Assembly: GCA_016178505.1 (NCBI GenBank)
Contig: JACOTG010000166.1
Coordinates: 1 to 64,000, forward strand
Origin: Planctomycetota bacterium
GTDB lineage: Bacteria; Planctomycetota; JACOTG01
DNA length: 64,000 nt
Direction of reading: 5' to 3'
The notes under the pieces are model-generated. The model was not told the origin of the DNA. It did not search any database and saw only the letters and a list, made by a program, of their open reading frames with translations. The translations under genes were made by a program, and so were the position numbers. Numbering within the stretch: position 1 is the stretch's first letter; each line of letters begins with the position of its first letter. Shown here piece after piece: positions 1-64,000 of this stretch.

Positions 1-328
1 AGAGGTCCGCGCGTCCCGTCGAGATCGAGCCGCTGCGCACGCCGCTCAGCCGCTCGATCCCGTCGGCGCTCTCGTTCGGCGCGAGGAGGAGTCGCGTGAG
101 CGCGAGGGCTTCGGCGCGGCTCTTCTCGAGTCGAGCGAGTCGACCGGCCTCGGGGAGGCCGCGCAACGCCGCGATCCACTTGTTCGGTGGTGCGTGATCC
201 ACGCTGGACCACGAGTGTCGGACATCGAACGACAGCGAGCCGACGCCCCAGGTGATCCCAGCGGACTCGCGGCCCGCGAGCGTTGACACGTCGGGAACTG
301 CCGCGTAATAGTGTGGGCGCTGGGCCAC
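1..328 (-). CDS. hypothetical protein, N-terminal part, runs off left edge
   Basis: An open minus-strand frame covers the first ~330 bases and continues past base 1, giving about 109 residues. Codons end almost always in G or C, as in the confirmed genes nearby, and there is no competing plus-strand gene here. The product is a mix of Trp-containing segments (GITWGVGSLSFDVRHSW) and a charged, Ala/Leu-rich helix. I do not recognise the family. GTG at 328 is the best start I can find; it has no convincing ribosome-binding site, and the frame stays open upstream without ATG or GTG for at least 30 codons, so the start is uncertain. It would be divergent from the M48 peptidase with about 30 bp between them. 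Confidence 0.45.
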   Translation of the reverse strand, partial: MAQRPHYYAAVPDVSTLAGRESAGITWGVGSLSFDVRHSWSSVDHAPPNKWIAALRGLPEAGRLARLEKSRAEALALTRLLLAPNESADGIERLSGVRSGSISTGRADL

Positions 329-359
329 GCGACCCGTCCGGCCCGAGAATGGGGAATCG

Positions 360-2372
360 ATGAATCCGCAACCGCACAGCCGACCCCGCCGAAGCCGAAT
401 ACCGCACGCGATCCTATTTCGGGTTCTCGTGTTCGTGTGCGCGATCACGAGCGTCGGCTCGGCCGACGCGCCGCCGCCCGACGAGTTCACGCAGAAGATC
501 ACCGCGGAGCTGGAATCGAAGAGCCCTGAGGCTGCCGTGCTCTTCCGCCAAGCGAACGAGGCGCGAGAGCGAGAGGATCACGTTGCGGCAGCGAAGCTCT
601 ACGGCCAAGTCCGAACGCTCGTCCCGACGTTCGATCACGCCGTGCGACGCCAAGCCGGTGAAATCCTCGCGATGGGCAATCGGGAGATGGCGATACAGCT
701 CGGTCGCCAGGCGGTCACGATGGACCGCTCGGCGGAAAACCTCACCGGACTCGCGAAGATACTGTCCACGGCGAGCGGTACCGCGACGCCCACACGACAG
801 GAACTCGCCGAATCGGTGAACGTCGCGCGCGAGGCCGTTCAACTGAAACCGAAAGACATCTACGCTAACGTCGCCTTGTGCTACGCCGCCCTGAACTACG
901 GCGACATCGATCTCGCGCGCGCCCAGATCACCGTCTTGATGGAGATCGCACCGACATCGCCGGAGCCTCATTTGCTGAACGCCTTTCTGGCTCTGGATGC
1001 CGGCCGCTTCGACGATGCACGGCACGCCCTCGGACACGCGCGAGAGTTTGGATTACCTGCCGAGCAATACGATCGAATGCTCGCGGCCCTGGCAAAGGCC
1101 GAGCCAGTTCCGGTGGGGAAGTACGTCAGAATCGCGTCGATCGTCCTCGCCGTCTGGCTTGGTTTGTTCCTGTTTCTCTTCGCGGCGGGCGTCGTGTTGA
1201 GCAGCGCCGCCCTCCGCGCATCGCGGATCGTTCCGGTGACGCCCGACGGGAAAGTGGTTGGGCTCGATGCGTTCCTTCGCCGTCTGTATCGGACCGTGCT
1301 CTGGCTGAGCTGCGGCTACTACTTCGCGTCGCTCCCCGTCATCGCTCTCATCGTGGTAGGCGGTGCCGGCGCGATCATCTATGCAAGTTTTGCCATCGGG
1401 CAGATCCCGGTGAAGTTGCTGGTGATCGTCGCCATCGTCGCGTTCGCGACGATCTCCGCCATGGTAAGGAGTCTTCTGATCCGGAGGCGTGAGGGCGCGC
1501 CCGGTGTCGCGCTCGATCTCGGCTCGCAGCCGAAGCTGCGCGCGGTGCTCGACGAGGTCGCGGCGACGATCGGCACGCGGCCCGTCGACTCGGTCTACTT
1601 GACGCCGGGTACCGACGTCGCGGTGATGGAGCGCGGCGGGCTCGCGAAACAGTTCGTGGGTGTGCGAGAGCGTTGCCTCGTCCTCGGACTCGGTGCGCTC
1701 GACGGAATGCGATTGCGTCCGTTCAAAGCGATTCTCGGGCACGAGTATGGGCACTTCTCGAATCGAGACACCGCAGGAGGAGGATTTGCCCTTGCGGTGC
1801 GGCGGTCGCTTCTCACGATGGCGGGAAACCTCGCAAAGGGCGGGGCCGCGTCCTGGTTCAACCCGGCGTGGCTTTTCCTCAATGGCTTCCATCGCGTCTT
1901 CTTGCGCATCTCCCAAGGCGCGTCGCGCCTTCAGGAAGTCCTGGCGGATCGGTGGGCCGCATTCGCCTACGGCTCCGCCGCCTTCGAGTCCGGACTCTGT
2001 CACGTGATCGACAGCAGCGTGCGCTTCGACTCACATGCCAACGCGACGCTCAAGGAAGTCATCGAAGCGAAACAGCCCCTCGGCAACCTGTACTCGTACA
2101 AGCCCACGAGCCCGCCATCCGAGAAGGTGCTGGAGCAAGCAGTGCGGGCCGCACTCACGGCGAAGCCGTCTCCTTACGACAGCCATCCCGATCCCATGTC
2201 GCGGATTTGCATGATCCGAGATCTCGCGGCGCCAGGCGTTGAAACGGCGCCTGACGACGACGACTGCGTGTGGTCGCTATTCGACGACCGCGAAGCGCTC
2301 GAGCAGCGCATGACCGCCGAGGTACGCGACAACCTCGCGCGCCAGCACCGCATCCGCCTCGCCTCCGCATAG
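360..2372 (+). CDS. M48-family zinc metallopeptidase with N-terminal TPR region
   Basis: 670-aa membrane protease. Residues 1-35 look like a signal/anchor segment. Residues ~50-240 are helical TPR-like repeats. Two hydrophobic stretches follow at ~260-290 and ~320-380. The catalytic part is cytoplasmic or periplasmic depending on topology, with the zinc motif HEYGH at residues 461-465 and the likely third zinc ligand Glu526 in QEVLADRWAA. This is the standard M48 arrangement (HExxH, then Glu in an E-x-x-x-D context). Related M48 proteins act in membrane protein quality control; the substrate here is unknown. ATG 360 follows a GGGGA box. The TPR-plus-M48 fusion suggests recruitment of partner proteins. 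Family assignment is secure; role is inferred. Confidence 0.85.
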   Translation: MNPQPHSRPRRSRIPHAILFRVLVFVCAITSVGSADAPPPDEFTQKITAELESKSPEAAVLFRQANEAREREDHVAAAKLYGQVRTLVPTFDHAVRRQAGEILAMGNREMAIQLGRQAVTMDRSAENLTGLAKILSTASGTATPTRQELAESVNVAREAVQLKPKDIYANVALCYAALNYGDIDLARAQITVLMEIAPTSPEPHLLNAFLALDAGRFDDARHALGHAREFGLPAEQYDRMLAALAKAEPVPVGKYVRIASIVLAVWLGLFLFLFAAGVVLSSAALRASRIVPVTPDGKVVGLDAFLRRLYRTVLWLSCGYYFASLPVIALIVVGGAGAIIYASFAIGQIPVKLLVIVAIVAFATISAMVRSLLIRRREGAPGVALDLGSQPKLRAVLDEVAATIGTRPVDSVYLTPGTDVAVMERGGLAKQFVGVRERCLVLGLGALDGMRLRPFKAILGHEYGHFSNRDTAGGGFALAVRRSLLTMAGNLAKGGAASWFNPAWLFLNGFHRVFLRISQGASRLQEVLADRWAAFAYGSAAFESGLCHVIDSSVRFDSHANATLKEVIEAKQPLGNLYSYKPTSPPSEKVLEQAVRAALTAKPSPYDSHPDPMSRICMIRDLAAPGVETAPDDDDCVWSLFDDREALEQRMTAEVRDNLARQHRIRLASA

Positions 2373-2384
2373 CTTCGGCTGACG

Positions 2385-2457
2385 GTGCCAGGCACGCGCC
2401 GCCGGCGACGATGCGGCGGATTTCTCGACGCAGATTCCGTCGTTCGGTGCCTGGCAC
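2385..2457. repeat. REP-like inverted repeat (GTGCCAGGCAC ends)
   Basis: GTGCCAGGCAC at 2385-2395 and its exact reverse complement GTGCCTGGCAC at 2447-2457 enclose 51 bp that contains a further GC-rich stem (CCGCC near 2398 against GGCGG near 2415). It lies just after the M48 stop codon. The layout is that of a REP or BIME-type extragenic palindrome and could also act as a transcription terminator. No second copy was found in this window. Confidence 0.5.
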
Positions 2458-2494
2458 GATTAGCCGTTGCCCGGGTCGGGGCCGTGGAGTAGGA

Positions 2495-2531
2495 TTCGAA
2501 CCATGGTTCGAATTTTGAACGAGGGTTCGAA
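2495..2531. promoter_or_regulatory. probable TetR operator over the regulator start codon
   Basis: TTCGAACCATGGTTCGAA at 2495-2512 is a perfect 18-bp palindrome with the regulator's ATG (2503-2505) at its centre. A third TTCGAA lies at 2526-2531. Palindromes of this size next to a TetR gene are the usual binding sites for TetR dimers, so autoregulation of the whole operon is likely. Binding is inferred; the palindrome is seen directly. Confidence 0.6.
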
Positions 2532-3108
2532 AACTGTCCGGAAGAAGCTCGAGATCCTGCGCGGGGCGGCGGGCGCGTTTCGCGAGCGCGGGTTCGAGGG
2601 CGCGGGCATGCGCGACATCGCCGAGGCCATCGGCATGGCGCCGGGCGCGCTCTACTACTACTTCAAGAGCAAGGACGACCTGCTCTACTTCTGCCAGGAC
2701 TACTCGCTCGACCGGCTGCTCGTCGAAGCGGCCGCGATCGAGAAAAGGCGACTGCCGGCTGACGAGAAGCTGCAGCTCCTCATCGAAGCGCAGCTGAGCT
2801 GCATGTTGGACGAGCTGGGCGGCTCGGCCGCGCACCTCGAGTTCCACGCGCTGCCGTCGCGGCTGCTCAGGGGCATCATCGCGAAGCGCGACCGCTACGA
2901 GGCGATCCTGCGCCGCATCGTCGAGGCGGGCGTGCGATCGCGCGTGTTCGCGCCGCTCGACCCGAAGCTCGTGAGCCTGGCGATCCTCGGCGCGATCAAC
3001 TGGACCATCAAGTGGTACCGGCCGGGCGGAGGGCTCGGGCCGCAGGAGATCGCGGAGACGTTCTCGCGCCTCCTCATCCACGGACTTTCCGGGAGACCGA
3101 CGAAATGA
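2503..3108 (+). CDS. TetR/AcrR-family transcriptional regulator
   Basis: 201-aa regulator, first gene of the molybdenum hydroxylase-type operon. The N-terminal helix-turn-helix is clear at residues ~10-55 (KKLEILRGAAGAFRERGF, then MRDIAEAIGMAPGALYYYF), typical of TetR proteins, and is followed by an all-helical ligand domain of normal length. ATG 2503 is preferred to the TTG at 2467 because it has GGAGT upstream, fits family length and sits in the centre of a palindrome. Its stop codon overlaps the next start (ATGA at 3105-3108), so translation is coupled. It probably represses its own operon and responds to an aromatic acyl-CoA or related compound; the ligand is an inference. Confidence 0.85.
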   Translation: MVRILNEGSKTVRKKLEILRGAAGAFRERGFEGAGMRDIAEAIGMAPGALYYYFKSKDDLLYFCQDYSLDRLLVEAAAIEKRRLPADEKLQLLIEAQLSCMLDELGGSAAHLEFHALPSRLLRGIIAKRDRYEAILRRIVEAGVRSRVFAPLDPKLVSLAILGAINWTIKWYRPGGGLGPQEIAETFSRLLIHGLSGRPTK

Positions 3109-3653
3109 AGACGAAGGCGAAGGGGCGCGCGCGCGCGCGATTCGAAAAAGTCCACATGCGCCTGCGCGTGAACGGCGAGGACGTGGAAGTGGCGTTCGCT
3201 CCGCACAAGACTTTGCTGGAAGTGCTGCGCGAGGACCTCGGTCTCACCGGCACGAAGCACGGCTGCGAGCTCGGCGAGTGCGGGACGTGTGCGGTGCTCG
3301 TCGACGGCAAGCCGATCCTGTCGTGCCTCGCGCTGCCGCTCGATCTCGAGGGCAAGGAGATCTCGACCGTCGAAGGCATGGCCGACGGCCCGCGCCTCCA
3401 TCCGCTCCAAGAGGCGTTCGCGGATCTCGGCGCCGCGCAGTGCGGCTACTGCACGCCCGGATTCTTGCTCACCGCGAAGGCGCTCCTCGACGCGAAGAAG
3501 AAGCCGACGCGCGACGAGATCAAGGACGCGCTCGCCGGCAACCTGTGCCGCTGCACCGGCTACGTGAAGATCTTCGAAGCGGTGGAGCTGGCCGCGAAGC
3601 GGATGCGCGAGGCGGCGCCGTCGAAGGCGAAGGGAGCGAGCAATGGCCGCTGA
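3105..3653 (+). CDS. hcrC: 4-hydroxybenzoyl-CoA reductase-like, gamma (2Fe-2S) subunit
   Basis: 182-aa small subunit of a xanthine-oxidase-family enzyme, carrying two [2Fe-2S] clusters. Plant-type cluster ligands are Cys54, Cys59, Cys62 and Cys74 (CELGECGTC, then C). The second cluster uses Cys113, Cys116, Cys148 and Cys150 (CGYC, then CRC), which is the complete family pattern. It passes electrons between the molybdenum site in the alpha subunit and the beta subunit. ATG 3105 overlaps the TetR stop as ATGA and has GGGAGA upstream. About 20 basic residues precede the usual N-terminus (ATG 3156 would give the standard length). The operon partners and the beta-subunit insert identify the subfamily. 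Confidence 0.85.
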   Translation: MKTKAKGRARARFEKVHMRLRVNGEDVEVAFAPHKTLLEVLREDLGLTGTKHGCELGECGTCAVLVDGKPILSCLALPLDLEGKEISTVEGMADGPRLHPLQEAFADLGAAQCGYCTPGFLLTAKALLDAKKKPTRDEIKDALAGNLCRCTGYVKIFEAVELAAKRMREAAPSKAKGASNGR

Positions 3654-6087
3654 GCGACGCGAGTTCAAAGTGATCGGCAAGCCGCATCGCCGCATCGACG
3701 GCGTCGCGAAGGTCACTGGAGCGACGAAGTTTGCGGACGACCTCGCGCTCCCGGGAATGCTCTACTGCAAGCTCGTGCGGTCAACCGTGCCGCACGCGCG
3801 CATCACGCGCATCGACGTGACGCGCGCGCTCGCCGCGCCGGGCGTGAAGGCCGTGCTGACGGGCAAGGACCTGCCGATTCCGTTCGGCATCCTCCCGGTC
3901 AGCCAGGACGAGCACGCACTGTGCCTCGACGTCGTGCGATTCATCGGCGATCCCGTCGTCGCGATCGCGGCCACGAGCGAGGACGCCGCGTTCGACGCGA
4001 TGGATCTCGTGGAGATCGACTACGAGCCGCTGCCTCAGATCCCCGACGTCGACACGGCCGCGCGCACGCCCGAGCCGCGAATCCACGACTATGGCGACGA
4101 GGGGAACATCCACAAGAAGGTCTCGCTCGTCTTCGGCGACGTCGACGAGGGCTTTCGCGAAGCAGACACGGTGCGCGACGATCTCTTCTTCTACGAAGGC
4201 AATACGCACCTCCCGATGGAGCAGCACGCCGCGCTCGCACAGTTCGATGGCGACGGCAAGCTCGTGATCTGGTCGTCCACGCAAACTCCGCACTATCTGC
4301 ACCGCGCGCTGGCGAAAGTGCTGGCGCCGCTCGCGGCGAGCCACATCCGCGTCATCGCGACGCCGAACGGCGGCGGATTCGGCGGCAAGAGCGATCCATT
4401 CAACCACGAGATCGTCGTCTGCAAGCTCGCGATGCTGACGGGCAAGCCGGTGAAGGTCTCGCTCACGCGCGAGGAAGTCTTCTACTGTCACCGCGGCCGC
4501 CATCCCGTTCTCATGCGCATCAAGACCGGCGTGAAGAAGGACGGCTCGATCACGGCGATGCACTTCCAGTCGTGGCTCGACGGCGGCGCATATGGCAGCT
4601 ACGGCGTCGCGTCGACCTACTACACGGGCGCGCTACAGACCGTGACGTATCCCGTGAAGCGCTATCGATTCGACGGTGCGCGGTTCTTCACGAACAAGCC
4701 GCCGTGCGGTCCGAAGCGCGGGCACGGGACGCCGCAGCCGCGCTACGCGCTCGAAGTGCAAATGGACAAGATCGCCGAGGATCTCGGCACGAACCCCGCG
4801 GATCTGCGGCTGCGTCATCTCGTCCCCGCGAACTCGGTCACCGCGAACTGGCTGCGCGTCGGCTCGATGGGGCTCGGCCGCTGCATCGAGACCGTGGTCG
4901 CCGCGTCGGGCTTCCGCGAGAAGTGGCACAAGCTGCCCGAGGGGCGCGGTGTCGGCCTCGCGTGCGGCTCCTACATCTCGGGCGCCGGGCTGCCCATCTA
5001 CTGGAACGCGATGCCGCACTCGGGCGTCCAGCTCAAGTGCGATCGCGGCGGCGGCGTCACCGTCTTCTGCGGCTCGACCGAGATCGGACAGGGAAGCGAC
5101 TCGGTCTTGGCGTACGTCGTCGCCGAGCTCCTCGGCATCGATCCGTTCGACATTCGCGTCGTGACCGCCGACACCGATCTCACGCCGGTCGATCTCGGCA
5201 GCTACTCGAGCCGCGTGACGCTCATGACCGGCAACGCCGCGATCCAGGCGGCCGAGCGCGCGCGCGAACTCCTCGCGAAGGGCGCGGCCGCGAAGCTCGC
5301 GATTCCGGAGTCGCGCGTTGGGTTCGCCAATCGCCGCGTTTTCGACGTCGAGGATCCGTCGAAAGGGATGACGTTCGCCGAGGCCGTGGTCGCCGCCGAG
5401 TCGCAGTTCGGGACGATCGGCACCGTCGGCTCGTACGTGCCGCCGCCGTCGCCCGGCAAGTACCGCGGCGCGGGCGTCGGTCCGTCACCGGCCTACAGCT
5501 ACACCGCGGCCGTGTGCGAGGTCGAGGTCGACAAGGACACGGGAATCATCGTCGTCAAGAAGACGTGGATCGCGCACGACATCGGCCGCTCGATCAACCC
5601 CGTGCTCGTCGAGGGGCAGGTCGAGGGCAGCGTCTACATGGGCCTCGGCGAGGCATTGATGGAGGAGATGATCTACCGCGGCAACCGCAACGTCGTGCAC
5701 AAATTCCCATCACTGTTGGAATACAAGAGCCCGACGACGTTGGAAATGTGCGACGTCGAGACGCACTTGATCGAGGACCCCGACCCGAATGGCCCGTTCG
5801 GCGCGAAGGAGGTCGGCCAAGGTCCACTGTTGCCGATGCCGCCCGCGATCGCGAACGCCGTCTACGACGCCGTGCGCGTGCGCGTCGACGAGATCCCGAT
5901 CACGCCCGACAAAGTGCTGAAGGCCCTGCGCGCGAAGGATCGGCGGTACGGTCCGACGAAAACTCCGACGGTGACATGGCCCGAGCCGATCGTCGTCCCG
6001 CCGCCGTGGGAAGGCGGCACCGGCAAGGCCGTCAGCGGAGAAGGTGCGAAGCCGATCGTGATCGGAGCGGGTGGGGTGCGCAAATGA
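3643..6087 (+). CDS. hcrA: 4-hydroxybenzoyl-CoA reductase-like, alpha (molybdopterin) subunit
   Basis: 814-aa catalytic subunit of a xanthine-oxidase-family enzyme. It holds the molybdopterin cytosine dinucleotide cofactor: GGGFGGK at residues 243-249, EIGQGSDS near 485, and the catalytic-base motif GAKE with Glu723. The segment PNGPFGAKE and the general sequence follow the 4-hydroxybenzoyl-CoA reductase alpha subunit more closely than xanthine dehydrogenase. That enzyme reductively removes the phenolic hydroxyl from 4-hydroxybenzoyl-CoA during anaerobic aromatic breakdown. The start overlaps the small-subunit stop by 11 bp, with GGGAG upstream, and the stop overlaps the next start. A C-terminal extension of ~40 residues (Pro/Gly-rich) is unusual. 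The substrate is inferred by family. Confidence 0.82.
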   Translation: MAAERREFKVIGKPHRRIDGVAKVTGATKFADDLALPGMLYCKLVRSTVPHARITRIDVTRALAAPGVKAVLTGKDLPIPFGILPVSQDEHALCLDVVRFIGDPVVAIAATSEDAAFDAMDLVEIDYEPLPQIPDVDTAARTPEPRIHDYGDEGNIHKKVSLVFGDVDEGFREADTVRDDLFFYEGNTHLPMEQHAALAQFDGDGKLVIWSSTQTPHYLHRALAKVLAPLAASHIRVIATPNGGGFGGKSDPFNHEIVVCKLAMLTGKPVKVSLTREEVFYCHRGRHPVLMRIKTGVKKDGSITAMHFQSWLDGGAYGSYGVASTYYTGALQTVTYPVKRYRFDGARFFTNKPPCGPKRGHGTPQPRYALEVQMDKIAEDLGTNPADLRLRHLVPANSVTANWLRVGSMGLGRCIETVVAASGFREKWHKLPEGRGVGLACGSYISGAGLPIYWNAMPHSGVQLKCDRGGGVTVFCGSTEIGQGSDSVLAYVVAELLGIDPFDIRVVTADTDLTPVDLGSYSSRVTLMTGNAAIQAAERARELLAKGAAAKLAIPESRVGFANRRVFDVEDPSKGMTFAEAVVAAESQFGTIGTVGSYVPPPSPGKYRGAGVGPSPAYSYTAAVCEVEVDKDTGIIVVKKTWIAHDIGRSINPVLVEGQVEGSVYMGLGEALMEEMIYRGNRNVVHKFPSLLEYKSPTTLEMCDVETHLIEDPDPNGPFGAKEVGQGPLLPMPPAIANAVYDAVRVRVDEIPITPDKVLKALRAKDRRYGPTKTPTVTWPEPIVVPPPWEGGTGKAVSGEGAKPIVIGAGGVRK

Positions 6088-7061
6088 TGCGATTGCCGAA
6101 GTTCACGTACGTGCGCGCGAAGAGCGTGCGCGAGGCCGTGCGCGTGATGGCCGACGCCGGGCCCGACGCCAGCTTCGTCGCGGGCGGCACGGATCTCTAT
6201 CCGAACATGAAGCGACGGCAGCAGACGCCGAAGACCGTCATCGGACTCAGCGGCGTGCGCGAGCTGCGCCGCATCGCCGGCAAGCCGGAGACGGGTCTCG
6301 TGATCGGCGCGGGCGCGACGCTCACGGAAGTGTGCGAGCACTCGAAAGTGCGGAAGGGGCATCCCGCGCTGGCGAAAGCCGTGTCGCTCATTTCGACTCC
6401 GATCCTTCGCAACATGGGGACGATCGGCGGCAACGTGCTCCTCGACACGCGGTGCAACTACTACGACCAGAACTACGAGTGGCGGAAGGGCATTCACTTC
6501 TGCATGAAGAAGGACGGCGACGTCTGCTGGGTCGCGCCGTCGAGTTCGCGCTGTTGGGCGGTGCAGTCGAGCGACGCGGTGCCCGTACTGTGTGCGATCG
6601 GCGCCAGGGTCGCGCTCGCGAGCCAGTCCGGCGAGCGCGAGATCGCCGCGGTGGACCTCTTCCGCGACGACGGCATCGACTATCTGACGAAGCGCCCCGA
6701 CGAACTCCTCACCGAGATTCGCCTGCCCGCGACGAACGGCTGGCGCGCGACCTACTGGAAGCTCCGTCGTCGCGGCTCGTTCGACTTCCCGGTGCTGAGC
6801 GTGGCGGCGCGCCTCTGGTTCGACGGCGCCACCGTGAAGGACGCGAAGATCATCCTCGGCGCGGTCGGTTCCTCGCCGCTCGACGCCCATGAATCGGCCC
6901 GCTTACTGATCGGCAAGCCGCTGACGGAGGACACGATCCGCGCCGCAGCCGACGCCGCCTACAAACCGGCAAAGCCGCTCGACAACACCGACTTCGCCTA
7001 TGCCTTCCGCAAAGAAATGGCGAAACAATACGTCGCGCGCGCCCTGCGCGACCTAGCGTGA
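6084..7061 (+). CDS. hcrB: 4-hydroxybenzoyl-CoA reductase-like, beta (FAD, 4Fe-4S) subunit
   Basis: 325-aa FAD-binding subunit of the CoxM/XdhB fold (FVAGGTDL near residue 32; TIGGNV near 113). It contains the extra loop that distinguishes 4-hydroxybenzoyl-CoA reductase from its relatives: cysteines 124, 140, 148 and 157 in TRC, HFC, DVC and SRC. The spacing 16-8-9 is the same as I recall for the Thauera aromatica HcrB [4Fe-4S] ligands. That extra cluster lets the enzyme take electrons from a low-potential donor such as ferredoxin and run in the reducing direction. It starts in an ATGA overlap with the alpha subunit. The stop codon TGA is also the first three bases of a repeated element. Confidence 0.85.
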   Translation: MMRLPKFTYVRAKSVREAVRVMADAGPDASFVAGGTDLYPNMKRRQQTPKTVIGLSGVRELRRIAGKPETGLVIGAGATLTEVCEHSKVRKGHPALAKAVSLISTPILRNMGTIGGNVLLDTRCNYYDQNYEWRKGIHFCMKKDGDVCWVAPSSSRCWAVQSSDAVPVLCAIGARVALASQSGEREIAAVDLFRDDGIDYLTKRPDELLTEIRLPATNGWRATYWKLRRRGSFDFPVLSVAARLWFDGATVKDAKIILGAVGSSPLDAHESARLLIGKPLTEDTIRAAADAAYKPAKPLDNTDFAYAFRKEMAKQYVARALRDLA

Positions 7062-7077
7062 CGCGTACGGAGCCAGG
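7059..7077 (+). repeat. single end of the ~106-bp dispersed element
   Basis: TGACGCGTACGGAGCCAGG matches the terminal sequence of the two full elements at 14611 and 15408. The following ~30 bp (ATTATTCCCCACT) keep weak similarity, after which it is lost, and no opposite end is visible. It looks like a decayed or partial copy. The TGA is the hcrB stop codon. Confidence 0.5.
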
Positions 7078-7189
7078 GACAACTCCGGCGGATTATTCCC
7101 CACTCGAACGAGCGAGGGCGGCGTCGTGACGCGTCGAGCCGTCGTTGCGGCGACGTCACGAAAAACCCGCGCGACGTCTGTCGTGACGA

Positions 7190-8605
7190 TTACTTCTCGA
7201 CGACCTTCAGCCGATAGTTCGGTGGCGCGAGTCCCTCGCGGCTCGCGGGGAACATCTCGTCGATGTAGATCACGGCATCCATTTGTTCGGGCCAAACGGC
7301 CTTCATCGCGGAATAGCCCAACGGCCGCATGATCTGCGCCTCGCGCAACCAGTGGTCCTTCGGCAGAAGTCGAAAGTCGATGAACAGGAACGGCTGCTTT
7401 GCGGCCGCGCAGGTGGACTCGACCCACGCGGCATCGGGCTCCGGCAAGGGCGTGCCGCTCTTTGCGTAGAACCAGCCGTGCGAACCGCGCCCTGCGGTGA
7501 AACCGATCGTGTACATCGCGTTGCCAAGCGCGCGCCGCGCGACCTCACCCATCGTCGCCAGCCCTTGGTACGGACTGGAATCTGAGGCCGACGGGCCCGT
7601 GATCGCCGGCGCGTGGTGCATCGCGTGCATCGACGCGCACCACAAGATGACCTTGTGACCACGGCACGCCTCGTTGACTTGAAACAGGAGATTCTCGCCG
7701 AGCAATCGATCGCGCTCGGTGCTGAGTTCCGCCGCACCATCGATCATGCCGTTGGGGTTGCTGGCATGCATGAGACGCACTTGATAGTCAGCGGCAACGA
7801 AGCTGCGCCGCACCCACTCGACGTCGACCGGTGAGGCGTGCTTCTCCAGAGTCGCGCGCTCCCGCTCGATGAGGGAGACAATTGCTCCCAGATCTTTTCC
7901 GAGCGCCTCGGTGTCCGTCGCCTTCTCGGTCTCATTCGCTTGCTCCGGCGAGGCGGCGTAGCGCTTCCCGGTGTGGTAGGCCTCGAGCGCGGGTCTCCAT
8001 TTCATCATCTCGTCTGTGAGCGGACTCGGGTTCACGCCTTCGAAGATTCGGCTCAACGACCTCGCGAGGTAGGAGGCGGACTGTTTGCTAGTCAGCTGAC
8101 AATCGATGCCCACGGTGGAGATGGGCTTGCTCGTTTTCCGGCTCGCCCTCACATACTCGAACAGCGGCCGGACCTGCGCCGCGCGGGACCAATTCGGAGA
8201 GATGCCTTCGATCGCATCTTTCAACGGCGTGGCGTCGTCGGCAAGAAGCTCGTCGACATTCCTACATTCGGAGATTCCGCTCTCCCACGCGAGGACGTCG
8301 AATCCCATCTCGCGGTGCAGAAAATCGACCAGCCGATCCTTGATGAGAAACGTCGCGCCGTCCCCATGGCTTTCCTCTCCGAGGACGACGACACGGCAAT
8401 CGCCGATGGCTTTCTTGAGCGGAGCCAAGTCCGCGAAGTCTTCGTCCGCAGGATCGATGGAACGAATGACGCACGCATCCTTCTTCCACCAGTCGTTTCG
8501 GTGGGCCTGCTCATTGCTGGGCTTTCCTTCTTGTGCCGTGGCGACGAACGGACGCAGGGCAAGAACGACGACGATGGCGCGACACGACGAAATCCTGCTG
8601 GACAT
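7190..8605 (-). CDS. secreted erythromycin-esterase-family hydrolase
   Basis: 471-aa protein with a signal peptide (residues 1-24, cleavage near ATA-QEG) followed by an erythromycin esterase domain. The family motif GEESHGDG is present at residues 76-83, with the catalytic-type His80, and AWESG follows near 106. Members of this family hydrolyse macrolide lactones in a few resistance proteins, but most homologues, especially secreted ones, have unknown substrates; resistance should not be assumed. ATG 8605 has an AAGGAGGACC box upstream; GTG 8608 is possible. It is a single gene convergent with the hcr operon. Confidence 0.8.
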   Translation of the reverse strand: MSSRISSCRAIVVVLALRPFVATAQEGKPSNEQAHRNDWWKKDACVIRSIDPADEDFADLAPLKKAIGDCRVVVLGEESHGDGATFLIKDRLVDFLHREMGFDVLAWESGISECRNVDELLADDATPLKDAIEGISPNWSRAAQVRPLFEYVRASRKTSKPISTVGIDCQLTSKQSASYLARSLSRIFEGVNPSPLTDEMMKWRPALEAYHTGKRYAASPEQANETEKATDTEALGKDLGAIVSLIERERATLEKHASPVDVEWVRRSFVAADYQVRLMHASNPNGMIDGAAELSTERDRLLGENLLFQVNEACRGHKVILWCASMHAMHHAPAITGPSASDSSPYQGLATMGEVARRALGNAMYTIGFTAGRGSHGWFYAKSGTPLPEPDAAWVESTCAAAKQPFLFIDFRLLPKDHWLREAQIMRPLGYSAMKAVWPEQMDAVIYIDEMFPASREGLAPPNYRLKVVEK

Positions 8606-8774
8606 CACGTTGGTCCTCCTTGGCGCCTGATCGTCCGACGCTGGGGGCGCAAGTACGGAGCGTTCGCTCGATTCGTTTCGCTGGACTTCGATCCGAGTCG
8701 CGATTCCTATGTCTATGGCGCGACTTCCGGAACGGTGGCGTCTGGCACGCGCGCACGCCGCGAAGTGAAAAGCG

Positions 8775-8808
8775 CGAGGGCGGCCCGCGTTGCCGCGCGC
8801 CGCCCTCG
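8775..8808 (-). terminator. rho-independent-type terminator of the 8837-10066 gene
   Basis: A perfect 10-bp stem, CGAGGGCGGC (8775-8784) with GCCGCCCTCG (8799-8808) and a 14-nt loop, is followed on the minus strand by GCGCTTTTC. It lies 28 bp after the stop of the secreted paralogue. Confidence 0.6.
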
Positions 8809-8836
8809 AGGGGTCGTCAGTCGGTAGGTCCGTGAA

Positions 8837-10066
8837 TCAGAAGTTCATACCCATCAGGTACCACACGACGTGCGGTCGGGCGATCTGCACCGCTCCGCCG
8901 ACGCCGTTCGACGATCCTAGGTCGACCAGGTTGTTGCCGAGAGGATTCCCGGCGTAGTCCTGCAAGGTGACGCCGCCCGTGAGCGTCGTCACGCCCTCCA
9001 TGAACTCGGTCGTTGCCGTCGACGTGCACGCGTCACCGTGAAGCATCGTGCCGTGATCGATGAACAGGTGCGCCTGGCTCGGGAACGTGCCGGCGATCGT
9101 CCAGTAGCCGATCGCCTTCTGCGCGAAGGGGAACGGTCCGATCGGCGGATTGGACGTGTCGAACCGAGAGCCGCACGCGCCTTGAACTTGGATCACGGTC
9201 TCATTGAACTGCGTCGGCGAGAGGGCGCCGGGCAGGCACTGGCACATCGGCGTCTGCGGAATGTAGGCCGCCGGGGCGAGGATGATCTCTTCGGCCCGGC
9301 AGATGTTCGGCACGGCCGGCCAATCGTTCGTCCTCATCGCCTCGCCGGTGCCCGAGCCCGTGATCCACGGTCCGTTCGCGGGATCGACGTTGAACCCGGC
9401 GCTCGGTCCCATGAAGACGTAGGAGCGCGCCGCGTGCGAACCGCCTCCGATCACGCGCCCGGTGCCGGCCGCGTGCGTCCACTTGTCGCAGTCGTGGTTG
9501 AGCGCGAACGCCGCGAACCACGTGTTCGGGGTCGAGCAATCGAGCGCGTAGTCGACGTATCCCGAGAAGTAAGCGCGATTCGCGAAATTGGCGACGCACG
9601 GCGGCTTCGCGTTCGGGACGTTTGGAACGATCGCGGTCGGCGAGAGATCGCCGTTCAGCAGGAACCGCCAGACGCCGTAGCGCGTGGCCGAGTTCCCCTC
9701 GAGCCAATTGCGCGCGTACTGGGCGCGCATGTTGCCCTGCCAAATGATGTTTCCGCTTCCGCAAAGGCGAAACGTGAATCGGATGATGTAGACGCCGCAG
9801 ATCGGGCCGCCCGAGTTTGCCGGCACCGGGGCGTTGATCGTGACGCAGACTTGCTGGTTCACGGCCGTGGCGCAGCTGTTGAAGCAGACGTACCGGCCCT
9901 GCTGCGTGATCGCCGGGAACGTCGGCAACGTCGCCGACAACGGCGAGCAACACGGCAGGGTATCGAGGTTGTCCGGCCCGCACTGCGCCGAGGCTCGGGA
10001 CGCGAGAGCGCCTGCAGCAAGCACCGCCACAAAGGTCAAGCGGGAGATCGTTTCGAACGCACGCAT
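8837..10066 (-). CDS. secreted Cys-rich protein, paralogue 1
   Basis: 409-aa exported protein of unknown function. Residues 1-27 form a signal peptide ending ASA-QC. The mature protein is rich in Cys, Pro, Asn and aromatic residues and probably disulfide-bonded. It begins CGPDNLDTLPCCSPLSATLP and ends VVWYLMGMNF. It is clearly paralogous over its full length to the next gene (10256-11488): both carry the N-terminal PDNLDT-x-PCCSP block, NWLE/NWQE, GVWRFLLNGDL, the YFSGYxDYA segment, SNPPIGPFPF-x-QKAIGYWT and LFIDHGTMLH. ATG 10066 (not the TTG at 10069) has AGAGGAGGAC upstream. Tandem copies with similar leaders and similar terminators show a recent-to-middle-age duplication. Confidence 0.8.
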   Translation of the reverse strand: MRAFETISRLTFVAVLAAGALASRASAQCGPDNLDTLPCCSPLSATLPTFPAITQQGRYVCFNSCATAVNQQVCVTINAPVPANSGGPICGVYIIRFTFRLCGSGNIIWQGNMRAQYARNWLEGNSATRYGVWRFLLNGDLSPTAIVPNVPNAKPPCVANFANRAYFSGYVDYALDCSTPNTWFAAFALNHDCDKWTHAAGTGRVIGGGSHAARSYVFMGPSAGFNVDPANGPWITGSGTGEAMRTNDWPAVPNICRAEEIILAPAAYIPQTPMCQCLPGALSPTQFNETVIQVQGACGSRFDTSNPPIGPFPFAQKAIGYWTIAGTFPSQAHLFIDHGTMLHGDACTSTATTEFMEGVTTLTGGVTLQDYAGNPLGNNLVDLGSSNGVGGAVQIARPHVVWYLMGMNF

Positions 10067-10200
10067 CAAGTCCTCCTCTTCTCGTTGAGCTGGCCAGTCC
10101 TTCGTGGGGCCGACGCCGCGGGTGACACCGAGAGCGTTCAGCCAAGGGAGAGTAAGCGCGCGGCGTCGCCGAACCGGACGCCGAATCCGAGAAAGAGCGA

Positions 10201-10228
10201 GGGCGGCCGGTCTGGCGACGGGCCGCCC
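10201..10228 (-). terminator. terminator hairpin of the 10256-11488 gene
   Basis: GGGCGGCC (10201-10208) pairs with GGCCGCCC (10221-10228) across a 12-nt loop and is followed on the minus strand by TCGCTCTTTCTC. It sits 27 bp past the stop, the same place as the hairpin of the paralogue, and resembles it in sequence. Confidence 0.5.
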
Positions 10229-10255
10229 CCTGTTGAACCCTTCTGAGTCGATCGG

Positions 10256-11488
10256 TCAGTAGTTGATGCCGATGAGGTACCAAGTCACGTGCGGCTTGCC
10301 GACCTGCACCGCGCCGCCGACTCCATTCGACGTCGCGAGGTCGACGATGTTCGGCCCGAGGAACTGACCGGCCGTGTAGCTGCCGATGGCGACACCGCTC
10401 GTCAGCGTCGTGACGCCCTCGACGTACTGGGTCGACGGCGTGTTCGTGCAGCCGTCATTGTGGAGCATCGTGCCGTGGTCGATGAACAAATGTGAGGGGC
10501 TCGGGAATGTCAGGAAATTCGTCCAGTAGCCGATCGCCTTCTGTGTGAACGGGAACGGGCCAATCGGCGGATTGCTCGTGTCGAACAGGCTCCCGCATCC
10601 GCCGCGCGCCTGCACTTGCGTCTCGCCGAACTGCGTCGGCGCGCCGGGCGAGCTGGGTGTGCACTCGCAAAGGAGGTTGACCGGGTTCACGATCGACGGG
10701 GCGAGCAGCCGCTCTTCGGCGAGGCAGATGTTCGGGACGTTTGGCCAGTTGTTCTTGCGCATCGAGTCGTCGCCGGCGCCGCCGGATATCCACGGTCCGT
10801 TTGCCGGATCGACGACGAAGCCCGCGCTCGGTCCTACCAAGACGTAGGAACGAGTCGGATGCGAGCCGCCCGCGATGGGGCGCGCCGTCCCGGCGACGTG
10901 CGTCGTGAAGTCGCACTCGTGGTTCAGCGCAAACGCGGCCAGCCACGTGTTGAGGTTGCAGTCGTACGCATAGTCGATGTAGCCCGAGAAGTACACCCTC
11001 GGGTAGTTATTGAGGCACCGCGGTCTCGCGGTTTGAGGCGTCGAGGCGGGCATCGACGACGCCAGGTCGCCGTTCAATAGAAATCGCCAAACGCCGCGCG
11101 TGGTGACCGGATCGAACTCCTGCCAGTTGCGGGCGTAGTGCGCCCGGATGTTGCCCGACCAGATGAGCTGGCTGGTGCCGCACGTGCGAACTTGGAAGTT
11201 GATGAGGTAGACGCCGCACACGATCTGACCGCCCAACATTGCGGGCACCGGCGCGCCGATCGTGACGCAAAGCTGCCGGTTCAACGCGGTCGCGCAGTTG
11301 TTGAAGGAAGCGTACACGCACTGCTGCGAGATCGCCGGGAACACCGGCAGCGTCGCGGACACCGGCGAGCAGCACGGCTGAGTATCGAGATTGTCTGGCA
11401 TGCACTGCGCGGCGGCCCGTGGCGCGAGCGCCGTTGCCACGAGCAGCGCCGGCAGAACGAGTCGAGTCACTTTCCCAAGAGCACGCAT
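10256..11488 (-). CDS. secreted Cys-rich protein, paralogue 2
   Basis: 410-aa exported protein, upstream partner of the tandem pair. Its signal peptide covers residues 1-27 (ends RAAA-QC) and the mature N-terminus is CMPDNLDTQPCCSPVSATLP. It has the same conserved blocks and Cys pattern as paralogue 1, including HVTWYLIGINY at the C-terminus in place of HVVWYLMGMNF. ATG 11488 follows AGAGGAGGAATGTC; this leader and the GTGGCCAGCTCA sequence before it are also shared with paralogue 1, so the duplication unit included the 5' region. Function unknown. No catalytic motif was recognised. Confidence 0.8.
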   Translation of the reverse strand: MRALGKVTRLVLPALLVATALAPRAAAQCMPDNLDTQPCCSPVSATLPVFPAISQQCVYASFNNCATALNRQLCVTIGAPVPAMLGGQIVCGVYLINFQVRTCGTSQLIWSGNIRAHYARNWQEFDPVTTRGVWRFLLNGDLASSMPASTPQTARPRCLNNYPRVYFSGYIDYAYDCNLNTWLAAFALNHECDFTTHVAGTARPIAGGSHPTRSYVLVGPSAGFVVDPANGPWISGGAGDDSMRKNNWPNVPNICLAEERLLAPSIVNPVNLLCECTPSSPGAPTQFGETQVQARGGCGSLFDTSNPPIGPFPFTQKAIGYWTNFLTFPSPSHLFIDHGTMLHNDGCTNTPSTQYVEGVTTLTSGVAIGSYTAGQFLGPNIVDLATSNGVGGAVQVGKPHVTWYLIGINY

Positions 11489-11890
11489 GACATTCCTCCT
11501 CTTTTAGCTGAGCTGGCCACTCGTCCGTCGTGGGCCCGATGCGTCGGCAAATCCGAGATCCTCGGGCCGCGATCGATGAAGCGCGCGGGACGGCCGATCT
11601 GGACGAAGATTCTCGCGACGATTCTTTTCTGGAAGGAGGGGGTGGTCGAGTCGGTGCCGCTGCGATGATCAGCGCAGCGGCGTACGCGGCACTCAATGGC
11701 CGAGGCGGGGAGCTGAAACGCCACCCCGCCTCGGTAGAAGACGAACACAGTTTCGCGAGCGGCCGGACTCGAAGAGCGATGATCACCCGGAATCGCCGCC
11801 CGAAGAGCGGATGTCGCCGGCCCTGAACCTCTACTACCGCTTCACTGAATTGAAGTGACGAATGCGGTCGGGCATCGAGTTCATCCCACT
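11489..11890. other. 402-bp gap without a gene
   Basis: Contains the leader of the secreted paralogue (about 40 bp) and then sequence with no frame showing coding character or family resemblance. It ends at the stop codon of the gene remnant 11891-12058. Confidence 0.5.
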
Positions 11891-12058
11891 CTACTCAATC
11901 CTCAGAATCACGGCATTCGTGACGCTGGCGCCGGACGGGTTGCCGGCTCCGTTGCCGCGAATCACACCTTGCAACGTGAGAACCGCCGGGTTTGCGAATC
12001 CGTGCGAGGTCACCATCCACGGAGCCCGGGGCGGTGGGCGCCGAATTTCGCTGACGCC
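11891..12058 (-). pseudogene. C-terminal remnant of a secreted beta-propeller-type protein
   Basis: The minus strand encodes about 55 residues ending in TLQGVIRGNGAG, then SGASVTNAVILRIE and TAG. The end closely resembles the C-terminus of the kelch protein (LGASVTNAIVLRVR) and the tail after the nonsense codon of the pseudogene at 43722-44441. No signal peptide, start or N-terminal repeats are attached, so this is the 3' relic of a larger gene of that family. Confidence 0.45.
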
Positions 12059-12142
12059 GTGACATACGGCGCTCGGAACTCCCGTGCCTCGAAGACAGCG
12101 AAGGGCCTGCGGCGTCGCAAGAGGGACGCTCGCACGGGTCAG

Positions 12143-12481
12143 CGGGTGGCGACCGCGGGTCCCTGGTCCAAGGCCACGTATGGCCTTCGCATCGCGCCCA
12201 CCGGCGACAGACTGTTCGCAACCTTAGAAGACGGTTCCGTGCGAGTGCTGGCGCTGGCGACGCTGCCCGGCGATCAGACTCCGACGCTCGCAGAAGTGCT
12301 GACATTGCGCGCCGGGACAGACTGGATGGGCAACGTCCACATCAGCGACGACGGCACCCGGGTCTTCGCCGCCTCCGTGTGGCCCGCCACGTCGTACTAC
12401 ATTTGGGAGTGTCGCCCGGTGAGCCGCATCGCGACCGTCTCCGACACGACCGCCGCCGCGCCGTCCGCGCCGAAGCACTGA
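12143..12481 (+). pseudogene. WD40-like propeller fragment
   Basis: About 110 residues with propeller-like sequence: LRIAPTGDRLFATLEDGSV, then NVHISDDGTRVFAASVWP, ending YYIWECRPVSRIATVSDTT. Upstream of ~12143 the frame loses coding character and there is no convincing start, so this looks like the 3' end of a gene whose front is gone. The boundary is approximate. It overlaps nothing else and is convergent with the remnant at 11891-12058. Confidence 0.35.
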
Positions 12482-12709
12482 CGCAACGAACGGTCGCCGA
12501 CGATTCCTCGATGCCCGCGATCGCGAGGCTTGCGTTTCCGTCCGAGTAGCGAGGTTTGCCGGTCGCGTTCACGCGCCCGTTCCAACGGCGGTCCGCGCGT
12601 CGATTCCTGTGCGGTGAGGTGTCGGATTGTTTTCCGACTTTGGTCTCTGTGGCACCGTATTCGGGCGCCGCATTCCGCCCACTGCGGCCAACTCTGGAGG
12701 ACGAGGGTG

Positions 12710-13349
12710 ATGATGATTGGCAGCGCTTGCCTGGTCGCCTGCGTCGGTGTAGTCGTATCGCTCGTCGGGCTCCAGGCCGAAGCGCCGCCCGACGCGGTCG
12801 TCTTCGCGCACGCGGACGAGGTCGTGAAGGGCGACGGCTTTCTCGTCGTCGCCGATCGCCGGATGTTCGCCGCGATGGCGTTTCTCAACGCCTCGGGTTT
12901 CGACGACGAGGCGAAGGGCCAGGCGATGCATCCCGTGCGCGCGCGTGTGCGCAAGCTCGTCGAGTCGGCGCTCGCGGACAAGCCCGAGAAGCTCGCGTCG
13001 TGGCGCGATACTTATCGCAAGAGTGGGACGCCCATCTTTCGGTACATGGACTTCGCGCTCAGCCTCAGCGCCGACTACCCGTTCAAGCGCATCCAACCGA
13101 TCACCGAGTTGACGTACCCGCAGACCGCGTGGACGCTTCGCGATTTCCCGGACCAGCTGGACGACTTCTGGGTCGCCGCGGGGCTCGAGAAGATTTGGAA
13201 CGAGGTGAAGCCCGACTATGTCGCGGAACTGAGGCCTGACCCTCGAGCAGCCGTTCTACGCCGCCCTCGACGATTTCGAGAAGAGCGGCAAGCGCTTCGA
13301 CGAGTACTTGCCCGTTCTGCTCGAGCGCCTGCCGCCGCTTCGACGCTGA
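12710..13349 (+). pseudogene. secreted hypothetical protein, frameshifted
   Basis: Reads from ATG 12710 (GGAGG 13 bp upstream) with a signal peptide, then PPDAVVFAHADEVVKGDGFL and about 150 further residues up to PDYVAEL near 13230. The frame then changes: LEQPFYAALDDFEKSGKRF and a plausible C-terminus ending LPPLRR-stop at 13347-13349 continue in the +1 frame. Removing four bases (TGAC near 13237) would restore one frame reading PDYVAELRPLEQPFYAAL. The shift is either a true mutation or a sequencing/assembly error. The family is not recognised. Confidence 0.5.
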
Positions 13350-13504
13350 AGGCGAACGGTCGCGCCGGCGAGTACTCGAGCGACTCGGTCGCGAATCGGC
13401 GCGGGCGTGGCCTCCTGGCAACGGGGACAGCCGATCGGATACAACGAGTCGGCGGACGCGACCGGCACGGCATCTCGAATCCTCAGCGACGAAGGAGAGC
13501 GACC

Positions 13505-13750
13505 ATGAGCGACGATCGACGCTGTCCGAAGTGCGACGAAGCGATGGAAGAAGGGCATTTCATCGACTTCACGGACACCGGCCGCTGGCCGAGCATGTGG
13601 GTGCGGGTGGCCGACGCCGGGGCCGTATGGATGCACACGAATCGAAACACGAAGGGCTTCTACGCGTCCGCATTCCGGTGCGTCGCGTGCGGTTTCCTCG
13701 AACAGTACGCGATCCACAAAGCTCCCATCGGCAACGGCGAACACGCCTGA
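13505..13750 (+). CDS. small zinc-ribbon-like protein
   Basis: 81-aa protein with two CxxC knuckles, CPKC at residues 8-11 and CVAC near 61-64, that would bind one zinc. Between them is a Trp/Asn-rich loop (GRWPSMWVRVADAG). ATG 13505 follows GGAGAGCGACC. Such small proteins are common and mostly uncharacterised. It is a single gene between a frameshifted gene and a convergent methyltransferase. Confidence 0.65.
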   Translation: MSDDRRCPKCDEAMEEGHFIDFTDTGRWPSMWVRVADAGAVWMHTNRNTKGFYASAFRCVACGFLEQYAIHKAPIGNGEHA

Positions 13751-13806
13751 CGACTTGCCCACGGACTCGTTCGGCGCGGCTCCGCGTCGACCCCGCTCGA
13801 GCGTGA

Positions 13807-14595
13807 TCACCTCGGCTTCCGGCAGCGCACGTGGAGGAAGTACGGGGCCTGCTGCGTGTCCTGCAGGGAAGGGCAGCGGCGGACGACGTCGTCGCTCGCG
13901 AACGGCTCCTCGACGCGCTCGATCGCGAAACCCGCCGCGACGATCGCGTTCATCCATTCGGCAACGGTGCGATGGAACGTCGGCACGCGAAAGAGCGGCA
14001 GTCCCTGCTTCGCCTCGGCCGGCGCAGCCGAGAAGAGCCATTCGTCGACGTGCCCATCGGTCCGCTCGAAATAGCGGCCGACCTCGAGGGCGAATGTTTT
14101 CCCGGTCGCGTCGCGGAGATTTCGACGGTGCCGTGTGTTCGTGCATGGATGCAAGATCGAGAACTGGAGGAAGCCGCCGGGCTCGAGCACGCGAAACGCC
14201 TCGGCAATCGCGCGCGCGTGATCGGGGACGTCCATGAGGCTCATGAACGCAACGGCGAACTCGAACGCGGCGTCGCGAAACGGCAGCGCGATCGCGTCGC
14301 CCACGCGGTACTCGATGCCGATTGGCTCCCGTCGTTCGGCCTCGAGCGCGTGCTCGACGAATCGAGGCGAGACGTCGATGCCGATCACGCGCGCGCCGCG
14401 CCCCGCAACGAGTCGCGTGTTGCTTCCCTCGCCGCAGCCGATGTCGATCCCGCGGCGGCCGCTCACGTCCGGCAGCATCGCGAGAAACGCAGGCGTGTTC
14501 AAGAAATCGCGATAGACGTCGTACCCCGCGCGCGAGAGCTTCGTCCAAGCGTCCGCATTCCCATCCCAGCAGCGAGCGTTCTCGTCCCGTTCCAT
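13807..14595 (-). CDS. class I SAM-dependent methyltransferase
   Basis: 262-aa protein with the Rossmann methyltransferase motifs: motif I GIDIGCGEGSNTRL near residue 50, the acidic end of strand 2 (VIGIDVSPRFVEHA), motif II region VGDAIALPFRDAAFE, and LEPGGFLQFSILHP. It belongs to the broad methyltransferase-11/25 group; the substrate is unknown. ATG 14595 is preferred, with GAGGTGAGC directly upstream. The frame is open further up, but those residues (FQAPYASV) come from the dispersed repeat element at 14611-14716 and not from the gene. Confidence 0.8.
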   Translation of the reverse strand: MERDENARCWDGNADAWTKLSRAGYDVYRDFLNTPAFLAMLPDVSGRRGIDIGCGEGSNTRLVAGRGARVIGIDVSPRFVEHALEAERREPIGIEYRVGDAIALPFRDAAFEFAVAFMSLMDVPDHARAIAEAFRVLEPGGFLQFSILHPCTNTRHRRNLRDATGKTFALEVGRYFERTDGHVDEWLFSAAPAEAKQGLPLFRVPTFHRTVAEWMNAIVAAGFAIERVEEPFASDDVVRRCPSLQDTQQAPYFLHVRCRKPR

Positions 14596-14610
14596 GCTCA
14601 CCTCATTAAC

Positions 14611-14716
14611 TGACGCGTACGGAGCCTGGAACATTTTTTCCAGTTAGGGGATGAGCCGGGGGCTGCCGAGACCGCGGAAAGCAAGTGGGAAAGAGGATTG
14701 AGGCGCCGTACGCGTC
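14611..14716 (+). repeat. ~106-bp dispersed inverted-repeat element, copy 1
   Basis: Begins TGACGCGTACGGAGCCTGGA and ends in the reverse complement GGCGCCGTACGCGTC, giving ~15-bp terminal inverted repeats. The centre (GATGAGCCGGGGGCTGC, CCGCGG, AAGTGGGAAA) matches copy 2 base for base at most positions in the same orientation. It is non-coding and small, like a MITE or a large REP-type palindrome, and lies just upstream of brnT. Confidence 0.7.
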
Positions 14717-14755
14717 TTCATTGACGCGTCACTACAAAGTCACTACGCTGGTTTC

Positions 14756-15032
14756 GTGGGTGACCTGGGATTCGACTGGAACGAGAAAAAGGGGTCGGCG
14801 AACAGGCGAAAGCACGGCGTAGACTTCGACGAAGCGCAGACCGTGTTCTTCGACGAGAGTGCGCTGCTTCTCACAGATTCCGGGCATTCGGAAACGGAGG
14901 ATCGCTTCGTGCTTCTCGGATGAGCGTCCGCCTTCGAGTTCTCGTCGTCGTCCACACCATGCGGGACGATGGGGCGACGATCCGGATCATTTCCGCTCGC
15001 AAGGCGACTACTTCGATCGGCTGGAACGATGA
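14756..15032 (+). pseudogene. brnT: brnT toxin gene, frameshifted
   Basis: Starting at GTG 14756 the frame gives a typical BrnT N-terminus (FDWNEKKGSANRRKHGVDF, DEAQTVFFDESALLLTDSG, HSETEDRFVLLG) and then meets TGA at 14921. One frame over, the rest of BrnT continues as MSVRLRVLVVVHTMRDDG, ATIRIISARKAT. A single missing base at the GGATG junction (expected GGAATG) explains this. The end may need a second shift to stop at 15030-15032, where TGA overlaps the brnA ATG. BrnT is an RNase-type toxin of type II toxin-antitoxin systems. As read here the toxin is dead. The repeat element ends 39 bp upstream. Confidence 0.65.
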
Positions 15033-15262
15033 AAAAGGAATACGACTTCAGTAAGGCACGGCGGAATCCTTATGCCAAACGCCTGAAGAGGCAAGTGACC
15101 ATCCGCCTCGATGCGGCGACCATCTCGTACTTCAAGGACCTGGCGGCGACGATCGGAATTCCCTACCAAACTCTGATCAACCTGTACCTTCGCGACTGCG
15201 CGACGTCGCGCCGGCAGTTGGCGATGAGCTGGCCGCCTAGAAAGGGCGGCGTCGGCGCCTGA
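15029..15262 (+). CDS. brnA: BrnA-family antitoxin
   Basis: 77-aa antitoxin that pairs with BrnT and binds the operon's promoter through a ribbon-helix-helix region. The family signature is complete: KKEYDFSKARRNPYAKRLKR at residues 2-21, then QVTIRLDAATISYFKDLA and GIPYQTLINLYLRDCA. The ATG overlaps a possible brnT stop (ATGA). The gene is intact although its toxin is frameshifted, which is the expected order of decay because losing the antitoxin first would be toxic. Both genes lie between two copies of the ~106-bp element. Confidence 0.85.
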   Translation: MKKEYDFSKARRNPYAKRLKRQVTIRLDAATISYFKDLAATIGIPYQTLINLYLRDCATSRRQLAMSWPPRKGGVGA

Positions 15263-15407
15263 ACTCTCGGTGCAGTCGGGCGCGGCTTGCGATCTTCGAG
15301 GCAAAGTGCTGGCCGCGTGTCACTGGCGCAGGAACAACCGATCATAAATCGAAGGCGTTTCCCCGCCGGCTGAATCGAAGCTCGAGATGGTCGATTGCTC
15401 GCGCGCC

Positions 15408-15515
15408 GAGCGCGTTCGGAGCCAGCAACACTTTTTCGAATCATATGGATGAGCTGGGGGCTGCGGAAGCCGCGGGGAGTAAGTGGGAAAAATGATCCAG
15501 GCTCCGTACGCGTCA
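15408..15515 (+). repeat. ~106-bp dispersed inverted-repeat element, copy 2
   Basis: Same orientation and core as copy 1 (GATGAGCTGGGGGCTGC, CCGCGG, AAGTGGGAAA). The left end is mutated (GCGCGTTCGGAGCC), while the right end CCAGGCTCCGTACGCGTCA is perfect. The last three bases, TCA, are the reverse complement of TGA and serve as the stop codon of the Bax1-like gene on the minus strand. Confidence 0.7.
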
Positions 15516-16679
15516 CTTTGTGGCGTCGGCGTCGACGATCGCGAGGACTGCCGCCGGATCGATCCGCCGACGATAGCGAACGACGCGAGCCTCCGCCGGA
15601 AAGTCCGACTCGCCGCAGTTGCGCTCGTCGTCGATGCACACGATGAGACTTCCGAGGCGCGCGCGTCGAATCTGCGCGAGTTTTCGGGCGAGGTACTCGG
15701 GCGTCCAGAATCCGACGATCTCGAGGAACCAGCGGCGCGCCTCGTCCGAACGATGCTCCAGCGCAAAGTCGGGGAAGAGCAGCGTGCCGTCGACTTCGAT
15801 CGGGCATGGCTCGCGGACGAGCGTCCACTGGAGCGCCGCTCGAGAAAAGTCGCGCGCAAAGCGTTCTTCAACGCGGCTGTCGAACGGTCGTGGCGGCATC
15901 GACGGGAAAATGGGGTCGCCGCTCTGGATCACGAGAATCGCGGCGCCGCGGGCAACGACGACGTCGGCCTCGAGACGAAATTGCCGACACCACGCGAGTC
16001 GCGGGACGAGCCCGGCAAGCGCGTTCGCGTACAGGATGGTCCGGCGAAACAGCGCGAGCGGCCCCGAGATCTCGAGGCGAACGGCCGAGTCGCCGCCCGC
16101 CGGCTCGACCGTGCAGATCAGCCCGCGGAGCTTTGCGTACCGCACGACGTCGCGCGCGTTGCCGTCGATTTCCACTCGGATGTTCGATGCCGCGCCGAGA
16201 AGCGATTGCACGAGCGCGAGGTTCGTGTGCAACGCCAACTGTGCCGCCGATACCCCAGGCGGCTCGGACCCCAAGCGCCGTTCCCCGGGCAGGTCCGCGA
16301 ACAGTGCGTCGCGGAGTTCGGTCGCGCTCGTTCGAAGCGAGCGAGCGACCTCCGCGAGCACCACGTCGGGCGTCCCGCCTTCGGCGGCGCGACTGAAGAC
16401 TCGCGCACGGACAATGCGCGGCCGAATCGGGGAAGCACAGCCATCCGACCAGAGTCGGTCGAGCACGTGCTTCGCGAGGCGCAGCTTTCCCGGTGGAGCG
16501 ACGCGGGGAAGGGGCTCACGCAGCCGCGCATCGAGTTCCCGGCGCCGGCGTCCCACGAATCGGCGGTACTTGTCGATGAGCGCGGCGAGCCACGGCCAGT
16601 CGCACTCGACGAGGAATGGAGGCACGACCCGGCCATCCGCCTCACGGACGCGAATGGCCGCGCGAGGAATCGAGGCCAC
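15513..16679 (-). CDS. Bax1-like (DUF790) nuclease, partner of XPB
   Basis: 388-aa DUF790 protein. In archaea this family is Bax1, a structure-specific nuclease that binds the XPB helicase and cuts next to DNA bubbles in a repair-like reaction. The C-terminal part has a PD-(D/E)xK-type core: LLFPDFALEHRSDEARRWFL followed by EIVGFWTPEYLARKL (acidic Asp and Glu on adjacent strands). GTG 16679 has AAAGGAGG upstream and gives the N-terminus typical of the family; it overlaps the helicase gene by 38 bp, so the two are translationally linked. The TGA stop is supplied by repeat copy 2. Confidence 0.8.
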   Translation of the reverse strand: MASIPRAAIRVREADGRVVPPFLVECDWPWLAALIDKYRRFVGRRRRELDARLREPLPRVAPPGKLRLAKHVLDRLWSDGCASPIRPRIVRARVFSRAAEGGTPDVVLAEVARSLRTSATELRDALFADLPGERRLGSEPPGVSAAQLALHTNLALVQSLLGAASNIRVEIDGNARDVVRYAKLRGLICTVEPAGGDSAVRLEISGPLALFRRTILYANALAGLVPRLAWCRQFRLEADVVVARGAAILVIQSGDPIFPSMPPRPFDSRVEERFARDFSRAALQWTLVREPCPIEVDGTLLFPDFALEHRSDEARRWFLEIVGFWTPEYLARKLAQIRRARLGSLIVCIDDERNCGESDFPAEARVVRYRRRIDPAAVLAIVDADATK

Positions 16680-18021
16680 GCCGCCTCCTTTCGCCGGTGC
16701 GGACTTCGCTCGATCGACGCGTGACGAGTTCGTAGACGATCGCGCGCTTGCCTGCCGACGGGCGAAGCAGCCGGCCCACGCGCTGAACGTGCTCGCGCTC
16801 GCCGAGCGAGCCGCCCACGACGATCGCCACATCGGCCTCGGGGACGTCGAATCCCTCGTTCAAGACTCGGGCAGAGACGAGTGTGCGAAGCTCCCCGCGT
16901 CGAAAGCGATCGAGCGCGTCGTCGCGCTCCGCTTTCCCGATGTCGCACGTGAGGGGCATGACCAAGTGTGTCCGCGAGATCGCATACGCCGTCTCGTTGT
17001 GCGCCGTGAAGACGAGGACGCGATGGTCGCGATGTCGCTCGAGAAGGTTCGCCACCGCGGCGGCCTTGGCGGTCGTGTAAGCGAGCAACCGGCGCGCGCG
17101 GTGCCATGCGGCGATCGCGCGACGTCCCTCCACCGTTCGGCTCGCCGTCGCGATGAAGTCCCCCCACGTGCCGGTCGGCGCCATCTCGCGGAAGCGGCTG
17201 AAGGCGAGCTGGTAGGCGCGACGCTCCGACTCGTAGAGGCGACGTTCGTCGGGCGTCAAGTCGAGCAAGAGGACCGCCACGTCGAAGTCCGCGAGATAAC
17301 GGCCCGCGAGATCCCGCACGCCGAGCTGATAGACCGTGGGCCCGACGAGTGCCTCGAAGCGAGTCGCACCCGGGCCAGGCGGAAGCGGGGTCGCCGTGAG
17401 CCCGAGCCTCGCCGGGGCCGTCGACATCTCGAGCGCTTCGTCACGAACGCCGGCTCCGAAGTGATGGGCTTCGTCCACGATGAGGAGTTCGAATTGGTTT
17501 CCGATGCGCGCCATGTGCCGATATGCAGACTCGACGGTCGCGATCGTGACCGGAGCGAGCACGTGCTCGCCGTCGCCGAGGCAGCCGACGCGACCCCCGT
17601 ACGCGCGCGCGACTTCGTCTCGCCATTGGTGAAGGAGCACGCGAGTCGGCGCGAGACACAGCGTCGGACGACGTGTCGTCGCCATTGCCGCGACCGCGAC
17701 GCGCGTCTTGCCGCTGCCCGTCGGCAGGACGATCAGCCCGCGGCGATCGTTGGCCGTCCACGCGAACAGCGCCGCCTCTTGGTATGGGCGCAATTCGAGC
17801 GTTTCCCACGGACCCGTCTCCGGGCGACTCGTCGGCGCCACGAGATCCTCGACGTCGACACGCTGTCGCTGCAGTGCGTCGACGATGTCGCGATACCGCC
17901 ACGCCGGTGCGCGCCACGACCCGACGCGCGGATCCCACACGACGTTGGCCGCTCGTAAGGCGTCGTTGAGTGGCGCGACCCCGTCCAAGACGATCGTTCC
18001 TCGATCGAAGACGAGCCTCAT
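16642..18021 (-). CDS. XPB/Rad25-type DNA helicase (SF2)
   Basis: 459-aa superfamily 2 helicase of the bacterial/archaeal XPB group. An N-terminal damage-recognition-like region (residues 1-75) precedes the motor. Motifs: Walker A TGSGKT at 101-106, Walker B DEAH at 183-186, motif III GLTATP, and motif VI QRVGRLLRP near the C-terminus. It opens DNA locally by ATP hydrolysis and works with the Bax1-like nuclease encoded directly downstream (38-bp overlap). ATG 18021 is chosen because the frame upstream is antisense to the next gene; its ribosome-binding site is weak. Confidence 0.85.
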   Translation of the reverse strand: MRLVFDRGTIVLDGVAPLNDALRAANVVWDPRVGSWRAPAWRYRDIVDALQRQRVDVEDLVAPTSRPETGPWETLELRPYQEAALFAWTANDRRGLIVLPTGSGKTRVAVAAMATTRRPTLCLAPTRVLLHQWRDEVARAYGGRVGCLGDGEHVLAPVTIATVESAYRHMARIGNQFELLIVDEAHHFGAGVRDEALEMSTAPARLGLTATPLPPGPGATRFEALVGPTVYQLGVRDLAGRYLADFDVAVLLLDLTPDERRLYESERRAYQLAFSRFREMAPTGTWGDFIATASRTVEGRRAIAAWHRARRLLAYTTAKAAAVANLLERHRDHRVLVFTAHNETAYAISRTHLVMPLTCDIGKAERDDALDRFRRGELRTLVSARVLNEGFDVPEADVAIVVGGSLGEREHVQRVGRLLRPSAGKRAIVYELVTRRSSEVRTGERRRRGLDSSRGHSRP

Positions 18022-18153
18022 GCACGAATCAGTCGAGAGGCGCGACGCGAAAGTTACACGCCTCCGAAAGAAATCGCCCTCGAAGATTGACTCGACCGAG
18101 CGACGGCTAGAATGTCGCCGCCGTAAACGAAGCCGGAATGAAGAGGAGGCGCC

Positions 18154-20418
18154 ATGGCTCTCAGCGGAGATCGGTTGTGTCGTGAGACGGTGAGCGCGGC
18201 GCTCGAGTTCGCGCGACGCAAGCCGTGGACGAACTTCGACGACACCGACGCGTTTTTCGTGACGCTGCCGTCCGAGGCACACCCAGCGATTGCCACGATC
18301 CTCGGCTCGGCCGGCGAGGAGTTCGGGTTCGCGCTGTTTCTGGGCGAGAATGCCTACTCCGACCATCAGCGCTTGATCGACGGTGAAGAATCGGCAGACA
18401 ATCTTGGCAAGGAATCGCGGCAGCTCGCGCTCACGCTGACCCCGCTCGGCGAGATCCCGTTGGAGCGTCGCCGATTCCTCGACCGCGCGGGGTTCTCGGG
18501 CCGTCGCGACATCCAGGCCCCCTTCTTCGTGTCGAAAACGCCGGGTCGCCTCGCGGGAGAGATCAATCAAACGGAGGCGATGACGCTTCTCTTCGCGATT
18601 CGCGGCGTGCTCGGCGCGCTCGATCGCGGGCTCCTGACGCGCGACGCGATCTCGCGCGACGACGCGCTGCTGTCGCTCGCGATCAGCGGCGATCCGCGCG
18701 CGCCGGAAGTCGCGTCCACGTTCGTTCCGCGCCCGGCAGATCCGGAGCCAGTCGTCGGCGGGGATTCGCCCACGTACGACTGGTCCGGGCTTCCGAAGAA
18801 GAGCGGTCGATGGCTCGTCGGATTTCCCGTGCTGCCCGTGGCGGCGCCAGGAGACCTGGTCGTCCAGGGATTGGTCGTCGCCGACGAGTCGACGGAACAA
18901 GCCCTCGACGTGTCACCGACCATGGGATGCGATGTCGCTTCCGCCACCCGCATCTTCCACGATCTCGTCACCGGCAAGCGGCGAAGCGTCGACGCCGGAC
19001 TGCCGGAAGAGATCGCCTTCTCCAGTCGCGAACTCTACGACGCGATGTCTTCCGCCCTCATGGCGGCCGGGGTGCGCTGCTCGTTTGAGGCGACGCTGCC
19101 GCTCCTCGACGCGCTGGTCGCCGATTTGCGCGCGTGGTTCGAAGAATCTTCCGGAACCGCAGTCGAGGGCGGCGCCGAAGGTCCGACGGATGACCTCATG
19201 GAATGGAAGTTTGCGGGCCGCGCTCTCGTTCGCCGGATGCTCGTGGCCGCGCAGCGCGACGGCAGTCTCCACAGCGGACGGTCTTACATGCGCTACTTCG
19301 GGAGCGAGGAAGACGGCGAGGATTTTCTCGAAGGAGATCTCGGCGAAGGCGCCGAGCAGGCCTACAAGGAATGGCTATTCGCCGACTACCGGCAGTCGTC
19401 GCAGGCGAAGACGATCGTCGAGCGGCTGCTGCTCGGTCGAACGAGTCGCGAGGAGCGGGCTCTTCTCGAGGCGCGCCAAAACGCGGTGCCGAGTCTCTTT
19501 CGGATCGACGGCGTGCTTCCCGGCGAATCGCTGTCCCTCGTCGATCTCGTGAGCGGCGAGCGCGTCGTTGCGCACGATGTAGCGATGTCGCGGACTAGCC
19601 GGATCGAATTGTGCATTCCAGCGCGCGTCTTTGCGGCCGGGGACTTTCACTTCGTCGCGAAGCTCGGCCCCGCGTTGTTAGCTACGGAAACCGACGAGGC
19701 GATCGAATACCTCGAGACTCTCGGGATGTCGATGACGCACTCTTCGATCGCGCGGCGCGTGCATCTCTTCGGCAGGCTGTGGACGTGGAGAGAGGAGCGG
19801 CGCCGGCGTCCGCTGCCCAGGCTCTGCAACACGGACGGCGATCCGCTCGAGCCGCAGACGGCGCGGTTCGGCGTCACGGATGCCGCGGCCGTGAAGTCGG
19901 CCCTGGGCGGCCGCGCCGACGTCGATTTCGATGACGACGAGAAATGCTGGACGTGGTTTCGCGAAGGCCCGCCGCGCGGGACTGCCCTCGGCGATCGCAC
20001 GCTCCTCGGACGCATCGAGTTTCGCGGCGACGAGCTTCGGCTCGAGGTCAACTCGAGCGCGCGCCTCGAGCGCGCGCGGACCTGGCTCGAGGCGATCGCC
20101 GGCGTCCGGTTCATTGGCAGGTTCACGCATCCGATCGACCTCGACGCGATGCGGTCCGGCCCGCGGCGGGAGCCGGACGAGATCACGCCGGAATTCGCGG
20201 CCGCGGCGAACGCGACGATGCGCGAGCACTATCTGCACTGGATCGACGAGCCCATCCCGGCGCTCGACGGCCGCACGCCTCGCGAGGTCTGCCGCACGCC
20301 GGAAGGTCGGGACCGCGTCGCCGTCATGATCCGCACGATGCCGTCGCCGGTCGGCTCGCTCGGCGACCACGTGGAGGTCCCCCGCGACGAGATGCTTCGC
20401 GCGCTCGGGATCGAGTGA
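18154..20418 (+). CDS. 754-aa protein of unknown function with MbcA/ParS-like C-terminus
   Basis: Large soluble protein without signal peptide or membrane segments. The N-terminal third is a mixed alpha/beta region. A central stretch around residues 300-440 is helical with acidic loops. The C-terminus (about residues 690-725) reads HWIDEPIPALDGRTPREVCR, a short motif that also ends Xre/MbcA/ParS-type antitoxins and many SEC-C proteins (a Pro-x-Leu-x-Gly-x-Thr-Pro-Arg core). The block before it (PLEPQTARFGV to WLEAIAGVRFIG) also occurs in SEC-C-type proteins in my recollection. ATG 18154 has GAGGAGG upstream. Divergent from the XPB gene; role unknown. Confidence 0.6.
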   Translation: MALSGDRLCRETVSAALEFARRKPWTNFDDTDAFFVTLPSEAHPAIATILGSAGEEFGFALFLGENAYSDHQRLIDGEESADNLGKESRQLALTLTPLGEIPLERRRFLDRAGFSGRRDIQAPFFVSKTPGRLAGEINQTEAMTLLFAIRGVLGALDRGLLTRDAISRDDALLSLAISGDPRAPEVASTFVPRPADPEPVVGGDSPTYDWSGLPKKSGRWLVGFPVLPVAAPGDLVVQGLVVADESTEQALDVSPTMGCDVASATRIFHDLVTGKRRSVDAGLPEEIAFSSRELYDAMSSALMAAGVRCSFEATLPLLDALVADLRAWFEESSGTAVEGGAEGPTDDLMEWKFAGRALVRRMLVAAQRDGSLHSGRSYMRYFGSEEDGEDFLEGDLGEGAEQAYKEWLFADYRQSSQAKTIVERLLLGRTSREERALLEARQNAVPSLFRIDGVLPGESLSLVDLVSGERVVAHDVAMSRTSRIELCIPARVFAAGDFHFVAKLGPALLATETDEAIEYLETLGMSMTHSSIARRVHLFGRLWTWREERRRRPLPRLCNTDGDPLEPQTARFGVTDAAAVKSALGGRADVDFDDDEKCWTWFREGPPRGTALGDRTLLGRIEFRGDELRLEVNSSARLERARTWLEAIAGVRFIGRFTHPIDLDAMRSGPRREPDEITPEFAAAANATMREHYLHWIDEPIPALDGRTPREVCRTPEGRDRVAVMIRTMPSPVGSLGDHVEVPRDEMLRALGIE

Positions 20419-20714
20419 GGGATGTGCCGGCGCCGAGCCTCCGACGTCGGCGCAGTCCGCGTCACGAGGACGGACACCCATACACCTTCTCGATCGTGCT
20501 CCGGTTCCACGCGAGGTCGTCGTGCACGACGTGCCTGAAACATTCCACGCCACCGATTGCAGCTTCGACCGACTCTCTCTCCATCGTTCTGTGCAATCGG
20601 ATCGCTCGGCGCGCCGGCGCGCCGGTGTGATTTCGGAATTCAAGTGTCTATACTCCTTCAGTTCGTGTGATTTCATGCGGCTCGGACCGACGAACAACTC
20701 GGTGCGGAGTTCCC

Positions 20715-21017
20715 GTGTCACGACGAACGATTCAACAGCAATTCGATGCGCTTGCCGAGTGGTGGCGAGCCGAGACGCGTCATCTCTCGTCCGTCACGCA
20801 AATGGTCACCCATCCCGCGTATCAGCGAATCATCGGTAAGGGCCAGGTCGTCGTGCCGATCCTGCTCCGAGAGCTTCGAAAGCGTCCGGACCACTGGTTT
20901 TGGGCGCTGAAAGCAATCACCGGCGAGGATCCGGTTCGTCCTGAAGACAGAGGGAAACTGCCCGCGATGGCGAACGCATGGCTCGAATGGGGCCGAACGC
21001 ACGGCTTCGAATGCTGA
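20715..21017 (+). CDS. small protein, first gene of a two-gene cassette
   Basis: 100-aa soluble protein, GTG 20715 with CGGAG upstream. Characteristic segments are ALAEWWRAETRHLSS, VVVPILLRELRK and PDHWFWALKAITGEDPV. I recall this family repeatedly next to the NCIAWA-type protein that follows here, but no function is established to my knowledge. It overlaps the next gene by 7 bp, so both are probably made together. The layout (two small overlapping genes in an accessory region) resembles a toxin-antitoxin or immunity pair, but no sequence motif proves that. Confidence 0.65.
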   Translation: MSRRTIQQQFDALAEWWRAETRHLSSVTQMVTHPAYQRIIGKGQVVVPILLRELRKRPDHWFWALKAITGEDPVRPEDRGKLPAMANAWLEWGRTHGFEC

Positions 21018-21448
21018 GAGATCCACGCCTCGAAAAGTACTTTCCAAATCTTGCCGGAACCGGCTACGAGATAACGAGCCCCGAGGATGCGGGCTATAAC
21101 TGCATTGCTTGGGCCGCGGGTGACTCCAGTTCATGGTGGGAACCGGACCCGATGAACGTGTCCTATTGGCCGGCCGAAGCGCCTCGAGAGATCTCCACCG
21201 AGGCTTTCATCGATGCGTTCAAGGTACTCGGATTCTCACCGTGCGACTCGGCGGACGAGCAGGATGGAATCGAGAAGCTTGCTTTGTTCGTCAATTCCAG
21301 CGGAGAACCCACGCACATGGCGCGGCAACTTCCGAACGGCAAGTGGTCGAGCAAGCTCGGGAAGTCCTACGACATCGAGCACGCATTCAACGGACTTGCG
21401 GGCTCCGCCTACGGAACGATCGTGGTGTTGCTCGCCCGTGCGTGTTGA
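21011..21448 (+). CDS. DUF7689-like protein, second gene of the cassette
   Basis: 145-aa protein with the family hallmarks YNCIAWAAGD near residues 30-39, a WWEPDP loop, HMARQLPNGKWSSKLGKS and the conserved DIEHAFNGL near the C-terminus. The Cys and His in NCIAWA and HMARQ could form a catalytic pair, as in papain-like or NlpC-like folds; this is a guess from spacing and not shown. ATG 21011 overlaps the previous stop; ATG 20978 is also in frame. Function unknown. Confidence 0.65.
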   Translation: MLRDPRLEKYFPNLAGTGYEITSPEDAGYNCIAWAAGDSSSWWEPDPMNVSYWPAEAPREISTEAFIDAFKVLGFSPCDSADEQDGIEKLALFVNSSGEPTHMARQLPNGKWSSKLGKSYDIEHAFNGLAGSAYGTIVVLLARAC

Positions 21449-21736
21449 TCTTTCGAGAGTGAATCCAACGATTCTTCCAGCCACAAAGCAGCGAATAGAT
21501 TTGCTGGGTACCGTCCACGCGCGCTTGTCGGGTACGGAGCCAGCCTGCGAGACACCTGGACGTGACCCTCGCCAGCTTCTACTGCCTTGAAGTTTCCGTT
21601 CACCCGAAGAGAATCAGCGCGTTCGTGTCCCACGCCGGGGTTCAGGAGAATGCCCGTGCCGACTTCCGACTATGCATGGCTCGCGATCGGTCCGAGTTCA
21701 CTCGATCGCGAGCCCATCGCTGGAGGATCCTGAACG

Positions 21737-22309
21737 ATGTCCACGCAGCGCTGCTCGGTGACGCCTCACCCAATCGACACGATTCTGGCGTGGGTGAAGT
21801 CGGGCGAGATCGCCATTCCTGAGATCCAGCGCCCGTTCGTTTGGGATGCGACGAAGGTCCGCAACCTGCTCGACTCCCTGTATCAGGGCTACCCGATTGG
21901 ATACCTCATCGCGTGGCGCAACCCGACCGTCAAGCTCAAGGACGGCACGTCATCGGCGGGGAAACGCATCCTGATCGACGGCCAGCAGCGCGTGACGGCT
22001 CTCATGGCGGCGCTGCTCGGGCGCGAAGTGATGACCAAGGACTACGAGACGGTCCGAATCAAGATCGCTTTCCACCCGCAGGAAGAGCGGTTCGAAACCG
22101 CGAACCCCGCCATCCGGAAAGACGTTGCCTGGATCGAAGACATGGCCGAGGTTTTCGCGCCCGACGCCAGCCTGTCCGAACTCACCGACCTTCACATGAA
22201 CTGCGTGCCCGACGCATTGCTTGAAAGCGAGATGCCGTACGACGACTTCCTCGAAACGCGGCGCAAGATGATGGCTCTCAAGATCAAGCAATGGTTCGAG
22301 GCGCTGTAG
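21737..22309 (+). pseudogene. DUF262 (GmrSD/ParB-like) protein with internal deletion
   Basis: 190 residues. The first ~160 are the N-terminal DUF262 domain, including [10 protein letters not shown] and the nucleotide-binding/hydrolysis motif DGQQR. The last ~30 ([35 protein letters not shown]) are the extreme C-terminus of the same family. Full-length members are usually 550-600 residues, so the middle has been deleted in frame, with the junction near 22195. GGAGG lies upstream of ATG 21737. DUF262 proteins are common in defence islands as type IV-like restriction enzymes; this one cannot be functional. Confidence 0.65.
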
Positions 22310-22337
22310 TGGTCTCCACAGCCGAACGCGCGATTCG

Positions 22338-23060
22338 ATGACACCGACCGACACGACCTCCGTTCCCCGCGTCGGCATGTTCGCGACGGTTCGCAATCGG
22401 CGCGGCGTCGTCGCCGCCGTTGAGCCATTCGACGGGCATGACGGGCGCATCCATCTGGTCCATCTCGAGTACAAGGACGACCAGCTCCCGATCGAAGAGC
22501 GCTTGCTGTGGGAGCTCGAGCCGAAACGCCACGTCCTCGAACCGACCGCGCTCCCGAATGCCGCGAAGGACGACCCGATGCCGGCCGACGACTTCGACGC
22601 GCTCCTTCGCGCGTGCCGATGGACGGCGGCGACGCCCTTTCTAGATCCGGATGGCGACGGGCCGCTCGCCAGCCTCCCGATCTCGAGCCCGTTTCACGGG
22701 GCCGTTCAGATCGACGACTTCCAGCTCGTCCCGCTCCTGAAAGCGCTACGCATGCCGCGCGTGAACCTGCTCATCGCGGACGACGTCGGCCTCGGAAAGA
22801 CGATCGAAGCCGGCCTGATCCTATCTGAGCTGCTCCTGCGTCGACGCATCCAGCGCGTGCTGATCCTCACGCCGGCTTCACTGCGCCTCCAATGGCGCGA
22901 CGAGATGCGCCACAAGTTCTCGCTGTCGTTCGATATCCTCGACCGTGACGAGACTCACTCGCTTCGGCGCCGCCTCGGCATGGACGCGAACCCCTGGCGC
23001 TCATTCAGCCGAATCATCGCGTCATGCCACTCTCTGCGGCAGCCGGGCGTCCGCGATCGA
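22338..23060 (+). pseudogene. drmD: 5' remnant of DISARM drmD (SNF2-type helicase)
   Basis: About 240 residues that match the N-terminus of the class 1 DISARM helicase DrmD as I know it: VGMFATVRNRRGVVAAVEPF, SSPFHGAVQIDDFQLVPLLK and the Walker A region LIADDVGLGKTIEAG (Lys154). The Walker B DEAH box and everything beyond are missing. Similarity stops at LRQPGVRDR near 23060, where another frame takes over with the end of a different helicase. Fusion by deletion is the simplest explanation. No drmMI, drmA, drmB or drmC is present nearby. Confidence 0.6.
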
Positions 23061-23778
23061 ACAGCCTCAGCGCGGCCCGCATCCAGAGAGAGCCGAGGTC
23101 GCTGCCCTCAACCACGTGCTCGAAGATCGCAAGACGATTCCCAACGACCGAGGGGTTTTCTTCGAAGAGACGTGGCGGCTTCATCCCAGCATCTGCGCGT
23201 TCACCTCGGAGTTGTATTACGACGGCCGGCTATGGTCTCGATCCGGATGCGAGCGGCAAGCAATCAAAGGCGACACGCCGTTCGCGGGAAGTCGCCTCGT
23301 CTACGTACCGGTCGAACACGACGGAAACCAGAACAGCTCGAGCGAAGAAGTCGCTGCGATCGTGCGCATCGTGGATCACCTCGTGAAGGCGGGCGTGAAG
23401 TGGGTCAACGCGGATGGGGAGGCTGAGCCACTCAACCACGGACACATGTTGGCCGTTGCGCCCTACAACGCCCAAGTCGGCGCCCTCTCCGACCGATTGC
23501 CAGGCGTCAACGTCGGCACGGTGGACAAGTTCCAGGGACAGCAGGCGCCGGTCGTCATCTATTCGATGGCAAGTTCCTCCGCCGAAGACGCGCCGCGCGG
23601 GATGGGCTTCCTTTTCGATCCGCACCGCATGAACGTCGCGACGAGCCGCGCGCGCTGCATTTGCATCCTCGTCGCATCGCCGCGACTCATGGAGCCCGAC
23701 TGCCGCACGCCAGAGCAAATGCGCTGGGCGAACGGGCTGTGTCGATCCCGAGAGCTTGCGACCATCGTGGTGGTCTGA
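23059..23778 (+). pseudogene. 3' remnant of a TM0106-type RecB-nuclease/helicase
   Basis: 240 residues equal to the C-terminal AAA_12 (UvrD-like) half of TM0106-family nuclease-helicases: a TIPNDRGVFFEETWRLHPS block, LAVAPYNAQVGALSDRLPG, the motif V region VGTVDKFQGQQAPVVIYSM, and motif VI NVATSRAR near the end. The N-terminal RecB-like nuclease and Walker A are missing, and the frame enters directly from the drmD remnant with no start codon of its own. The C-terminus (RSRELATIVVV) appears intact. Confidence 0.6.
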
Positions 23779-23949
23779 AGCGCAGGTCTCGGACTTCGTT
23801 TCGAGTTCGAAGCGAAAGGGACGCGAGTCATGATCAACGTGCAATCGGAAACGCGCCACACGGCGGATCGTGGCGAAAAGATGAGCCGCGAGCGCCGCGC
23901 CGGTTCGGCGAACGCGCCGATCCGACACCATCGATGACGGGAGCGAGGC

Positions 23950-24321
23950 ATGGTCGAGTTCCACAGGATTTGGATCGAGCAATGCGCGGCCGCGCGCGGG
24001 ATTGGGGAAGAGTTCGGTGCCGAGAAGGCGATGGGCTACCTGATCGGCGAGAAGCTGCTCAACTTCGTGCGGGCGGCAGACACGCATCCGGAGTTCGCAG
24101 CGGAGTTGCCAAAGTTCGTCGCCGCGGTGAAACGGATGTTCGAGCCAGACCAGATCCGGGAGTATCTCGAGAACATCCGCCGGGTGGGTCCGTTCGGCCA
24201 CATCGGATCGGACGAGGAGGTCGAGTTCATGCGGACGGCGGGCATGGTCGACCCCGATCCCCTCTCCGGTGCCGAAGACGCGATCCTCGCGGAGCGGATC
24301 AAGGAACTGCTGCTCCCATGA
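23950..24321 (+). CDS. hypothetical protein, conserved pair with the next gene
   Basis: 123-aa soluble helical protein beginning VEFHRIWIEQCAAARGIGEE, with FGAEKAMGYLIGEKLLNFV as the best conserved block. ATG 23950 follows GGGAGCGAGGC. The stop overlaps the next start (ATGA at 24318-24321). I have seen proteins of this type in varied bacteria but know no function. It begins just after the helicase remnants and appears intact. Confidence 0.6.
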   Translation: MVEFHRIWIEQCAAARGIGEEFGAEKAMGYLIGEKLLNFVRAADTHPEFAAELPKFVAAVKRMFEPDQIREYLENIRRVGPFGHIGSDEEVEFMRTAGMVDPDPLSGAEDAILAERIKELLLP

Positions 24322-24692
24322 TGACACCACAGTGTTTCATCGGGACGTGGCGAATCGTCGAGATGGAGACTTGGGATGCCGACGCCTTCGACCTCGCCGG
24401 TCCGGCCCACTTCACATTCGCGAAGGACGGGTTCGGCAGGTTTCGGTTCATCGCGGTCGAGGGGGACATGGACTGCCGCTTCGTCGAGCGCGATGGGAAG
24501 CCGTTTGTGGAGTTTTCGTGGTCCGGGAACGACGAGAGCGACGCCGCGAGCGGCCGCGGCTGGGCCACTGTCGACGGCGACGCGATGACGGGGCGGATCT
24601 TCATTCACGATGGTGACGACTCGGCGTTCACGGCGAAGCGTGGTGGCGACGTCGAAGTGAAGCGCCGAACACCGAGGCGGAATCATCAATGA
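24318..24692 (+). CDS. hypothetical protein, lipocalin-like length and strand pattern
   Basis: 124-aa protein translationally coupled to the gene before it (ATGA). Strongly patterned beta sequence: FIGTWRIVEMETWDADAFDL, GPAHFTFAKDGFGRFRFIAV, DCRFVERDGKPFVEFSWSGN, then TGRIFIHDGDDSAFTA. The alternating strands and small size suggest a small beta-barrel, but this is inference. No signal peptide. The family is conserved and, to my knowledge, unnamed. Confidence 0.6.
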   Translation: MMTPQCFIGTWRIVEMETWDADAFDLAGPAHFTFAKDGFGRFRFIAVEGDMDCRFVERDGKPFVEFSWSGNDESDAASGRGWATVDGDAMTGRIFIHDGDDSAFTAKRGGDVEVKRRTPRRNHQ

Positions 24693-24966
24693 AGCCCACG
24701 ATCCCGTGCAGAACAGAAATCTGAAGTCTCGAGTTACCCGGGACGCCGCTCCGGAACGGATCAGCGGTTCGGCCTTTTCATCCGTCCGTGAGCTACGAGA
24801 CGGGGAGCAACGCTCGGCAGTGGGCGAGGTAGCCGCGTGTCACTCCCGATCGGCGGTGGCCTGCCGCGGATCTCTGGAGGTCGCGACGGCGCGTCCATAG
24901 AATCTCCCCCTCAACGGCTTCGAGCGCTTCATTGAAGAGCGCCTTCCCTTCCACTTGCGAGGTCTG

Positions 24967-25752
24967 ATGCGATTCACTCTGCTGCTCGTCGGTCTTGCCG
25001 CGTTCGTGCCCGCGCCGCAATCCGCGAAACCGAAATCGGAGGCGCGCGCGGACCTGCGCGTCGCGCCGTACGCCGACGCGCTCCCGCTCCCGCCGCCCGC
25101 CACGGGATTCCGCCGCGTGTACGTCGTGCGGCACGGGCAGTCGGTCGGGAACGTGACTCCCGACGACTCGAAGCTCACCGACGCGGAGAAAGACCACCTC
25201 ACCGAGAAGGGCCGCGCCGAAGCCGTCGCCGCCGGCGAACTCTTGAAAGAGCTTCACGTGGCTGCGCTCGACGTCTCGCCGATGCAGCGCGCTCAGGAGA
25301 CCGCGATCGCGATCGGCGGGTGCTATCCCCGCCGATCCCCGCCGCGCATCGTGACGCAGGACGGATGGCGCGGGCTCACCATCGGCAAGCCGACGAACCC
25401 GGCGACCCCGGCGCTCGCCGAGCTCGCGGCGGCCTGGCGCGACGGAAAGGACCCGCGCCTCGCCGGCGGCGAAACGCTCGCCGAGCTGGCGGCGCGTGCG
25501 AAAAGACGCGCGTTGGAGATCGCGGCCGATGAGGCCGCGAGCCCGCCGCCGATCGCGATCGTCGCGCACTCCGAGATCGTCGCGGCGTGGCTCGCCGATT
25601 TCGACGCGGCGGCGCTGCCAAAGCTCGTCGCCAGCTTGCGGATCCCGAACGGCGCGATCGCCGCGTTCGACCTGCAGTCGGGCGCCGAGCTGCACGTGAA
25701 GCGGCTCGGCCTGTTCGCACCCGAGGAAAAACCACCGGCGGCGCCGAAGTAA
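24967..25752 (+). CDS. secreted histidine phosphatase family protein
   Basis: 261-aa phosphatase of the phosphoglycerate-mutase-like superfamily. A signal peptide (residues 1-18) directs export. The catalytic RHG motif is at VVRHGQSVGN (His near residue 56), followed by SPMQRAQETA, which carries the second phosphate-binding Arg, then a GETLAELAARAKRR block and VAHSEI with the second catalytic His. The substrate is unknown; secreted relatives act on phospho-sugars or phosphoproteins. ATG 24967 is the start giving a clean signal peptide. Confidence 0.8.
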   Translation: MRFTLLLVGLAAFVPAPQSAKPKSEARADLRVAPYADALPLPPPATGFRRVYVVRHGQSVGNVTPDDSKLTDAEKDHLTEKGRAEAVAAGELLKELHVAALDVSPMQRAQETAIAIGGCYPRRSPPRIVTQDGWRGLTIGKPTNPATPALAELAAAWRDGKDPRLAGGETLAELAARAKRRALEIAADEAASPPPIAIVAHSEIVAAWLADFDAAALPKLVASLRIPNGAIAAFDLQSGAELHVKRLGLFAPEEKPPAAPK

Positions 25753-25917
25753 CGCAGCGTCGAACTCGCTCAACGATTCAGCGGATTCCGGTTGATCCAG
25801 TGGAGGCCGCGGCTCGTCAGGAAGAACGAGCCTTTGGGTACTTTTCGCAGCCCGGACCGGGAATGCGCCGGCGTGCTCCGTTCCTTCGAGCGCTAGGACC
25901 TCGGGCTTGGGATTCGA

Positions 25918-26178
25918 TCAGTCGTACGACACGGGTTTGGCATCGGGCCGGCGAAACGGCCGCACCATGAGCACGTGCTTCTGCTCGTCGCTTTCGATGA
26001 GGAACCGCTCGGACGAGTCGTTCATGCGGCGAATCGTTCGCGTGCCCCAGCGCGAATTAGAGACTTGCCGCCACAGCGTCGCATCCGTGCTCAAGAGCAG
26101 CCGTGAGACCCTGTCGCGCCGCAACGCTTCGACGCTTTGCCGGAAATTCCACCAAGGGGTGTGACGGGCGAGGGGCGT
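25918..26178 (-). pseudogene. 3' gene fragment, family unknown
   Basis: The minus strand has about 86 residues of protein-like sequence (HTPWWNFRQSVEALRRD, LLLSTDATLWRQVSNSRWG, then KHVLMVRPFRRPDAKPVSYD and TGA). The frame is closed by a stop about 60 codons upstream and no start codon with a ribosome-binding site exists between, so only the C-terminal part remains. I do not recognise the family. Confidence 0.35.
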
Positions 26179-26523
26179 GTGGATTGAGAGTCGGCACCCG
26201 CCATGGCGGGAATGCCATGTCGAACACGTCTGCCGGAGCGACTCTCACGACCGTCTTGACAGTCGCATAGAACAGGGTACAAGTGGCGTTCGAGGGTTGG
26301 CGACTTCTTAAGGAGAACAGCCGCAGGCCCAGCGATACACAACCGCTGCTGCATCCGCCAGCGAAGGACTGTCGGATGTGCGATCGCCGTCCTGAAGCGA
26401 GGCGGCTGGTCGACGACAGACGCTGCGGCGTGGGCTTCCTCAGCTTCGCCTGAGCACACATCGGATGCCAAAGAACAGCCCAACTGTGAACACGTCTTGG
26501 TTTCAATTAAGGAAGGACCCCCC
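26179..26523. other. 345-bp intergenic region before the lipoprotein operon
   Basis: No credible gene. It contains a possible sigma70-type promoter at 26256-26283 and, directly before 26524, the ribosome-binding site AAGGAAGG. The short palindrome CCCGCCATGGCGGG lies at its left end (26199-26212). Confidence 0.45.
26256..26283 (+). promoter_or_regulatory. possible sigma70-type promoter
   Basis: TTGACA (26256-26261), a 16-bp spacer and TACAAG (26278-26283, four of six matches to TATAAT), about 240 bp upstream of the lipoprotein gene. The -35 box is a perfect consensus in GC-rich surroundings; the leader would be long. Confidence 0.3.
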
Positions 26524-28260
26524 ATGAATCGTGCTCGATGCCCGCGAAGGAGTCGGGCAGTAAGTACCGCGCTCGTCGCCGGGATTGCCGCGACGTTCTC
26601 GAGCTGCAGCTCGTTCGACGAGAAGTACTACGTCGGCGTGTTCGAGGGCTCGGATTCTGGAAATCAGGTGTCCGGGCCGGTCCAGTTCTATCGATTCGCG
26701 CTGAAGGGGCGAACCCGACTTTCGGATACCCGCTTCGAAGCCGGATGGTACGACGCGACAGCCGTGAATCGACTGTTCGGCGAGATCTCGGATCGACCGA
26801 AATCGATGAGCGCCGGAACGACGGGTAAGGGGGGCTCGACCGGGACGACGAAGCCGTCGGAGCCGATCCCTCTGGTATCCACACGGATCGTTCTGAAAAA
26901 CTCGCCGGCCACCGACGGCGCGGCCTCCGCGACCACCCTTCAAGCGTTCCACGTGATCCTGAGCCAACGAGTCCGGCCGCTGCCGCTGCCGCTCAATCGA
27001 TTGCAGGACGTCCATTCCGCGCACCTCCGAGTGGAACTCTCCCGCAAGAAGGATGGCGTCGTCGAGTGCAACCAACTCTTCATCGGCGGAAGCCTCAATG
27101 TTTCCTCAGGCGCCGGCTCGAACGCCTGGAAGCGCCGCATCGATCTCGCAGACATGGAGCCCGCAGGCAAGGACCCACGACTATTGGTCAAAGGGCTCTC
27201 GAAGCTCTCGCTCGCCGGCGGAGTCCTCGACGTCGTCTCGGTCGATGCGCAGTTCGACGATGGGAAGTGGACCGGCAAGAACACGCGCGCCGCAACCCAT
27301 TCGGCGTATCACGAATGGAACTGGACGGGCGGCGTGTTCGAGGTCCACGGCGGCTCGATGGAGTATCACGGTGGCGAACTGGTCACGACTGGCTCTGTCG
27401 CCGAGTTTCGGCGCAAGACCGAGAAGGATCCGAGCATCGATCTGCAAGCGACAACGGGATGGCTGCTCCGGCTCCAAAACGCGGAGATCAAGGCGAGGGG
27501 CATTCGGATCGAAGGCAAGCTCGGCTCCGACGACGCGGCGAAGTTCGACAATGAGGTCATTGTCAATGAAAAGCCACCTGGGCTGGCGGCGCTCAGTCTC
27601 GACGAGGCGAGTCGGGCCATCCTCGACGCTGCGGTCGCGAAGCTGAAAACCGACGCCAAAGCGCCGCGCTCGATCGATATTCCCGGCGCTTCGCTCGCCA
27701 TCTACGACGACCCGACGAAGAAAACGGGCAAGCACTCTTTCGAGATCGTCAGCGCCGATGACCACGACAACGTCGCGACGCTCGAAGTCTCGTCTGCAAA
27801 TGCCGACCAAGTCGACGTGACGAGCGGAATCGCGGAGCTCAGCACTACCGTTGCAGTGGAGAACGCCCGAGGCGCGACGCTGGTCAGCACGGGTGCGCCG
27901 CCAAAGCCCGAGGAACACATCTTCCTACGCTTTGGCCCTGAAGGCATCTCGCTGGCGCGGCCCGAGGACGAGCGCTTCGTCGTGTTCATGAACAGCAATC
28001 CGAAGGCGCTCACGGATCGCGTGAAAGCGTTCGTCAACTCCCGCCAAACGCAGGAGACGCTCTACGCATTGGCGTTGGGACCTCAGGTTGCGAAACGACA
28101 AGCGGACGTCGAAGACACCAGAGAGGCTCAACGGCAGGCAGACCTTCTCGCGCGTCGGATGGAAGCGGCTGTCACCGCCGACGACTGGGCAACCAAGGAC
28201 GCCGATCAGATCCGCAACTTGGTCACGCAGTGGCTGGCATTCTTGGGCGACGTCCGTTAA
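26524..28260 (+). CDS. putative secreted lipoprotein, 578 aa
   Basis: First gene of a two-gene unit. A basic n-region and hydrophobic stretch lead to FSSCSS at about residue 26, a weak lipobox, so it may be lipid-anchored at Cys26 or simply secreted. The mature part is beta-rich with several near-repeats of strand-turn units (GGVFEVHGGSMEYHGGELV). Residues ~530-565 are a charged helix (KRQADVEDTREAQRQADLLA), possibly a coiled coil. ATG 26524 has AAGGAAGG upstream. No catalytic motif or known family was recognised. The following gene, 26 bp on, encodes another lipoprotein. Confidence 0.6.
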   Translation: MNRARCPRRSRAVSTALVAGIAATFSSCSSFDEKYYVGVFEGSDSGNQVSGPVQFYRFALKGRTRLSDTRFEAGWYDATAVNRLFGEISDRPKSMSAGTTGKGGSTGTTKPSEPIPLVSTRIVLKNSPATDGAASATTLQAFHVILSQRVRPLPLPLNRLQDVHSAHLRVELSRKKDGVVECNQLFIGGSLNVSSGAGSNAWKRRIDLADMEPAGKDPRLLVKGLSKLSLAGGVLDVVSVDAQFDDGKWTGKNTRAATHSAYHEWNWTGGVFEVHGGSMEYHGGELVTTGSVAEFRRKTEKDPSIDLQATTGWLLRLQNAEIKARGIRIEGKLGSDDAAKFDNEVIVNEKPPGLAALSLDEASRAILDAAVAKLKTDAKAPRSIDIPGASLAIYDDPTKKTGKHSFEIVSADDHDNVATLEVSSANADQVDVTSGIAELSTTVAVENARGATLVSTGAPPKPEEHIFLRFGPEGISLARPEDERFVVFMNSNPKALTDRVKAFVNSRQTQETLYALALGPQVAKRQADVEDTREAQRQADLLARRMEAAVTADDWATKDADQIRNLVTQWLAFLGDVR

Positions 28261-28286
28261 CCGACGCATCGCAGGAGCGATCGAAC

Positions 28287-29423
28287 ATGCACGTCAACCG
28301 AACGACTCGCGCAGGGATGTGTGTCATAGGAATACTCGGCGTCGCCGGCTGCTCCACGCTCGACATCCAGGTCGACGTCTACAAAGGCTCGCTCGTGAAC
28401 AGTCGCGAGGCAGAGCTCGTGGAGGCCGTCGGACTCGCTCGCGATATCTATCAGAGCTACGGCTCTCCCAATTCAAGGGCGAACGTCTTGGAGCGGGACG
28501 AGTATCCCGACCAGATGTGGGAGACCATCCGAATTTATGAAGAAGACGGCATCGAGAATCTCTGGGCGAAGTACCAAGGAATGCCATGTGAGCCGGCGGA
28601 CTGGGACAAACTGTCATCGACGGCGAGTCCTCGGACTGTCCTCCGCGCTCAGCTGGCGCGAGGTCTTTGCCGATTCGCAGGCGCCTTGATTTCGGCCGGA
28701 CAAGGAAAGGGGGTCGGCCCGGAGGTCCAATTGAGCCATCCGTCCGTGATCGGTGTCAGCGAGTCCGACAAGAAGAGGCTTGCTCATGGCATTGCCCTCG
28801 AGGAATCAGGGAGGCGCATCTTCACGCTCGTCGATGATTCGATGGACTCGTCGGATCGCACAAGTATTTCGCGGCTCATGCAGAACGTCTCCCTGGGACT
28901 GCTTGGAGGCAACGCGGCCGAGCTCTTGGGACTCAAGGGCTACTTCGATAAGGCATCTTGGAGCGAGATCAACACCATCAACGTCGGCGGATTCGGGACG
29001 ACCCAGTACGTGCTCATCAAAGACGAAATCGGAAACTGGCACATCAAAACCGTCGTCACGGACTCGAGCGAGGTCATCGCCGCCATGTTCGACAGTGTAT
29101 CGATGGCCGTGAACCTGGTCGGGCAAGCGTACGGCGTGCCCATTCCGGCAGCGAACGACGCGCAGGGGACCCAACCGGCGGCCGAGCGCAATCAAGAGTC
29201 CACGCATCGAGCGCTCGAAAGCGAGCGTGCCGATCGAGCAGCGCGACGGCTGCGGGATCTAAATGGGGCCCTTCGATCCCAGCTCCAAACCGCGTTGAAT
29301 GAGACCGAGGTCACGAAGCGACGCCAGATGGTGCACGACGCCGTGCTGACGTACGCCGCGCTCGCGAAAACGCCGGCGCCGACGGAACCGCCGAGCACGG
29401 CGGCGACGCCGGCACCGAAGTAA
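28287..29423 (+). CDS. lipoprotein, 378 aa
   Basis: Clear lipoprotein signal: MCVIGILGVAGC with the lipid-modified Cys at residue 22. The body is about 270 residues of mixed fold (VDVYKGSLVNSREAELVEAV at the start), followed by an Ala/Gln/Arg-rich region with a coiled-coil-like stretch (ESERADRAARRLRDLNGALR, ~305-325) and a Pro/Ala/Thr tail. AGGAG precedes ATG 28287. Likely co-transcribed with the 578-aa protein and possibly its envelope partner. Function unknown. Confidence 0.65.
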   Translation: MHVNRTTRAGMCVIGILGVAGCSTLDIQVDVYKGSLVNSREAELVEAVGLARDIYQSYGSPNSRANVLERDEYPDQMWETIRIYEEDGIENLWAKYQGMPCEPADWDKLSSTASPRTVLRAQLARGLCRFAGALISAGQGKGVGPEVQLSHPSVIGVSESDKKRLAHGIALEESGRRIFTLVDDSMDSSDRTSISRLMQNVSLGLLGGNAAELLGLKGYFDKASWSEINTINVGGFGTTQYVLIKDEIGNWHIKTVVTDSSEVIAAMFDSVSMAVNLVGQAYGVPIPAANDAQGTQPAAERNQESTHRALESERADRAARRLRDLNGALRSQLQTALNETEVTKRRQMVHDAVLTYAALAKTPAPTEPPSTAATPAPK

Positions 29424-29540
29424 GAGCGTCTGCGAGCCTCGACGCCGGAGATCGCTCGGACGCGCATTCGTGGGTTCGTGCGGATCAACGTGTCGTCGCG
29501 TTCGAGTCCGCCCGGATGGCGTCTGGCCGAACCCGGTTCG

Positions 29541-32500
29541 TCACGCCCCGCCCGACGCGCGGCCGGACCACGTCGCGGCGATGTTGGCGAGGTCGGGTTG
29601 GGAGCCCTCGGGGGTCGCGAAGTAGAAGCGCTCGAGGCGCGTGATCTCGATCGCCAGTTGCTCGCGCTCCGCTTGGGCGAGGCCGTCGTTGCGCTGGATG
29701 TCTCGCAGATAGCCGAGCACGGTGAACGGTGTCAGCGTCACAGGCATCGGGAAGCGAGCCTTCGCGTTGGCTCGCGGCCGCCTCAGTTTGTGCACGGCGA
29801 ACGCCGCGGCACCGAGCGCGACGACTCCGATGGGAATCCACCACATCCAAGCGCGGCTCTTCGCGCCGTACGTGTGCTCGAGCAGCACGGAGTCGCCGAC
29901 GCTCGCGAGATCGGCATCGACGTAACGGAAATGATCGCTGCCCGCGACCTCGACTTTCGGCTTGCCGAACGCGAACGAATCGGGAAGCTTCGACAGCCCC
30001 GCCTTCGCAACGAACGTCAACGTCGTCACGCGCTCCGAGATCACGCGGCCCTGATCGTCCTCGTCATCGAACTTCACGACCGACGGCGGGGCCTCGTCCT
30101 TCTTCGCGATCTCGAAACCGTCGGGCACGACGTCGAGATAATCGGCGAGCGGCGGAACGAGCCCGCGCCCCGTCGCTTTCACCTCGAGCAGCACCTTCTG
30201 ATCCTTCGCGTGGCGCTCGTCGAGCGTCTGCGTGATCTTCAAGTTCTCGCACGGCCGCACCTCGCCGGCCTTTGCGGTCGCGTCGATCGGCACGATCGCG
30301 GACTCGACGGGGAGCACCGCGTAGCCGGACGTGTCGAGGAAATCCAAGTCCAAGTGCAGCGGTGGCACGCGGTCGACCTGCGGGCCCTTGGCCTTCAGCA
30401 ACACATAGGCATAGGGCGTGACACGCCAGCCGTAGGGCTCCACAGCGCGCGACTTCACGGTCGGCTCGTTGAACGTCACCGACATTACGTCGAACTGCTC
30501 GCTCAATGCCGTGCGCGCAGCCTCCTCGAACTTGTCGCGGTAGTCCTCGAGCGGCCGGCCGTAGTTCCACCCATACTGTTGGCTGTTCTGATTCTGGAGG
30601 TACTTCGCGAACCCGCCCGACTCGCGCTCGATCTCGCGCGTGTGCTTGAGGTCGACGAACAGTCCGAACGGCGTCTCGTAGCCGACGCGGTCGCCGCCAT
30701 CGATGCGCGTCTCGAGCTTGATCTCGGTGACGAGGTCGTTGTAGTAGTCGAAGACCTGTCGCGCCTCGCGGGCTTGCTTGTGATCGCCCACGATCGCGAG
30801 GCCCTCGCGCACGAGCCGAACCTTCACGGCCGGCTTCACGCTGCCGAGCCGCGTGAAGAGCGTGTTTGCGAACATGCCCATGTGCCGCTCGGCCTTCTCG
30901 CCGGGCAACGCGGCGATCGCTTCGCGAATGAGCGGGATCTCCTTTTCCGCGAGCAGCTGTTCGTGCGTCAGCGCTGCGAGATCGCACGCGCCGAGCGCCG
31001 CGTAGAACCACGTCTCGTAGACCTGCGTCGTCTCCTTCTCTTGCGGGAGGTCCGTGGCTTTCGCGGCGTACATCGCCGCGGCTTTGTGGAAGAGCTGGAA
31101 CACGTCGGACCGAACCTGCGAGAACTCGGGGTGCTTCTGTATCTCCTGCGCGTAGTTGATCTCGTCGTGACGGATCGCCGCGTCGGCGAGCACCAGCTCC
31201 CAACTGTCGGGATGCCCCGCGAGCGCGCGATCGAGCGTCGCGTGCGCCAGCTCGTAGCCGCGCAGCACCTCCATCACGATGTCCTGCGCGCGCCGCTTGG
31301 TCTTACTCTTCTCCTGAAGCGCCGGGTCGCGCCACATGCCGGCGAGGTTCGCGCGCATCCCTTGAACCAGCTCCGCAACCGACGACGCCGACAGCGCCTT
31401 CAGCGGCCCGAAGACCTGCTCGATCGACTCGAGCTTGTACACCTCGGCGACGCTGTGTGCCTTCGTGAATGCCTGCGCGAGCAGCTTCTCGTCCAGCTCG
31501 ACCGGCAGCTTCCGCAGCCGCGTTACGCACTCACCGAGATCCTTGAGGTTGCGATCCTGCTTCGATCGCGTGAGCGGAATCCCGCTGGCCCTTTCTTCGA
31601 ACCCATAGAAGAAGACGTACTGGTTCGATCGATTGCGTTCGGAGTTGGGGTCGTGGTTCTTCGCCCACACGCGCAGGAACTCGTCGACGAGATCCTTGGC
31701 CGGCTTCGGGTGCGACGACGCGAGCTTCTCGATGAACGGAAACGCCGCTTCGTCTTCGCCGACCTTCAGGTAGAGCTGCGCCGTCACGATGTCGAACTTC
31801 GGACGCAACGCCGCTTCGATGTGCGAGAGCCACGCGTCGTCGGGTCGCACGTCGAGGACGTCACTCGTCTTGATCGCGAGCGGCATGTTCTGGGCGCGCT
31901 GGTTGTACTGGCCCGGATCCCAATAGAAGAAGTTGCCGTAAGGGTCGCGCTGCATGCGCGGGTTGAGCGACGTGGACGTGTCCCATTGATAAGTGAAGAG
32001 CGCTTCGCGCATCCAGTTCATCGCGAGAAGCTCGAGCGTGGAGTGCCACTCGTTCGCGCGCTCCGGCGCCGAAGCGAGCAGGGCTTTCGCCGCCGTCGAT
32101 TGCAGCTCGAGCCACTTCTGGCGGCGATCGGACGCCATCGGCTCTCGCTGGAGGCCGAGCGCGGCGAACGTGCCGATCGACGCGAGGATCTCCATTCCGC
32201 GCTCCGGCCGCGACGTGAAGCTCTCGTTCAGCCACGTGGCGCCGAGCTCCTTGCGAATGCGCGGCGCGATCTCGACCGCGCGCGTCAATGCGTCGGCCTT
32301 CTCGTCGTCGGCGATCTCGCCGTCGGCGAGCGCGGCCTGCGTGACCTTCCACGCCTTCTCGAGCCACTCGACCTTTCCGTCCTTTTGGTTCTGAGCGAGG
32401 TAGCAGTGCGAGAGGAGGTTCAGACCCTCGCGATCGTTCGCTTGTTCGGCCTCGTCCGGAGTGGGAAGGAACTCGCCCATCGCGGTCACTTCGTTCGCCG

Positions 32501-33362
32501 CGAGAAGGAGCCGCGCGAGCTTTCGCCGAATGAGCGGGCTGTCGATCGAGTCGACGCCAGGCCGAACCGTCTCGAGGAAGCCGTCGAGCTGAACTCCCGC
32601 GTCGAGTGCCAGGCGCAGGATCTGCCCGAGAGAAGTCGTGTGCGCCTTCTCGAGTGGCAGCGGCGCCGCGCTGCACAGGCCGATGACGTCTTCGGCCGCG
32701 AATCGATTCTTCTCCCCCTGCTGCTGTCCCTGCTGCGGGGGCGGCGGCTGTCCCGGTGTGGGCTGTTGCGGCGGCGGCGGCATCTTCAGGACTTGGAGCA
32801 GGCGCTCGTAGCCGGTCTTGCCCTCGGCCGGAGTCAGCTCCGCGAAGTACGTCTTCACGCCCTTCCAATCGCCGAGGGTGACCGCGCGTTGGAGCGCCAC
32901 CATCTCCTCGTCGATGGCCTTCGCCTCCGCCGCTTTCTTCGCCGCTTCTTCGGCGGCCTTCTTCTGTGCCGCCTCGGCCTCGGCTTTCTTCTTCACGGCC
33001 TCGGGGTTTTCCGGCACGTCGTACGGCGAGGGCACGACGGCCTCGACGACCGCGGGAGGCGGAAGGGCCGAGTCCGGCTCGGCCTCTTTCGGCTTCGGCG
33101 GGTTCGACCACGCTTTCAAGATTGCCGACGGGCGTCGATCGAACGTGAGCTGTTGCAGCTTTTGCTGGCGCGGCGTCGGCTTTGCATCCGCGTTCGGCGC
33201 CGGCTGTCCGTCGGGCACCGGCTGCGCCTGGGGAGGCTGCTCGCCCTCGCCGCCGTCCACGATGATCGTTTGTCCGTCGGGCGTTTGGATGACGGTCTGC
33301 GCGAAGAGAAGCGAGCGACCGGTCAACAGAACGAAGAGAAACGCTGCGAGTCGAGACGTCAT
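29541..33362 (-). CDS. large exported protein with C-terminal membrane anchor, last gene of the MoxR/VWA run
   Basis: 1273 aa. Signal peptide (residues 1-22), then a Pro/Gln-rich linker, a long helical Lys/Ala/Glu segment (~110-150) and about 900 residues of mostly helical, TPR-like sequence. Near the C-terminus a beta domain (~1000-1160) is followed by one membrane helix (WWIPIGVVALGAAAFAVHKL, ~1200-1220) and a short cytoplasmic tail. The beta-domain plus anchor layout resembles BatD-like proteins at the end of aerotolerance operons, but I could not confirm homology. ATG 33362 follows an AGGAG box. It lies 82 bp after the TPR selenoprotein candidate. Confidence 0.6.
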   Translation of the reverse strand: MTSRLAAFLFVLLTGRSLLFAQTVIQTPDGQTIIVDGGEGEQPPQAQPVPDGQPAPNADAKPTPRQQKLQQLTFDRRPSAILKAWSNPPKPKEAEPDSALPPPAVVEAVVPSPYDVPENPEAVKKKAEAEAAQKKAAEEAAKKAAEAKAIDEEMVALQRAVTLGDWKGVKTYFAELTPAEGKTGYERLLQVLKMPPPPQQPTPGQPPPPQQGQQQGEKNRFAAEDVIGLCSAAPLPLEKAHTTSLGQILRLALDAGVQLDGFLETVRPGVDSIDSPLIRRKLARLLLAANEVTAMGEFLPTPDEAEQANDREGLNLLSHCYLAQNQKDGKVEWLEKAWKVTQAALADGEIADDEKADALTRAVEIAPRIRKELGATWLNESFTSRPERGMEILASIGTFAALGLQREPMASDRRQKWLELQSTAAKALLASAPERANEWHSTLELLAMNWMREALFTYQWDTSTSLNPRMQRDPYGNFFYWDPGQYNQRAQNMPLAIKTSDVLDVRPDDAWLSHIEAALRPKFDIVTAQLYLKVGEDEAAFPFIEKLASSHPKPAKDLVDEFLRVWAKNHDPNSERNRSNQYVFFYGFEERASGIPLTRSKQDRNLKDLGECVTRLRKLPVELDEKLLAQAFTKAHSVAEVYKLESIEQVFGPLKALSASSVAELVQGMRANLAGMWRDPALQEKSKTKRRAQDIVMEVLRGYELAHATLDRALAGHPDSWELVLADAAIRHDEINYAQEIQKHPEFSQVRSDVFQLFHKAAAMYAAKATDLPQEKETTQVYETWFYAALGACDLAALTHEQLLAEKEIPLIREAIAALPGEKAERHMGMFANTLFTRLGSVKPAVKVRLVREGLAIVGDHKQAREARQVFDYYNDLVTEIKLETRIDGGDRVGYETPFGLFVDLKHTREIERESGGFAKYLQNQNSQQYGWNYGRPLEDYRDKFEEAARTALSEQFDVMSVTFNEPTVKSRAVEPYGWRVTPYAYVLLKAKGPQVDRVPPLHLDLDFLDTSGYAVLPVESAIVPIDATAKAGEVRPCENLKITQTLDERHAKDQKVLLEVKATGRGLVPPLADYLDVVPDGFEIAKKDEAPPSVVKFDDEDDQGRVISERVTTLTFVAKAGLSKLPDSFAFGKPKVEVAGSDHFRYVDADLASVGDSVLLEHTYGAKSRAWMWWIPIGVVALGAAAFAVHKLRRPRANAKARFPMPVTLTPFTVLGYLRDIQRNDGLAQAEREQLAIEITRLERFYFATPEGSQPDLANIAATWSGRASGGA

Positions 33363-33443
33363 CACCTGGCTCCTGCCGAGAACCGGGCTGGACCGCGCGC
33401 GCCGGGCAGCGCGCGGAGAATCATCGATCGTTGATCGGTTGCG

Positions 33444-34196
33444 TCAGTTTCCGGAGCCGTCGGGCGGCGGTCCGGAGCTCGCACCTCGTGCGTCCTGCTT
33501 TTGGGTCTTCGAGGGTTTCTTCGCCTTGGAGCCGCGACCGCGGCCGCTGCCACATCCCTTTCACTGCGAGGGGAGGGGCAGGCCTTGCAAGTCGCCGATG
33601 TTCATCCGCTCGAGACGAATTGCGGCTTCGAGGTCTTCGCCCGACTTCTTCGCGGACGGTGCGTTGCCGTCTTTCCCGGCTTGCTCGGCGAGCAGCTTCC
33701 ACGTCTGGCGAGCGGAATCGATCTCGGGCTCCCAGTCTTCGCGAGGTGCGCCTTCGAGCCGCATGAGCCATGTCGTGTAGTACTGCGCGGTCGCGAGCGT
33801 GCCGCGCGAATCCTCCAGAAGCTTGGGATCCGACGTCGGGTCGCCCGCGATTTCGTCGACGAGCGACTCGAGATCACGGCGCGCATCGGGAAGCTGGCTC
33901 AGGAACATCTGCGCCTTCGCGCGCTCGAGGCGGATCGATCGGGCTTCGTGAACCTTGTCCTTGGGCAACAGGTTCAGGGCCTCCGACCACGCGGCTTCGG
34001 CGTCGGCCCATGACGAGCGCGCCGCTCCGTCGCCCTCGCCGGCCGCGACCTCGCGGGCCTTGGCGGCCGCGCTTTCGGCGCGCGCGATGGCGACCGCCGC
34101 GGAATCCGCGCGCAGCCGTTCTTGCCCCGGGCCGAAGTGATATCCCGCAGCCGCCACGGGAACGAGAAGCCACGAGAACAGAAGCAGCTTTCTCAT
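33444..34196 (-). CDS. TPR protein of the MoxR/VWA operon, probable selenoprotein (UGA at 33561-33563 read as Sec)
   Basis: 211 residues are read before an in-frame TGA: a signal/anchor helix (MRKLLLFSWLLVPVAAAGYH), then helical TPR-like sequence of the kind found in BatC-type proteins, ending LQGLPLPSQ. After TGA the same frame stays open for 38 codons with normal GC3 and reads KGCGSGRGRGSKAKKPSKTQ, then a Pro/Gly tail ending at 33444. Read as Sec212 this makes U-K-G-C, a U-x-x-C redox motif, on a flexible basic tail like the Gly/Lys-rich tails of such proteins in planctomycetes. A hairpin with a GGUC apical loop begins 16 nt after the UGA. If UGA is a true stop, the gene ends at 33561. Confidence 0.55.
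33531..33544 (-). promoter_or_regulatory. possible bacterial SECIS hairpin
   Basis: On the coding strand GCCGC-GGUC-GCGGC forms a perfect 5-bp stem with a GGUC apical loop, 21 nt after the UGA of the TPR gene. Bacterial SECIS elements have a small apical loop containing G (often GGUC/GU) roughly 16-37 nt after the UGA, so it fits. In GC-rich DNA such stems are common by chance. Confidence 0.4.
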
Positions 34197-34302
34197 CGCG
34201 ATTCTCCAGCGCGAAACGACGAGTTCGATCGAACGACGACACCCGCGATGTTACCGCGGCCCGAGCCCTCGAGGAAAGCTCGGTCTTTCCGCGATCACGC
34301 CG

Positions 34303-35115
34303 TCAATCGGCCCGACGCGCACTCGAGGGCGCATTCGGAAAGAGAACGGCAGTGAGCAGGAGATCGCCGTAGCGATCCCAAAGGTCGCGCTCGCCGAGAT
34401 TGCTCGCCGATCGCGGGAGTTCGACGGTGACGATCGGAGTGCCGAGCGTCCCGCCGGCCCACGAGCCGAGCGAGCCGGGGCGGCCGCCGAGGCGGTGCGC
34501 CGGAAGCGACGAGCGCGCGGCCATTGCGTGCGCGAGCGCGTCGGCGGGTCCGTCCCAGTCGATGCACGCGAGCGGTTGGTGGATCGACACGATGCGGTCG
34601 GGGCCAAAGGTGCGGATCAGTCGTTCGAGCATCCGGCTCTCGGGCTCCGAGAGCGCCGCGTCGCTGTGACTCGCCGAGCGGCTGAAGTTCGCGGCGGGGA
34701 AGTTCCGGTTGAGGTCGACGCCGTGCGCGTTCCCGCGCGTGCCGCGCGCGACGCCGTCTGGGTTCGCCACGGGCACGAGAACGACGCGCCGGCCCTGGAG
34801 CATCGACGGTCGATCGTGTAGCTCACGCTCGAGTCCGCGCACGAGCCCCGTGCCCGCGGTCTCGTCTCCGTGAATCGTCGCGAGGATCATCACGACGATC
34901 GGCCCGTTGCCGAGCACGACCACGTCGATCGGCCGTCCCTCGACCGACGTGGCGTCCACGTGCGAAGCCGGCTTCTTCGCGCGGCGCGCGCTCGCAATCT
35001 TCGGTGAATCGGTCATGTGCGTGGCCTCCGGAGTCGACGCGCAGCCCGCGATCATCGCAACGACGATCGCCGAAGTGGCAATGGTTGGACGGACGCGACC
35101 TCGTGACGTGCGCAC
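34303..35115 (-). CDS. lipoprotein, MpaA-like M14 zinc carboxypeptidase/amidase
   Basis: 270-aa exported zinc peptidase. Lipobox MIAGC places the lipid-anchored Cys at residue 25. Zinc ligands are His82 and Glu85 in IHGDET and His179 in SIHQP. NPDG (118-121) and GVDLNRNFPAAN (132-143) are the substrate-binding blocks, and TVELPRSAS carries the catalytic Glu. This pattern is that of MpaA, which removes meso-diaminopimelate from murein tripeptide; secretion here would suit peptidoglycan turnover in the envelope. GTG 35115 has GGAGG at ideal spacing and gives a compact n-region; ATG 35145 is possible. It lies inside the MoxR/VWA run but may have its own promoter (244-bp gap upstream). Confidence 0.78.
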   Translation of the reverse strand: MRTSRGRVRPTIATSAIVVAMIAGCASTPEATHMTDSPKIASARRAKKPASHVDATSVEGRPIDVVVLGNGPIVVMILATIHGDETAGTGLVRGLERELHDRPSMLQGRRVVLVPVANPDGVARGTRGNAHGVDLNRNFPAANFSRSASHSDAALSEPESRMLERLIRTFGPDRIVSIHQPLACIDWDGPADALAHAMAARSSLPAHRLGGRPGSLGSWAGGTLGTPIVTVELPRSASNLGERDLWDRYGDLLLTAVLFPNAPSSARRAD

Positions 35116-35359
35116 GTCGTTCGACCTCCTTCGATCCGAGTTCATCGAGCGTGGCGATCGTGTACTGACGATTCGGCCAAACGTTAGTCGACCATTCGCC
35201 CGCAAATCCTGACTCGCGTGGCGAGACGACGCTCGCCATCGTCTCGGTCGGCTCGAGCGAATCCCCGACCATTCACGCGTCTCGGGCCCCATCGCGACGG
35301 GCGCGTCATCGAGGGAGGGTCCGCGCCGAGTTCAACGAGTCGATCGACGACGACTATTG

Positions 35360-35854
35360 TTATTTCGGCGTGGCCGGATTGGCGGTTCCGACTTCGACCT
35401 TGTAGATGCCGCAGAGGCTGCACGTTCCGAGGAGACCATTCACGATCGAATACGGGCTGAGCGCGTCTGCTCGGATCACGACGGTTCGAGCGGACAAACG
35501 AGCCGGGCTGGCGCCCCCCGCCGGCTCGAGTTCGAAGGAGGAGGCGGCAGCGAGGCGCGCCGCCACATCGAGCTTCTCGCATTCATGACCGTCGATTTCG
35601 ACGGCCCAATGACCGTCGTCGCGGCACAGATGACCCTTTCGGAATGCGTCGCACGAACCGCCCGGACGGATCTCCTCGATGAAATCAGATGCCTTCACGA
35701 TGGCGCTTGGCTTCGGCAGCCACACTTTGCATGTGTCGTTGGACTGCGCCGTCGCCAGGCCAAAGAAGGCGACGATCCATAGGCGGGAAGTCGGGCCGGT
35801 CCAGAACGACCGATCGAACTCGAACGGGCCTCGGCTTATCGGCATCGGCGCCAT
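35360..35854 (-). CDS. exported protein with ExbD/TolR-like C-terminal domain
   Basis: 164 aa. One hydrophobic segment (SRLWIVAFFGLATAQ, ~23-37) serves as signal peptide or anchor. The last ~70 residues (SARTVVIRADALSPYSIVNG, LLGTCSLCGIYKVEVG) have the beta-alpha pattern of the periplasmic domain of ExbD/TolR, which couples proton flow to envelope work. The segment before has several Cys (CKVWLP, SCDAF, LCRDD, ECEKL), unusual for ExbD and suggesting disulfides. No ExbB is visible in the window. The start is uncertain (ATG 35854 or GTG 35878). The stop TAA is followed by a 244-bp gap. Confidence 0.5.
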   Translation of the reverse strand: MAPMPISRGPFEFDRSFWTGPTSRLWIVAFFGLATAQSNDTCKVWLPKPSAIVKASDFIEEIRPGGSCDAFRKGHLCRDDGHWAVEIDGHECEKLDVAARLAAASSFELEPAGGASPARLSARTVVIRADALSPYSIVNGLLGTCSLCGIYKVEVGTANPATPK

Positions 35855-35905
35855 CCTATCGGACTCGTTGGGTCCCACAAGAAGCAGGGGACGCTCGATG
35901 CTGGA

Positions 35906-36952
35906 TCAGGACGCTCCAGCGGCGACGGAGGAATCAACGCGCATTCGTCCCCGGTTGCGTGTGGCGTGAGTTCCCGGCCGCCATCGCGTTCCGAAGAGGT
36001 TGAGCAGGAGCGGCAGCAGCGCGAGCACGAGCGCCGACAGCGCGCACGCGATCAGCGCGTACTCGCGGCGCGTGAGCTTTTCCCACACGCTCTCGTCCTC
36101 GATGCCGAGCGCGTCGCCGATCAAGCTCGAGGCGACGTGCGATTCGTTGCCGTTGTGGAACGTGCCGCCGAGCCGCGCCGCGACTTGACGAAGCATCGGA
36201 ACGTCTTGTCGCGAATTGCGGCCGTCGATGAACTTGCCGACCAGTGGATCGCCGATGCCGATCACGATGACGCTCCGGACCGACTCCGGCATCTTCGGCA
36301 TTCCGGTCGCCGGCACGGTGTCGCCGTCGCTCACGACCACGAGCGTCGTGCTTCGCGGGTTCCACGGCTTCGCGACCTTTGCCGCCTCTTCGAGCCCGTC
36401 GAAGAGCTTGGTCTTGCCGGCCGGAAAAGCGAAGTGCATCGGGAGATCGCCGAGGATGTTTCGCACGACCTCGAGGTCCGTCGTATCGACCACGACCGGC
36501 TTCGCTCCGTTGTAGAAGGCGACGACCGAAACGCGATACTCCTCGAGCGGCACGCGGTCGAAGAACGACTCCATCACCTCGCGAGCGCGTTGCATGCGGC
36601 TTCGCTTCTTGTCGGGCCCGGCGTCGACGAGCCGCATGCTCGGCGAGACGTCGAGGACGAGGAGCACGTGCTGCGGATCTTTCGCGAGGGTCGCGTGGTG
36701 GTCGCCTGCCGACCATCGTCGCGGCTCGAGGTTGAGCAGCGTGACGAGACTCCACGCCAGCGCGGTCATCGCCGCAACGCGAAGCATCGGCGCCGTGCGC
36801 GCCCACGCGGCCGGCCGCATGTCGGGGCCGAACGCGAGCGACGCGAGGCGTGCCGTGCGCCGCGCGTGAACGACTTCGGCGCCGGCGGTGAACACGAGCG
36901 CCGCGCCCGCGGCGATCAGCGGGGCTACGGCCTCGAGCTCGACGCTTACCAT
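35906..36952 (-). CDS. von Willebrand factor A domain membrane protein (BatB-like)
   Basis: 348 aa. N-terminal membrane helices (~8-28 and 57-75), then a VWA domain with the metal-ion site DVSPS (Asp101, Ser103, Ser105; the usual Gly is Pro) and SDGDTVP further on. A C-terminal helix pair (YALIACALSALVLALLPLLL, ~305-325) anchors it. This is the BatB position of aerotolerance-type operons: MoxR, DUF58, DUF4381, VWA, VWA. Partner VWA proteins are thought to assemble with the MoxR AAA+ chaperone. ATG 36952 overlaps the stop of the previous gene (ATGGTAA). Confidence 0.8.
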   Translation of the reverse strand: MVSVELEAVAPLIAAGAALVFTAGAEVVHARRTARLASLAFGPDMRPAAWARTAPMLRVAAMTALAWSLVTLLNLEPRRWSAGDHHATLAKDPQHVLLVLDVSPSMRLVDAGPDKKRSRMQRAREVMESFFDRVPLEEYRVSVVAFYNGAKPVVVDTTDLEVVRNILGDLPMHFAFPAGKTKLFDGLEEAAKVAKPWNPRSTTLVVVSDGDTVPATGMPKMPESVRSVIVIGIGDPLVGKFIDGRNSRQDVPMLRQVAARLGGTFHNGNESHVASSLIGDALGIEDESVWEKLTRREYALIACALSALVLALLPLLLNLFGTRWRPGTHATRNRGRMRVDSSVAAGAS

Positions 36953-37872
36953 GGCGCACTCCGGAGGCCGAGCAGCGTGAGCGCCACGCCGCCGAGCACG
37001 GCGAGCCCGGCGATGCAAAACGGCCCGAAGGCGTCGGTCGCTTCGGATTGCGTCTTCTCGAGCCGCGTCTTGTGCATGGAATCGATGCGCTCGAAAACGT
37101 GCTTCAAGGAGTCCTTGTCCTCGGGCGCAAACGACTCGCCTCCGGTGATCGCGGTGATCTTCACCACCTCGTCGGGCACCGGCGGCTCGGCGACGTGCAC
37201 GGTGTAGACGACGATGTTGTCGTCCTTCAGTCGATGCGCCACCTCCTCGTCCTTGCCGCCGAAGAGATCCGCGCTGAAGCCGTCGGTGATGAGGACGATC
37301 ATGCGATCGCCCTCTTCGCGCTCGAGCAGCACCTTGCGGCACGCGAGGAGCGCCTTGCCGATCTCGGTGCCGCTCAACCAGTACGGAAGGGTTCCCGGCC
37401 GCATGAACGGCGGCGCGCAGCGGAACGCGGACGTGTCGGTCGTGAGCGGCACCCAATGGAGAACGTTGTTGCCGAAGAACGTGAGGCCGAACGCGTCGCC
37501 CTTCCGGAAATCGAGAAAGCCGTTGATGGCCTCCATCGCCGCGTCGTACCGAGTGCCGTCGCCGAATTTCGACATCATGCTGCCGGAGACGTCGACGCAG
37601 AACTCGATGTTGGTGAGCACGCGCTTCGATCGCGGCTCGTCCCACTTCTGTGGCCCCGCGAGGAGTAGCACGGCGACGGCGAGAAGGAGCGGCGGCAGCG
37701 ACTCGGCGAGGCGCAATGCGAACTTGAGCCACGAGCCGGACCGCTGAGTTCCGTGATCGAACGGCAACACGATCGAGCGACCGCTTCCGCGCCACACCCA
37801 GAGGAGGAGCGCCGCTGGCACGAGGAGCAAGAAGAGGACGATCGGATGACGGAAGGGATCGATGATTTCCAT
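36946..37872 (-). CDS. von Willebrand factor A domain membrane protein (BatA-like)
   Basis: 308 aa. Starts with FRHPIVLFLLLVPAALLLWV (residues 7-26), the usual BatA anchor followed by a second helix at ~60-72, then a complete VWA domain: MIDAS DVSGS at Asp94/Ser96/Ser98 and LITDG near 195. A C-terminal membrane helix (FCIAGLAVLGGVALTLLGL) closes it. It binds a divalent metal and probably a protein partner. ATG 37872 lies 9 bp after the DUF4381-like gene, and the stop overlaps the next start. Confidence 0.85.
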   Translation of the reverse strand: MEIIDPFRHPIVLFLLLVPAALLLWVWRGSGRSIVLPFDHGTQRSGSWLKFALRLAESLPPLLLAVAVLLLAGPQKWDEPRSKRVLTNIEFCVDVSGSMMSKFGDGTRYDAAMEAINGFLDFRKGDAFGLTFFGNNVLHWVPLTTDTSAFRCAPPFMRPGTLPYWLSGTEIGKALLACRKVLLEREEGDRMIVLITDGFSADLFGGKDEEVAHRLKDDNIVVYTVHVAEPPVPDEVVKITAITGGESFAPEDKDSLKHVFERIDSMHKTRLEKTQSEATDAFGPFCIAGLAVLGGVALTLLGLRSAPW

Positions 37873-37881
37873 GGCGACTCG

Positions 37882-38715
37882 CTACGTTCCCGAGGAGGCG
37901 CCTGCGCGCACCGGTGCGTCGAGGGCTTCGGGCGGAAGATTGCGATAGGGCGCGAGCAACGCCACGAGATCGACGCTCGACTGCTCCGGAGGGCGATGGA
38001 GCCACGTCTCGAGCCCAGTCAGGAGCGGGCCGGCTTCGGCGTGCGCGCGAAGGATCGTCAGCGCTTCGGCGGGGTCGCGATCTTCGAGGCCGAGCCGCCG
38101 CCGCCAGAGCGTCACCAACGAGAGTTCCAACGAAGCGCATTGCGGAGCCGGAAGCGTTCCCGCAATCGCTTGCTCGACGAGCGGCTTCAGGCGATCCGCG
38201 AGAGTCGCCGGCTTCGTCGACCGCGCGATCGCTTCGGCACTTCGCTGCCGTCGATAAAAGAGGATCGCCACGAGTCCTGCGGCCCACACGACGCCTGCGG
38301 CGATTCCCAGCGTCTTGTAGCCGCCGACGTGCGGTGCGTCGCCCCGCTCGAGCGGATGCGGCAGCACCTGTCCCGGCGGAAGCACGGAGTGGATCGTCAC
38401 GGGAATCGGCGGGAGATCGCCGGCCGCGATCGGCGACCCGTTCTTGCGGACGAGAAACTCCCGGAGATCGTAGCTGCCGGGCTCGAGCCCCACGAACTCG
38501 AGGTCGTAGCGAAACGCGCTTCCGTGCGGATAGACCGCGAGCACGCGCAGCACGACCTTGCTCTTCGCGTCCGCGGCGACGGGGACCAACTCCGCTCCGG
38601 GGAGGACGATCTGCTCGATGCGTCCCGCCATTCCAACGGCCGACTCCGGCGGCGTTCGAGCGAGCGCGACGAGGGGCGAGATCATCGACAAAACGACGAG
38701 GACGAATCGATTCAT
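37882..38715 (-). CDS. DUF4381-like membrane protein of the MoxR/VWA operon
   Basis: 277 aa. Signal peptide (MNRFVLVVLSMISPLVALA), a beta-rich exported domain (residues ~30-130), one membrane helix (LGIAAGVVWAAGLVAILFY, ~146-164) and a cytoplasmic helical domain that ends near the C-terminus. Position between DUF58 and the first VWA gene and the topology fit the DUF4381 component, whose function is not known in detail. ATG 38715 overlaps the DUF58 stop (ATGA). Confidence 0.65.
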   Translation of the reverse strand: MNRFVLVVLSMISPLVALARTPPESAVGMAGRIEQIVLPGAELVPVAADAKSKVVLRVLAVYPHGSAFRYDLEFVGLEPGSYDLREFLVRKNGSPIAAGDLPPIPVTIHSVLPPGQVLPHPLERGDAPHVGGYKTLGIAAGVVWAAGLVAILFYRRQRSAEAIARSTKPATLADRLKPLVEQAIAGTLPAPQCASLELSLVTLWRRRLGLEDRDPAEALTILRAHAEAGPLLTGLETWLHRPPEQSSVDLVALLAPYRNLPPEALDAPVRAGASSGT

Positions 38716-39584
38716 CGCACGCCTCGGCCGACTCCGCCGCGCGCCTTGAAGAGATGTCGAAGCGAGGGCTCGAACGGTTGGTCCGTGCGGATCAGACAAT
38801 AGTCGATGCCCGCGCGCTTGAGTTCGGAGCGTGCGATCTCGGGGTCGGTCCATTGCGCGCGCCCGTAGGTGACGAACTCGCGTCCCGTTTCGGCCTCGCG
38901 CGCGCGAAAGAGCCCGGTGCCTCGAAGCGACTTCACTTCGGCGGGATCCTGGAAATGCAGCACCACGCAGTCGTGGACCTGGATGAGCCGCTTCAGAGCG
39001 GGCACGGCGCCTTCGTCGTGGAGGTCGGACAGCACGACGAACATCGATCGCTCGGGGAGGCTCGGCGCGATCTCTCGCAGGCGTCGCGACAGCGTCGTTC
39101 GTTCGTCGTAGTGGTAGTGCCGCAGATCGAGGAGCCAGCGCAGCACGCGGTGCTTCGACATCGTCGGACGGCCGCGCAGCGCGCGATCACCCACGGTCAC
39201 GACGGCGACCGGGCTCACGCGATCGAGGCACGCGAACGCGAGCCCGCCGGCGACGAAGAGCGCCGTCTCGTACTTGCTCCTCGCCACCGACGAAACGGTC
39301 ATCGACGCGGACGTGTCGATGAGGAGATAGCAGGGAAGGCTCTTCGGCGACTCGTACTCCTTCACGTGGTGCTTTCGCGTTCGCGCGGTGACGCGCCAGT
39401 CCATAGAGCGAACGGAATCGCCGAACTGATAGAGGCGCGACTGCACGTACTCGAGGCCCGAGCCGAGGAATGGCGAGCGGTCGATGCCGTAGGCGAGGCT
39501 GTCCGCGAGCTTGCGAATGGCGATCACGAATTGGCGCGAGTCGAGCGTTCCGAAGTCGTCGACGAAGCCGCGCATCCGCTTCAT
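38712..39584 (-). CDS. DUF58 family protein (VWA-like fold)
   Basis: 290-aa cytosolic protein. The DUF58 hallmark RxYQFGDSVRSMDWRVTART (approx. residues 50-70) is present, followed by PCYLLIDTSASM, a VWA-type metal site (D-x-S-x-S), and FVVLSDLHDEG. DUF58 proteins are encoded next to MoxR AAA+ ATPases and probably act as their adaptor or substrate. ATG 39584 is 10 bp after the moxR stop, with GAGAAG upstream; a longer start (39623) would overlap moxR by ~29 bp. Confidence 0.82.
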   Translation of the reverse strand: MKRMRGFVDDFGTLDSRQFVIAIRKLADSLAYGIDRSPFLGSGLEYVQSRLYQFGDSVRSMDWRVTARTRKHHVKEYESPKSLPCYLLIDTSASMTVSSVARSKYETALFVAGGLAFACLDRVSPVAVVTVGDRALRGRPTMSKHRVLRWLLDLRHYHYDERTTLSRRLREIAPSLPERSMFVVLSDLHDEGAVPALKRLIQVHDCVVLHFQDPAEVKSLRGTGLFRAREAETGREFVTYGRAQWTDPEIARSELKRAGIDYCLIRTDQPFEPSLRHLFKARGGVGRGVR

Positions 39585-39594
39585 GTCGAACTTC

Positions 39595-40644
39595 TCACGC
39601 GCCGTTCGACGACGAGCTGCCACTCCCGCCCGCGCCGCCGCCGAGCGATCGCAGGATCTCGTGGAGCACGTCGCGTCCGTTCGTGCCGTCGGCGATCGCT
39701 TCGTACTTCAGGCGCATGCGGTGCAGCATCACGTCCTCGGCGAGCGCGAAGAGATCCTCGGGGATGACGTAGTGGCGTCCGCGAATCAGCGCGCGGGCGC
39801 GCGACGCCTTGATGAGCGAGATGCCGGCGCGCGGGCTGCATCCCAGCTCCACGGCCGGGTGCACGCGTGTCCGTTTCACGGCGTCGACGACGTGCTCGAC
39901 GAACGTCTCGCTCACGTGAACCTGGTGAACGGCCTCCATCGTCGACACGATTTCCTCGGTCGATCCGACGGGCTCCTTTTCGAGCACGTCGAACTCGGTG
40001 CGTGCGATCGCGCCCTTGTCCTCGCGACGGATGCCGAGCGCGGCGTTGCGCACGAGGATCTCACGCTCTTCGTCGTGCTCGGGATAGCCGAGCCGATGGA
40101 CGAGCATGAATCGATCGAGCTGCGCTTCGGGCAGCTCGAACGTCCCGGCCTGCTCGACCGGGTTCTGCGTCGCGATCACGAGGAACGGCGCCGGCAGCTT
40201 GAACGTCTCGTTGCCGATCGTGACCTTGCGTTCCTGCATCGCTTCGAGGAGCGCGCCCTGCACTTTCGGCGCGGCGCGGTTGATCTCGTCGGCGAGGAGC
40301 AGGTTCGTGAAGACCGGACCCTTGCGCACTCGGAAGTCGCTCGTGCGCGGGTCGAGGACTTCCGAGCCGAGGATGTCGGACGGCAGGAGATCGATCGTGA
40401 ACTGCACGCGCGCGAACGCGAGATCGATCGAGCGCGAGAGCACCGAGACGAGCAGCGTCTTCGCGAGCCCGGGCACGCCTTGCAGCAAGAGGTGGCCGCC
40501 CGTGAAGAGCGCGATCAAGAGTCGCTCGACGACGATGTCCTGGCCGACGATGACCGTCGCGACGCGCTGTCGGACGGCCGCGAGAAATCGCTCGGTTCGC
40601 GCGAAGTCCTCCGGCGATAGGGGGCGAACCGTTCCGGTGGGCAT
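39595..40644 (-). CDS. moxR: MoxR family AAA+ ATPase
   Basis: 349-aa AAA+ chaperone-like ATPase, first gene of the operon. Walker A GVPGLAKT (near residue 55), Walker B LLLADEINRA with Asp/Glu, sensor 1 VIATQNPVE, and the MoxR C-terminal lid with the sensor-2 Arg in GCSPRAGI. MoxR proteins remodel partner proteins such as metal enzymes and work with the downstream VWA and DUF58 proteins. A Gly/Ser-rich tail ends the protein. ATG 40644 has AAGGATCA upstream, better than GTG 40701. A promoter-like element lies at 40762-40790. Confidence 0.88.
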   Translation of the reverse strand: MPTGTVRPLSPEDFARTERFLAAVRQRVATVIVGQDIVVERLLIALFTGGHLLLQGVPGLAKTLLVSVLSRSIDLAFARVQFTIDLLPSDILGSEVLDPRTSDFRVRKGPVFTNLLLADEINRAAPKVQGALLEAMQERKVTIGNETFKLPAPFLVIATQNPVEQAGTFELPEAQLDRFMLVHRLGYPEHDEEREILVRNAALGIRREDKGAIARTEFDVLEKEPVGSTEEIVSTMEAVHQVHVSETFVEHVVDAVKRTRVHPAVELGCSPRAGISLIKASRARALIRGRHYVIPEDLFALAEDVMLHRMRLKYEAIADGTNGRDVLHEILRSLGGGAGGSGSSSSNGA

Positions 40645-40701
40645 GTGCACCGTGATCCTTCGACGCTCGGGCTGGCGCCGACAACGAGCCTCGGTCGGCA
40701 C

Positions 40702-40790
40702 GCGAGGCCGCTCCGGGCTTTGCTTTCCGAGGACTCTCCTCCGACTACCCAGGCTGGGATCATCTTTCCGGATGATCGAAAGAGTGTCAA
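40702..40790 (-). promoter_or_regulatory. promoter-like element A of the moxR operon, duplicated at 43588-43678
   Basis: Minus strand: TTGACA (40790-40785), 17-bp spacer, AAAGAT (40767-40762), then GATCC, GGAGAG and finally a CGGAGCGGCCTCGCG block at the downstream end. The whole ~89 bp aligns with element B upstream of the kelch gene at about two thirds identity, with perfect conservation of TTGACACTC and of the last 18 bases (AGCCCGGAGCGGCCTCGC). Confidence 0.5.
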
Positions 40791-40830
40791 CAAACGAAAC
40801 CGGAGCGCGGGCCGCCGAACGCGCGCGGTG

Positions 40831-43410
40831 TCACCTCACGCGGAGGACGATCGCGTTGGTCACGCTCGCGCCGAGCGACGTTGCCGATGCGACGTCGATG
40901 ACGAAGCCTTGGAACGTCGCGTCGAGCGCTCGGGGCGCGCCTTGGTCGAGGCGAAGCACGGTCGACGGGGCGGCCGTCGAGGGAAGCGAAGGAACGCCGA
41001 GACGGCTCGTGTGGCCGATGTTGTTCCAGATGCCGGCGGGCCGGCTCCCGCCCGTCCGGTCGAGCGGTGTCGATAGCACCATCGTTCCGAGCAGCATCGG
41101 TTGCGGCGCCAACGTCGTCACGTCGGGAATGCGCCGCCACGCGTAGAGGGCGAACGACGCCGTCGCCAGGCTCGACGGACTCGACATCGTGATCGTGAGC
41201 GGCGCCCCGATCGCGAGCGTCATCTCGCGATTCGAATCGCCGCGCGAGCCGTTGATCGTGAGAACGTCCTCGCGGTCGCCGCGCCCCGTGTGCACGTTTC
41301 CGAGGCGCGCCGCGATCTCCGGCGCGAGATAGAGGTATGAGGCGAACAGCGTCGACGTGCCCGTGGTCGACGAGACCGACACGTCGGCGACACCGGCGCC
41401 GGGTGGCGTCCGGACTCTGATCCGATCGGAATCGGCGTCGACGATCGCTGCCGTCGTTCCGCCGAATTGCACGGTCGTCGTCGGCGCGCTCGTGAAGCCG
41501 AAGCCGCGAATCGTCACGAGATCGCCGCCCGCCGCGCTTCCCGAGGACGGAATCACGGACGCGAGCGTCAGTGGACCGTCGAGCGTCCACGTTGCCATCG
41601 CGCACGCGTTGGAGCCGAACACGAGTACGCGATGCTTCGACGCATCGTACGCGGCGCCCGAATTCAGCAGGATCGTCGGTGAGTGGGCGGACGTGATCGG
41701 CGTCCAATTCGTCCCGTCCCATTCCCAGCTATCGGTCCCGTACGTCACGCCGTTCGGCGTCCCGCCATAGAGAACGACGCGCCCGCGCGCGGCGTCGAAG
41801 GCCATCGACGCGGCGAATCTCGGCGATGGGCTCGTGACGGGGAAGAGAGGCGTCCACGAGGATCCGTCCCACTCCCACGTTTCGCTGCTCGCGCCGACGC
41901 TCGTTCGGCCGCCGAACAGGACGGTGCGTCCGCGCGCCGAATCGAACGCAAGCGCCACGTTCAATCGTGGGCTCGGGCTCGTTGCCGGAATCCGTCGAGA
42001 CCAGCTCGTCCCATCCCACTCCCAGGTGTCGCCGTAGAGCGTGCAGCCGAACATGGGATCGCACGCCGAACTGCCGCCGAAGAGTACCGTGACGCCGCGC
42101 GCCGAGTCGAACGCCAAGGCATGAGCCAATCGGCCGTTCGGCGACGACGACGGCATGCGCTCGAACCAGGCCGAGCCGTCCCATTCCCACGTGTCGGCCC
42201 GAGCGAAACTCAACTGCTGCACGAAGCCGCCGAAGAGAATCGTGCGGCCTCGGATCGAGTCGAAGGCGAGCGCGTCCACCGAGCGGAAGGGGGGCGATGC
42301 CGCCGGGCTCGACCGCCGCCAGCCCGAATCGTCCCGTTCCCAAACGGCGATCGAAAGGCCGTCCGCGCGCGCATGCACCGCGCGGCCGCGCTGCGAGTCG
42401 AACGCGAGCGCTCGTTCGAATCCGCCGGGCGGATTCCCGGAAACGGCCGCCTGCGTCCAGGTCGCGCCGTTCCACGTCCACGTGTCCGCGACGTTGCCGC
42501 CGCCGACGAGCACGATGCTCCGGTGGTTCGCGTCAAACGCGAGCGCGAACCGATACCGCGGGCCTGCGGTCTGCGACGTCGTGATCGCGCGCCACGTGCT
42601 GCCGTTCCAGGCCCACGTGTCGTTGCGGATGGAGTTCGAGTCCAATCCTCCGTAGAGGATCGTCTCGCCGCGCGCCGCATCGAACGCGAGAGCATGCAAA
42701 GATCGTCCCGGTGGCGACGTCGCTCCTGAACGCTGGCTCCAGTTCGTCCCGTCCCACTCCCACGTCTCGAGCCTCGCGCCAAGGCTGTCACCATTTCCAC
42801 CGAAGAGGACCGTCACGGCGCGCGCGGAATCGAAAGCCATCCCGGCACAGCATCGCGCGGACGGAGACACGGCCGGCGCCTGCTGCGTCCAGTTGACGCC
42901 GTCGTATTCCCACGTGTCGGAGCCGTAGCTGGTCGGAAACGCACCAGTGCCTCCGAACAGCACCACGCGGCCTCGAGCCGAGTCGAACGCGAGCGCATGG
43001 TCTTCGCGCGCGAGCGGGCTCGTTGGCGTTGCCACCGAAGTCCAGCTCGATCCGTCCCATTCACACGTGTCGGCGAGGCGATTGCCGTTCGCGTTCCCGC
43101 CGAACAGCACCGTGCGTCCGCGCGCCGAGTCGTACGTCATCGCGGTTTGGATTCGGAATCCCGGGCCGGTCGATGTGCGGAACGACCAGCGCGCCCCGTC
43201 CCACTCCAACGTCTCGCCGGCTACGAACAGAACGACGCGTCCCCGCGCGGAATCGTAGGCGGCGGCGGGCACGCAAGTGGTCGGCGGGTGGTCGGTCGAC
43301 GAACGGTCAGACCAATCGATCTGAGCGAATGCCATGCGTGTGACGAACGCCCCGAAAACGAAGGCGGCCGCAACGCGGCACTGAAGCCCGAGAATCGATG
43401 TCGACGTCAT
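40831..43410 (-). CDS. secreted kelch-like repeat protein with IPT/TIG domain
   Basis: 859 aa. Signal peptide of about 29 residues ending AFA-Q. Twelve kelch-type repeats follow, each around a core such as ALAFDSARGRTVLFGG and DTWEWDGSSWT, making probably two beta-propellers. Next is an IPT/TIG immunoglobulin-like domain (SVIPSSGSAAGGDLVTIRGF) at ~610-690, then a ~160-residue C-terminal domain (VYAWRR-type LYAWRRIPDV, ending FQGFVIDVASATSLGASVTN) also found in the pseudogene at 43722 and the remnant at 11891. Such proteins are typical of planctomycete secretomes; ligand unknown. ATG 43410 has GAGAGGTGATCC upstream. Confidence 0.82.
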   Translation of the reverse strand: MTSTSILGLQCRVAAAFVFGAFVTRMAFAQIDWSDRSSTDHPPTTCVPAAAYDSARGRVVLFVAGETLEWDGARWSFRTSTGPGFRIQTAMTYDSARGRTVLFGGNANGNRLADTCEWDGSSWTSVATPTSPLAREDHALAFDSARGRVVLFGGTGAFPTSYGSDTWEYDGVNWTQQAPAVSPSARCCAGMAFDSARAVTVLFGGNGDSLGARLETWEWDGTNWSQRSGATSPPGRSLHALAFDAARGETILYGGLDSNSIRNDTWAWNGSTWRAITTSQTAGPRYRFALAFDANHRSIVLVGGGNVADTWTWNGATWTQAAVSGNPPGGFERALAFDSQRGRAVHARADGLSIAVWERDDSGWRRSSPAASPPFRSVDALAFDSIRGRTILFGGFVQQLSFARADTWEWDGSAWFERMPSSSPNGRLAHALAFDSARGVTVLFGGSSACDPMFGCTLYGDTWEWDGTSWSRRIPATSPSPRLNVALAFDSARGRTVLFGGRTSVGASSETWEWDGSSWTPLFPVTSPSPRFAASMAFDAARGRVVLYGGTPNGVTYGTDSWEWDGTNWTPITSAHSPTILLNSGAAYDASKHRVLVFGSNACAMATWTLDGPLTLASVIPSSGSAAGGDLVTIRGFGFTSAPTTTVQFGGTTAAIVDADSDRIRVRTPPGAGVADVSVSSTTGTSTLFASYLYLAPEIAARLGNVHTGRGDREDVLTINGSRGDSNREMTLAIGAPLTITMSSPSSLATASFALYAWRRIPDVTTLAPQPMLLGTMVLSTPLDRTGGSRPAGIWNNIGHTSRLGVPSLPSTAAPSTVLRLDQGAPRALDATFQGFVIDVASATSLGASVTNAIVLRVR

Positions 43411-43587
43411 GGATCACCTCTCACTCGCACTCCGGGAAGTCGACGAATCCGTCAGCACAATCGAATGGCGCCGAAACCGTTTCGCCGTCAACCCGACGCG
43501 GGGTCGATTCTACGGCCGCCCGGCGGCGGGGACGTGCGGGAAAGGTGGACTGCATGGTCCGCGGACATCGCGATCGACTGCGGACGC

Positions 43588-43678
43588 GCGCGAGGCCGCT
43601 CCGGGCTGACAATCGCGGACGCTCTCCTTCCGCCGGCCAAGCGTGGATCACCCTTCGCGATCGGCATGGGAGTGTCAA
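43588..43678 (-). promoter_or_regulatory. promoter-like element B upstream of the kelch gene
   Basis: Minus strand: TTGACA (43678-43673), 17-bp spacer, AAGGGT (43655-43650), then GATCC, GGAGAG and the CGGAGCGGCCTCGCG block. It aligns over its length with element A. It is about 180-270 bp before the kelch start, so the kelch gene would have a long leader. Confidence 0.45.
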
Positions 43679-43721
43679 GCGACGAGCCACGAGCTGCCGC
43701 ACCTCGACGAGGAATCTCGCG

Positions 43722-44441
43722 CAGGTTCTGGTGTCGGAAGGGTCCGATCGACAGCATCTCTACCTGACGACGTTTTGGTACCGGCGTATCGACGGGCGGT
43801 GGAAGCGAGTTGCCGAGTTGTTTCCGCCCGAGCCGGAGGACCAGTCCAACTTTGGCCCGGCCCTCGTCATTGGAAGCACGCTCTTCTTCGGCCGGCCTCG
43901 ATACTCGAATCCGTCTAAGTACTGCGGTCTGGTGCACGTCTACTCGCTGCCCGATCTGATGGCTCAACGTGGCGGAAACGTCGACGCACGATCCGGCTTC
44001 ACGACGGACGTGCTTTTCGTGAACGACACGGCCGAGCGTCGCGTCAACTTGCGCCGCGACGAGCCACTGACGATTCGCATCGCCACGCCGCCGTCGATGC
44101 CGATCGGCGCGCGTTTCGCCGTCTACGTCTGGCGGCGCGCCCCGAACGTCGCGACGTGCGACGACCTTCCCTACGGCATCGGCTCGATCTCGTTGCCGAC
44201 TCCGCTGAGCCGTCGATACCCTCGACCCAACCGGATCGCGAACACGATGGGTGATCCGCTCTACGGCGTCGAGAATTGGCCGAGCGTGCCGACGCCGGCT
44301 CCGTCGGTGCTCGCTCATCTTCCCGACGGCATCGGACTTCAGCGAGAAGGGCCGTTCTAAATCCAGGGAATCGCCGAAGACACGTCGTCGCAGAACGGAG
44401 TCCTAGCGGTAACCAACGGCGTGCTCAGCGTCCTGCGGTGA
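43722..44441 (+). pseudogene. truncated FG-GAP-type secreted protein with nonsense codon
   Basis: The frame carries the end of a propeller (SNFGPALVIGSTLFFGRPRY, GLVHVYSLPD, FG-GAP-like) and then a C-terminal domain that aligns with the kelch protein: GGNVDARSGF, FAVYVWRRAPNVATCDDLPY, SISLPTPL, MGDPLYGVENWPSVP. A TAA at 44358-44360 interrupts it; the same frame then gives the expected family end IQGIAEDTSSQNG, VLAVTNGVLSVLR and TGA at 44441. No signal peptide, start codon or N-terminal repeats precede it. So it has lost its 5' part and has a nonsense mutation. Confidence 0.6.
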
Positions 44442-44639
44442 CGAGGCGCGATGCCACGGCCATCGCGAGAGGCAAATCTCTCAGCGATCGTCGTTTCGCG
44501 ATTCGTCCGAGTTGACCCTCGGCTGGGACTCAGCGACCATCGTCGACGCCGTGTTCGAACGCGTGTTCGAGCTCGAGCATCGTTGAGTGGAGTCCGCCAT
44601 GCCGGTTTGAGTCGCACGACGAGAGAAAGCGAGGACGAG

Positions 44640-44987
44640 GTGAGATTTCTGTTCATCCTGACGCAGATAGAGGAAGCGTGGACCAAGGCGCCTCTCGGCT
44701 CGGCCGAGCGCGTCCGCGAGGAGTACCTGACGCTAGAGCAAGAGCTGAAGAAGAACGGAAAGTTCGTGGAGTCCATCCGCCTTCGGCCGCGCAACGAAGC
44801 GAAGACGCTCCGAAACCGCCCGAACGGTAAGCGCACGCAGATCGAAGGAACCTACACCGAGACGGCGGAGGTCATGGGCGGCCTCTACATCCTCGACTTC
44901 ACGTCGATGAACGAGGCTCTCGAGTGGGCCCGGCGCATGCCCAACTACGGACACGGAGCCATCGAAGTTCGGCCGATCTGGGATTGA
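44640..44987 (+). CDS. YCII-related protein
   Basis: 115-aa protein of the YCII/DGPF fold (dimeric ferredoxin-like barrel): RFLFILTQIEEAW at the N-terminus, EGTYTETAEVMGGLYILDFT and EALEWARRMPNYGHGAIEVR with the family's His/Asp-type pocket residues. Members are small enzymes or sigma-factor-associated proteins of mostly unknown role. GTG 44640 with GAGGACGAG upstream matches the family N-terminus. Single gene. Confidence 0.75.
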   Translation: MRFLFILTQIEEAWTKAPLGSAERVREEYLTLEQELKKNGKFVESIRLRPRNEAKTLRNRPNGKRTQIEGTYTETAEVMGGLYILDFTSMNEALEWARRMPNYGHGAIEVRPIWD

Positions 44988-44993
44988 GCTCGA

Positions 44994-45548
44994 TTACCGA
45001 ATCGGCTTCTGCGCGACGATCTCACGCGTCGCGGTGACGATGAGATCGACGAGCGGTGCCTGGGCGAGCGTCTCGAGGTCGCCGGTTCGCTCGTCGGCGA
45101 GCCGATACGCGCGAACGATGTTGCGGAGGTGCCAGGCCTGCAGCGCCATCAACTCGTGCCGAAGCACGTCTTCGCCTTCGCGGATCACCGAGAACGGGTC
45201 GAGGATGGCGACGGTGGACGCGACGGGTGCGTGAGACGGGGACGGCGCGGCTCTTCCGTACGCGGGCGGACGCTGCGCCGGCGGCGTCGTCGCCTCGGGC
45301 GTGAGCGCCCGTCCCAACGCGCCTTCGAGGTACACGAGAGAAAGACCCGTCGCCCAGTAAGCGAGATCCGTCCGATTGGGCTGTGTGGTTTCTCGCGGCG
45401 TCCGGAGCACGGGTCCCGTCGCGGGTACGAACTCGATCCATCCTTCCCAAAGCCCGTTCTCGACCTCGCACCCGCACGCTCGTGGATGGTAGGCCTGGCC
45501 CGCTGGCGCGACCAGCGACTCGTCGAATTCCTGAAAGACCTCTGCCAT
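44994..45548 (-). CDS. conserved hypothetical protein
   Basis: 184-aa soluble protein. Starts AEVFQEFDESLVAPAGQAYH, with PRACGCEVENGLWEGWIEFV and RTPRETTQPNRTDLAYWATG as the conserved blocks, followed by a Pro/Ala-rich linker and a helical C-terminal half (EDVLRHELMALQAWHLRNIV). ATG 45548 has GAGAG upstream. I recall similar proteins in proteobacteria and planctomycetes; no function is known to me. Convergent with the YCII gene. Confidence 0.6.
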   Translation of the reverse strand: MAEVFQEFDESLVAPAGQAYHPRACGCEVENGLWEGWIEFVPATGPVLRTPRETTQPNRTDLAYWATGLSLVYLEGALGRALTPEATTPPAQRPPAYGRAAPSPSHAPVASTVAILDPFSVIREGEDVLRHELMALQAWHLRNIVRAYRLADERTGDLETLAQAPLVDLIVTATREIVAQKPIR

Positions 45549-45845
45549 GACGACTCTCGTGCGGAGGAACGGCTTCGAGCACCGCCGCGGCGATCGCAAA
45601 AATCCTGCCGCGCACGGCGGCCGGTCTGGAGTGAAGAAACGATCGGCGAGACGGCTTGGATGCGTCGAGGTTCCCGTCGAAGATCGGCCGGGCGAGCGTC
45701 GGAATTACATCCGCGGATCGCCTGACCGGAACGTCTTGCACTCCGTTCGTCCCCGCGCGCCAGAGTGTCGATGGAGAGTTGACACCGCCCGCCGTCCGCC
45801 TACGCTTTGCCGCGCACGAGACCACTCACCCACGGATGAGGCGCC

Positions 45846-46469
45846 ATGGAGAAGGACACCGGGCGAGTTGAAGCGTTCAGCGACGGCGTGTTCGCGATCG
45901 CGATTACGCTGCTGATCCTAGAGGTCCGCGTTCCGGAGACGGGCCACGGGACGACGAATCCCGAGCTGTTCGGGATGCTGCTCGATCTCTGGCCGTCGTA
46001 CTTCGCGCTGCTCTTCAGCTTTTTCGTGATCCTCGTGATGTGGATGAACCACCACGAGTTCTTGCGCTGGGTGAGGACGGCCGCCGACTATCGATTCCTC
46101 TTCGCGAATGGCTTCGTCCTTCTGATGGTGACGTTCGTGCCGTTTCCCACGACCGTCATCGCGCGGTATCTCTCGACGGCCGCGGCGAGCGCGGCGGCCG
46201 CGTTCTACTGCGGCACCTTCTTCTTCGTGAGCCTCGCGTACGGCGCGCTGTTTCGCTCCGTGACCCGCAAGCGCCGGCTCCTCCACGATCACGTGTCAGA
46301 GGAGGCCGTCGCACGCGTGCGCCGCGCCTACAACATTGGGCCCATCGTCTACGCGATCTCGACGGCGCTCGCGCTGTGGAACGCCGTCGTCGGCCTCCTC
46401 GTCTGCGCGTCGCTGTGGGTGCTGTGGACGCGCCTGTGCTACGACGTGCGCCGCGAGCGCGCGGTCTGA
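45846..46469 (+). CDS. TMEM175-family (DUF1211) potassium channel-like membrane protein
   Basis: 207 aa with five to six membrane helices. The N-terminal signature RVEAFSDGVFAIAITLLILE (residues 7-26) contains the FSDGVFAIAITLL motif that forms the selectivity constriction in bacterial TMEM175 channels. Further helices are at ~45-70, 80-100, 110-130 and 160-195. Bacterial relatives conduct potassium as tetramers. Single gene; ATG 45846. Confidence 0.85.
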   Translation: MEKDTGRVEAFSDGVFAIAITLLILEVRVPETGHGTTNPELFGMLLDLWPSYFALLFSFFVILVMWMNHHEFLRWVRTAADYRFLFANGFVLLMVTFVPFPTTVIARYLSTAAASAAAAFYCGTFFFVSLAYGALFRSVTRKRRLLHDHVSEEAVARVRRAYNIGPIVYAISTALALWNAVVGLLVCASLWVLWTRLCYDVRRERAV

Positions 46470-46595
46470 GGTGAATCGACGTCGTCGAGCGATTGGGCGA
46501 GCGAGATCGCGTTGCTCGAGAATTGCCGTGTCACGCTCGGCCTCCGCGTCGACGAAGCGCGTAACGTTGAGTCGCGCTTCGATCGAGGACTTGAC

Positions 46596-46976
46596 ATGAG
46601 TGACTGGCGACGTCGCGCCATCGAAGCGTTTCCAGATCTGCGACCGGACTTCGAAGAGCCCGACTGCACGATCTACACCGTTTTCATGGAGCTTGTGCCG
46701 AAGTGCCGTCGCGCTCTTGGAGAGAACGACACGGAGACGCTGAAGCGGGTTCACTCGTTCGCTGCTTGGTGCGCGCGCCAGCGTTCGAAGGATCTCTGGA
46801 ACGCAGCCGGCGTCGCGCTCTACGAGCACCTCACGTGGGCCCAGGCGGTGGACTCGATGTCGACGTGGGTGCCGCGCGACGTGTTCGAAAAGGTCGTTGG
46901 CCTGCTCGAAAGCAAAGTTGGCACAGCCTGCATCGAGCGTATTCGACGCGAGTATGATCGCGAGAGCCGTGCGTGA
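46596..46976 (+). CDS. small DUF7674-like protein
   Basis: 126-aa helical protein: AFPDLRPDFEEPDCTIYTVF, MELVPKCRRALGENDTETLK, then AAWCARQRSKDLWNAAGVAL. I recall this family as DUF7674, unknown function, possibly immunity-type. ATG 46596 has GAGGAC upstream, better than upstream starts. No membrane segment. Confidence 0.6.
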   Translation: MSDWRRRAIEAFPDLRPDFEEPDCTIYTVFMELVPKCRRALGENDTETLKRVHSFAAWCARQRSKDLWNAAGVALYEHLTWAQAVDSMSTWVPRDVFEKVVGLLESKVGTACIERIRREYDRESRA

Positions 46977-47092
46977 CTTCGGATCTCCGTGCGGGAGGCC
47001 GCGAATGTCTCAAGGGACTCCGGCAATCGAGTCCGTGATCGCGCGATCGTGAGCGAGCGACTCGATCGCGCCGAATCGGAGGCCGTTTCTTC

Positions 47093-47917
47093 GTGAGGTC
47101 TTTCGCGATCGTCGTTCTTTGCATAGTCGTGGCGATCGTCTACGGGGTCGCTCACGATCAAGTCACGGCGCGGGTCTGCGTCGAGTACTTCACCATCGGG
47201 CATCCGGCGATCTTCGGCACCGACGACCCGACCCTTCTCGGCATTGGCTGGGGCATCGCCGCAACATGGTGGGTCGGGCTGCTCCTCGGCGTTCCGTTGG
47301 CGTGGGCAGCGCGCGCCGGAGATTTCCCAAAGCGGCGCGTCCGCTCGTTGTTGCGACCAATCGCCTGGCTCGTGGTCGTCATGACCGCGTGCGCACTCGT
47401 CGCGGGCATCGTCGGTTTCGTTCTCGCGACGAGCGGCGCCGTTTCCCTCGGCGGGCCGCTCGGGCGTGCCGTCGCTCCCGAGAAGCACGTCGCGTTCATC
47501 GTTGACCTTTGGGCGCACTCCGCGAGCTATTTCGTTGGCTTCACGGGCGGGCTGATCATCGTCGTGCAAGTGCGACGTTCGCGAAGCCGCAGGAAAGACT
47601 CAGCCACGGTGGAGCCGTCCACTTCACACGAGGTGGCAACGACGAGATCGACTCGCGGACCTGTCTGTGTGAGCGTCGCGTTGCTTCTGACCCTCTGGGC
47701 AGTCATCACCGACAACATAACGCTGACCACCGGACGCTACACCGCGGTGCTGATCCAAGCAGTCGTCTGTTCGAGTGCCTCGCTCTTGTGTCTTGCTTTC
47801 GGATGGCCGCGAATGTCGACGTTGCTTCGCGTCCTCTCGGTGATCCTCGCGCTCGCCGACGCTTGGACTCTCTTCGACGCCGGCGGCTGCCGTTTGCCCG
47901 GGGTGCTCGGTCTCTGA
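47093..47917 (+). CDS. integral membrane protein, unknown function
   Basis: 274 aa, about seven membrane helices (~3-22, 48-70, 84-110, 140-158, 190-208, 220-238, 243-262). Conserved-looking block: ARVCVEYFTIGHPAIFGTDD, then LGIGWGIAATWWVGLLLGV. I recall homologues in many bacteria without a known role. GTG 47093 is the natural start, directly beginning the first helix. A hydrophilic Arg/Ser loop (~168-185) lies in the middle. Confidence 0.65.
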   Translation: MRSFAIVVLCIVVAIVYGVAHDQVTARVCVEYFTIGHPAIFGTDDPTLLGIGWGIAATWWVGLLLGVPLAWAARAGDFPKRRVRSLLRPIAWLVVVMTACALVAGIVGFVLATSGAVSLGGPLGRAVAPEKHVAFIVDLWAHSASYFVGFTGGLIIVVQVRRSRSRRKDSATVEPSTSHEVATTRSTRGPVCVSVALLLTLWAVITDNITLTTGRYTAVLIQAVVCSSASLLCLAFGWPRMSTLLRVLSVILALADAWTLFDAGGCRLPGVLGL

Positions 47918-48055
47918 CTCCATTGACGATCGGGCGCTGTGACCGAGAGTGACTGTGGATTGTTCACGACGATGCGCGCGCGGTGGGCGCCTGGTACCCT
48001 CGCCGTTCGCGTGCGATGCCGAGCACCGAAGTCCATCCTCGAGGTCTCGCGTGCC

Positions 48056-48514
48056 ATGAAAGACAAATCGCCCGAGCAGCAGCTCGCCGGGTTCATCGTG
48101 AAGTTCACGCCCGACGTCGGGGTGCAGGCGCGTGCGGCACTCGTGAAGTTGCGCAAGCGGCTGCCGGGGGCGATCGAGATGGTGTACGACAACTACAACG
48201 CGCTCGCGATCGGGTTTGGTCCGTCGGAGCGCGCGTCCGAAGCGATCCTCTCGATCGCGGTGTTCCCGCGCTGGGTGACCCTGTGCTTCCTGCAAGGTGC
48301 CGGGCTGCCCGATCCCGCGAAGCGACTCCGCGGCGCGGGGACGAGGGTGAGGCACATCCGCCTCGACGGACCGCACACACTCGACGAGCCGGAGGTTCAA
48401 GCCCTCATCGGGCACGCGCTCAAGCGCGCGAAGAAGCCGCTCGACCGCAACGAATCGCACCGCATCATCATCAAGTCGGTCTCGGAGAAGCAGCGCCCGC
48501 GACGCCCGGCGTGA
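48056..48514 (+). CDS. DUF1801 domain protein
   Basis: 152-aa protein of the YdhG/DUF1801 type: KDKSPEQQLAGFIVKFTPDV, ALVKLRKRLPGAIEMVYDNY, ILSIAVFPRWVTLCFLQGAG, with the conserved RHIRLDG near the end. Relatives share the frataxin-like/iron-chaperone fold YdhG; function is unclear. ATG 48056 has GAGGT upstream. The stop overlaps GTG 48511 of the next gene. Confidence 0.75.
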   Translation: MKDKSPEQQLAGFIVKFTPDVGVQARAALVKLRKRLPGAIEMVYDNYNALAIGFGPSERASEAILSIAVFPRWVTLCFLQGAGLPDPAKRLRGAGTRVRHIRLDGPHTLDEPEVQALIGHALKRAKKPLDRNESHRIIIKSVSEKQRPRRPA

Positions 48515-48519
48515 ACGCC

Positions 48520-49428
48520 ATGAATCTCGAGATCCTCGCTCGTCGCGCGTTTCGAGACCTGTTCGTTGCGCTCCTCATCGGTGTCGTCGCGGCGATTCCG
48601 TTTTTCACCATCGTCGGCCTACCGGTCCTGCACGTCGACCGCTACGTCCTTTCGGCGCTTTCACCAAACGACTCGGCGCTCGAGGAATGGCTTCGCGCGC
48701 GCGATGGCGTCGACAAGGTCACGGTTGCGCGCGGTGGCGATCGGGTAGAGATCGCGTATCGAACGCGCGAGCGATCGCTCGTTTGGTCGTCGTCGATTCC
48801 GCCGTGGAGCCAACTCGGCTATGGCTCAGTGCTGTCGGCATCAGTCGGCTGTCGAGTCGAGGTCCAGTCGGTCTTCCTCGCCTGCTTGCTCGCGAGCCAA
48901 GCCGGGTTTTTCATCGTGGGCTTGCACCGAGTCCGATCGTCGCGGGCGGCCGGCGAGCCGTTTCGACCGCTGGTGGCGGGAAGCTTCGCGAAGGCCGCCG
49001 CGAACGGGCTCGTCGTCGGTGCGGCCCTCGTGGCATTCGGCTTCCTCTACGACCGAGGTCTTCGCGCCGTCTACGATCCGTCCGATCAAGCCGGCCTCTG
49101 GGGCCTGCTGCGAGAGCTCGACATCGGGGCAAAGATCGCGCTCGTCGTGCTGGGCGCCGTCGTCGCGCCAATCTGCGAGGAGGCTTTTTTTCGCGGCGCG
49201 GTCTACGGCTCCTTCGTTGCCGCGGGGCGCCCCCTCGTCGGTGCGTGGCTGTCGGCGATTGTCTTCTCGTCGGTGCACTTCGATCTACCGCGCCTTCCGG
49301 CACTCATGATCTACGGTCTCGTGCTCGCGTGGCTCTACGATCGACAGCGATCCTTGGTCGCGCCGATCGTCGCACACGTCGTGAACAACGCGACCGCGTT
49401 CGCGCTGATCCTCGCCGGAGTGGATTGA
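48520..49428 (+). CDS. CPBP-family intramembrane metalloprotease (Abi-type)
   Basis: 302 aa with about seven membrane helices. CPBP catalytic motifs: EEAFFRG (Glu220, Glu221, Arg225), FSSVHFDL in the next helix and HVVNNATAF near the C-terminus. The family includes CAAX prenyl protease Rce1 and bacteriocin-immunity proteins; bacterial substrates are mostly unknown. A periplasmic insert (~55-110) separates the first helix from the rest. ATG 48520 or GTG 48511 (overlapping the upstream TGA) may be used; coupling with the DUF1801 gene is likely. Confidence 0.82.
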   Translation: MNLEILARRAFRDLFVALLIGVVAAIPFFTIVGLPVLHVDRYVLSALSPNDSALEEWLRARDGVDKVTVARGGDRVEIAYRTRERSLVWSSSIPPWSQLGYGSVLSASVGCRVEVQSVFLACLLASQAGFFIVGLHRVRSSRAAGEPFRPLVAGSFAKAAANGLVVGAALVAFGFLYDRGLRAVYDPSDQAGLWGLLRELDIGAKIALVVLGAVVAPICEEAFFRGAVYGSFVAAGRPLVGAWLSAIVFSSVHFDLPRLPALMIYGLVLAWLYDRQRSLVAPIVAHVVNNATAFALILAGVD

Positions 49429-49465
49429 TGCGCGCGCGACGCGCGATTCCGTGAGGTCGTGACCG

Positions 49466-49813
49466 AACGAGTACCTCAAGACGTCCGGTCGCATCGGCAA
49501 CACGCGGTATCAAGATCTGCTCGGCGTTGCCAAGCGCACTGCCCACCGGGACCTGACCGACCCTGCGGAGAAGGGCGTCGTGGAGCGGATCGGGTCGACC
49601 GGCAAAGCGGCCCATGGGGCCATCGAGAACACGTCGAAGGCAATGATCCACGCGCATCGAAGGGATCGGCTCGGAGGGCAAGCGCCAGCGGCCGACAGAC
49701 ACGAGGAGGCAAGCGATGAGCGGAGTGAGAACGCAAATCAACGGGCCAGCACCGGCACGCGCGACGAGTCGGTGATCGCCGAGTCTGAATTCGAATCCAA
49801 TCCCTTGGCATGA
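49466..49813 (+). pseudogene. C-terminal HTH fragment of a Fic/AlbA-type protein
   Basis: Directly after an in-frame TGA the frame reads NEYLKTSGRIGNTRYQDLLG, VAKRTAHRDLTDPAEKGVVE, RIGSTGKAAHG, which matches the winged-helix end of Fic-domain or AlbA/RecG-like regulators (usually NEYLKTSGRIGNAEYQ-type, then VSKRTAHRDLTDLVEKG). No start codon and no upstream domain exist; the tail after RIGSTGK has drifted. A short relic of a mobile or defence-type gene. Confidence 0.45.
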
Positions 49814-49905
49814 ACACGACGGCGCGTGCTGCCCTGGATCGCAAACTGGCCTGAGCGACTCGACCCGTGAAACGGCCGCTCATCAGGCTCGTACTCTTCG
49901 CCGCC

Positions 49906-51765
49906 ATGAAACACAAACATCGATCGCTCGCCATCGCCGCTCTCGCCGTGACGTGTTCTCTGGCCGCGTTCCTCGCGCACGCTGCAGGGCAGGACGGAAA
50001 ACCCGACCCGCTCGCTGCGGACATCCACCGTTGGTCGGACTACGTGAAGAGCAACACGTCGACCGACGAGTTGTGGGCGCAGGTGAAGAGCGGAGCCGCG
50101 CCGATCCTCGAGAGCGCCGATCAGTCGCTGCGCGACGGGCGACGCTGGCTGGCGCTGACGCGCCTCGCCGCCGTGCGCGTGAACCTCGCGGCTTCGGTCT
50201 ATGCGAGCGAGCACGCGGCCGGCCAGTTCAAGGACGACGCGGCGCTCGAAGCAGAGTGGACGCGCATGGGCGGCGTGCTTCGCGACGCGCTCGGCCCAAC
50301 GTCGCCGAACGGCTTGGACGGCGTCGCGCCCGCAGCGGTTCGAGCGCAGGCCGAGGTGGCACTGCCGCAAGTGCGCGGGTTCTACGACACGAGCCTCGAG
50401 TACGCGAAGAACACCGCACCCGAGTACGGCCTCTTCTACATCGGACAAGCGCAAGCGCAGCGCGACTTCGTGGCGCTGTGTCGATCGCTTTCGGCGGCCA
50501 CGTCGCTTCGCGCGCCGCCGCTGCGCGATCTCCGCGCCGAACTCGACGCGCTCGAAACCGAGATGCTCGCCGCATATCGGCCGCCTGTGTCGATCAACCG
50601 GCACCCCGAGTTCATCGTCGCCAGCTCGACCTTGAACGAAGCGCGCGAGCTGGACGCGGCCGGGCTCCGTTACGGCGCGCTCTTGCGGTATCTGCAAGCC
50701 GCGCTCCGATTCGCTCCGCTGCGCGCGACGCCGGCGACGCTCGACAAGGCCGCGCTCGCGTCGACGCTGCACGACCTCGATGCGCGCCTCTCCGCCGCCG
50801 GCGTCGACCACACGATCGGTCGAACGTTTCTCGAAGCGGCGCAGGCCGAGGTTGCGGCCGGCGTCCCGTTCGGCGGCCAGCCCGCCGCAGCGACGATCGT
50901 GACCGACGTCTTGCCGCGCTACTTCGCCGCGTTGGAGCCCGCCAAGCCCGCGCCGCCGAAGCCCGCGGCGCAAGTCAAGGTCACGCTCGTTCGCTGGCCC
51001 TACACCTGAAACATCTCCGACCCGGCAAGTTTGCTGGCCCAAAGCGTGGTGGCGGAGTTCGGCGGCAAAGCGAAGTTCGTGTCCGAGAACTACGGCGGCT
51101 CGGAGCTGGCGAAGCGGTTCGGCGTCACGCGATACCCGGCGATCTTCGTCGACGACATCCTCGTCGCGACTCCCGACGACTTCGGGTTCTACGGCAAGGG
51201 CGAAGACGAGAAGGGCGGACGCTACGCGCCGCTCAAGAGCGCCGCCGCGCATGAACGATTCCGCGCCGATCTCAAGTCGATGATCGATCTCATCCTCGCG
51301 GGAAAGAAGGACGCTGCTCGCGCGCAGGCCGCGCCGGTGAAGCCGGGCGAGGTCGCCGAGTTTCCCGACGTCACGCTCACGGACTTGGACGGAAAGACGC
51401 TGACGCGCTCCGAACTGAAAGAACGCGTCGTTCTCGTCGACCTGTGGGCGACGTGGTGCCCGCCGTGCCGCGGCACATTGCCGTGGTTGGGCGAATTGAA
51501 GAAGCGCTTCGGCGATCGCCTCGCGATCGTCGCGATCGCCGTCGAGTCGAAGGAGGATGCCGTGCGAAAGATCGCCAATGATCTGAATCTCCCCGTCACG
51601 TGGGTGATGGGCTCGCCGGATCTCGTTCGCTTGTTCGGCGACGTCAGCGCGGTGCCGACGCTCCTCGTCTTCGACCGCGAAGGCCACTCGGCCGCGGCCT
51701 TTTACGGCGCACCGCCGACCCTGCACGCCGAAGTGGAAGCCAAGCTCACGTCGTTGGTGAAGTAG
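49906..51765 (+). CDS. secreted double-thioredoxin protein, probable selenoprotein (UGA at 51007-51009 read as Sec)
   Basis: A signal peptide (residues ~1-32, ending AHA-AGQ) leads a ~300-residue helical domain. Then KVTLVRWPYT is followed in frame by TGA and by NISDPASLLAQSVVAEFGG and FGVTRYPAIFVDD, which is a thioredoxin fold whose active-site Cys position is exactly the TGA. Read as Sec368, the motif is U-N-I-S. A second, TlpA-type thioredoxin domain follows with WCPPC (Cys518, Cys521) and SAVPTLLVF (cis-Pro). Total 619 aa. The part after TGA has no start codon before LLAQSVV, and the first part ends in mid-strand, so two separate genes make no structural sense. A hairpin with GU in the loop starts 12 nt after the UGA. 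GTG 49867 is an alternative start. Confidence 0.72.
51022..51037 (+). promoter_or_regulatory. possible bacterial SECIS hairpin
   Basis: CCGGCA-AGUU-UGCUGG: a 6-bp stem with one G-U pair and an AGUU apical loop, with the loop starting 19 nt after the UGA. Loop size, distance and a G in the first two loop positions meet the bacterial SECIS rules as I know them. Confidence 0.5.
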
Positions 51766-51904
51766 CCATCGTCGTTCTGGAACCCGACGTTGCCCGAGCG
51801 TTTCGCGGCTCCGCCGCCGTGAATGACGGGTTGCGATCGCTCCCGAAGGTGTCTGAAGTCACGAGGCGTTCGAAGTGCTCGCGAACGTCTTCGGGCCCGC
51901 GCGC

Positions 51905-52858
51905 TCAGCGCCAGTCGTCGATGAGGTAGACGCCGGGCCGGTTGTAGCCGGGGCCGCGGCCGCGCTCCATGATCACACCTTGCGCGCGATCGGCGCGGTA
52001 GCCTCGCCGGACGACCGCGCGATACGCTTCCTCGCGCGCAGCGTTCACGCCGAACGTCACCTGTGGCGTGCTGACCGAGATCGCGAACTCGTCGACGGCG
52101 TCGAGGAGACGGCCGAACGCCGCGGCCGCGCCGCGCCCAGGGCTTGCCGCGCCGAACTTCACATAGCAGACGCCGCTGCCCGCCTCGGAGCCCGCGCCAT
52201 GGTGGCAAACGGCAAATGCCGACGGACGCTCCGGATCGCCGAGGAGAATCGTGTCGCCTTGTCGCTGCGAGGCCGCAAGCGTGATCTCGAACGAGAGGTC
52301 GAGACCCGGATAGATTCGACCGGTGAGCGCACGACAGGCTCGACGCGCGCGCTGCTGCCGATCCTCGGAGAGTCCGGAGAGCCGAGTCCACTTCGGAGGT
52401 CTGGCTGGCCGTTCTGCCGCGCGCGCAAACAGGGGAGTCAGGTAGCGAGGATGGAAGCCGAACTTCTGATAGAGGCCGACGTGCTTCGCGCTGTTCGAGA
52501 ACGTGAAGAGGCCGGAGTGACGCACGCGCCACGTCGAGAAGATCTTCATGGTGCCGCGGAGCAGAGCCTGCGCGACGCCGCGATTCCAGTACTCGGGATG
52601 AATCGTGAGCGGCCCGAAGAAGGCGACGCTTCCCCATCGCGCAGCGAAGTTCGAGCCGACGAGGCGCCCGCCGACCTCGGCCGCGAGCGCGGCCTTGGGC
52701 GCCGCGTTCCAACGCGGCCGGACGTACGCGGCGTCGCCGCCAAATGCCATCGGATCCGGCAGTCCAATGAACGTACCGAACGCGAGACGAAAGATGCGAT
52801 CCGCTTCGTCGAGATCGCGCTCGAGCAAGGGGCGGACCTTCACCGTTTCGTGTTTCAT
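51905..52858 (-). CDS. GNAT family N-acetyltransferase
   Basis: 317 aa, with two GNAT-like halves. The N-terminal domain has the acetyl-CoA loop HPEYWNRGVAQALLRGTMKI (Q/R-x-x-G-x-G/A position near residues 90-110) and the strand FTFSNSAKHVGLYQKFGFHP. The C-terminal half (YVKFGAASPGRGAAAAFGRL, EAYRAVVRRGYRADR) resembles a second, degenerate GNAT unit. Substrate unknown. ATG 52858 follows GAGGGCC. Convergent with the selenoprotein candidate. Confidence 0.78.
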   Translation of the reverse strand: MKHETVKVRPLLERDLDEADRIFRLAFGTFIGLPDPMAFGGDAAYVRPRWNAAPKAALAAEVGGRLVGSNFAARWGSVAFFGPLTIHPEYWNRGVAQALLRGTMKIFSTWRVRHSGLFTFSNSAKHVGLYQKFGFHPRYLTPLFARAAERPARPPKWTRLSGLSEDRQQRARRACRALTGRIYPGLDLSFEITLAASQRQGDTILLGDPERPSAFAVCHHGAGSEAGSGVCYVKFGAASPGRGAAAAFGRLLDAVDEFAISVSTPQVTFGVNAAREEAYRAVVRRGYRADRAQGVIMERGRGPGYNRPGVYLIDDWR

Positions 52859-53389
52859 GGGCCCTCGAATGGGGTTGATGGCTACGTGACCGACACGGCC
52901 GCAAATTCTAGCGAGCATCCGCCCGCGCTGCGCGCCGATCCGTTCGAAGCGTGAGACCCCAGGGCGAGAGCGGGCCTCACGGTTCACGAGCGGATCGAAG
53001 AGTTGGGGCGATCGGCGATCGTGAGTCCGCTCTCGCGGTTGGGCGACCACCGGATACTCGCCGCGCCGGGGAACGCTCCGCTGATTCGCCTCGCTCGAGC
53101 GGGGCACGCGTGGAGTTTCTACATCTGCTTGAAAACGCTTTCGCGTTCGACGAATCGTTGCGCCGTTCGCGTCGCGACGCAGCGGCCGATTTCCTGTAAT
53201 CGTCGATCGCGGATGCTTCCCGGAGTCGGTGCGGCATGGGTCTTGTAGGGCGACGCGCGAGCTGGAACCGCGCGGCCGGGCGAGCACGTGGACCGCGATG
53301 TCGCGTCCTCGGGCACGCGATCGTTTCGACGCGCCGTGCATGAACCGAAGCGGAGATCCCCGCGAACCGGCGGGAGCGATGGTGAGAAC
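52859..53389. other. 531-bp gap without a gene
   Basis: Frames here are short or lack coding bias. One short stretch (VEFLHLLENAFAFDESLRRS near 53110-53190) looks protein-like and ends in TAA but has no start or family. The last bases hold the leader of the phosphoesterase gene. Confidence 0.4.
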
Positions 53390-54709
53390 ATGGGACGCCA
53401 TGCCGACGATCGATCGACTGCGCGCGAAAGATGGGGGATCAACAGGCGACAATTCTTGCAGGGGGCCGGTGCCGCCGCGGGATGGTTCGCGCTCGGCGGG
53501 CTCGGCTACAACCGCGCGTTCGCGCAGCCGACCGGACTGCCGCCGCCCGAGGCGTCGAACATCGACCACATCGTCCTCGTGACGATGGAGAATCGGTCGT
53601 TCGATCACTTCCTCGGGTGGCTCCCCGGCGCCGAGGGCAGGCAGCGAAACCTCACGTTCTTCGACGCGGCCGGTACGCCGCACACGACGCAGCGCCTGTT
53701 CGATTTCCAGGGCTGCAGCCACCCCGACCCGGATCACTCGTACGGGGGCGGCCGCATCGAATACAACAACGGCGCCTGCGACGGCTGGCTGCGCGCGGGA
53801 AGCAACGACGACTATGCGATCGGCTACTACCGGCCGCGCGAGGTGCTGTTCTTCGCCAACGCAGCCGCGCGATGGACGACGTGCGACCATTACTTCGCGC
53901 CCATCATGGCGGAGACGTTTCCCAACCGCATCTACCAGCATGCGGCTCAGACCGATCGACTTCACAACACGTTCGAGGCGAGCAGCCTGCCGACGATCTG
54001 GGACCGGCTCGCGGCGGCTGGCCTGAACGGACGTTACTACTACAGCGACGTTCCGGCGCTCGCGATCTGGGGAACCCGCTATCTGCCGATCGCCCACTCG
54101 TTCCAGTCGTTCCTCGACGATGCAGCGTCCGGGTCGCTTCCCCACGTTTCGTACGTCGATCCGCGATTCATCGACGCGCCGAGCGGGACGTCGGGCGACG
54201 ATCATCCGCATGCCGACATCCGAAACGGCGACGCGTTCTTGAACCAGATTTATCGAGCCGTCATCAATGGGCCCGACTGGCCGCGCACGCTCCTCGTCAT
54301 CACGTTCGACGAATGGGGCGGCTTCTTCGATCACGTGCCGCCGCCGCCCGCGGTCATTCCGTCTGCCGATCAAGCGGCCGGAAACGTGGATGGGCTGCGC
54401 GGATTTCGGGTGCCGACTCTCTTGATCTCGATCTATGGGCATCGTCGGATTTCGCACGTCCTGTTCGATCACACGTCCGTGCTTCGAATGATCGAGTGGC
54501 GATGGAATCTCCAGCCGCTGACCGTGCGTGACGCGACGGCGAACAACCTAGCCGAGGCGCTCGACTTCACCACGCCCCTCTACGCGGCGAGTCGATTCGA
54601 CATTCCGGCGGGACCATTCGGCACGATCTGTCATGGCTTCGCGCCCGCTTCCGACAAGTGGCAAACGCTTCGGCAGATGGCCGCCGACTACGGCTGGCCG
54701 ATCGGCTAA
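53390..54709 (+). CDS. Tat-exported phosphoesterase (phospholipase C / acid phosphatase family)
   Basis: 439 aa. A twin-arginine signal NRRQFLQGAGAAAGWFALGG (residues ~18-37) sends it out folded. Catalytic domain of the phosphoesterase family: NIDHIVLVTMENRSFDHFLG at ~60-79 with the metal-binding Glu and Asn of MENRSFDH, MAETFPNRIYQHAAQTD, and LLVITFDEWGGFFDHVPPP with Asp, Glu and His ligands. HVLFDHTSVLRMIEWRW ends the domain. Such enzymes hydrolyse phospholipids or phosphomonoesters. ATG 53390 follows GTGAG; upstream frame is not Tat-compatible. Confidence 0.85.
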   Translation: MGRHADDRSTARERWGINRRQFLQGAGAAAGWFALGGLGYNRAFAQPTGLPPPEASNIDHIVLVTMENRSFDHFLGWLPGAEGRQRNLTFFDAAGTPHTTQRLFDFQGCSHPDPDHSYGGGRIEYNNGACDGWLRAGSNDDYAIGYYRPREVLFFANAAARWTTCDHYFAPIMAETFPNRIYQHAAQTDRLHNTFEASSLPTIWDRLAAAGLNGRYYYSDVPALAIWGTRYLPIAHSFQSFLDDAASGSLPHVSYVDPRFIDAPSGTSGDDHPHADIRNGDAFLNQIYRAVINGPDWPRTLLVITFDEWGGFFDHVPPPPAVIPSADQAAGNVDGLRGFRVPTLLISIYGHRRISHVLFDHTSVLRMIEWRWNLQPLTVRDATANNLAEALDFTTPLYAASRFDIPAGPFGTICHGFAPASDKWQTLRQMAADYGWPIG

Positions 54710-55210
54710 GGCGCGTCTCTCCCGAAGCGAGCGTCCACTCTCGTGCGGCCGGGCGTGCGGAGGCCGTTTCTCCTTCTCGAAAGATCAACCGCGTTTCCCG
54801 GGCCGAGACGGAGCGACGACGAGGGACATGATCCGCAACTCGGACGATCAATCGGTTGTCGGGAATCGGTGTAGGATCAACGGACGACGACTCTCACACG
54901 GCGCAGCTTCCGACGGCCGTCCTCGCTCGCGGGATCGTCGTGCGCTGGCGCGAGGGCCGGAGCTTGCTGCTTCACCGGATTCTGCGAGAGAACTCGCCGG
55001 CTTCGAACGAGCTCGAGCAACCCGTCGCGATGTCGTGGCGAGCGGCCGATTCGGCGCGTGGTGCGCGCGGCACCGCATTCCGAGTACCATTCACGAAGGA
55101 CGACCAAAGTGTGTTCGAGCGCTCAACCGCCGGTCCGGGGACGCGACAGATTTTGGGCGGAATACGACGGCGCCTACCGGGCCTCTGGTTCGACGGAAGA
55201 AAGGAGCGTC
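54710..55210. other. 501-bp gap without a gene
   Basis: No frame with start, ribosome-binding site and coding bias. It ends with AAAGGAGCG, the ribosome-binding site of the iron-permease-like gene at 55211. Confidence 0.4.
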
Positions 55211-55684
55211 GTGAGTCCGAGCAAGCGGAGACCACGGTTTGCTTGGTTTGCCAAGCGCGTGTCGCACGCGGCCGGTCATCCCGCCGCGTTCCTCATCGCG
55301 GCGTTGGTCATCGTCGTGTGGATCGTCACTGGTCCCATATTCCAGTACAGCGACACCTGGCAGCTCGCCATCAACACGGGCACGACGATCGTCACGTTTC
55401 TCATGGTCTTCCTCATTCAGAACACACAGAATCGCGACTCTCAGGCGATGCAGGTGAAACTGGACGAGCTGATTCGGGCGATCGAAGGCGCACACAATGC
55501 GTTGCTCAACCTCGAGGATCTCGACGACGCGGATCTCGATCGCATTCGGTCCAACTACGCGAAACTGGCCGAACAGGCGAGAGAGGGCTTGCGAGCCGGG
55601 AAATTCGATACCGGGGTCCCGATTGTCGAGGGCGAAGATCCCAAGCCTCGTCACGCGAAAAGCGCGCTGAAGGAGCATCGATGA
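55211..55684 (+). CDS. low-affinity iron permease family membrane protein
   Basis: 157 aa with two membrane helices (~25-47 and 58-78: INTGTTIVTFLMVFLIQNTQ) followed by a soluble tail with DSQAMQVKLDELIRAIEGAH and NALLNLEDLDDADLDRIRSN. This is the typical architecture of the bacterial iron_permease (PF04120) group: short membrane part, conserved QNTQNRD-x-x-A-x-QxKLDELI. The transport role is by name only in bacteria. GTG 55211 has AAAGGAGCG upstream. Convergent with the kinase gene. Confidence 0.82.
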   Translation: MSPSKRRPRFAWFAKRVSHAAGHPAAFLIAALVIVVWIVTGPIFQYSDTWQLAINTGTTIVTFLMVFLIQNTQNRDSQAMQVKLDELIRAIEGAHNALLNLEDLDDADLDRIRSNYAKLAEQAREGLRAGKFDTGVPIVEGEDPKPRHAKSALKEHR

Positions 55685-55691
55685 CGCGCCG

Positions 55692-58600
55692 CTATTCGCT
55701 CTCCGCCGCGAGCGCCGCGCGCCACTTCGCGACGTCGTCGGGCTTGCTCCACTTCTCGTAGAGGTCGACGAATCGCGAAAGCGTTTTCTTGCGGTCGTCG
55801 AGTGTGACGCTCTTCTCGCGTACCTGACGAGTGCGAGCCGACGAGAGGAGCTTCTTGGCGTCCTCGAGCTTTCCTTGCGCCGAGAGGCAAGCGCCGTACG
55901 CGCTCTCGACGTTGGCGATCACGGCTTCCGGTGGCGGATCGATCTTGTCGCACGTCTCGAGCGCCTCGCGAAAAACCTCTGTCGCGTCGCCATAGCGACG
56001 TGCCGTCGTGAAGTCCTCGCCTTCCTCCCGGAGCGCGTTGGCGATCTTCTGCAGCGTTCTTCGCAGCGACGGGTGGTTCGGGGCGAGTGCTTCCGTCTGG
56101 ATTGCCAGCGCCTGACGATAGAGCTCGAGGGCTTCCGCGGGTCGCTTCTCCTTGCGCAAGAGGTCGCCGAGCCCCGCGATGGCGCCCGCCGTGTTGGGAT
56201 GCTTTTCCCCGAAGACGCGGCGGAACGGCTCGATCACGTCTCGATTCATCCGCTCGGCTTCCTCCAATCGCCCGCGCGAGCCGACGAGCTGCGCGATGTT
56301 GAAGCGAGAGATCAGCGTGTCGGGATGGTCGATGCCGAGGGCGCGCTCCTCGATGGACAGCGATTCGCGATAGAACTTCTCGGCGTCTTCGAGCCGGTCG
56401 GCGCCGTGGAGCGCGACCGCGAACGTGTTGATACGCACCAAGGTCTCGCGGTCTTCTGGGCCGAGCACTTTCTTGCTGAGCTCGATCGATTCCCGGAAGA
56501 GCGGTTCGGCCTCCGGCAGCTTGTCGAGTTGGCCGAGGACGTTTGCCAAGTCGAACTCCGCCAAGACGGTGTCGTGCGCTTCCGCACCGAGGTCCTTTCG
56601 GGCGAGATCGAATGCCTCGCGCGCCGGCGCTTCCGCGGCGGCGGCGTCTCCTCGGTTCGTCAGGAAGACGACGAGATTCGTCAGCGCCGTCACGACGTTC
56701 GGTCCTCCTCCGAAGGCCTTGCGATCGATGTCGAGGACCTCGCGATAGAGGCGCTCGGCCTCCTCGTTCTGCTTGCGGTCCGTGAGGAACTTCGCGAGGT
56801 TGTCGATGGCTGTCGCCGTCGTCGGATGATCGTTTCCGTAGACCCGACGGAATCGCTCGACGCCGTCGCGCTCGATCGCTTCGGCGCGATCGAGCTGGTT
56901 CATCGCGACCAGGACCGAGCCGTAGTTCTGGATGAAAATGAGCGAGTCCGGATGTTCCTTGCCGAGCGCGCGATCGGCGCGCTCCACCGCCTCGCGGTAG
57001 AGCGGCTCGGCCTTTTCCACCTGACCCTCCTTGTGCAGGCACCAGGCGAGCGCGTTCAGCGCGATCAGCGAATCCAACGCGTCGGGACCGAAGCGTCGCC
57101 GGTACACGTCGAGCACCTCGCGAAAGATCGACTCGGCCTCGACCATCGCGCCGCGCTCGACGAGTGCAATGGCGAGGTCGCTTTTCGCGCCGAGCGCCAC
57201 CAGATCTTCGGGACCACCGTGCTCCTCGGCCAAGGCGATCGCTCGTCGCAGGAGCGATTCTCCTTCCGCGCGCCGTCCCAATTTCCCGACGGTCGAGCCG
57301 AGCCGCTGCAGGAGGGTTGGATAGTCGGGATGCGCCTCGTCGTGGTGCTCGTCGTGATACTTCTTCGCCGCCTGGAGCTGCGCCTCCGCTTCCGGGTACA
57401 TGCCGAGCGAGGCATACGTCTTGCCGAGCTGGAGCTGCACGTCCGCGGCGATGTCGGGCTGGTCCTTGAACGAATCGACCACGGACTTCGACGCTCGCGC
57501 GAGCGCATCGACAACCGTGACCTGTCGTCCGGCTTTTCGAAGCTCCGCCTGTCCAAGCACGTCGACGAGGAAACGATTCACCGTGTCGGCCCGCTTGGCC
57601 GCCGCGCGTGCCTCTTCAGCCGAGGCCGCCGCCGCAGCCTCCGCCTTGCGCGCGCGATCGCGCTCGAGGTCCGACTGCTCGCGAAGCCGCGTCTGCTCGC
57701 CCTCGGCGGCGATCGCGCGGTCTCGCTGCACGACGGCGTTCGCCTGCTCTCGTCGCGCCTGCACGAGCCCGTAGATCGCGAGCCCGGTCCCGATCAGGAG
57801 CGCCGCCGCAATGCCGCCGAGCGCCGCGAACAGGATGCGATGGCGGCGGGCGAGCTTTCGCAGTCGATAGATCCGACTCGGCGGCGCGGCAACGATGGGC
57901 TCGCCGTTCAAGTAGCGCGTGACGTCGGCTGCGAGACCGCTCGCGCTTTGGTAGCGGCGCGTGCGGTCCTTCTCGAGCGCTCGCATCACGATCCAGTCGA
58001 GCTCGCCGCGCAGGAGCCGCGTCAGCGATCGCGTCTCGATGCCACGACTCTCGGCGATGGGCGCGAGCGCTTCGCCGAGGCTGCTGACGCGAGTGCTCGG
58101 TCTCGGGGCATCGACCTCGCAGATGACGCGCACGACCTCGGTGAACGCGGCGAGACGAAGCGTCGCGGTGTCGAACGGGGTCACGCCGGTCAGGAGTTCG
58201 TAGAGGAGCACGCCGAGCGAGTAGATGTCGCTGCGCGTGTCGACGTCGATGTCGGATCGACCGGCTTGCTCGGGGCTCATGTACGTCGGCGTGCCGACCA
58301 TCTGGCCGATCTCGGTCACCAGCGTCAACTCGGTGAGGCGCCCGCCGGTGGCCTTCGCGACGCCGAAGTCGATCACCTTCACGACGGGCTTGCCTTCGAC
58401 TTCGGCGACGAGCACGTTCGTCGGCTTGAGATCGCGGTGGATCAGCCCCTTCTGATGCGCGTGCTGCACGGCATGGCAGACGTCGAGAAAGAGGCTCAAT
58501 CGCTCGCGCGTCGGCATGCGGTGCGCGTCGCAGAATTGCGTGATCGGCTGGCCGACGACCAGCTCCATCACGAAGTAGGGTCGCCCCGATTCGGTGGCGC

Positions 58601-58916
58601 CGGCGTCGAACACCTTCGCGATGTTCGGGTGATCCATCATCGCGAGCGCTTGGCGCTCCGCCTCGAACCGCGCGACGACTTGGTGCGTGTCGAGCCCGAG
58701 CTTCACGATCTTGAGCGCGACGCGCCGTTGAACGGGCTCCTTCTGCTCGGCGAGGAAGACGACGCCGAAGCCGCCTTCGCCAATTTTTTGGATGAGCTGA
58801 TAGGCGTCGATGCGCGTGCCCTGACCCTCGCGCACGGCCGCCTTCGTCGGATCGAGCGCGGGCGCCGACGTCGAAACTCGCGTGGGCCCAGCCTTGTCGT
58901 CAGGCTCGTTCGTCAC
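55692..58916 (-). CDS. serine/threonine protein kinase with C-terminal TPR array
   Basis: 1074 aa. Hanks-type kinase at residues ~38-310: glycine loop GEGGFG (46-51), catalytic Lys69 in VALKIV, HRDLKPTN with Asp162, DFG at 183-185, and YMSPEQ in place of APE. A single membrane helix (ILFAALGGIAAALLIGTGLA, ~358-378) is followed by a charged coiled coil rich in Ala/Arg/Glu (~385-450) and at least twelve tetratricopeptide repeats of the kinesin-light-chain type to the C-terminus. This domain order is very common in planctomycetes. The TPR part would lie outside the cytoplasm. GTG 58916 has GAGAG upstream. Confidence 0.9.
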   Translation of the reverse strand: MTNEPDDKAGPTRVSTSAPALDPTKAAVREGQGTRIDAYQLIQKIGEGGFGVVFLAEQKEPVQRRVALKIVKLGLDTHQVVARFEAERQALAMMDHPNIAKVFDAGATESGRPYFVMELVVGQPITQFCDAHRMPTRERLSLFLDVCHAVQHAHQKGLIHRDLKPTNVLVAEVEGKPVVKVIDFGVAKATGGRLTELTLVTEIGQMVGTPTYMSPEQAGRSDIDVDTRSDIYSLGVLLYELLTGVTPFDTATLRLAAFTEVVRVICEVDAPRPSTRVSSLGEALAPIAESRGIETRSLTRLLRGELDWIVMRALEKDRTRRYQSASGLAADVTRYLNGEPIVAAPPSRIYRLRKLARRHRILFAALGGIAAALLIGTGLAIYGLVQARREQANAVVQRDRAIAAEGEQTRLREQSDLERDRARKAEAAAAASAEEARAAAKRADTVNRFLVDVLGQAELRKAGRQVTVVDALARASKSVVDSFKDQPDIAADVQLQLGKTYASLGMYPEAEAQLQAAKKYHDEHHDEAHPDYPTLLQRLGSTVGKLGRRAEGESLLRRAIALAEEHGGPEDLVALGAKSDLAIALVERGAMVEAESIFREVLDVYRRRFGPDALDSLIALNALAWCLHKEGQVEKAEPLYREAVERADRALGKEHPDSLIFIQNYGSVLVAMNQLDRAEAIERDGVERFRRVYGNDHPTTATAIDNLAKFLTDRKQNEEAERLYREVLDIDRKAFGGGPNVVTALTNLVVFLTNRGDAAAAEAPAREAFDLARKDLGAEAHDTVLAEFDLANVLGQLDKLPEAEPLFRESIELSKKVLGPEDRETLVRINTFAVALHGADRLEDAEKFYRESLSIEERALGIDHPDTLISRFNIAQLVGSRGRLEEAERMNRDVIEPFRRVFGEKHPNTAGAIAGLGDLLRKEKRPAEALELYRQALAIQTEALAPNHPSLRRTLQKIANALREEGEDFTTARRYGDATEVFREALETCDKIDPPPEAVIANVESAYGACLSAQGKLEDAKKLLSSARTRQVREKSVTLDDRKKTLSRFVDLYEKWSKPDDVAKWRAALAAESE

Positions 58917-58932
58917 GGGTGCTCTCGAGAGT

Positions 58933-59793
58933 TCACACGACGATGCGCTCGGGCGACGTGTACACGTTCATCGAGTCGGGGCGCAGGAAGCCGACGAGCG
59001 TCACGCCGAAGCGAGTCGCGAGATCGACCGCATACGACGATGGGGCGCCCACGGCGGCGATCACGGGAATGCCCGCGACGACGGCCTTCTGCACGATCTC
59101 GTAGCTGACGCGGCCGGAGACGAGGAGGACGTGCTCGCCGAGCGGTACGATCCCGCCCGCGAGCGCCCAACCGACCAGCTTGTCGAGGGCGTTGTGCCTC
59201 CCGACGTCCTCGCGCACGGCGAGCAGGTTCGTCTTCCCGTCGAAGAGCGCCGACGCGTGGAGGCCGCCCGTTTCCGCGAACGTCGGCTGCGCGGCACGCA
59301 TTCGCGCCGGCATCGCACCCAATGCGCTGCGTTTGACTCGGAGGCTCGACGTCACGCGCGGCGCGCGAACCTCGAGGGCGGCGATCGAGTTCTTGCCGCA
59401 CACGCCGCAGCTCGAGGAGCTGAAGAACGTTCGCTCGCTTGCCGGCGCCGGCGTCGCGGATACGAAGTCGGCGACGATCACGTTTCCGCGCTCGTGGCTC
59501 GCGAGATCCGCTGGGCGCGTGAGCGACCGAACGTCCGCGGCCTCGCGAATCATCCCTTCGGTGAAGAGGAAGCCGCGCACGAGATCCTCATCGTGACCCG
59601 GCGTGCGCATGAGCACCGTGGCCGAGCGCAGGCCGAACCGAAGCTCGAGCGGCGCTTCCACCGCCACGCGATCGACCACGTTCGACTCGGCATCGCCGAC
59701 GATCTTGGCGACCGCCGCCTCGCGAGTCGGCGCGGAGTCCGCATCGCCGCCGGATTGGATTGAGGATCGGAGATCGCGCTCGATATACTTCAC
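58933..59793 (-). CDS. fdhD: formate dehydrogenase accessory sulfurtransferase FdhD
   Basis: 286-aa FdhD, which moves sulfur from a cysteine desulfurase to the molybdenum cofactor and is needed for active formate dehydrogenase. The conserved CGVCGK motif is present near residue 130, together with VAVEAPLELRF, RTPGHDEDLVRGFLFTEGMI and the C-terminal EDVGRHNALDKLVG block. GTG 59793 has GAGGG upstream. It is divergent from fdhA, with only 24 bp between start codons, so control regions must overlap the genes. Confidence 0.9.
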   Translation of the reverse strand: MKYIERDLRSSIQSGGDADSAPTREAAVAKIVGDAESNVVDRVAVEAPLELRFGLRSATVLMRTPGHDEDLVRGFLFTEGMIREAADVRSLTRPADLASHERGNVIVADFVSATPAPASERTFFSSSSCGVCGKNSIAALEVRAPRVTSSLRVKRSALGAMPARMRAAQPTFAETGGLHASALFDGKTNLLAVREDVGRHNALDKLVGWALAGGIVPLGEHVLLVSGRVSYEIVQKAVVAGIPVIAAVGAPSSYAVDLATRFGVTLVGFLRPDSMNVYTSPERIVV

Positions 59794-59817
59794 GCCCTCA
59801 TCGTACCCGGAGGTCGC

Positions 59818-61731
59818 ATGGTCTCGAAACCCGACAGCCGGTCGCGTTTGCTGCATCCGCTCGTCCGCGAAGGCGGCCGGGGCGGACACCTTCGCCGGGC
59901 CACGTGGGACGAGGCGCTCGATCGCGCCGCCGCGGGCCTGAAGGGCGCGGTCGACCGACACGGCTCGCAGACGTTCGGACTCTTCAGCTGCTCGAAGAGC
60001 ACGAACGAGATGAACTTCGTCTCTCAGAAGTTCGCGCGGGTCGTGTTCGGCAGCAACAACTGCGACAGCTGCAACCGAACCTGACACGCTCCTAGCGTCG
60101 CCGGTCTGGCGGCTGTCTTCGGAGCGGGTGGCGGAACGAACTCGTATCGCGAAATCGAGGAAGGGGACCTCGTCATCTTGTGGGGAAGCAATGCGCGCGA
60201 GACGCACCCGATCTTCTTCCATCATCTATTGAAGGGAATCCACCGGGGCATGCGCGTGCTCGCGGTCGATCCGCGCCGCACGAGCTCGGTGCAATGGGCG
60301 GACCTCTGGGCCGGGATCGACGTCGGCTCGGACATCGCGCTCGCGAACGCGATGGGTCGCGAGATCATCGCCGAGGGGCTCGAGCGCCGCGACTTCATCG
60401 ACCGCGCGACCACGAACTTCGAGGAGTATCGCGCATCGGTCGAGAGCTGCACGCTCGAGTGGGCGGAACAAGAGACGGGCGTGCCCGCGCGCGTCATCCG
60501 GCAGATGGCTCACGAGTACGCGAAGGCCGATCGCGCCATGATCTGCTGGACGCTCGGCATCACCGAGCACCACAACGCCGTCGACAACGTGTTCGCGCTG
60601 ATCGACCTCGCGCTCCTGACCGGCCACGTCGGGCGCTACGGCTGCGGCCTCAACCCGCTTCGCGGACAGAACAACGTGCAAGGCGGCGGCGACATGGGTG
60701 CCTTGCCCGATCGACTGCCGGGGTTCCAGCACGTCGAGAACGACGAGTTCCGCGCGAAGTTCGAGCGCGCGTGGGGCGTCAAGGTCCCACCGAAGCGCGG
60801 CTGGCACCTGAGCGGGATGTTCGACGCGATGGAGCGCGGGGAGATGCGGGCGCTCTACGTCATCGGCGAGAACCCGATGCAGTCCGAGGCCGACCAGACG
60901 CGCACGCGCCATCTGCTCGAAGGGCTCGAGTTCATCGTCGCGCAGGACATCTTCCTCACGAAGACCGCCGAGATTGCCGACGTCGTGTTCCCCGCGGCCG
61001 CCGCGTGGTGCGAGTCGGAAGGCACCGTGACGAACAGCGAGCGTCGCGTGCAGCGCGTTAGGAAGGCGCTCGCGCTCCCGGGCGACGCGCGCGACGACGT
61101 CACGATCCTCTTCGATCTCGCGCGACGGCTCGGCCACGACTGGGGCACGCCGGACTCCGAGAAGATCTGGAACGAAGTGCGCAGCCTGAGTCCGGTGCAC
61201 GCCGGCATGAGCTATGCGCGGCTCGAAGCCCTGGGCGGCTTGCAGTGGCCCTGCTACGACGACACGCATCCGGGCGAACTCTTCCTCCACAGCCGATTGT
61301 GGGAGAACCCGGTGCCGGGACCGAAGGTGTCGTTCATGCCGGTCGTCCACGATCCGCCGGTCGACAAGCTCGATGCGGATTTTCCGCTGCGCCTCACGAC
61401 GGGGCGGAGGCTCGACGACTACAACACGGGCGTGCAATCGCGACGCTATCGCTCGCCGCTCCGGCGAGGCGAGACGCTCGATGTGTCGCCGGAAGACGCG
61501 ACGCGCCTCGGCGTGGCCGAGGGCGAGGTCGTTCGCGTGCGCTCGCGACGCGGCGCGGTCGACGTCCCCGTGCGGCGCGACGAATCGCTGCGACCCGGCC
61601 TCGTCTTCATGACGCTCCACTTCCAGGACGACGTCGCGACGAACCTACTCACGATCGACGCGACAGATCCCAAGAGCGGCACCGCGGAATTCAAGGCCAC
61701 CGCCGTTCGCGTCGAGCGGCTGAGGAACTGA
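59818..61731 (+). CDS. fdhA: formate dehydrogenase, molybdopterin catalytic subunit, Sec-containing
   Basis: 637-aa selenoprotein read through TGA 60082-60084. The residues around it, SCNRT-U-HAPSVAGLAAVFG, are the catalytic site of formate dehydrogenases, where Sec (or Cys) binds molybdenum and the next His acts in proton transfer. So Sec89 is well supported; a GGUCU hairpin follows. The rest is the standard molybdopterin oxidoreductase body (LWGSNARETHPIFFHHLLKG, NPLRGQNNVQGGGDMGALPD) and the molydopterin-binding C-terminus. It starts at the HPLVREGG position, so the usual N-terminal [4Fe-4S] domain is missing and must come from another subunit. ATG 59818 has GGAGGT. Confidence 0.92.
60097..60113 (+). 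promoter_or_regulatory. SECIS hairpin of fdhA
   Basis: GUCGCC-GGUCU-GGCGGC: 6-bp stem with one U-G pair and the apical loop GGUCU, starting 18 nt after the UGA. The loop is the same as the key part of the Escherichia coli fdhF SECIS, which binds SelB. Confidence 0.75.
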
Positions 61732-63624
61732 ATGGACATTCGCGTCTCCGCCGACGAGCCGACCTCCGAAGAGCGAGCGGCGATCGACGCGGTCCTCGGA
61801 GCGCCGACGTCGTCGTGGACGGGCGGCGAGCGCGATACCGAAGGGGAAGGGCACACGTCGCTTCACGCGGGACGCGAAGCGCGCTCGCGCCGCGACCTCC
61901 TCTTGCCGGCGCTCCACGCCGCGCAGTCGCGCGTGGGTTGGATCACGCCGGGCGCGCTCGCCACCATTTGCAAGCGGCTCACGATTCCGCCGGCGGAGGC
62001 GCACGGCGTCGCGAGCTTCTATCACTTGTTCTCGACGACGCCACGCCCGCCCGCGGTCGCGCACGTCTGCGACGACATCGCGTGCCGCACGCGCGGCGGC
62101 GAATCGATTTGCGCGATGCTGCTGCGCACGCTCGGCCCCGAGGGCTCGCCCGCGCGCGACGGTCGCATGACCTGGAAGAGAAGCCCGTGCCTCGGCCTCT
62201 GCGAGCGCGCTCCGGCGGCGCTCTTCACGATCGCGGGCGAGAGGCCGCGGACGTTCACCCTCGCGCCCGTCACGAAGGCGAGCGCGATCGAGGCGGCTCT
62301 CGAGTCCCGCGAGACCGAAACGTCGGCGCGTCAACGCATCGAGTCCGTTCGTCGCTCCGTGCCGCAGTCGGGACAGCCGGGACTGCGATTGCTGCGTCGC
62401 GTCGGTCAAGTCGATCCGGAAGGCCTCGACGCGTATCGCGCGAGCGGCGGCTTCGAGGCGTTGCGTCGCGCGCTCTCGATCGGCCCCGCGAAGGTCATCG
62501 AAGAGGTGATCGCATCGAACCTCGTCGGCCGCGGCGGTGCCGCGTTTCCCACGGGTCGCAAGTGGGACGCCGTGCTGAAGGCGCCCGCGCGACCGCATTA
62601 CCTCGTGTGCAACGCCGACGAGTCGGAGCCGGGCACGTTCAAGGATCGCCTGCTGATGGAAGGCGATCCCTTCGCGGTGCTCGAGGGCATCCTGATCGCG
62701 GCATTCGCGGGCGGGTGCGAGCGCGGCTTCGTTTACGTGCGCGGCGAGTATCCGCTCGCGGCCGAGCGGATGGAGCGTGCGATCGCGGCCGCGCGCGCCG
62801 GACGGATTCTCGGACCGAGCGTGCTCGACTCCGATTTCGCGTTCGACGTCGAGGTTCGCCGCGGCGCGGGCGCCTACATCTGCGGCGAAGAGACCGCGCT
62901 CTTCAACTCGATCGAAGGCAAGCGGGGCGAGCCGCGCAACAAGCCGCCGTTCCCCGTGCACGTCGGGCTCTTCGGAAAGCCGACCCTCGTGAACAACGTG
63001 GAGACGCTCGCGAACGTGCCGCTCGTGATCCTCGACGGCGGCGCCGCGTTCGCGAAGAGCGGCACGGCGGGATCGAGCGGACCGAAGCTCTTCTGCGTGT
63101 CGGGCCACGTCACCCGGCCGGGCCTCTACGAGGTGCCGTTCGGGAAGACCTTGCGCGACGTCGTCGATCTCGCGGGCGGAGTGTTGGGTGGGCGAGAGAT
63201 CGGCGCGATCCTCCTCGGCGGCGCCGCGGGCGTGTTCGTCGGCGACGATCGGCTCGATGTCCCGTTGACATTCGAGGGGACGCGCGCGATCGGCGCCACG
63301 CTCGGCTCGGGCGTCGTCATGGTCTTCGATCACACGACGAAGCTCGGCGACGTTCTCTTGCGCATCGCCGCGTTCTTCCGCGACGAATCGTGCGGGCAGT
63401 GCGTGCCGTGCCGCGTCGGGACCGTGCGACAGGAAGAGCTGCTGCAGCGGCTCGCGGCCGCGCGACCGCTCGGATCGCTCGCGCAAGAAAAGACGCTGCT
63501 GCGAGAAATCGGCCAAGCGATGCGCGACGCTTCCATCTGCGGCCTCGGACAAACGGCGTCGAGCGCCGTCGAGTCCGCGCTCGCGCGATTCGAGCCCTTT
63601 TCGAGCGGGAGCACGAAGCGATGA
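61732..63624 (+). CDS. formate dehydrogenase beta subunit: NuoE-NuoF fusion (NAD/FMN diaphorase)
   Basis: 630 aa. The N-terminal ~200 residues are NuoE-like: [2Fe-2S] ligands Cys113, Cys118, Cys153 and Cys157 (CDDIAC, CLGLC). The rest is NuoF-like: FMN/NAD-binding GRGGAAFPTGRKW and GAGAYICGEETALFNSIEG, and [4Fe-4S] ligands Cys554, Cys557, Cys560 and Cys603 (ESCGQCVPC, then ICGLG). It passes electrons from formate to NAD+ (or back), as in soluble NAD-dependent formate dehydrogenases. ATG directly follows the fdhA stop (TGAATG); its stop overlaps the next gene. Confidence 0.9.
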   Translation: MDIRVSADEPTSEERAAIDAVLGAPTSSWTGGERDTEGEGHTSLHAGREARSRRDLLLPALHAAQSRVGWITPGALATICKRLTIPPAEAHGVASFYHLFSTTPRPPAVAHVCDDIACRTRGGESICAMLLRTLGPEGSPARDGRMTWKRSPCLGLCERAPAALFTIAGERPRTFTLAPVTKASAIEAALESRETETSARQRIESVRRSVPQSGQPGLRLLRRVGQVDPEGLDAYRASGGFEALRRALSIGPAKVIEEVIASNLVGRGGAAFPTGRKWDAVLKAPARPHYLVCNADESEPGTFKDRLLMEGDPFAVLEGILIAAFAGGCERGFVYVRGEYPLAAERMERAIAAARAGRILGPSVLDSDFAFDVEVRRGAGAYICGEETALFNSIEGKRGEPRNKPPFPVHVGLFGKPTLVNNVETLANVPLVILDGGAAFAKSGTAGSSGPKLFCVSGHVTRPGLYEVPFGKTLRDVVDLAGGVLGGREIGAILLGGAAGVFVGDDRLDVPLTFEGTRAIGATLGSGVVMVFDHTTKLGDVLLRIAAFFRDESCGQCVPCRVGTVRQEELLQRLAAARPLGSLAQEKTLLREIGQAMRDASICGLGQTASSAVESALARFEPFSSGSTKR

Positions 63625-64000
63625 GCCCCGATCCGATCTGGTTCCGTCCGCCGCCGCGACCGACGCGCGTGCCCGAGGCACCGCCGCGAAAGGAGCCGCC
63701 GTCTGTCGAGATCACGATCGACGGTGTGAAGCGGCAAGCGCCGGAGGGCTCGACGATCCTCGAGGCGTGCCGCGCGGCCGCCATCGAGACGCCGACCTTG
63801 TGCTACCTCGAAAACCTCACGCCCGTGAACGTCTGTCGCGTCTGCGTCGTCGAGGTCGTGGGCTCGCGCGTGCTCGTGCCCGCGTGCTCGCGAAAGGTCG
63901 AAGCGGGAATGACCGTGCTCACCGATTCGGAGCGCGTGCGGCTCAGCCGTAAGATGGTGCTCGAGTTCCTCGGATCGTCGGTGGACTTGTCGACCGCGCC
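63621..64000 (+). CDS. NuoG-like iron-sulfur subunit of formate dehydrogenase (N-terminal part, runs off right edge)
   Basis: 126 residues visible. After a Pro-rich start, VEITIDGVKRQAPEGSTILE begins a ferredoxin-type [2Fe-2S] domain with PTLCYLE, VCRVCVVEV and VPACSRKV supplying the four Cys. This is the NuoG/HymC N-terminus. The ATG overlaps the previous stop (ATGA). By inference, the part outside the window should carry the further [4Fe-4S] clusters and probably the N-terminal [4Fe-4S] domain lacking from FdhA. Confidence 0.88.
   Translation, partial: MSPDPIWFRPPPRPTRVPEAPPRKEPPSVEITIDGVKRQAPEGSTILEACRAAAIETPTLCYLENLTPVNVCRVCVVEVVGSRVLVPACSRKVEAGMTVLTDSERVRLSRKMVLEFLGSSVDLSTA

Follow-up and report, generated by a model that had tools for sequence, protein, structure and literature searches.

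A probable selenocysteine tail in the TPR subunit of a Bat-type MoxR/VWA operon in Planctomycetota and Verrucomicrobiota, with a tentative redox role

The gene considered here encodes the TPR protein of a Bat-type MoxR/VWA operon in a planctomycete genome (assembly GCA_016178505.1; the window analysed is the 64,000-nucleotide stretch formed by positions 1 to 64,000 of contig JACOTG010000166.1), and comparison of sequences indicates that its family is almost certainly a selenoprotein family. The recoding of an in-frame UGA, the associated SECIS hairpin, the exchange of selenocysteine (Sec) for Cys among homologues and the membership of the operon are all supported by such comparisons; the localisation, the redox chemistry and the partner of the tail that follows the UGA are what we infer beyond these. 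Taken as a whole, an explanation combining a new selenoprotein family with a redox arm in a Bat-type operon seems very probable; for the specific mechanism by which the Sec tail would act as such an arm, the chances are close to, and if anything just under, evenly balanced.

The frame (Table 1) contains one in-frame TGA, after which it stays open for 38 sense codons, the peptide running ...LQGLPLPSQ-(TGA 33563-33561)-KGCGSGRGRGSKAKKPSKTQKQDARGASSGPPPDGSGN-TGA, and in both coordinates and peptide this agrees exactly with the open frame that an earlier note on this DNA had claimed. If the first TGA is read through, the product would comprise an N-terminal hydrophobic anchor, a TPR-like helical domain (residues 1-205) and a flexible Sec-containing tail (residues 206-250).

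Table 1 Features of the TPR gene and its operon in the window (positions are those of the whole stretch; assignments of Sec and of partner residues are predictions).
Feature	Position	Strand	Remarks
Predicted selenoprotein CDS	33444..34196	-	250 aa, Sec = residue 212; true stop TGA 33446-33444
UGA, predicted to be read as selenocysteine (U212)	33561..33563	-	UGA or Cys codon in same homologue column; Sec machinery in host
Cys215 codon, proposed resolving partner in U-x-G-C	33552..33554	-	Invariant in 25-sequence alignment
Candidate SECIS hairpin	33530..33545	-	Stem GGCCGC / GCGGCU, 6 bp; loop GGUC 33539-33536
Conserved C-terminal block DARGASSGPPPDGSGN	33447..33494	-	pN/pS 0.21; 25-sequence alignment
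N-terminal hydrophobic segment, residues 1-20	34137..34196	-	Hydropathy maximum 2.1 (15-residue average)
MoxR AAA+ ATPase	39595..40701	-	Pfam AAA_3 207 bits; conserved neighbour
DUF58 protein	38712..39623	-	PF01882 110 bits; conserved neighbour
Conserved protein between DUF58 and VWA1	37882..38853	-	Conserved neighbour; no family match
VWA protein 1, BatA-like	36946..37872	-	PF13519/PF00092; NF047508 BatA_Lepto 59 bits, cut-off 380
VWA protein 2, BatB-like	35906..36952	-	Weak NF047506 BatB_Lepto match, 23.5 bits; conserved neighbour
Gene between VWA2 and TPR gene	35360-35878
M14 carboxypeptidase	34303-35292		Between VWA2 and TPR gene
1274-aa protein	29541..33365	-	Just downstream of TPR gene; BatD-like by position and size; no family match

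Clear homologues were found at 12 loci (including that of the window itself) in a protein search of 99 related genomes and at 25 loci in a scan of a collection of 84,980 species. The tails were read beyond residue 211 in these and in a larger survey (49 of 392 Planctomycetota genomes and eight of 288 of the verrucomicrobial phylum). In both phyla the tail is conserved in the form U/C-x-G-C ... DARGASSGPPPDGSGS-stop. At the aligned position of the window's UGA most homologues also have UGA and others have a Cys codon, which is what the earlier note had proposed should be sought in an alignment of relatives; the situation that would have told against it, with homologues ending at LPSQ and unrelated sequence thereafter, was looked for and the opposite was seen. 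Residues 212 (U or C) and 215 (C) are invariant in an alignment of 25 sequences, in which W9 and the motif YH-x-GPG, towards the N-terminus, are conserved; residue 215 is missing from the tails U-DGSG (locus L091) and U-SGNGT-U (L073/76/77).

Within the survey as a whole the tails fall into several classes: (a) Q-U-x-G-C, the main class, with the window among its members; (b) GG-C-U-QGSG, in family f17; (c) Q-U-SGNGT-U, with two UGAs, in genus g121 (L073, L076 and L077); (d) Q-U-DGSG (L091); (e) Cys-rich tails having Cys at the U position, such as QCKGCCSGECQC (L013), QCQSCKSGKCNC (L039) and QCKCKGCCNGVCN (genus g47), with QCNGCCSGKC and similar sequences (L082-L084) as further members; (f) KDCxCNC and its relatives; and (g) tails of more distant homologues with few Cys or none (L085-L087, L099, L101 and L102), those of L086 and L087 lacking Cys altogether. 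Cys takes the place of Sec at the position of residue 212 in L013, L039, L063/66/68/71/72 and L082-84. The distal end, DARGASSGPPPDGSGS-stop or a shortened version of it, is retained in most classes, and the final residues (DARGA...GSGS) are conserved even in homologues having neither Sec nor Cys. Close to the C-terminus, a few positions from its end, most classes (again including those without Cys) also keep a D or an E, and this acidic side chain might serve as ligand to the metal site of a VWA protein. Two variants may be recorded separately: the members of family f17 (L018-L020, L079, L088, L090 and L092-L097) carry a vicinal Cys-Sec pair, GGC-U-QGSG, while L073, L076 and L077, with Q-U-SGNGT-U-NGSG and two UGAs, have a single GGUC hairpin, which follows the second of these UGAs at 22 nt.

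Over the 16 codons of the C-terminal block, 31 distinct sequences give a pS of 0.657 and a pN of 0.137 (ratio 0.21), and mean nucleotide identity is 71% within the block as against 27% in the 48 nt beyond the true stop; judged by this pattern of substitution, the block is under protein-level selection. There is thus an in-frame UGA followed by a conserved coding frame under selection, as would be expected of a selenoprotein. That the UGA is instead an ordinary stop, with the downstream frame a product of chance or a decayed remnant, is improbable in the extreme: UGA is of course a normal stop codon, long open frames are common in this GC-rich region and the window's hairpin taken alone is not significant, but the tail is conserved with the same end stop, its pN/pS is low and the sequence beyond the true stop is unrelated, while a Cys codon appears in genomes lacking the Sec machinery, and for the family at large conservation already refutes such a reading. 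A chance open frame or decayed gene was accordingly ruled out as a candidate, on the grounds of tail conservation, pN/pS and the Cys homologues.

The hairpin with a GGUC loop to which the earlier note had drawn attention, 21 nt after the UGA, is indeed present with a 6-bp stem, the loop beginning 22 nt after the UGA (i.e. with 21 nt between). By folding, it is no more stable than shuffled sequences (for 40 nt, -12.4 kcal/mol and z +0.31; for 50 nt, z +0.53), so that the support for it comes from covariation, and stability of the lone hairpin, with z about 0, was dropped as a line of evidence. Among 30 distinct sequences of classes a, c and d the GGUC loop is invariant (partly by choice of slices, since these were aligned on the loop, but every a/c/d tail had it), pairing holds in 88% of cells when a stem of 7 bp is considered, and there are 37 double-changed, compensated cells compared with 12 in shuffles. 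The covariation score of 0.549 compares with 0.159 for shuffled sequences, was attained in none of 500 shuffles, and exceeds the 0.246 of the best slid register. The peptide encoded over the stem is variable (RGRG, GGRP, AGRP, PGRG, PGRA or SGRG) with pairing retained, and the Gly codon of the loop is GGT in 39 of 39 cases (in part because GGTC was chosen), as against 103 of 387 elsewhere in the tails. In the Cys homologues both the hairpin and the SGRGRG peptide are gone, and because the peptide is lost in these forms it looks, from the alignment, like a by-product of encoding the SECIS rather than a functional element beside the motif. The SECIS prediction that the earlier note had called for gave a positive outcome in that loop size, stem, G position, 21-nt spacing and energy all fit the bSECIS model as set out in a review (PMC13188914), and the hairpin covaries; an Rfam search around the UGA returned sub-threshold noise only. 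In family f17 the loop is GGUUC in place of GGUC.

The host encodes a tRNA-Sec (anticodon TCA, 71.6 bits) together with SelA (552 bits), SelB (315 bits) and SelD (362 bits). Its SelD gene (L123, G000:C3:12278-13198), which lies on the same contig as adjoining genes for SelA and tRNA-Sec, has one in-frame TGA of its own (TEYASCGG-U-ASKL), and this SelD is probably itself a selenoprotein; beyond its TGA, inspection by eye allows a similar GGUUC loop to be drawn. A tally of tail type against machinery was made over 73 genomes, with duplicates removed by hand and the tail of one genome (G208) left unread. Every one of the 51 genomes with a UGA tail has SelB and/or tRNA-Sec, 41 of them having both, and the gaps in the remainder are as expected of incomplete drafts. 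By contrast, neither SelB nor tRNA-Sec is found in any of the ten genomes with Cys at the U position or in any of the seven of class (g), while in five genomes of class (f) the full machinery is present and the tail is of the KDCxCNC type, lacking UGA. The association has a Fisher p of 1.5e-12, uncorrected for relatedness. Within family f26, one genome (G367) combines UGA with SelB and tRNA-Sec, while both components are missing, and Cys is present, in G086 and in the five g47 genomes (99-100% complete). The best tree built from the TPR part requires at least six changes of tail and at least six of machinery, and supported branches make three of those in the tail unavoidable; a sign test on the tree had too few pairs for significance, and the co-occurrence is only partly phylogenetically independent. 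In G110 a tRNA-Sec match of 47.6 bits, just above the cut-off, proved to be a tRNA-Ser. The same genome, in which a search for SelB found none, has within a tRNA cluster (L124:195-267) a 73-nt tRNA to which ARAGORN assigns the anticodon TCA; a normal tRNA-Sec is longer than this, and the tRNA is possibly degenerate.

The conserved UGA and tail, the presence of Cys where SelB and tRNA-Sec are missing and the covarying hairpin together give strong support to decoding as Sec. Translation of the tail by itself would leave the inserted residue unspecified, and leaky termination or a reassigned UGA might in principle place some other amino acid there; this is scarcely more probable than an ordinary stop, however, given that the residue found in its stead is Cys rather than Trp or another, that SelB and/or tRNA-Sec accompany every UGA tail, that the hairpin is SECIS-shaped and covaries, and that TGA serves as the ordinary end stop in many homologues and in the window too, which argues against genome-wide reassignment.

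As to context, the earlier note had placed the gene, as a TPR protein, in a MoxR/VWA operon, and both halves of that assignment were borne out by the fold and the conserved neighbours. The genes run in the order MoxR, DUF58, a protein without family match, VWA1, VWA2, TPR and the 1274-aa protein, an order retained in almost all loci of sufficient length, including those whose tails lack Sec and Cys. Adjoining MoxR, DUF58 and two VWA genes, with a TPR-containing third protein (as seen from structural matches and from Pfam TPR matches in homologues), are features of the Bat (Bacteroides aerotolerance) operon, which resembles the present one in its fixed order ending in a large last protein. The differences are that here the TPR subunit (the counterpart of BatC) would bear a selenocysteine tail, and that matches to the Leptospira BatA and BatB models are weak, with none for the TPR protein; those to BatB_Lepto reach 23.5-26.8 bits against a cut-off of 350, the curated Bat models having been made for Leptospira. 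In the window a carboxypeptidase gene and one other separate VWA2 from the TPR gene, an insertion not found in the relatives examined; the carboxypeptidase resembles the murein tripeptide amidase MpaA, with a score of 101 bits where the cut-off is 157. Nothing tail-like was found by eye in the frames beyond the stops of the neighbouring operon genes. The neighbouring proteins were also compared for conserved Cys that might mark a partner: Cys152 of VWA1 (in RCAPPF, after the PLT motif) occurs in most operons with a Sec or Cys tail and is missing from several others. As a redox partner of the tail it is possible, and is kept as a lead only, because there are exceptions (the UGA-tail operons L045, L047 and L049 lack Cys152, and L106 has it beside a non-Cys tail) and because relatedness confounds the pattern.

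In an AlphaFold2 model of the TPR protein, most of residues 30-200 form an all-helical domain whose pLDDT exceeds 90, and residues 212-250 are a disordered tail. Structural matches are mainly to TPR proteins, the best being 4wnf (Z 16.1, rmsd 2.0, 146 aligned residues), with further TPR matches at Z 13-15 and BamD at Z 13.6, although Z values near 13 can be background among helical repeats. Pfam TPR models match several homologues; the window protein itself gave no significant Pfam TPR match, and a PDB sequence search yielded only marginal matches to TPR and coiled-coil chains. Family searches gave no match to thioredoxin or to any other redoxin at the U-x-x-C, which lies in a disordered tail following the helical domain. 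The protein is predicted to be an N-terminally anchored TPR scaffold, and residues 1-20 are probably an uncleaved membrane anchor that would place the soluble part outside the cytoplasm.

On this basis the GGUC hairpin very probably recruits SelB carrying Sec-tRNA(Sec), so that the UGA is read as selenocysteine and the anchored TPR protein of the Bat-type MoxR/DUF58/VWA operon gains a disordered tail of 39 residues that carries a U-x-G-C motif and the conserved C-terminal block. In the likeliest mechanism, proposed tentatively, this tail would lie outside the cytoplasmic membrane and work there as a flexible arm for redox exchange. It would form and open a selenenylsulfide with Cys215 and exchange this bond with some client, or some partner from the operon, that the TPR/VWA complex holds, electrons passing to or from the client; the C-terminal block would be a docking peptide, and the Cys-rich tails a selenium-free version. 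That Sec is replaced by Cys where SelB is absent implies that the residue does thiol-like chemistry. The fuller proposition would make the tail the complex's active redox arm and would give the operon, as its function, selenol/thiol chemistry on the outer side of the cytoplasmic membrane; it falls somewhat short of being probable. The U-x-G-C pair, for its part, is not indispensable, since there are tails with no paired Cys (the U-only L091), with no Cys at all (L086/L087) and with a different Cys pattern (KDCxCNC).

Two other views of the tail have to be weighed against that of a redox arm, each unlikely though far from negligible. One is that Sec or Cys in the tail binds or senses a metal (zinc, copper or iron) without redox cycling, for which the Cys-rich forms with their CxC or CxxC spacing (QCKGCCSGECQC, QCKCKGCCNGVCN and KDCxCNC) would be suited; the commonest tail, however, has just one Sec and one Cys, that of L091 has a single Sec and no Cys, and a review (PMC13188914) takes most uncharacterised selenoproteins that bear motifs of redox type to have redox functions. 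The other, about equally doubtful, is that the tail is a redox sensor: instead of carrying reducing equivalents, it would switch the MoxR/VWA complex between assembly states. A TPR scaffold with AAA+ ATPase and VWA partners would suit regulated assembly, and a sensing role could not be excluded by the Leptospira authors (PMC3557215); against this, no regulatory element or partner was identified, and support is no better than for a carrier.

For the redox arm itself there is a parallel in mammalian thioredoxin reductase, which has a mobile C-terminal Gly-Cys-Sec-Gly arm with a Sec/Cys pair. The resemblance is one of principle, as the present protein has no reductase domain. The bacterial UxxC selenoproteins listed in PMC13188914 share with it the UGA with a bSECIS-type hairpin, the Cys homologues and the UxxC spacing, but are mostly thioredoxin-like proteins, hydrogenases, reductases and other globular enzymes, whereas here the motif lies in the disordered tail of a TPR scaffold. 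As cited in PMC3557215, Tang et al. proposed that Bat proteins supply the periplasm with reducing power, and the redox-arm reading fits this proposal. The same paper reports that bat deletion in Leptospira gave no oxidative-stress phenotype; a role in aerotolerance is disputed even for known Bat proteins, and little weight should be placed on the aerotolerance label.

The selenoprotein families of NCBIfam release 20 gave no matches up to E 0.01, and Pfam none for the window protein. No matching family was seen among the entries consulted in the table of the 2026 review (PMC13188914), nor did a term search find such a family in the deep-Sep paper (PMC12013277) or in PMC9312934. A literature search, the scope of which stopped short of supplements, preprints and most subscription journals, found no paper joining selenoproteins with MoxR, VWA and TPR proteins; an earlier mention of the family is possible, one such supplement being table S9 of PMC4807772, with planctomycete selenoprotein candidates.

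At the level of coding, the SGRGRG stretch would be an example of a SECIS shaping the protein that it helps to encode. More broadly, the analysis would add a selenoprotein family spread over two phyla, with a frame that the standard code closes at the UGA, and would give the Bat-type MoxR/VWA operon a component with a chemically meaningful residue, through which single residue the old proposal of periplasmic reducing power may become testable.

Follow-up and report, generated by a model that had tools for sequence, protein, structure and literature searches.

A predicted selenoprotein family of Planctomycetota combining a thioredoxin-like Sec domain with a TlpA-type CPPC domain

Closest described selenoproteins

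In the selenoprotein glutaredoxins, including the Grx-like and PDO-type proteins (PF00462; TIGR02187), Sec occupies the first active-site position of a thioredoxin-superfamily domain, and the protein described here seems to share this arrangement. TIGR02187 and Grx1/Grx3 are also the nearest profile matches of its Sec domain, and these matches are weak. However, the new protein has a UxxS rather than a UxxC motif, scored 17.3 bits against a cut-off of 185, lacks a PF00462 match, and is apparently exported and fused to helical and TlpA domains. It was not assigned to the selenoprotein glutaredoxins, given the UxxS motif and the missing PF00462 match.

The TlpA/ResA-type selenoproteins (the UGC-containing TlpA; WAxxUGC, NF041054; the redoxin UxxC) also combine Sec with an exported TlpA-type thiol oxidoreductase domain; whereas here the TlpA domain keeps its CPPC, and the Sec is located in a separate thioredoxin-like domain about 150 residues upstream. 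The NF041054 model matched the TlpA part only (37 bits against a cut-off of 300). Trx7/PDZ and other fused thioredoxin-like selenoproteins (NF041199), which are known from catalogues only, are likewise multi-domain and thioredoxin-like. They differ in their partner domains and CxxU motif, and gave no match in the NCBIfam scan.

The first-pass annotation had described a selenoprotein family not previously known, and this agrees with the present comparison. Table 1 of the 119-family prokaryotic selenoprotein catalogue of 2026 (PMC13188914) has no entry with the same architecture and Sec motif, and no NCBIfam model scored above cut-off with the Sec domain of any member. The locus is thus predicted to represent a new bacterial selenoprotein family, absent from both resources, and would add to the bacterial selenoproteins an architecture outside the catalogue. 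The family could already stand unnamed elsewhere, for example in the groundwater MAG survey cited with PMC13188914.

Gene structure and fold of the Sec domain

The window, that is, the whole stretch of 64,000 nucleotides analysed, lies within a 7.16-Mb draft genome (G000; 92% complete) of a Planctomycetota bacterium. A complete selenoprotein gene was predicted on the forward strand at 49906-51765, with an ATG start and a TAG stop (51763-51765), encoding 619 residues with Sec at position 368. In the frame from the ATG at 49906, the TGA at 51007-51009 is the sole interruption before the TAG. One frame of 252 codons had been claimed to run from this TGA to a TlpA-type CPPC domain; the translation bore this out, the 252 codons being 251 sense codons and the stop. 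The gene was considered complete because homologues in other genomes have equal length and architecture.

The N-terminus was read as a probable signal peptide (MKHKHRSLAIAALAVTCSLAAFLAHAA; 49906-49986, forward strand), with a basic n-region, a hydrophobic core and an AHA-A-like end. Similar N-termini were found in the homologues, and the protein is probably exported through this signal-peptide-like segment. It is followed by an all-alpha-looking helical domain of about 320 residues (49987-50940) without a Pfam family, which is placed C-terminally in the G382 proteins, and then by a proline-rich linker. The Sec domain, delimited at 50971-51315 from the family alignment, starts with VTLVRWPYT-U-NISDPASLL and extends through GVTRYPAIFV, with a UxxS motif and a cis-Pro-like loop (RYPA). 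The TlpA/ResA-type domain (Redoxin, AhpC-TSA; 51358-51762) carries CPPC at 51457-51468 and was recognized by the Pfam Redoxin model (49.9 bits; cut-off 26.6). On the opposite strand there is a 662-codon open frame (49738-51726), and similar frames lie opposite several homologues; it is probably a high-GC shadow frame.

The Pfam scan of the Sec domain found no family above cut-off, PF00462 included. Profile comparison with PDB entries gave E. coli Grx1 as the best match (E = 0.03-0.14, weak), and TIGR02187 reached E = 0.0023 in one member, which is weak and below its cut-off. AlphaFold models from single sequences were poor (pLDDT 57.6 and 43.5), and a Foldseek search with a low-confidence model returned mostly glutaredoxins as best matches, with E values of at least 0.17. 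When the profile alignment with TrxA of E. coli was extended without gaps, the Sec paired with Cys32 and the Ser with Cys35, and GV.RYPA.FV fell at the cis-Pro position. These weak, mutually consistent thioredoxin and glutaredoxin matches suggest that the Sec domain is thioredoxin-like. The first-pass placement of the TGA at the active-site Cys of a thioredoxin fold is supported by the ungapped extension, with the fold itself assigned from those weak matches.

The predicted SECIS hairpin

Bacterial SECIS elements have been described by a loop of 3-9 nt, a stem of 4-16 bp, G[G/U] in the first loop positions, a spacing of 16-37 nt and an MFE of <= -7.5 (PMC13188914). The hairpin CCGGCA-AGUU-UGCUGG (51022-51037, loop 51028-51031) agrees with these published constraints. 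It has 6 bp including one G-U pair, its loop begins 18 nt after the UGA, and with three flanking nucleotides at either end it folds at -7.9 kcal/mol (-7.2 for the bare 16-mer). A SECIS-like hairpin with the right distance and loop had been proposed at exactly this place, and it was also found to be kept in nine genes. The 57-nt context lies in GC-rich surroundings and folds no better than its shuffles (z = 0.45), and the loose bSECIS model was reached by chance in 2-42% of the synonymous shuffles of individual genes; the weight was therefore put on the fixed offset and the conservation rather than on the energy.

The pattern CC(A/G)GCA-(AGUU or GGUC)-UGCUGG is found in all nine Sec genes, and in each of them the loop begins 18 nt past the UGA. 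The two bases that close the loop covary, being either A-U or G-C. The SECIS of E. coli fdhF similarly has a GGUC loop 18 nt after its UGA, and its core GCAGGUCUGC is identical in four of the nine members; whereas the loop is AGUU in the other five, including the gene of the window. The formate dehydrogenase gene fdhA of the window also has GGUC at the 18-nt offset. The Ala codon GCA is present in all nine Sec genes, although it makes up only 3-19% of their Ala codons. When codons were shuffled synonymously, keeping the protein fixed and sampling from the codon usage of the gene in question, the probability of a 6-bp stem at the observed offset ranged from 0.0003 (G000) to 0.08 per gene. Multiplied across six genera as if these were independent, the values give a joint probability of about 9e-14, whose strength is exaggerated so far as the genera are non-independent. 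Chance is excluded by the eight homologous genes elsewhere, in which both the TGA codon and the hairpin recur at the corresponding place. In the Cys paralogue (see below) the hairpin is lost and the stem is zero. The Rfam scan of the window found nothing.

Homologues and domain architecture

A first search of 392 genomes of the phylum revealed three further genomes, and searches of their classes revealed five more. The Sec form is therefore present in nine genomes (G000, G339, G202, G382, G416, G417, G418, G424 and G441), of which the eight others belong to the same phylum and to at least two other classes; the family occurs in about 1% of the sampled phylum members. A second phylum-wide search with a ten-row profile found no further genome, a single-protein search of the genome contigs returned one unrelated TlpA and nothing else, and the family was not found in viral contigs or in plasmids. 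The thioredoxin-like domains share 44-64% identity with that of the 619-residue protein in the Sec forms, and 43% in the Cys form.

The TGA is at the same codon in all nine Sec-form genes. A Cys aligned with it was sought among the homologues, and one was found, in a second paralogue of G382 (contig C131; WPFL-C-RLSDPAS), where the codon is TGC and the TlpA domain is absent. None of the homologues splits at this site; all run through with TGA or TGC. The dN/dS ratios were 0.28-0.49 for the thioredoxin-like part after the TGA, 0.21-0.73 for the TlpA part and 0.33-0.67 for the upstream helical part. With all values below 1, selection is purifying before as well as after the TGA, and the downstream part is evidently translated under constraint. 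Moreover, six of the nine genes terminate at a TGA, which indicates that UGA is not simply reassigned and that its decoding depends on context.

From the N-terminus, eight of the nine Sec proteins read helical, Trx(U), TlpA; whereas the G382 Sec protein has the permuted order Trx(U), TlpA, helical. The N-terminal helical domains are homologous to the C-terminal ones of G382 (hhalign, probability 98.9, E = 3.4e-17). The Cys paralogue starts with an ECF sigma factor (Sigma70_r2, r4), followed by a hydrophobic segment, Trx(C) and the helical domain. From these orders the core of the family would therefore be the thioredoxin-like and helical domains, with the TlpA domain accompanying Sec throughout the sample. 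The spread of the family, the permuted order in one genome and the sigma-factor-fused Cys paralogue extend beyond the first-pass annotation.

Some observations were also made on gene neighbours. The gene for the Cys paralogue (G382:C131, L030:3862-5910, reverse strand) joins the ECF sigma factor through the hydrophobic segment to the CxxS thioredoxin-like and helical domains, and its product is a possible membrane-tethered, redox-responsive sigma factor. A Trans_reg_C/beta-propeller regulator (L030:5991-8066) lies between the Sec and Cys genes. Two genomes from different classes each have a regulator gene (L029:6681-8447 and L058:6225-8036, both forward strand) that adjoins the Sec gene and is transcribed away from it; these regulators combine TPR repeats with an HTH-like segment at the N-terminus.

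Sec decoding capacity of the genome

The decoding machinery had been expected from the window alone, and selA, selB, selC and selD were all found in the genome. The tRNA-Sec gene selC (C3:10785-10877; 71.6 bits, anticodon tca), selD (C3:12170-13141; 337.8 bits) and selA (C3:13235-14725; 551.9 bits) are located on one contig, and selB is on C140 (350.8 bits, above its cut-off). The Sec formate dehydrogenase noted earlier in the window was also verified. Its alpha-subunit gene, separate from the new gene, has the Sec codon TGA at 60082-60084 on the forward strand, with a hairpin loop GGUC starting 18 nt downstream, and the product matched the Fdh-alpha family with 647 bits over the part tested. 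The presence of this enzyme in the window itself supports Sec decoding in the organism. The selA gene was found in all family-bearing genomes except G424, which is only 67% complete.

Proposed function and alternative explanations

Judged from sequence comparison, the UGA at 51007-51009 is very probably decoded as Sec, giving an exported selenoprotein for which an internal Sec-to-CPPC relay is proposed. That the gene product is a selenoprotein appears nearly certain; that it works as a redox enzyme with an internal relay is favoured only by a small margin over its not doing so. The Sec domain lacks any other Cys in all Sec forms, and the only redox residues conserved in all nine are the U and the TlpA CxxC (CPPC or CVPC), from which the relay was inferred. 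SelA, SelB, SelC and SelD of the organism would insert Sec at the UGA under the direction of the hairpin at 51022-51037. Outside the cytoplasm, in the periplasm, the selenol might attack an oxidised substrate (a peroxide, disulfide, sulfenic acid or mixed disulfide), and the TlpA CPPC further along the chain could resolve the selenenic or selenenylsulfide form that results. The CPPC would then be re-reduced by a DsbD/CcdA-type membrane reductant, which we assume from TlpA-type proteins in general. For the helical domain, binding of the substrate or of a partner is the probable role. With a Sec domain that lacks a resolving Cys beside an intact TlpA domain, the protein would be a natural model in which to test intramolecular selenol-dithiol relays beyond the cytoplasm.

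Standard annotation would read the TGA as a real stop, leaving a 367-residue helical protein and, downstream, a separate gene or a decayed remnant; a TTG start is available at 51031. However, this TTG is inside the hairpin, and a start there would lose the first strand and the active site, in line with the earlier claim that no downstream start preserves the fold. In nine genomes the conservation of the thioredoxin-like domain continues past the TGA, selection downstream of it is purifying, the Sec genes are present, the SECIS is at the fdhF offset, and a Cys form exists in G382, so that a real stop is highly improbable. The gene shows how standard annotation splits selenoprotein genes in two at the UGA. 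Single-base errors do occur in draft assemblies, and a TGG or TGC might have been misread at 51007, or UGA might mean Trp or Cys throughout. The same-codon TGA in nine independent assemblies makes a sequencing error very unlikely, and a different meaning of the codon is contradicted by the six of nine genes that end in TGA, on which ground genome-wide reassignment was rejected; the probability left to an error or another codon meaning is negligible. Both the real stop and the sequencing error were rejected on the nine conserved TGAs, the purifying selection downstream and the Cys form.

Other explanations accept the Sec but give the protein a different role. As a sensor, the thioredoxin-like (Sec or Cys) and helical domains would form a periplasmic redox-sensing module whose signal goes to a sigma factor in the membrane or to a one-component regulator. 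The sigma-factor-fused Cys paralogue ties this module to signalling: it carries Pfam sigma regions 2 and 4 and a hydrophobic, probably membrane-spanning segment, and in G382 it shares a same-strand cluster with the Trans_reg_C/beta-propeller regulator and the Sec gene. HTH/TPR-type regulator genes also adjoin the Sec gene, divergently transcribed, in G202 and G441. However, neither G000 nor the g233 genus showed such a regulator link, the TlpA domain points to turnover, and regulators of these types are common in many comparable genomes; a sensor role is therefore rather unlikely. It is also doubtful, and should be taken as speculation, that the Sec protein pairs with the ECF-sigma-fused Cys paralogue for redox sensing across the envelope, in which case the periplasmic UxxS/CxxS thioredoxin-like and helical modules would report oxidants to the membrane-tethered sigma factor, with the selenoprotein as primary receptor. 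The Sec might instead be a metal or metalloid ligand and not a redox catalyst, as was proposed for the SaoB, SaoC and UXX-star selenoproteins (PMC13188914). Such a role would suit a selenol that stands alone, with no resolving Cys beside it in the domain, and metal roles are common among selenoproteins lacking an assigned function (PMC13188914); whereas every one of the nine Sec forms is fused to a TlpA CxxC domain and no metal-resistance genes were seen adjoining the gene, which makes a ligand role improbable.

Other candidate selenoprotein genes

The genome also contains two TlpA/ResA-type genes with TGA in FWASW-UGPC, L002 (C95:20532-20966) and L003 (C265:23323-23643), which are UxxC selenoproteins of known kind; in L002 the hairpin GUGCGGAGUUUCCGCAC is directly downstream. 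A third TlpA-like match (C106:31860-32249) has one in-frame TGA. Since selA is above cut-off in 41 of the 44 sampled genomes of the phylum, and thus nearly universal, this phylum is seemingly rich in Sec use and may hold further unannotated selenoproteins.
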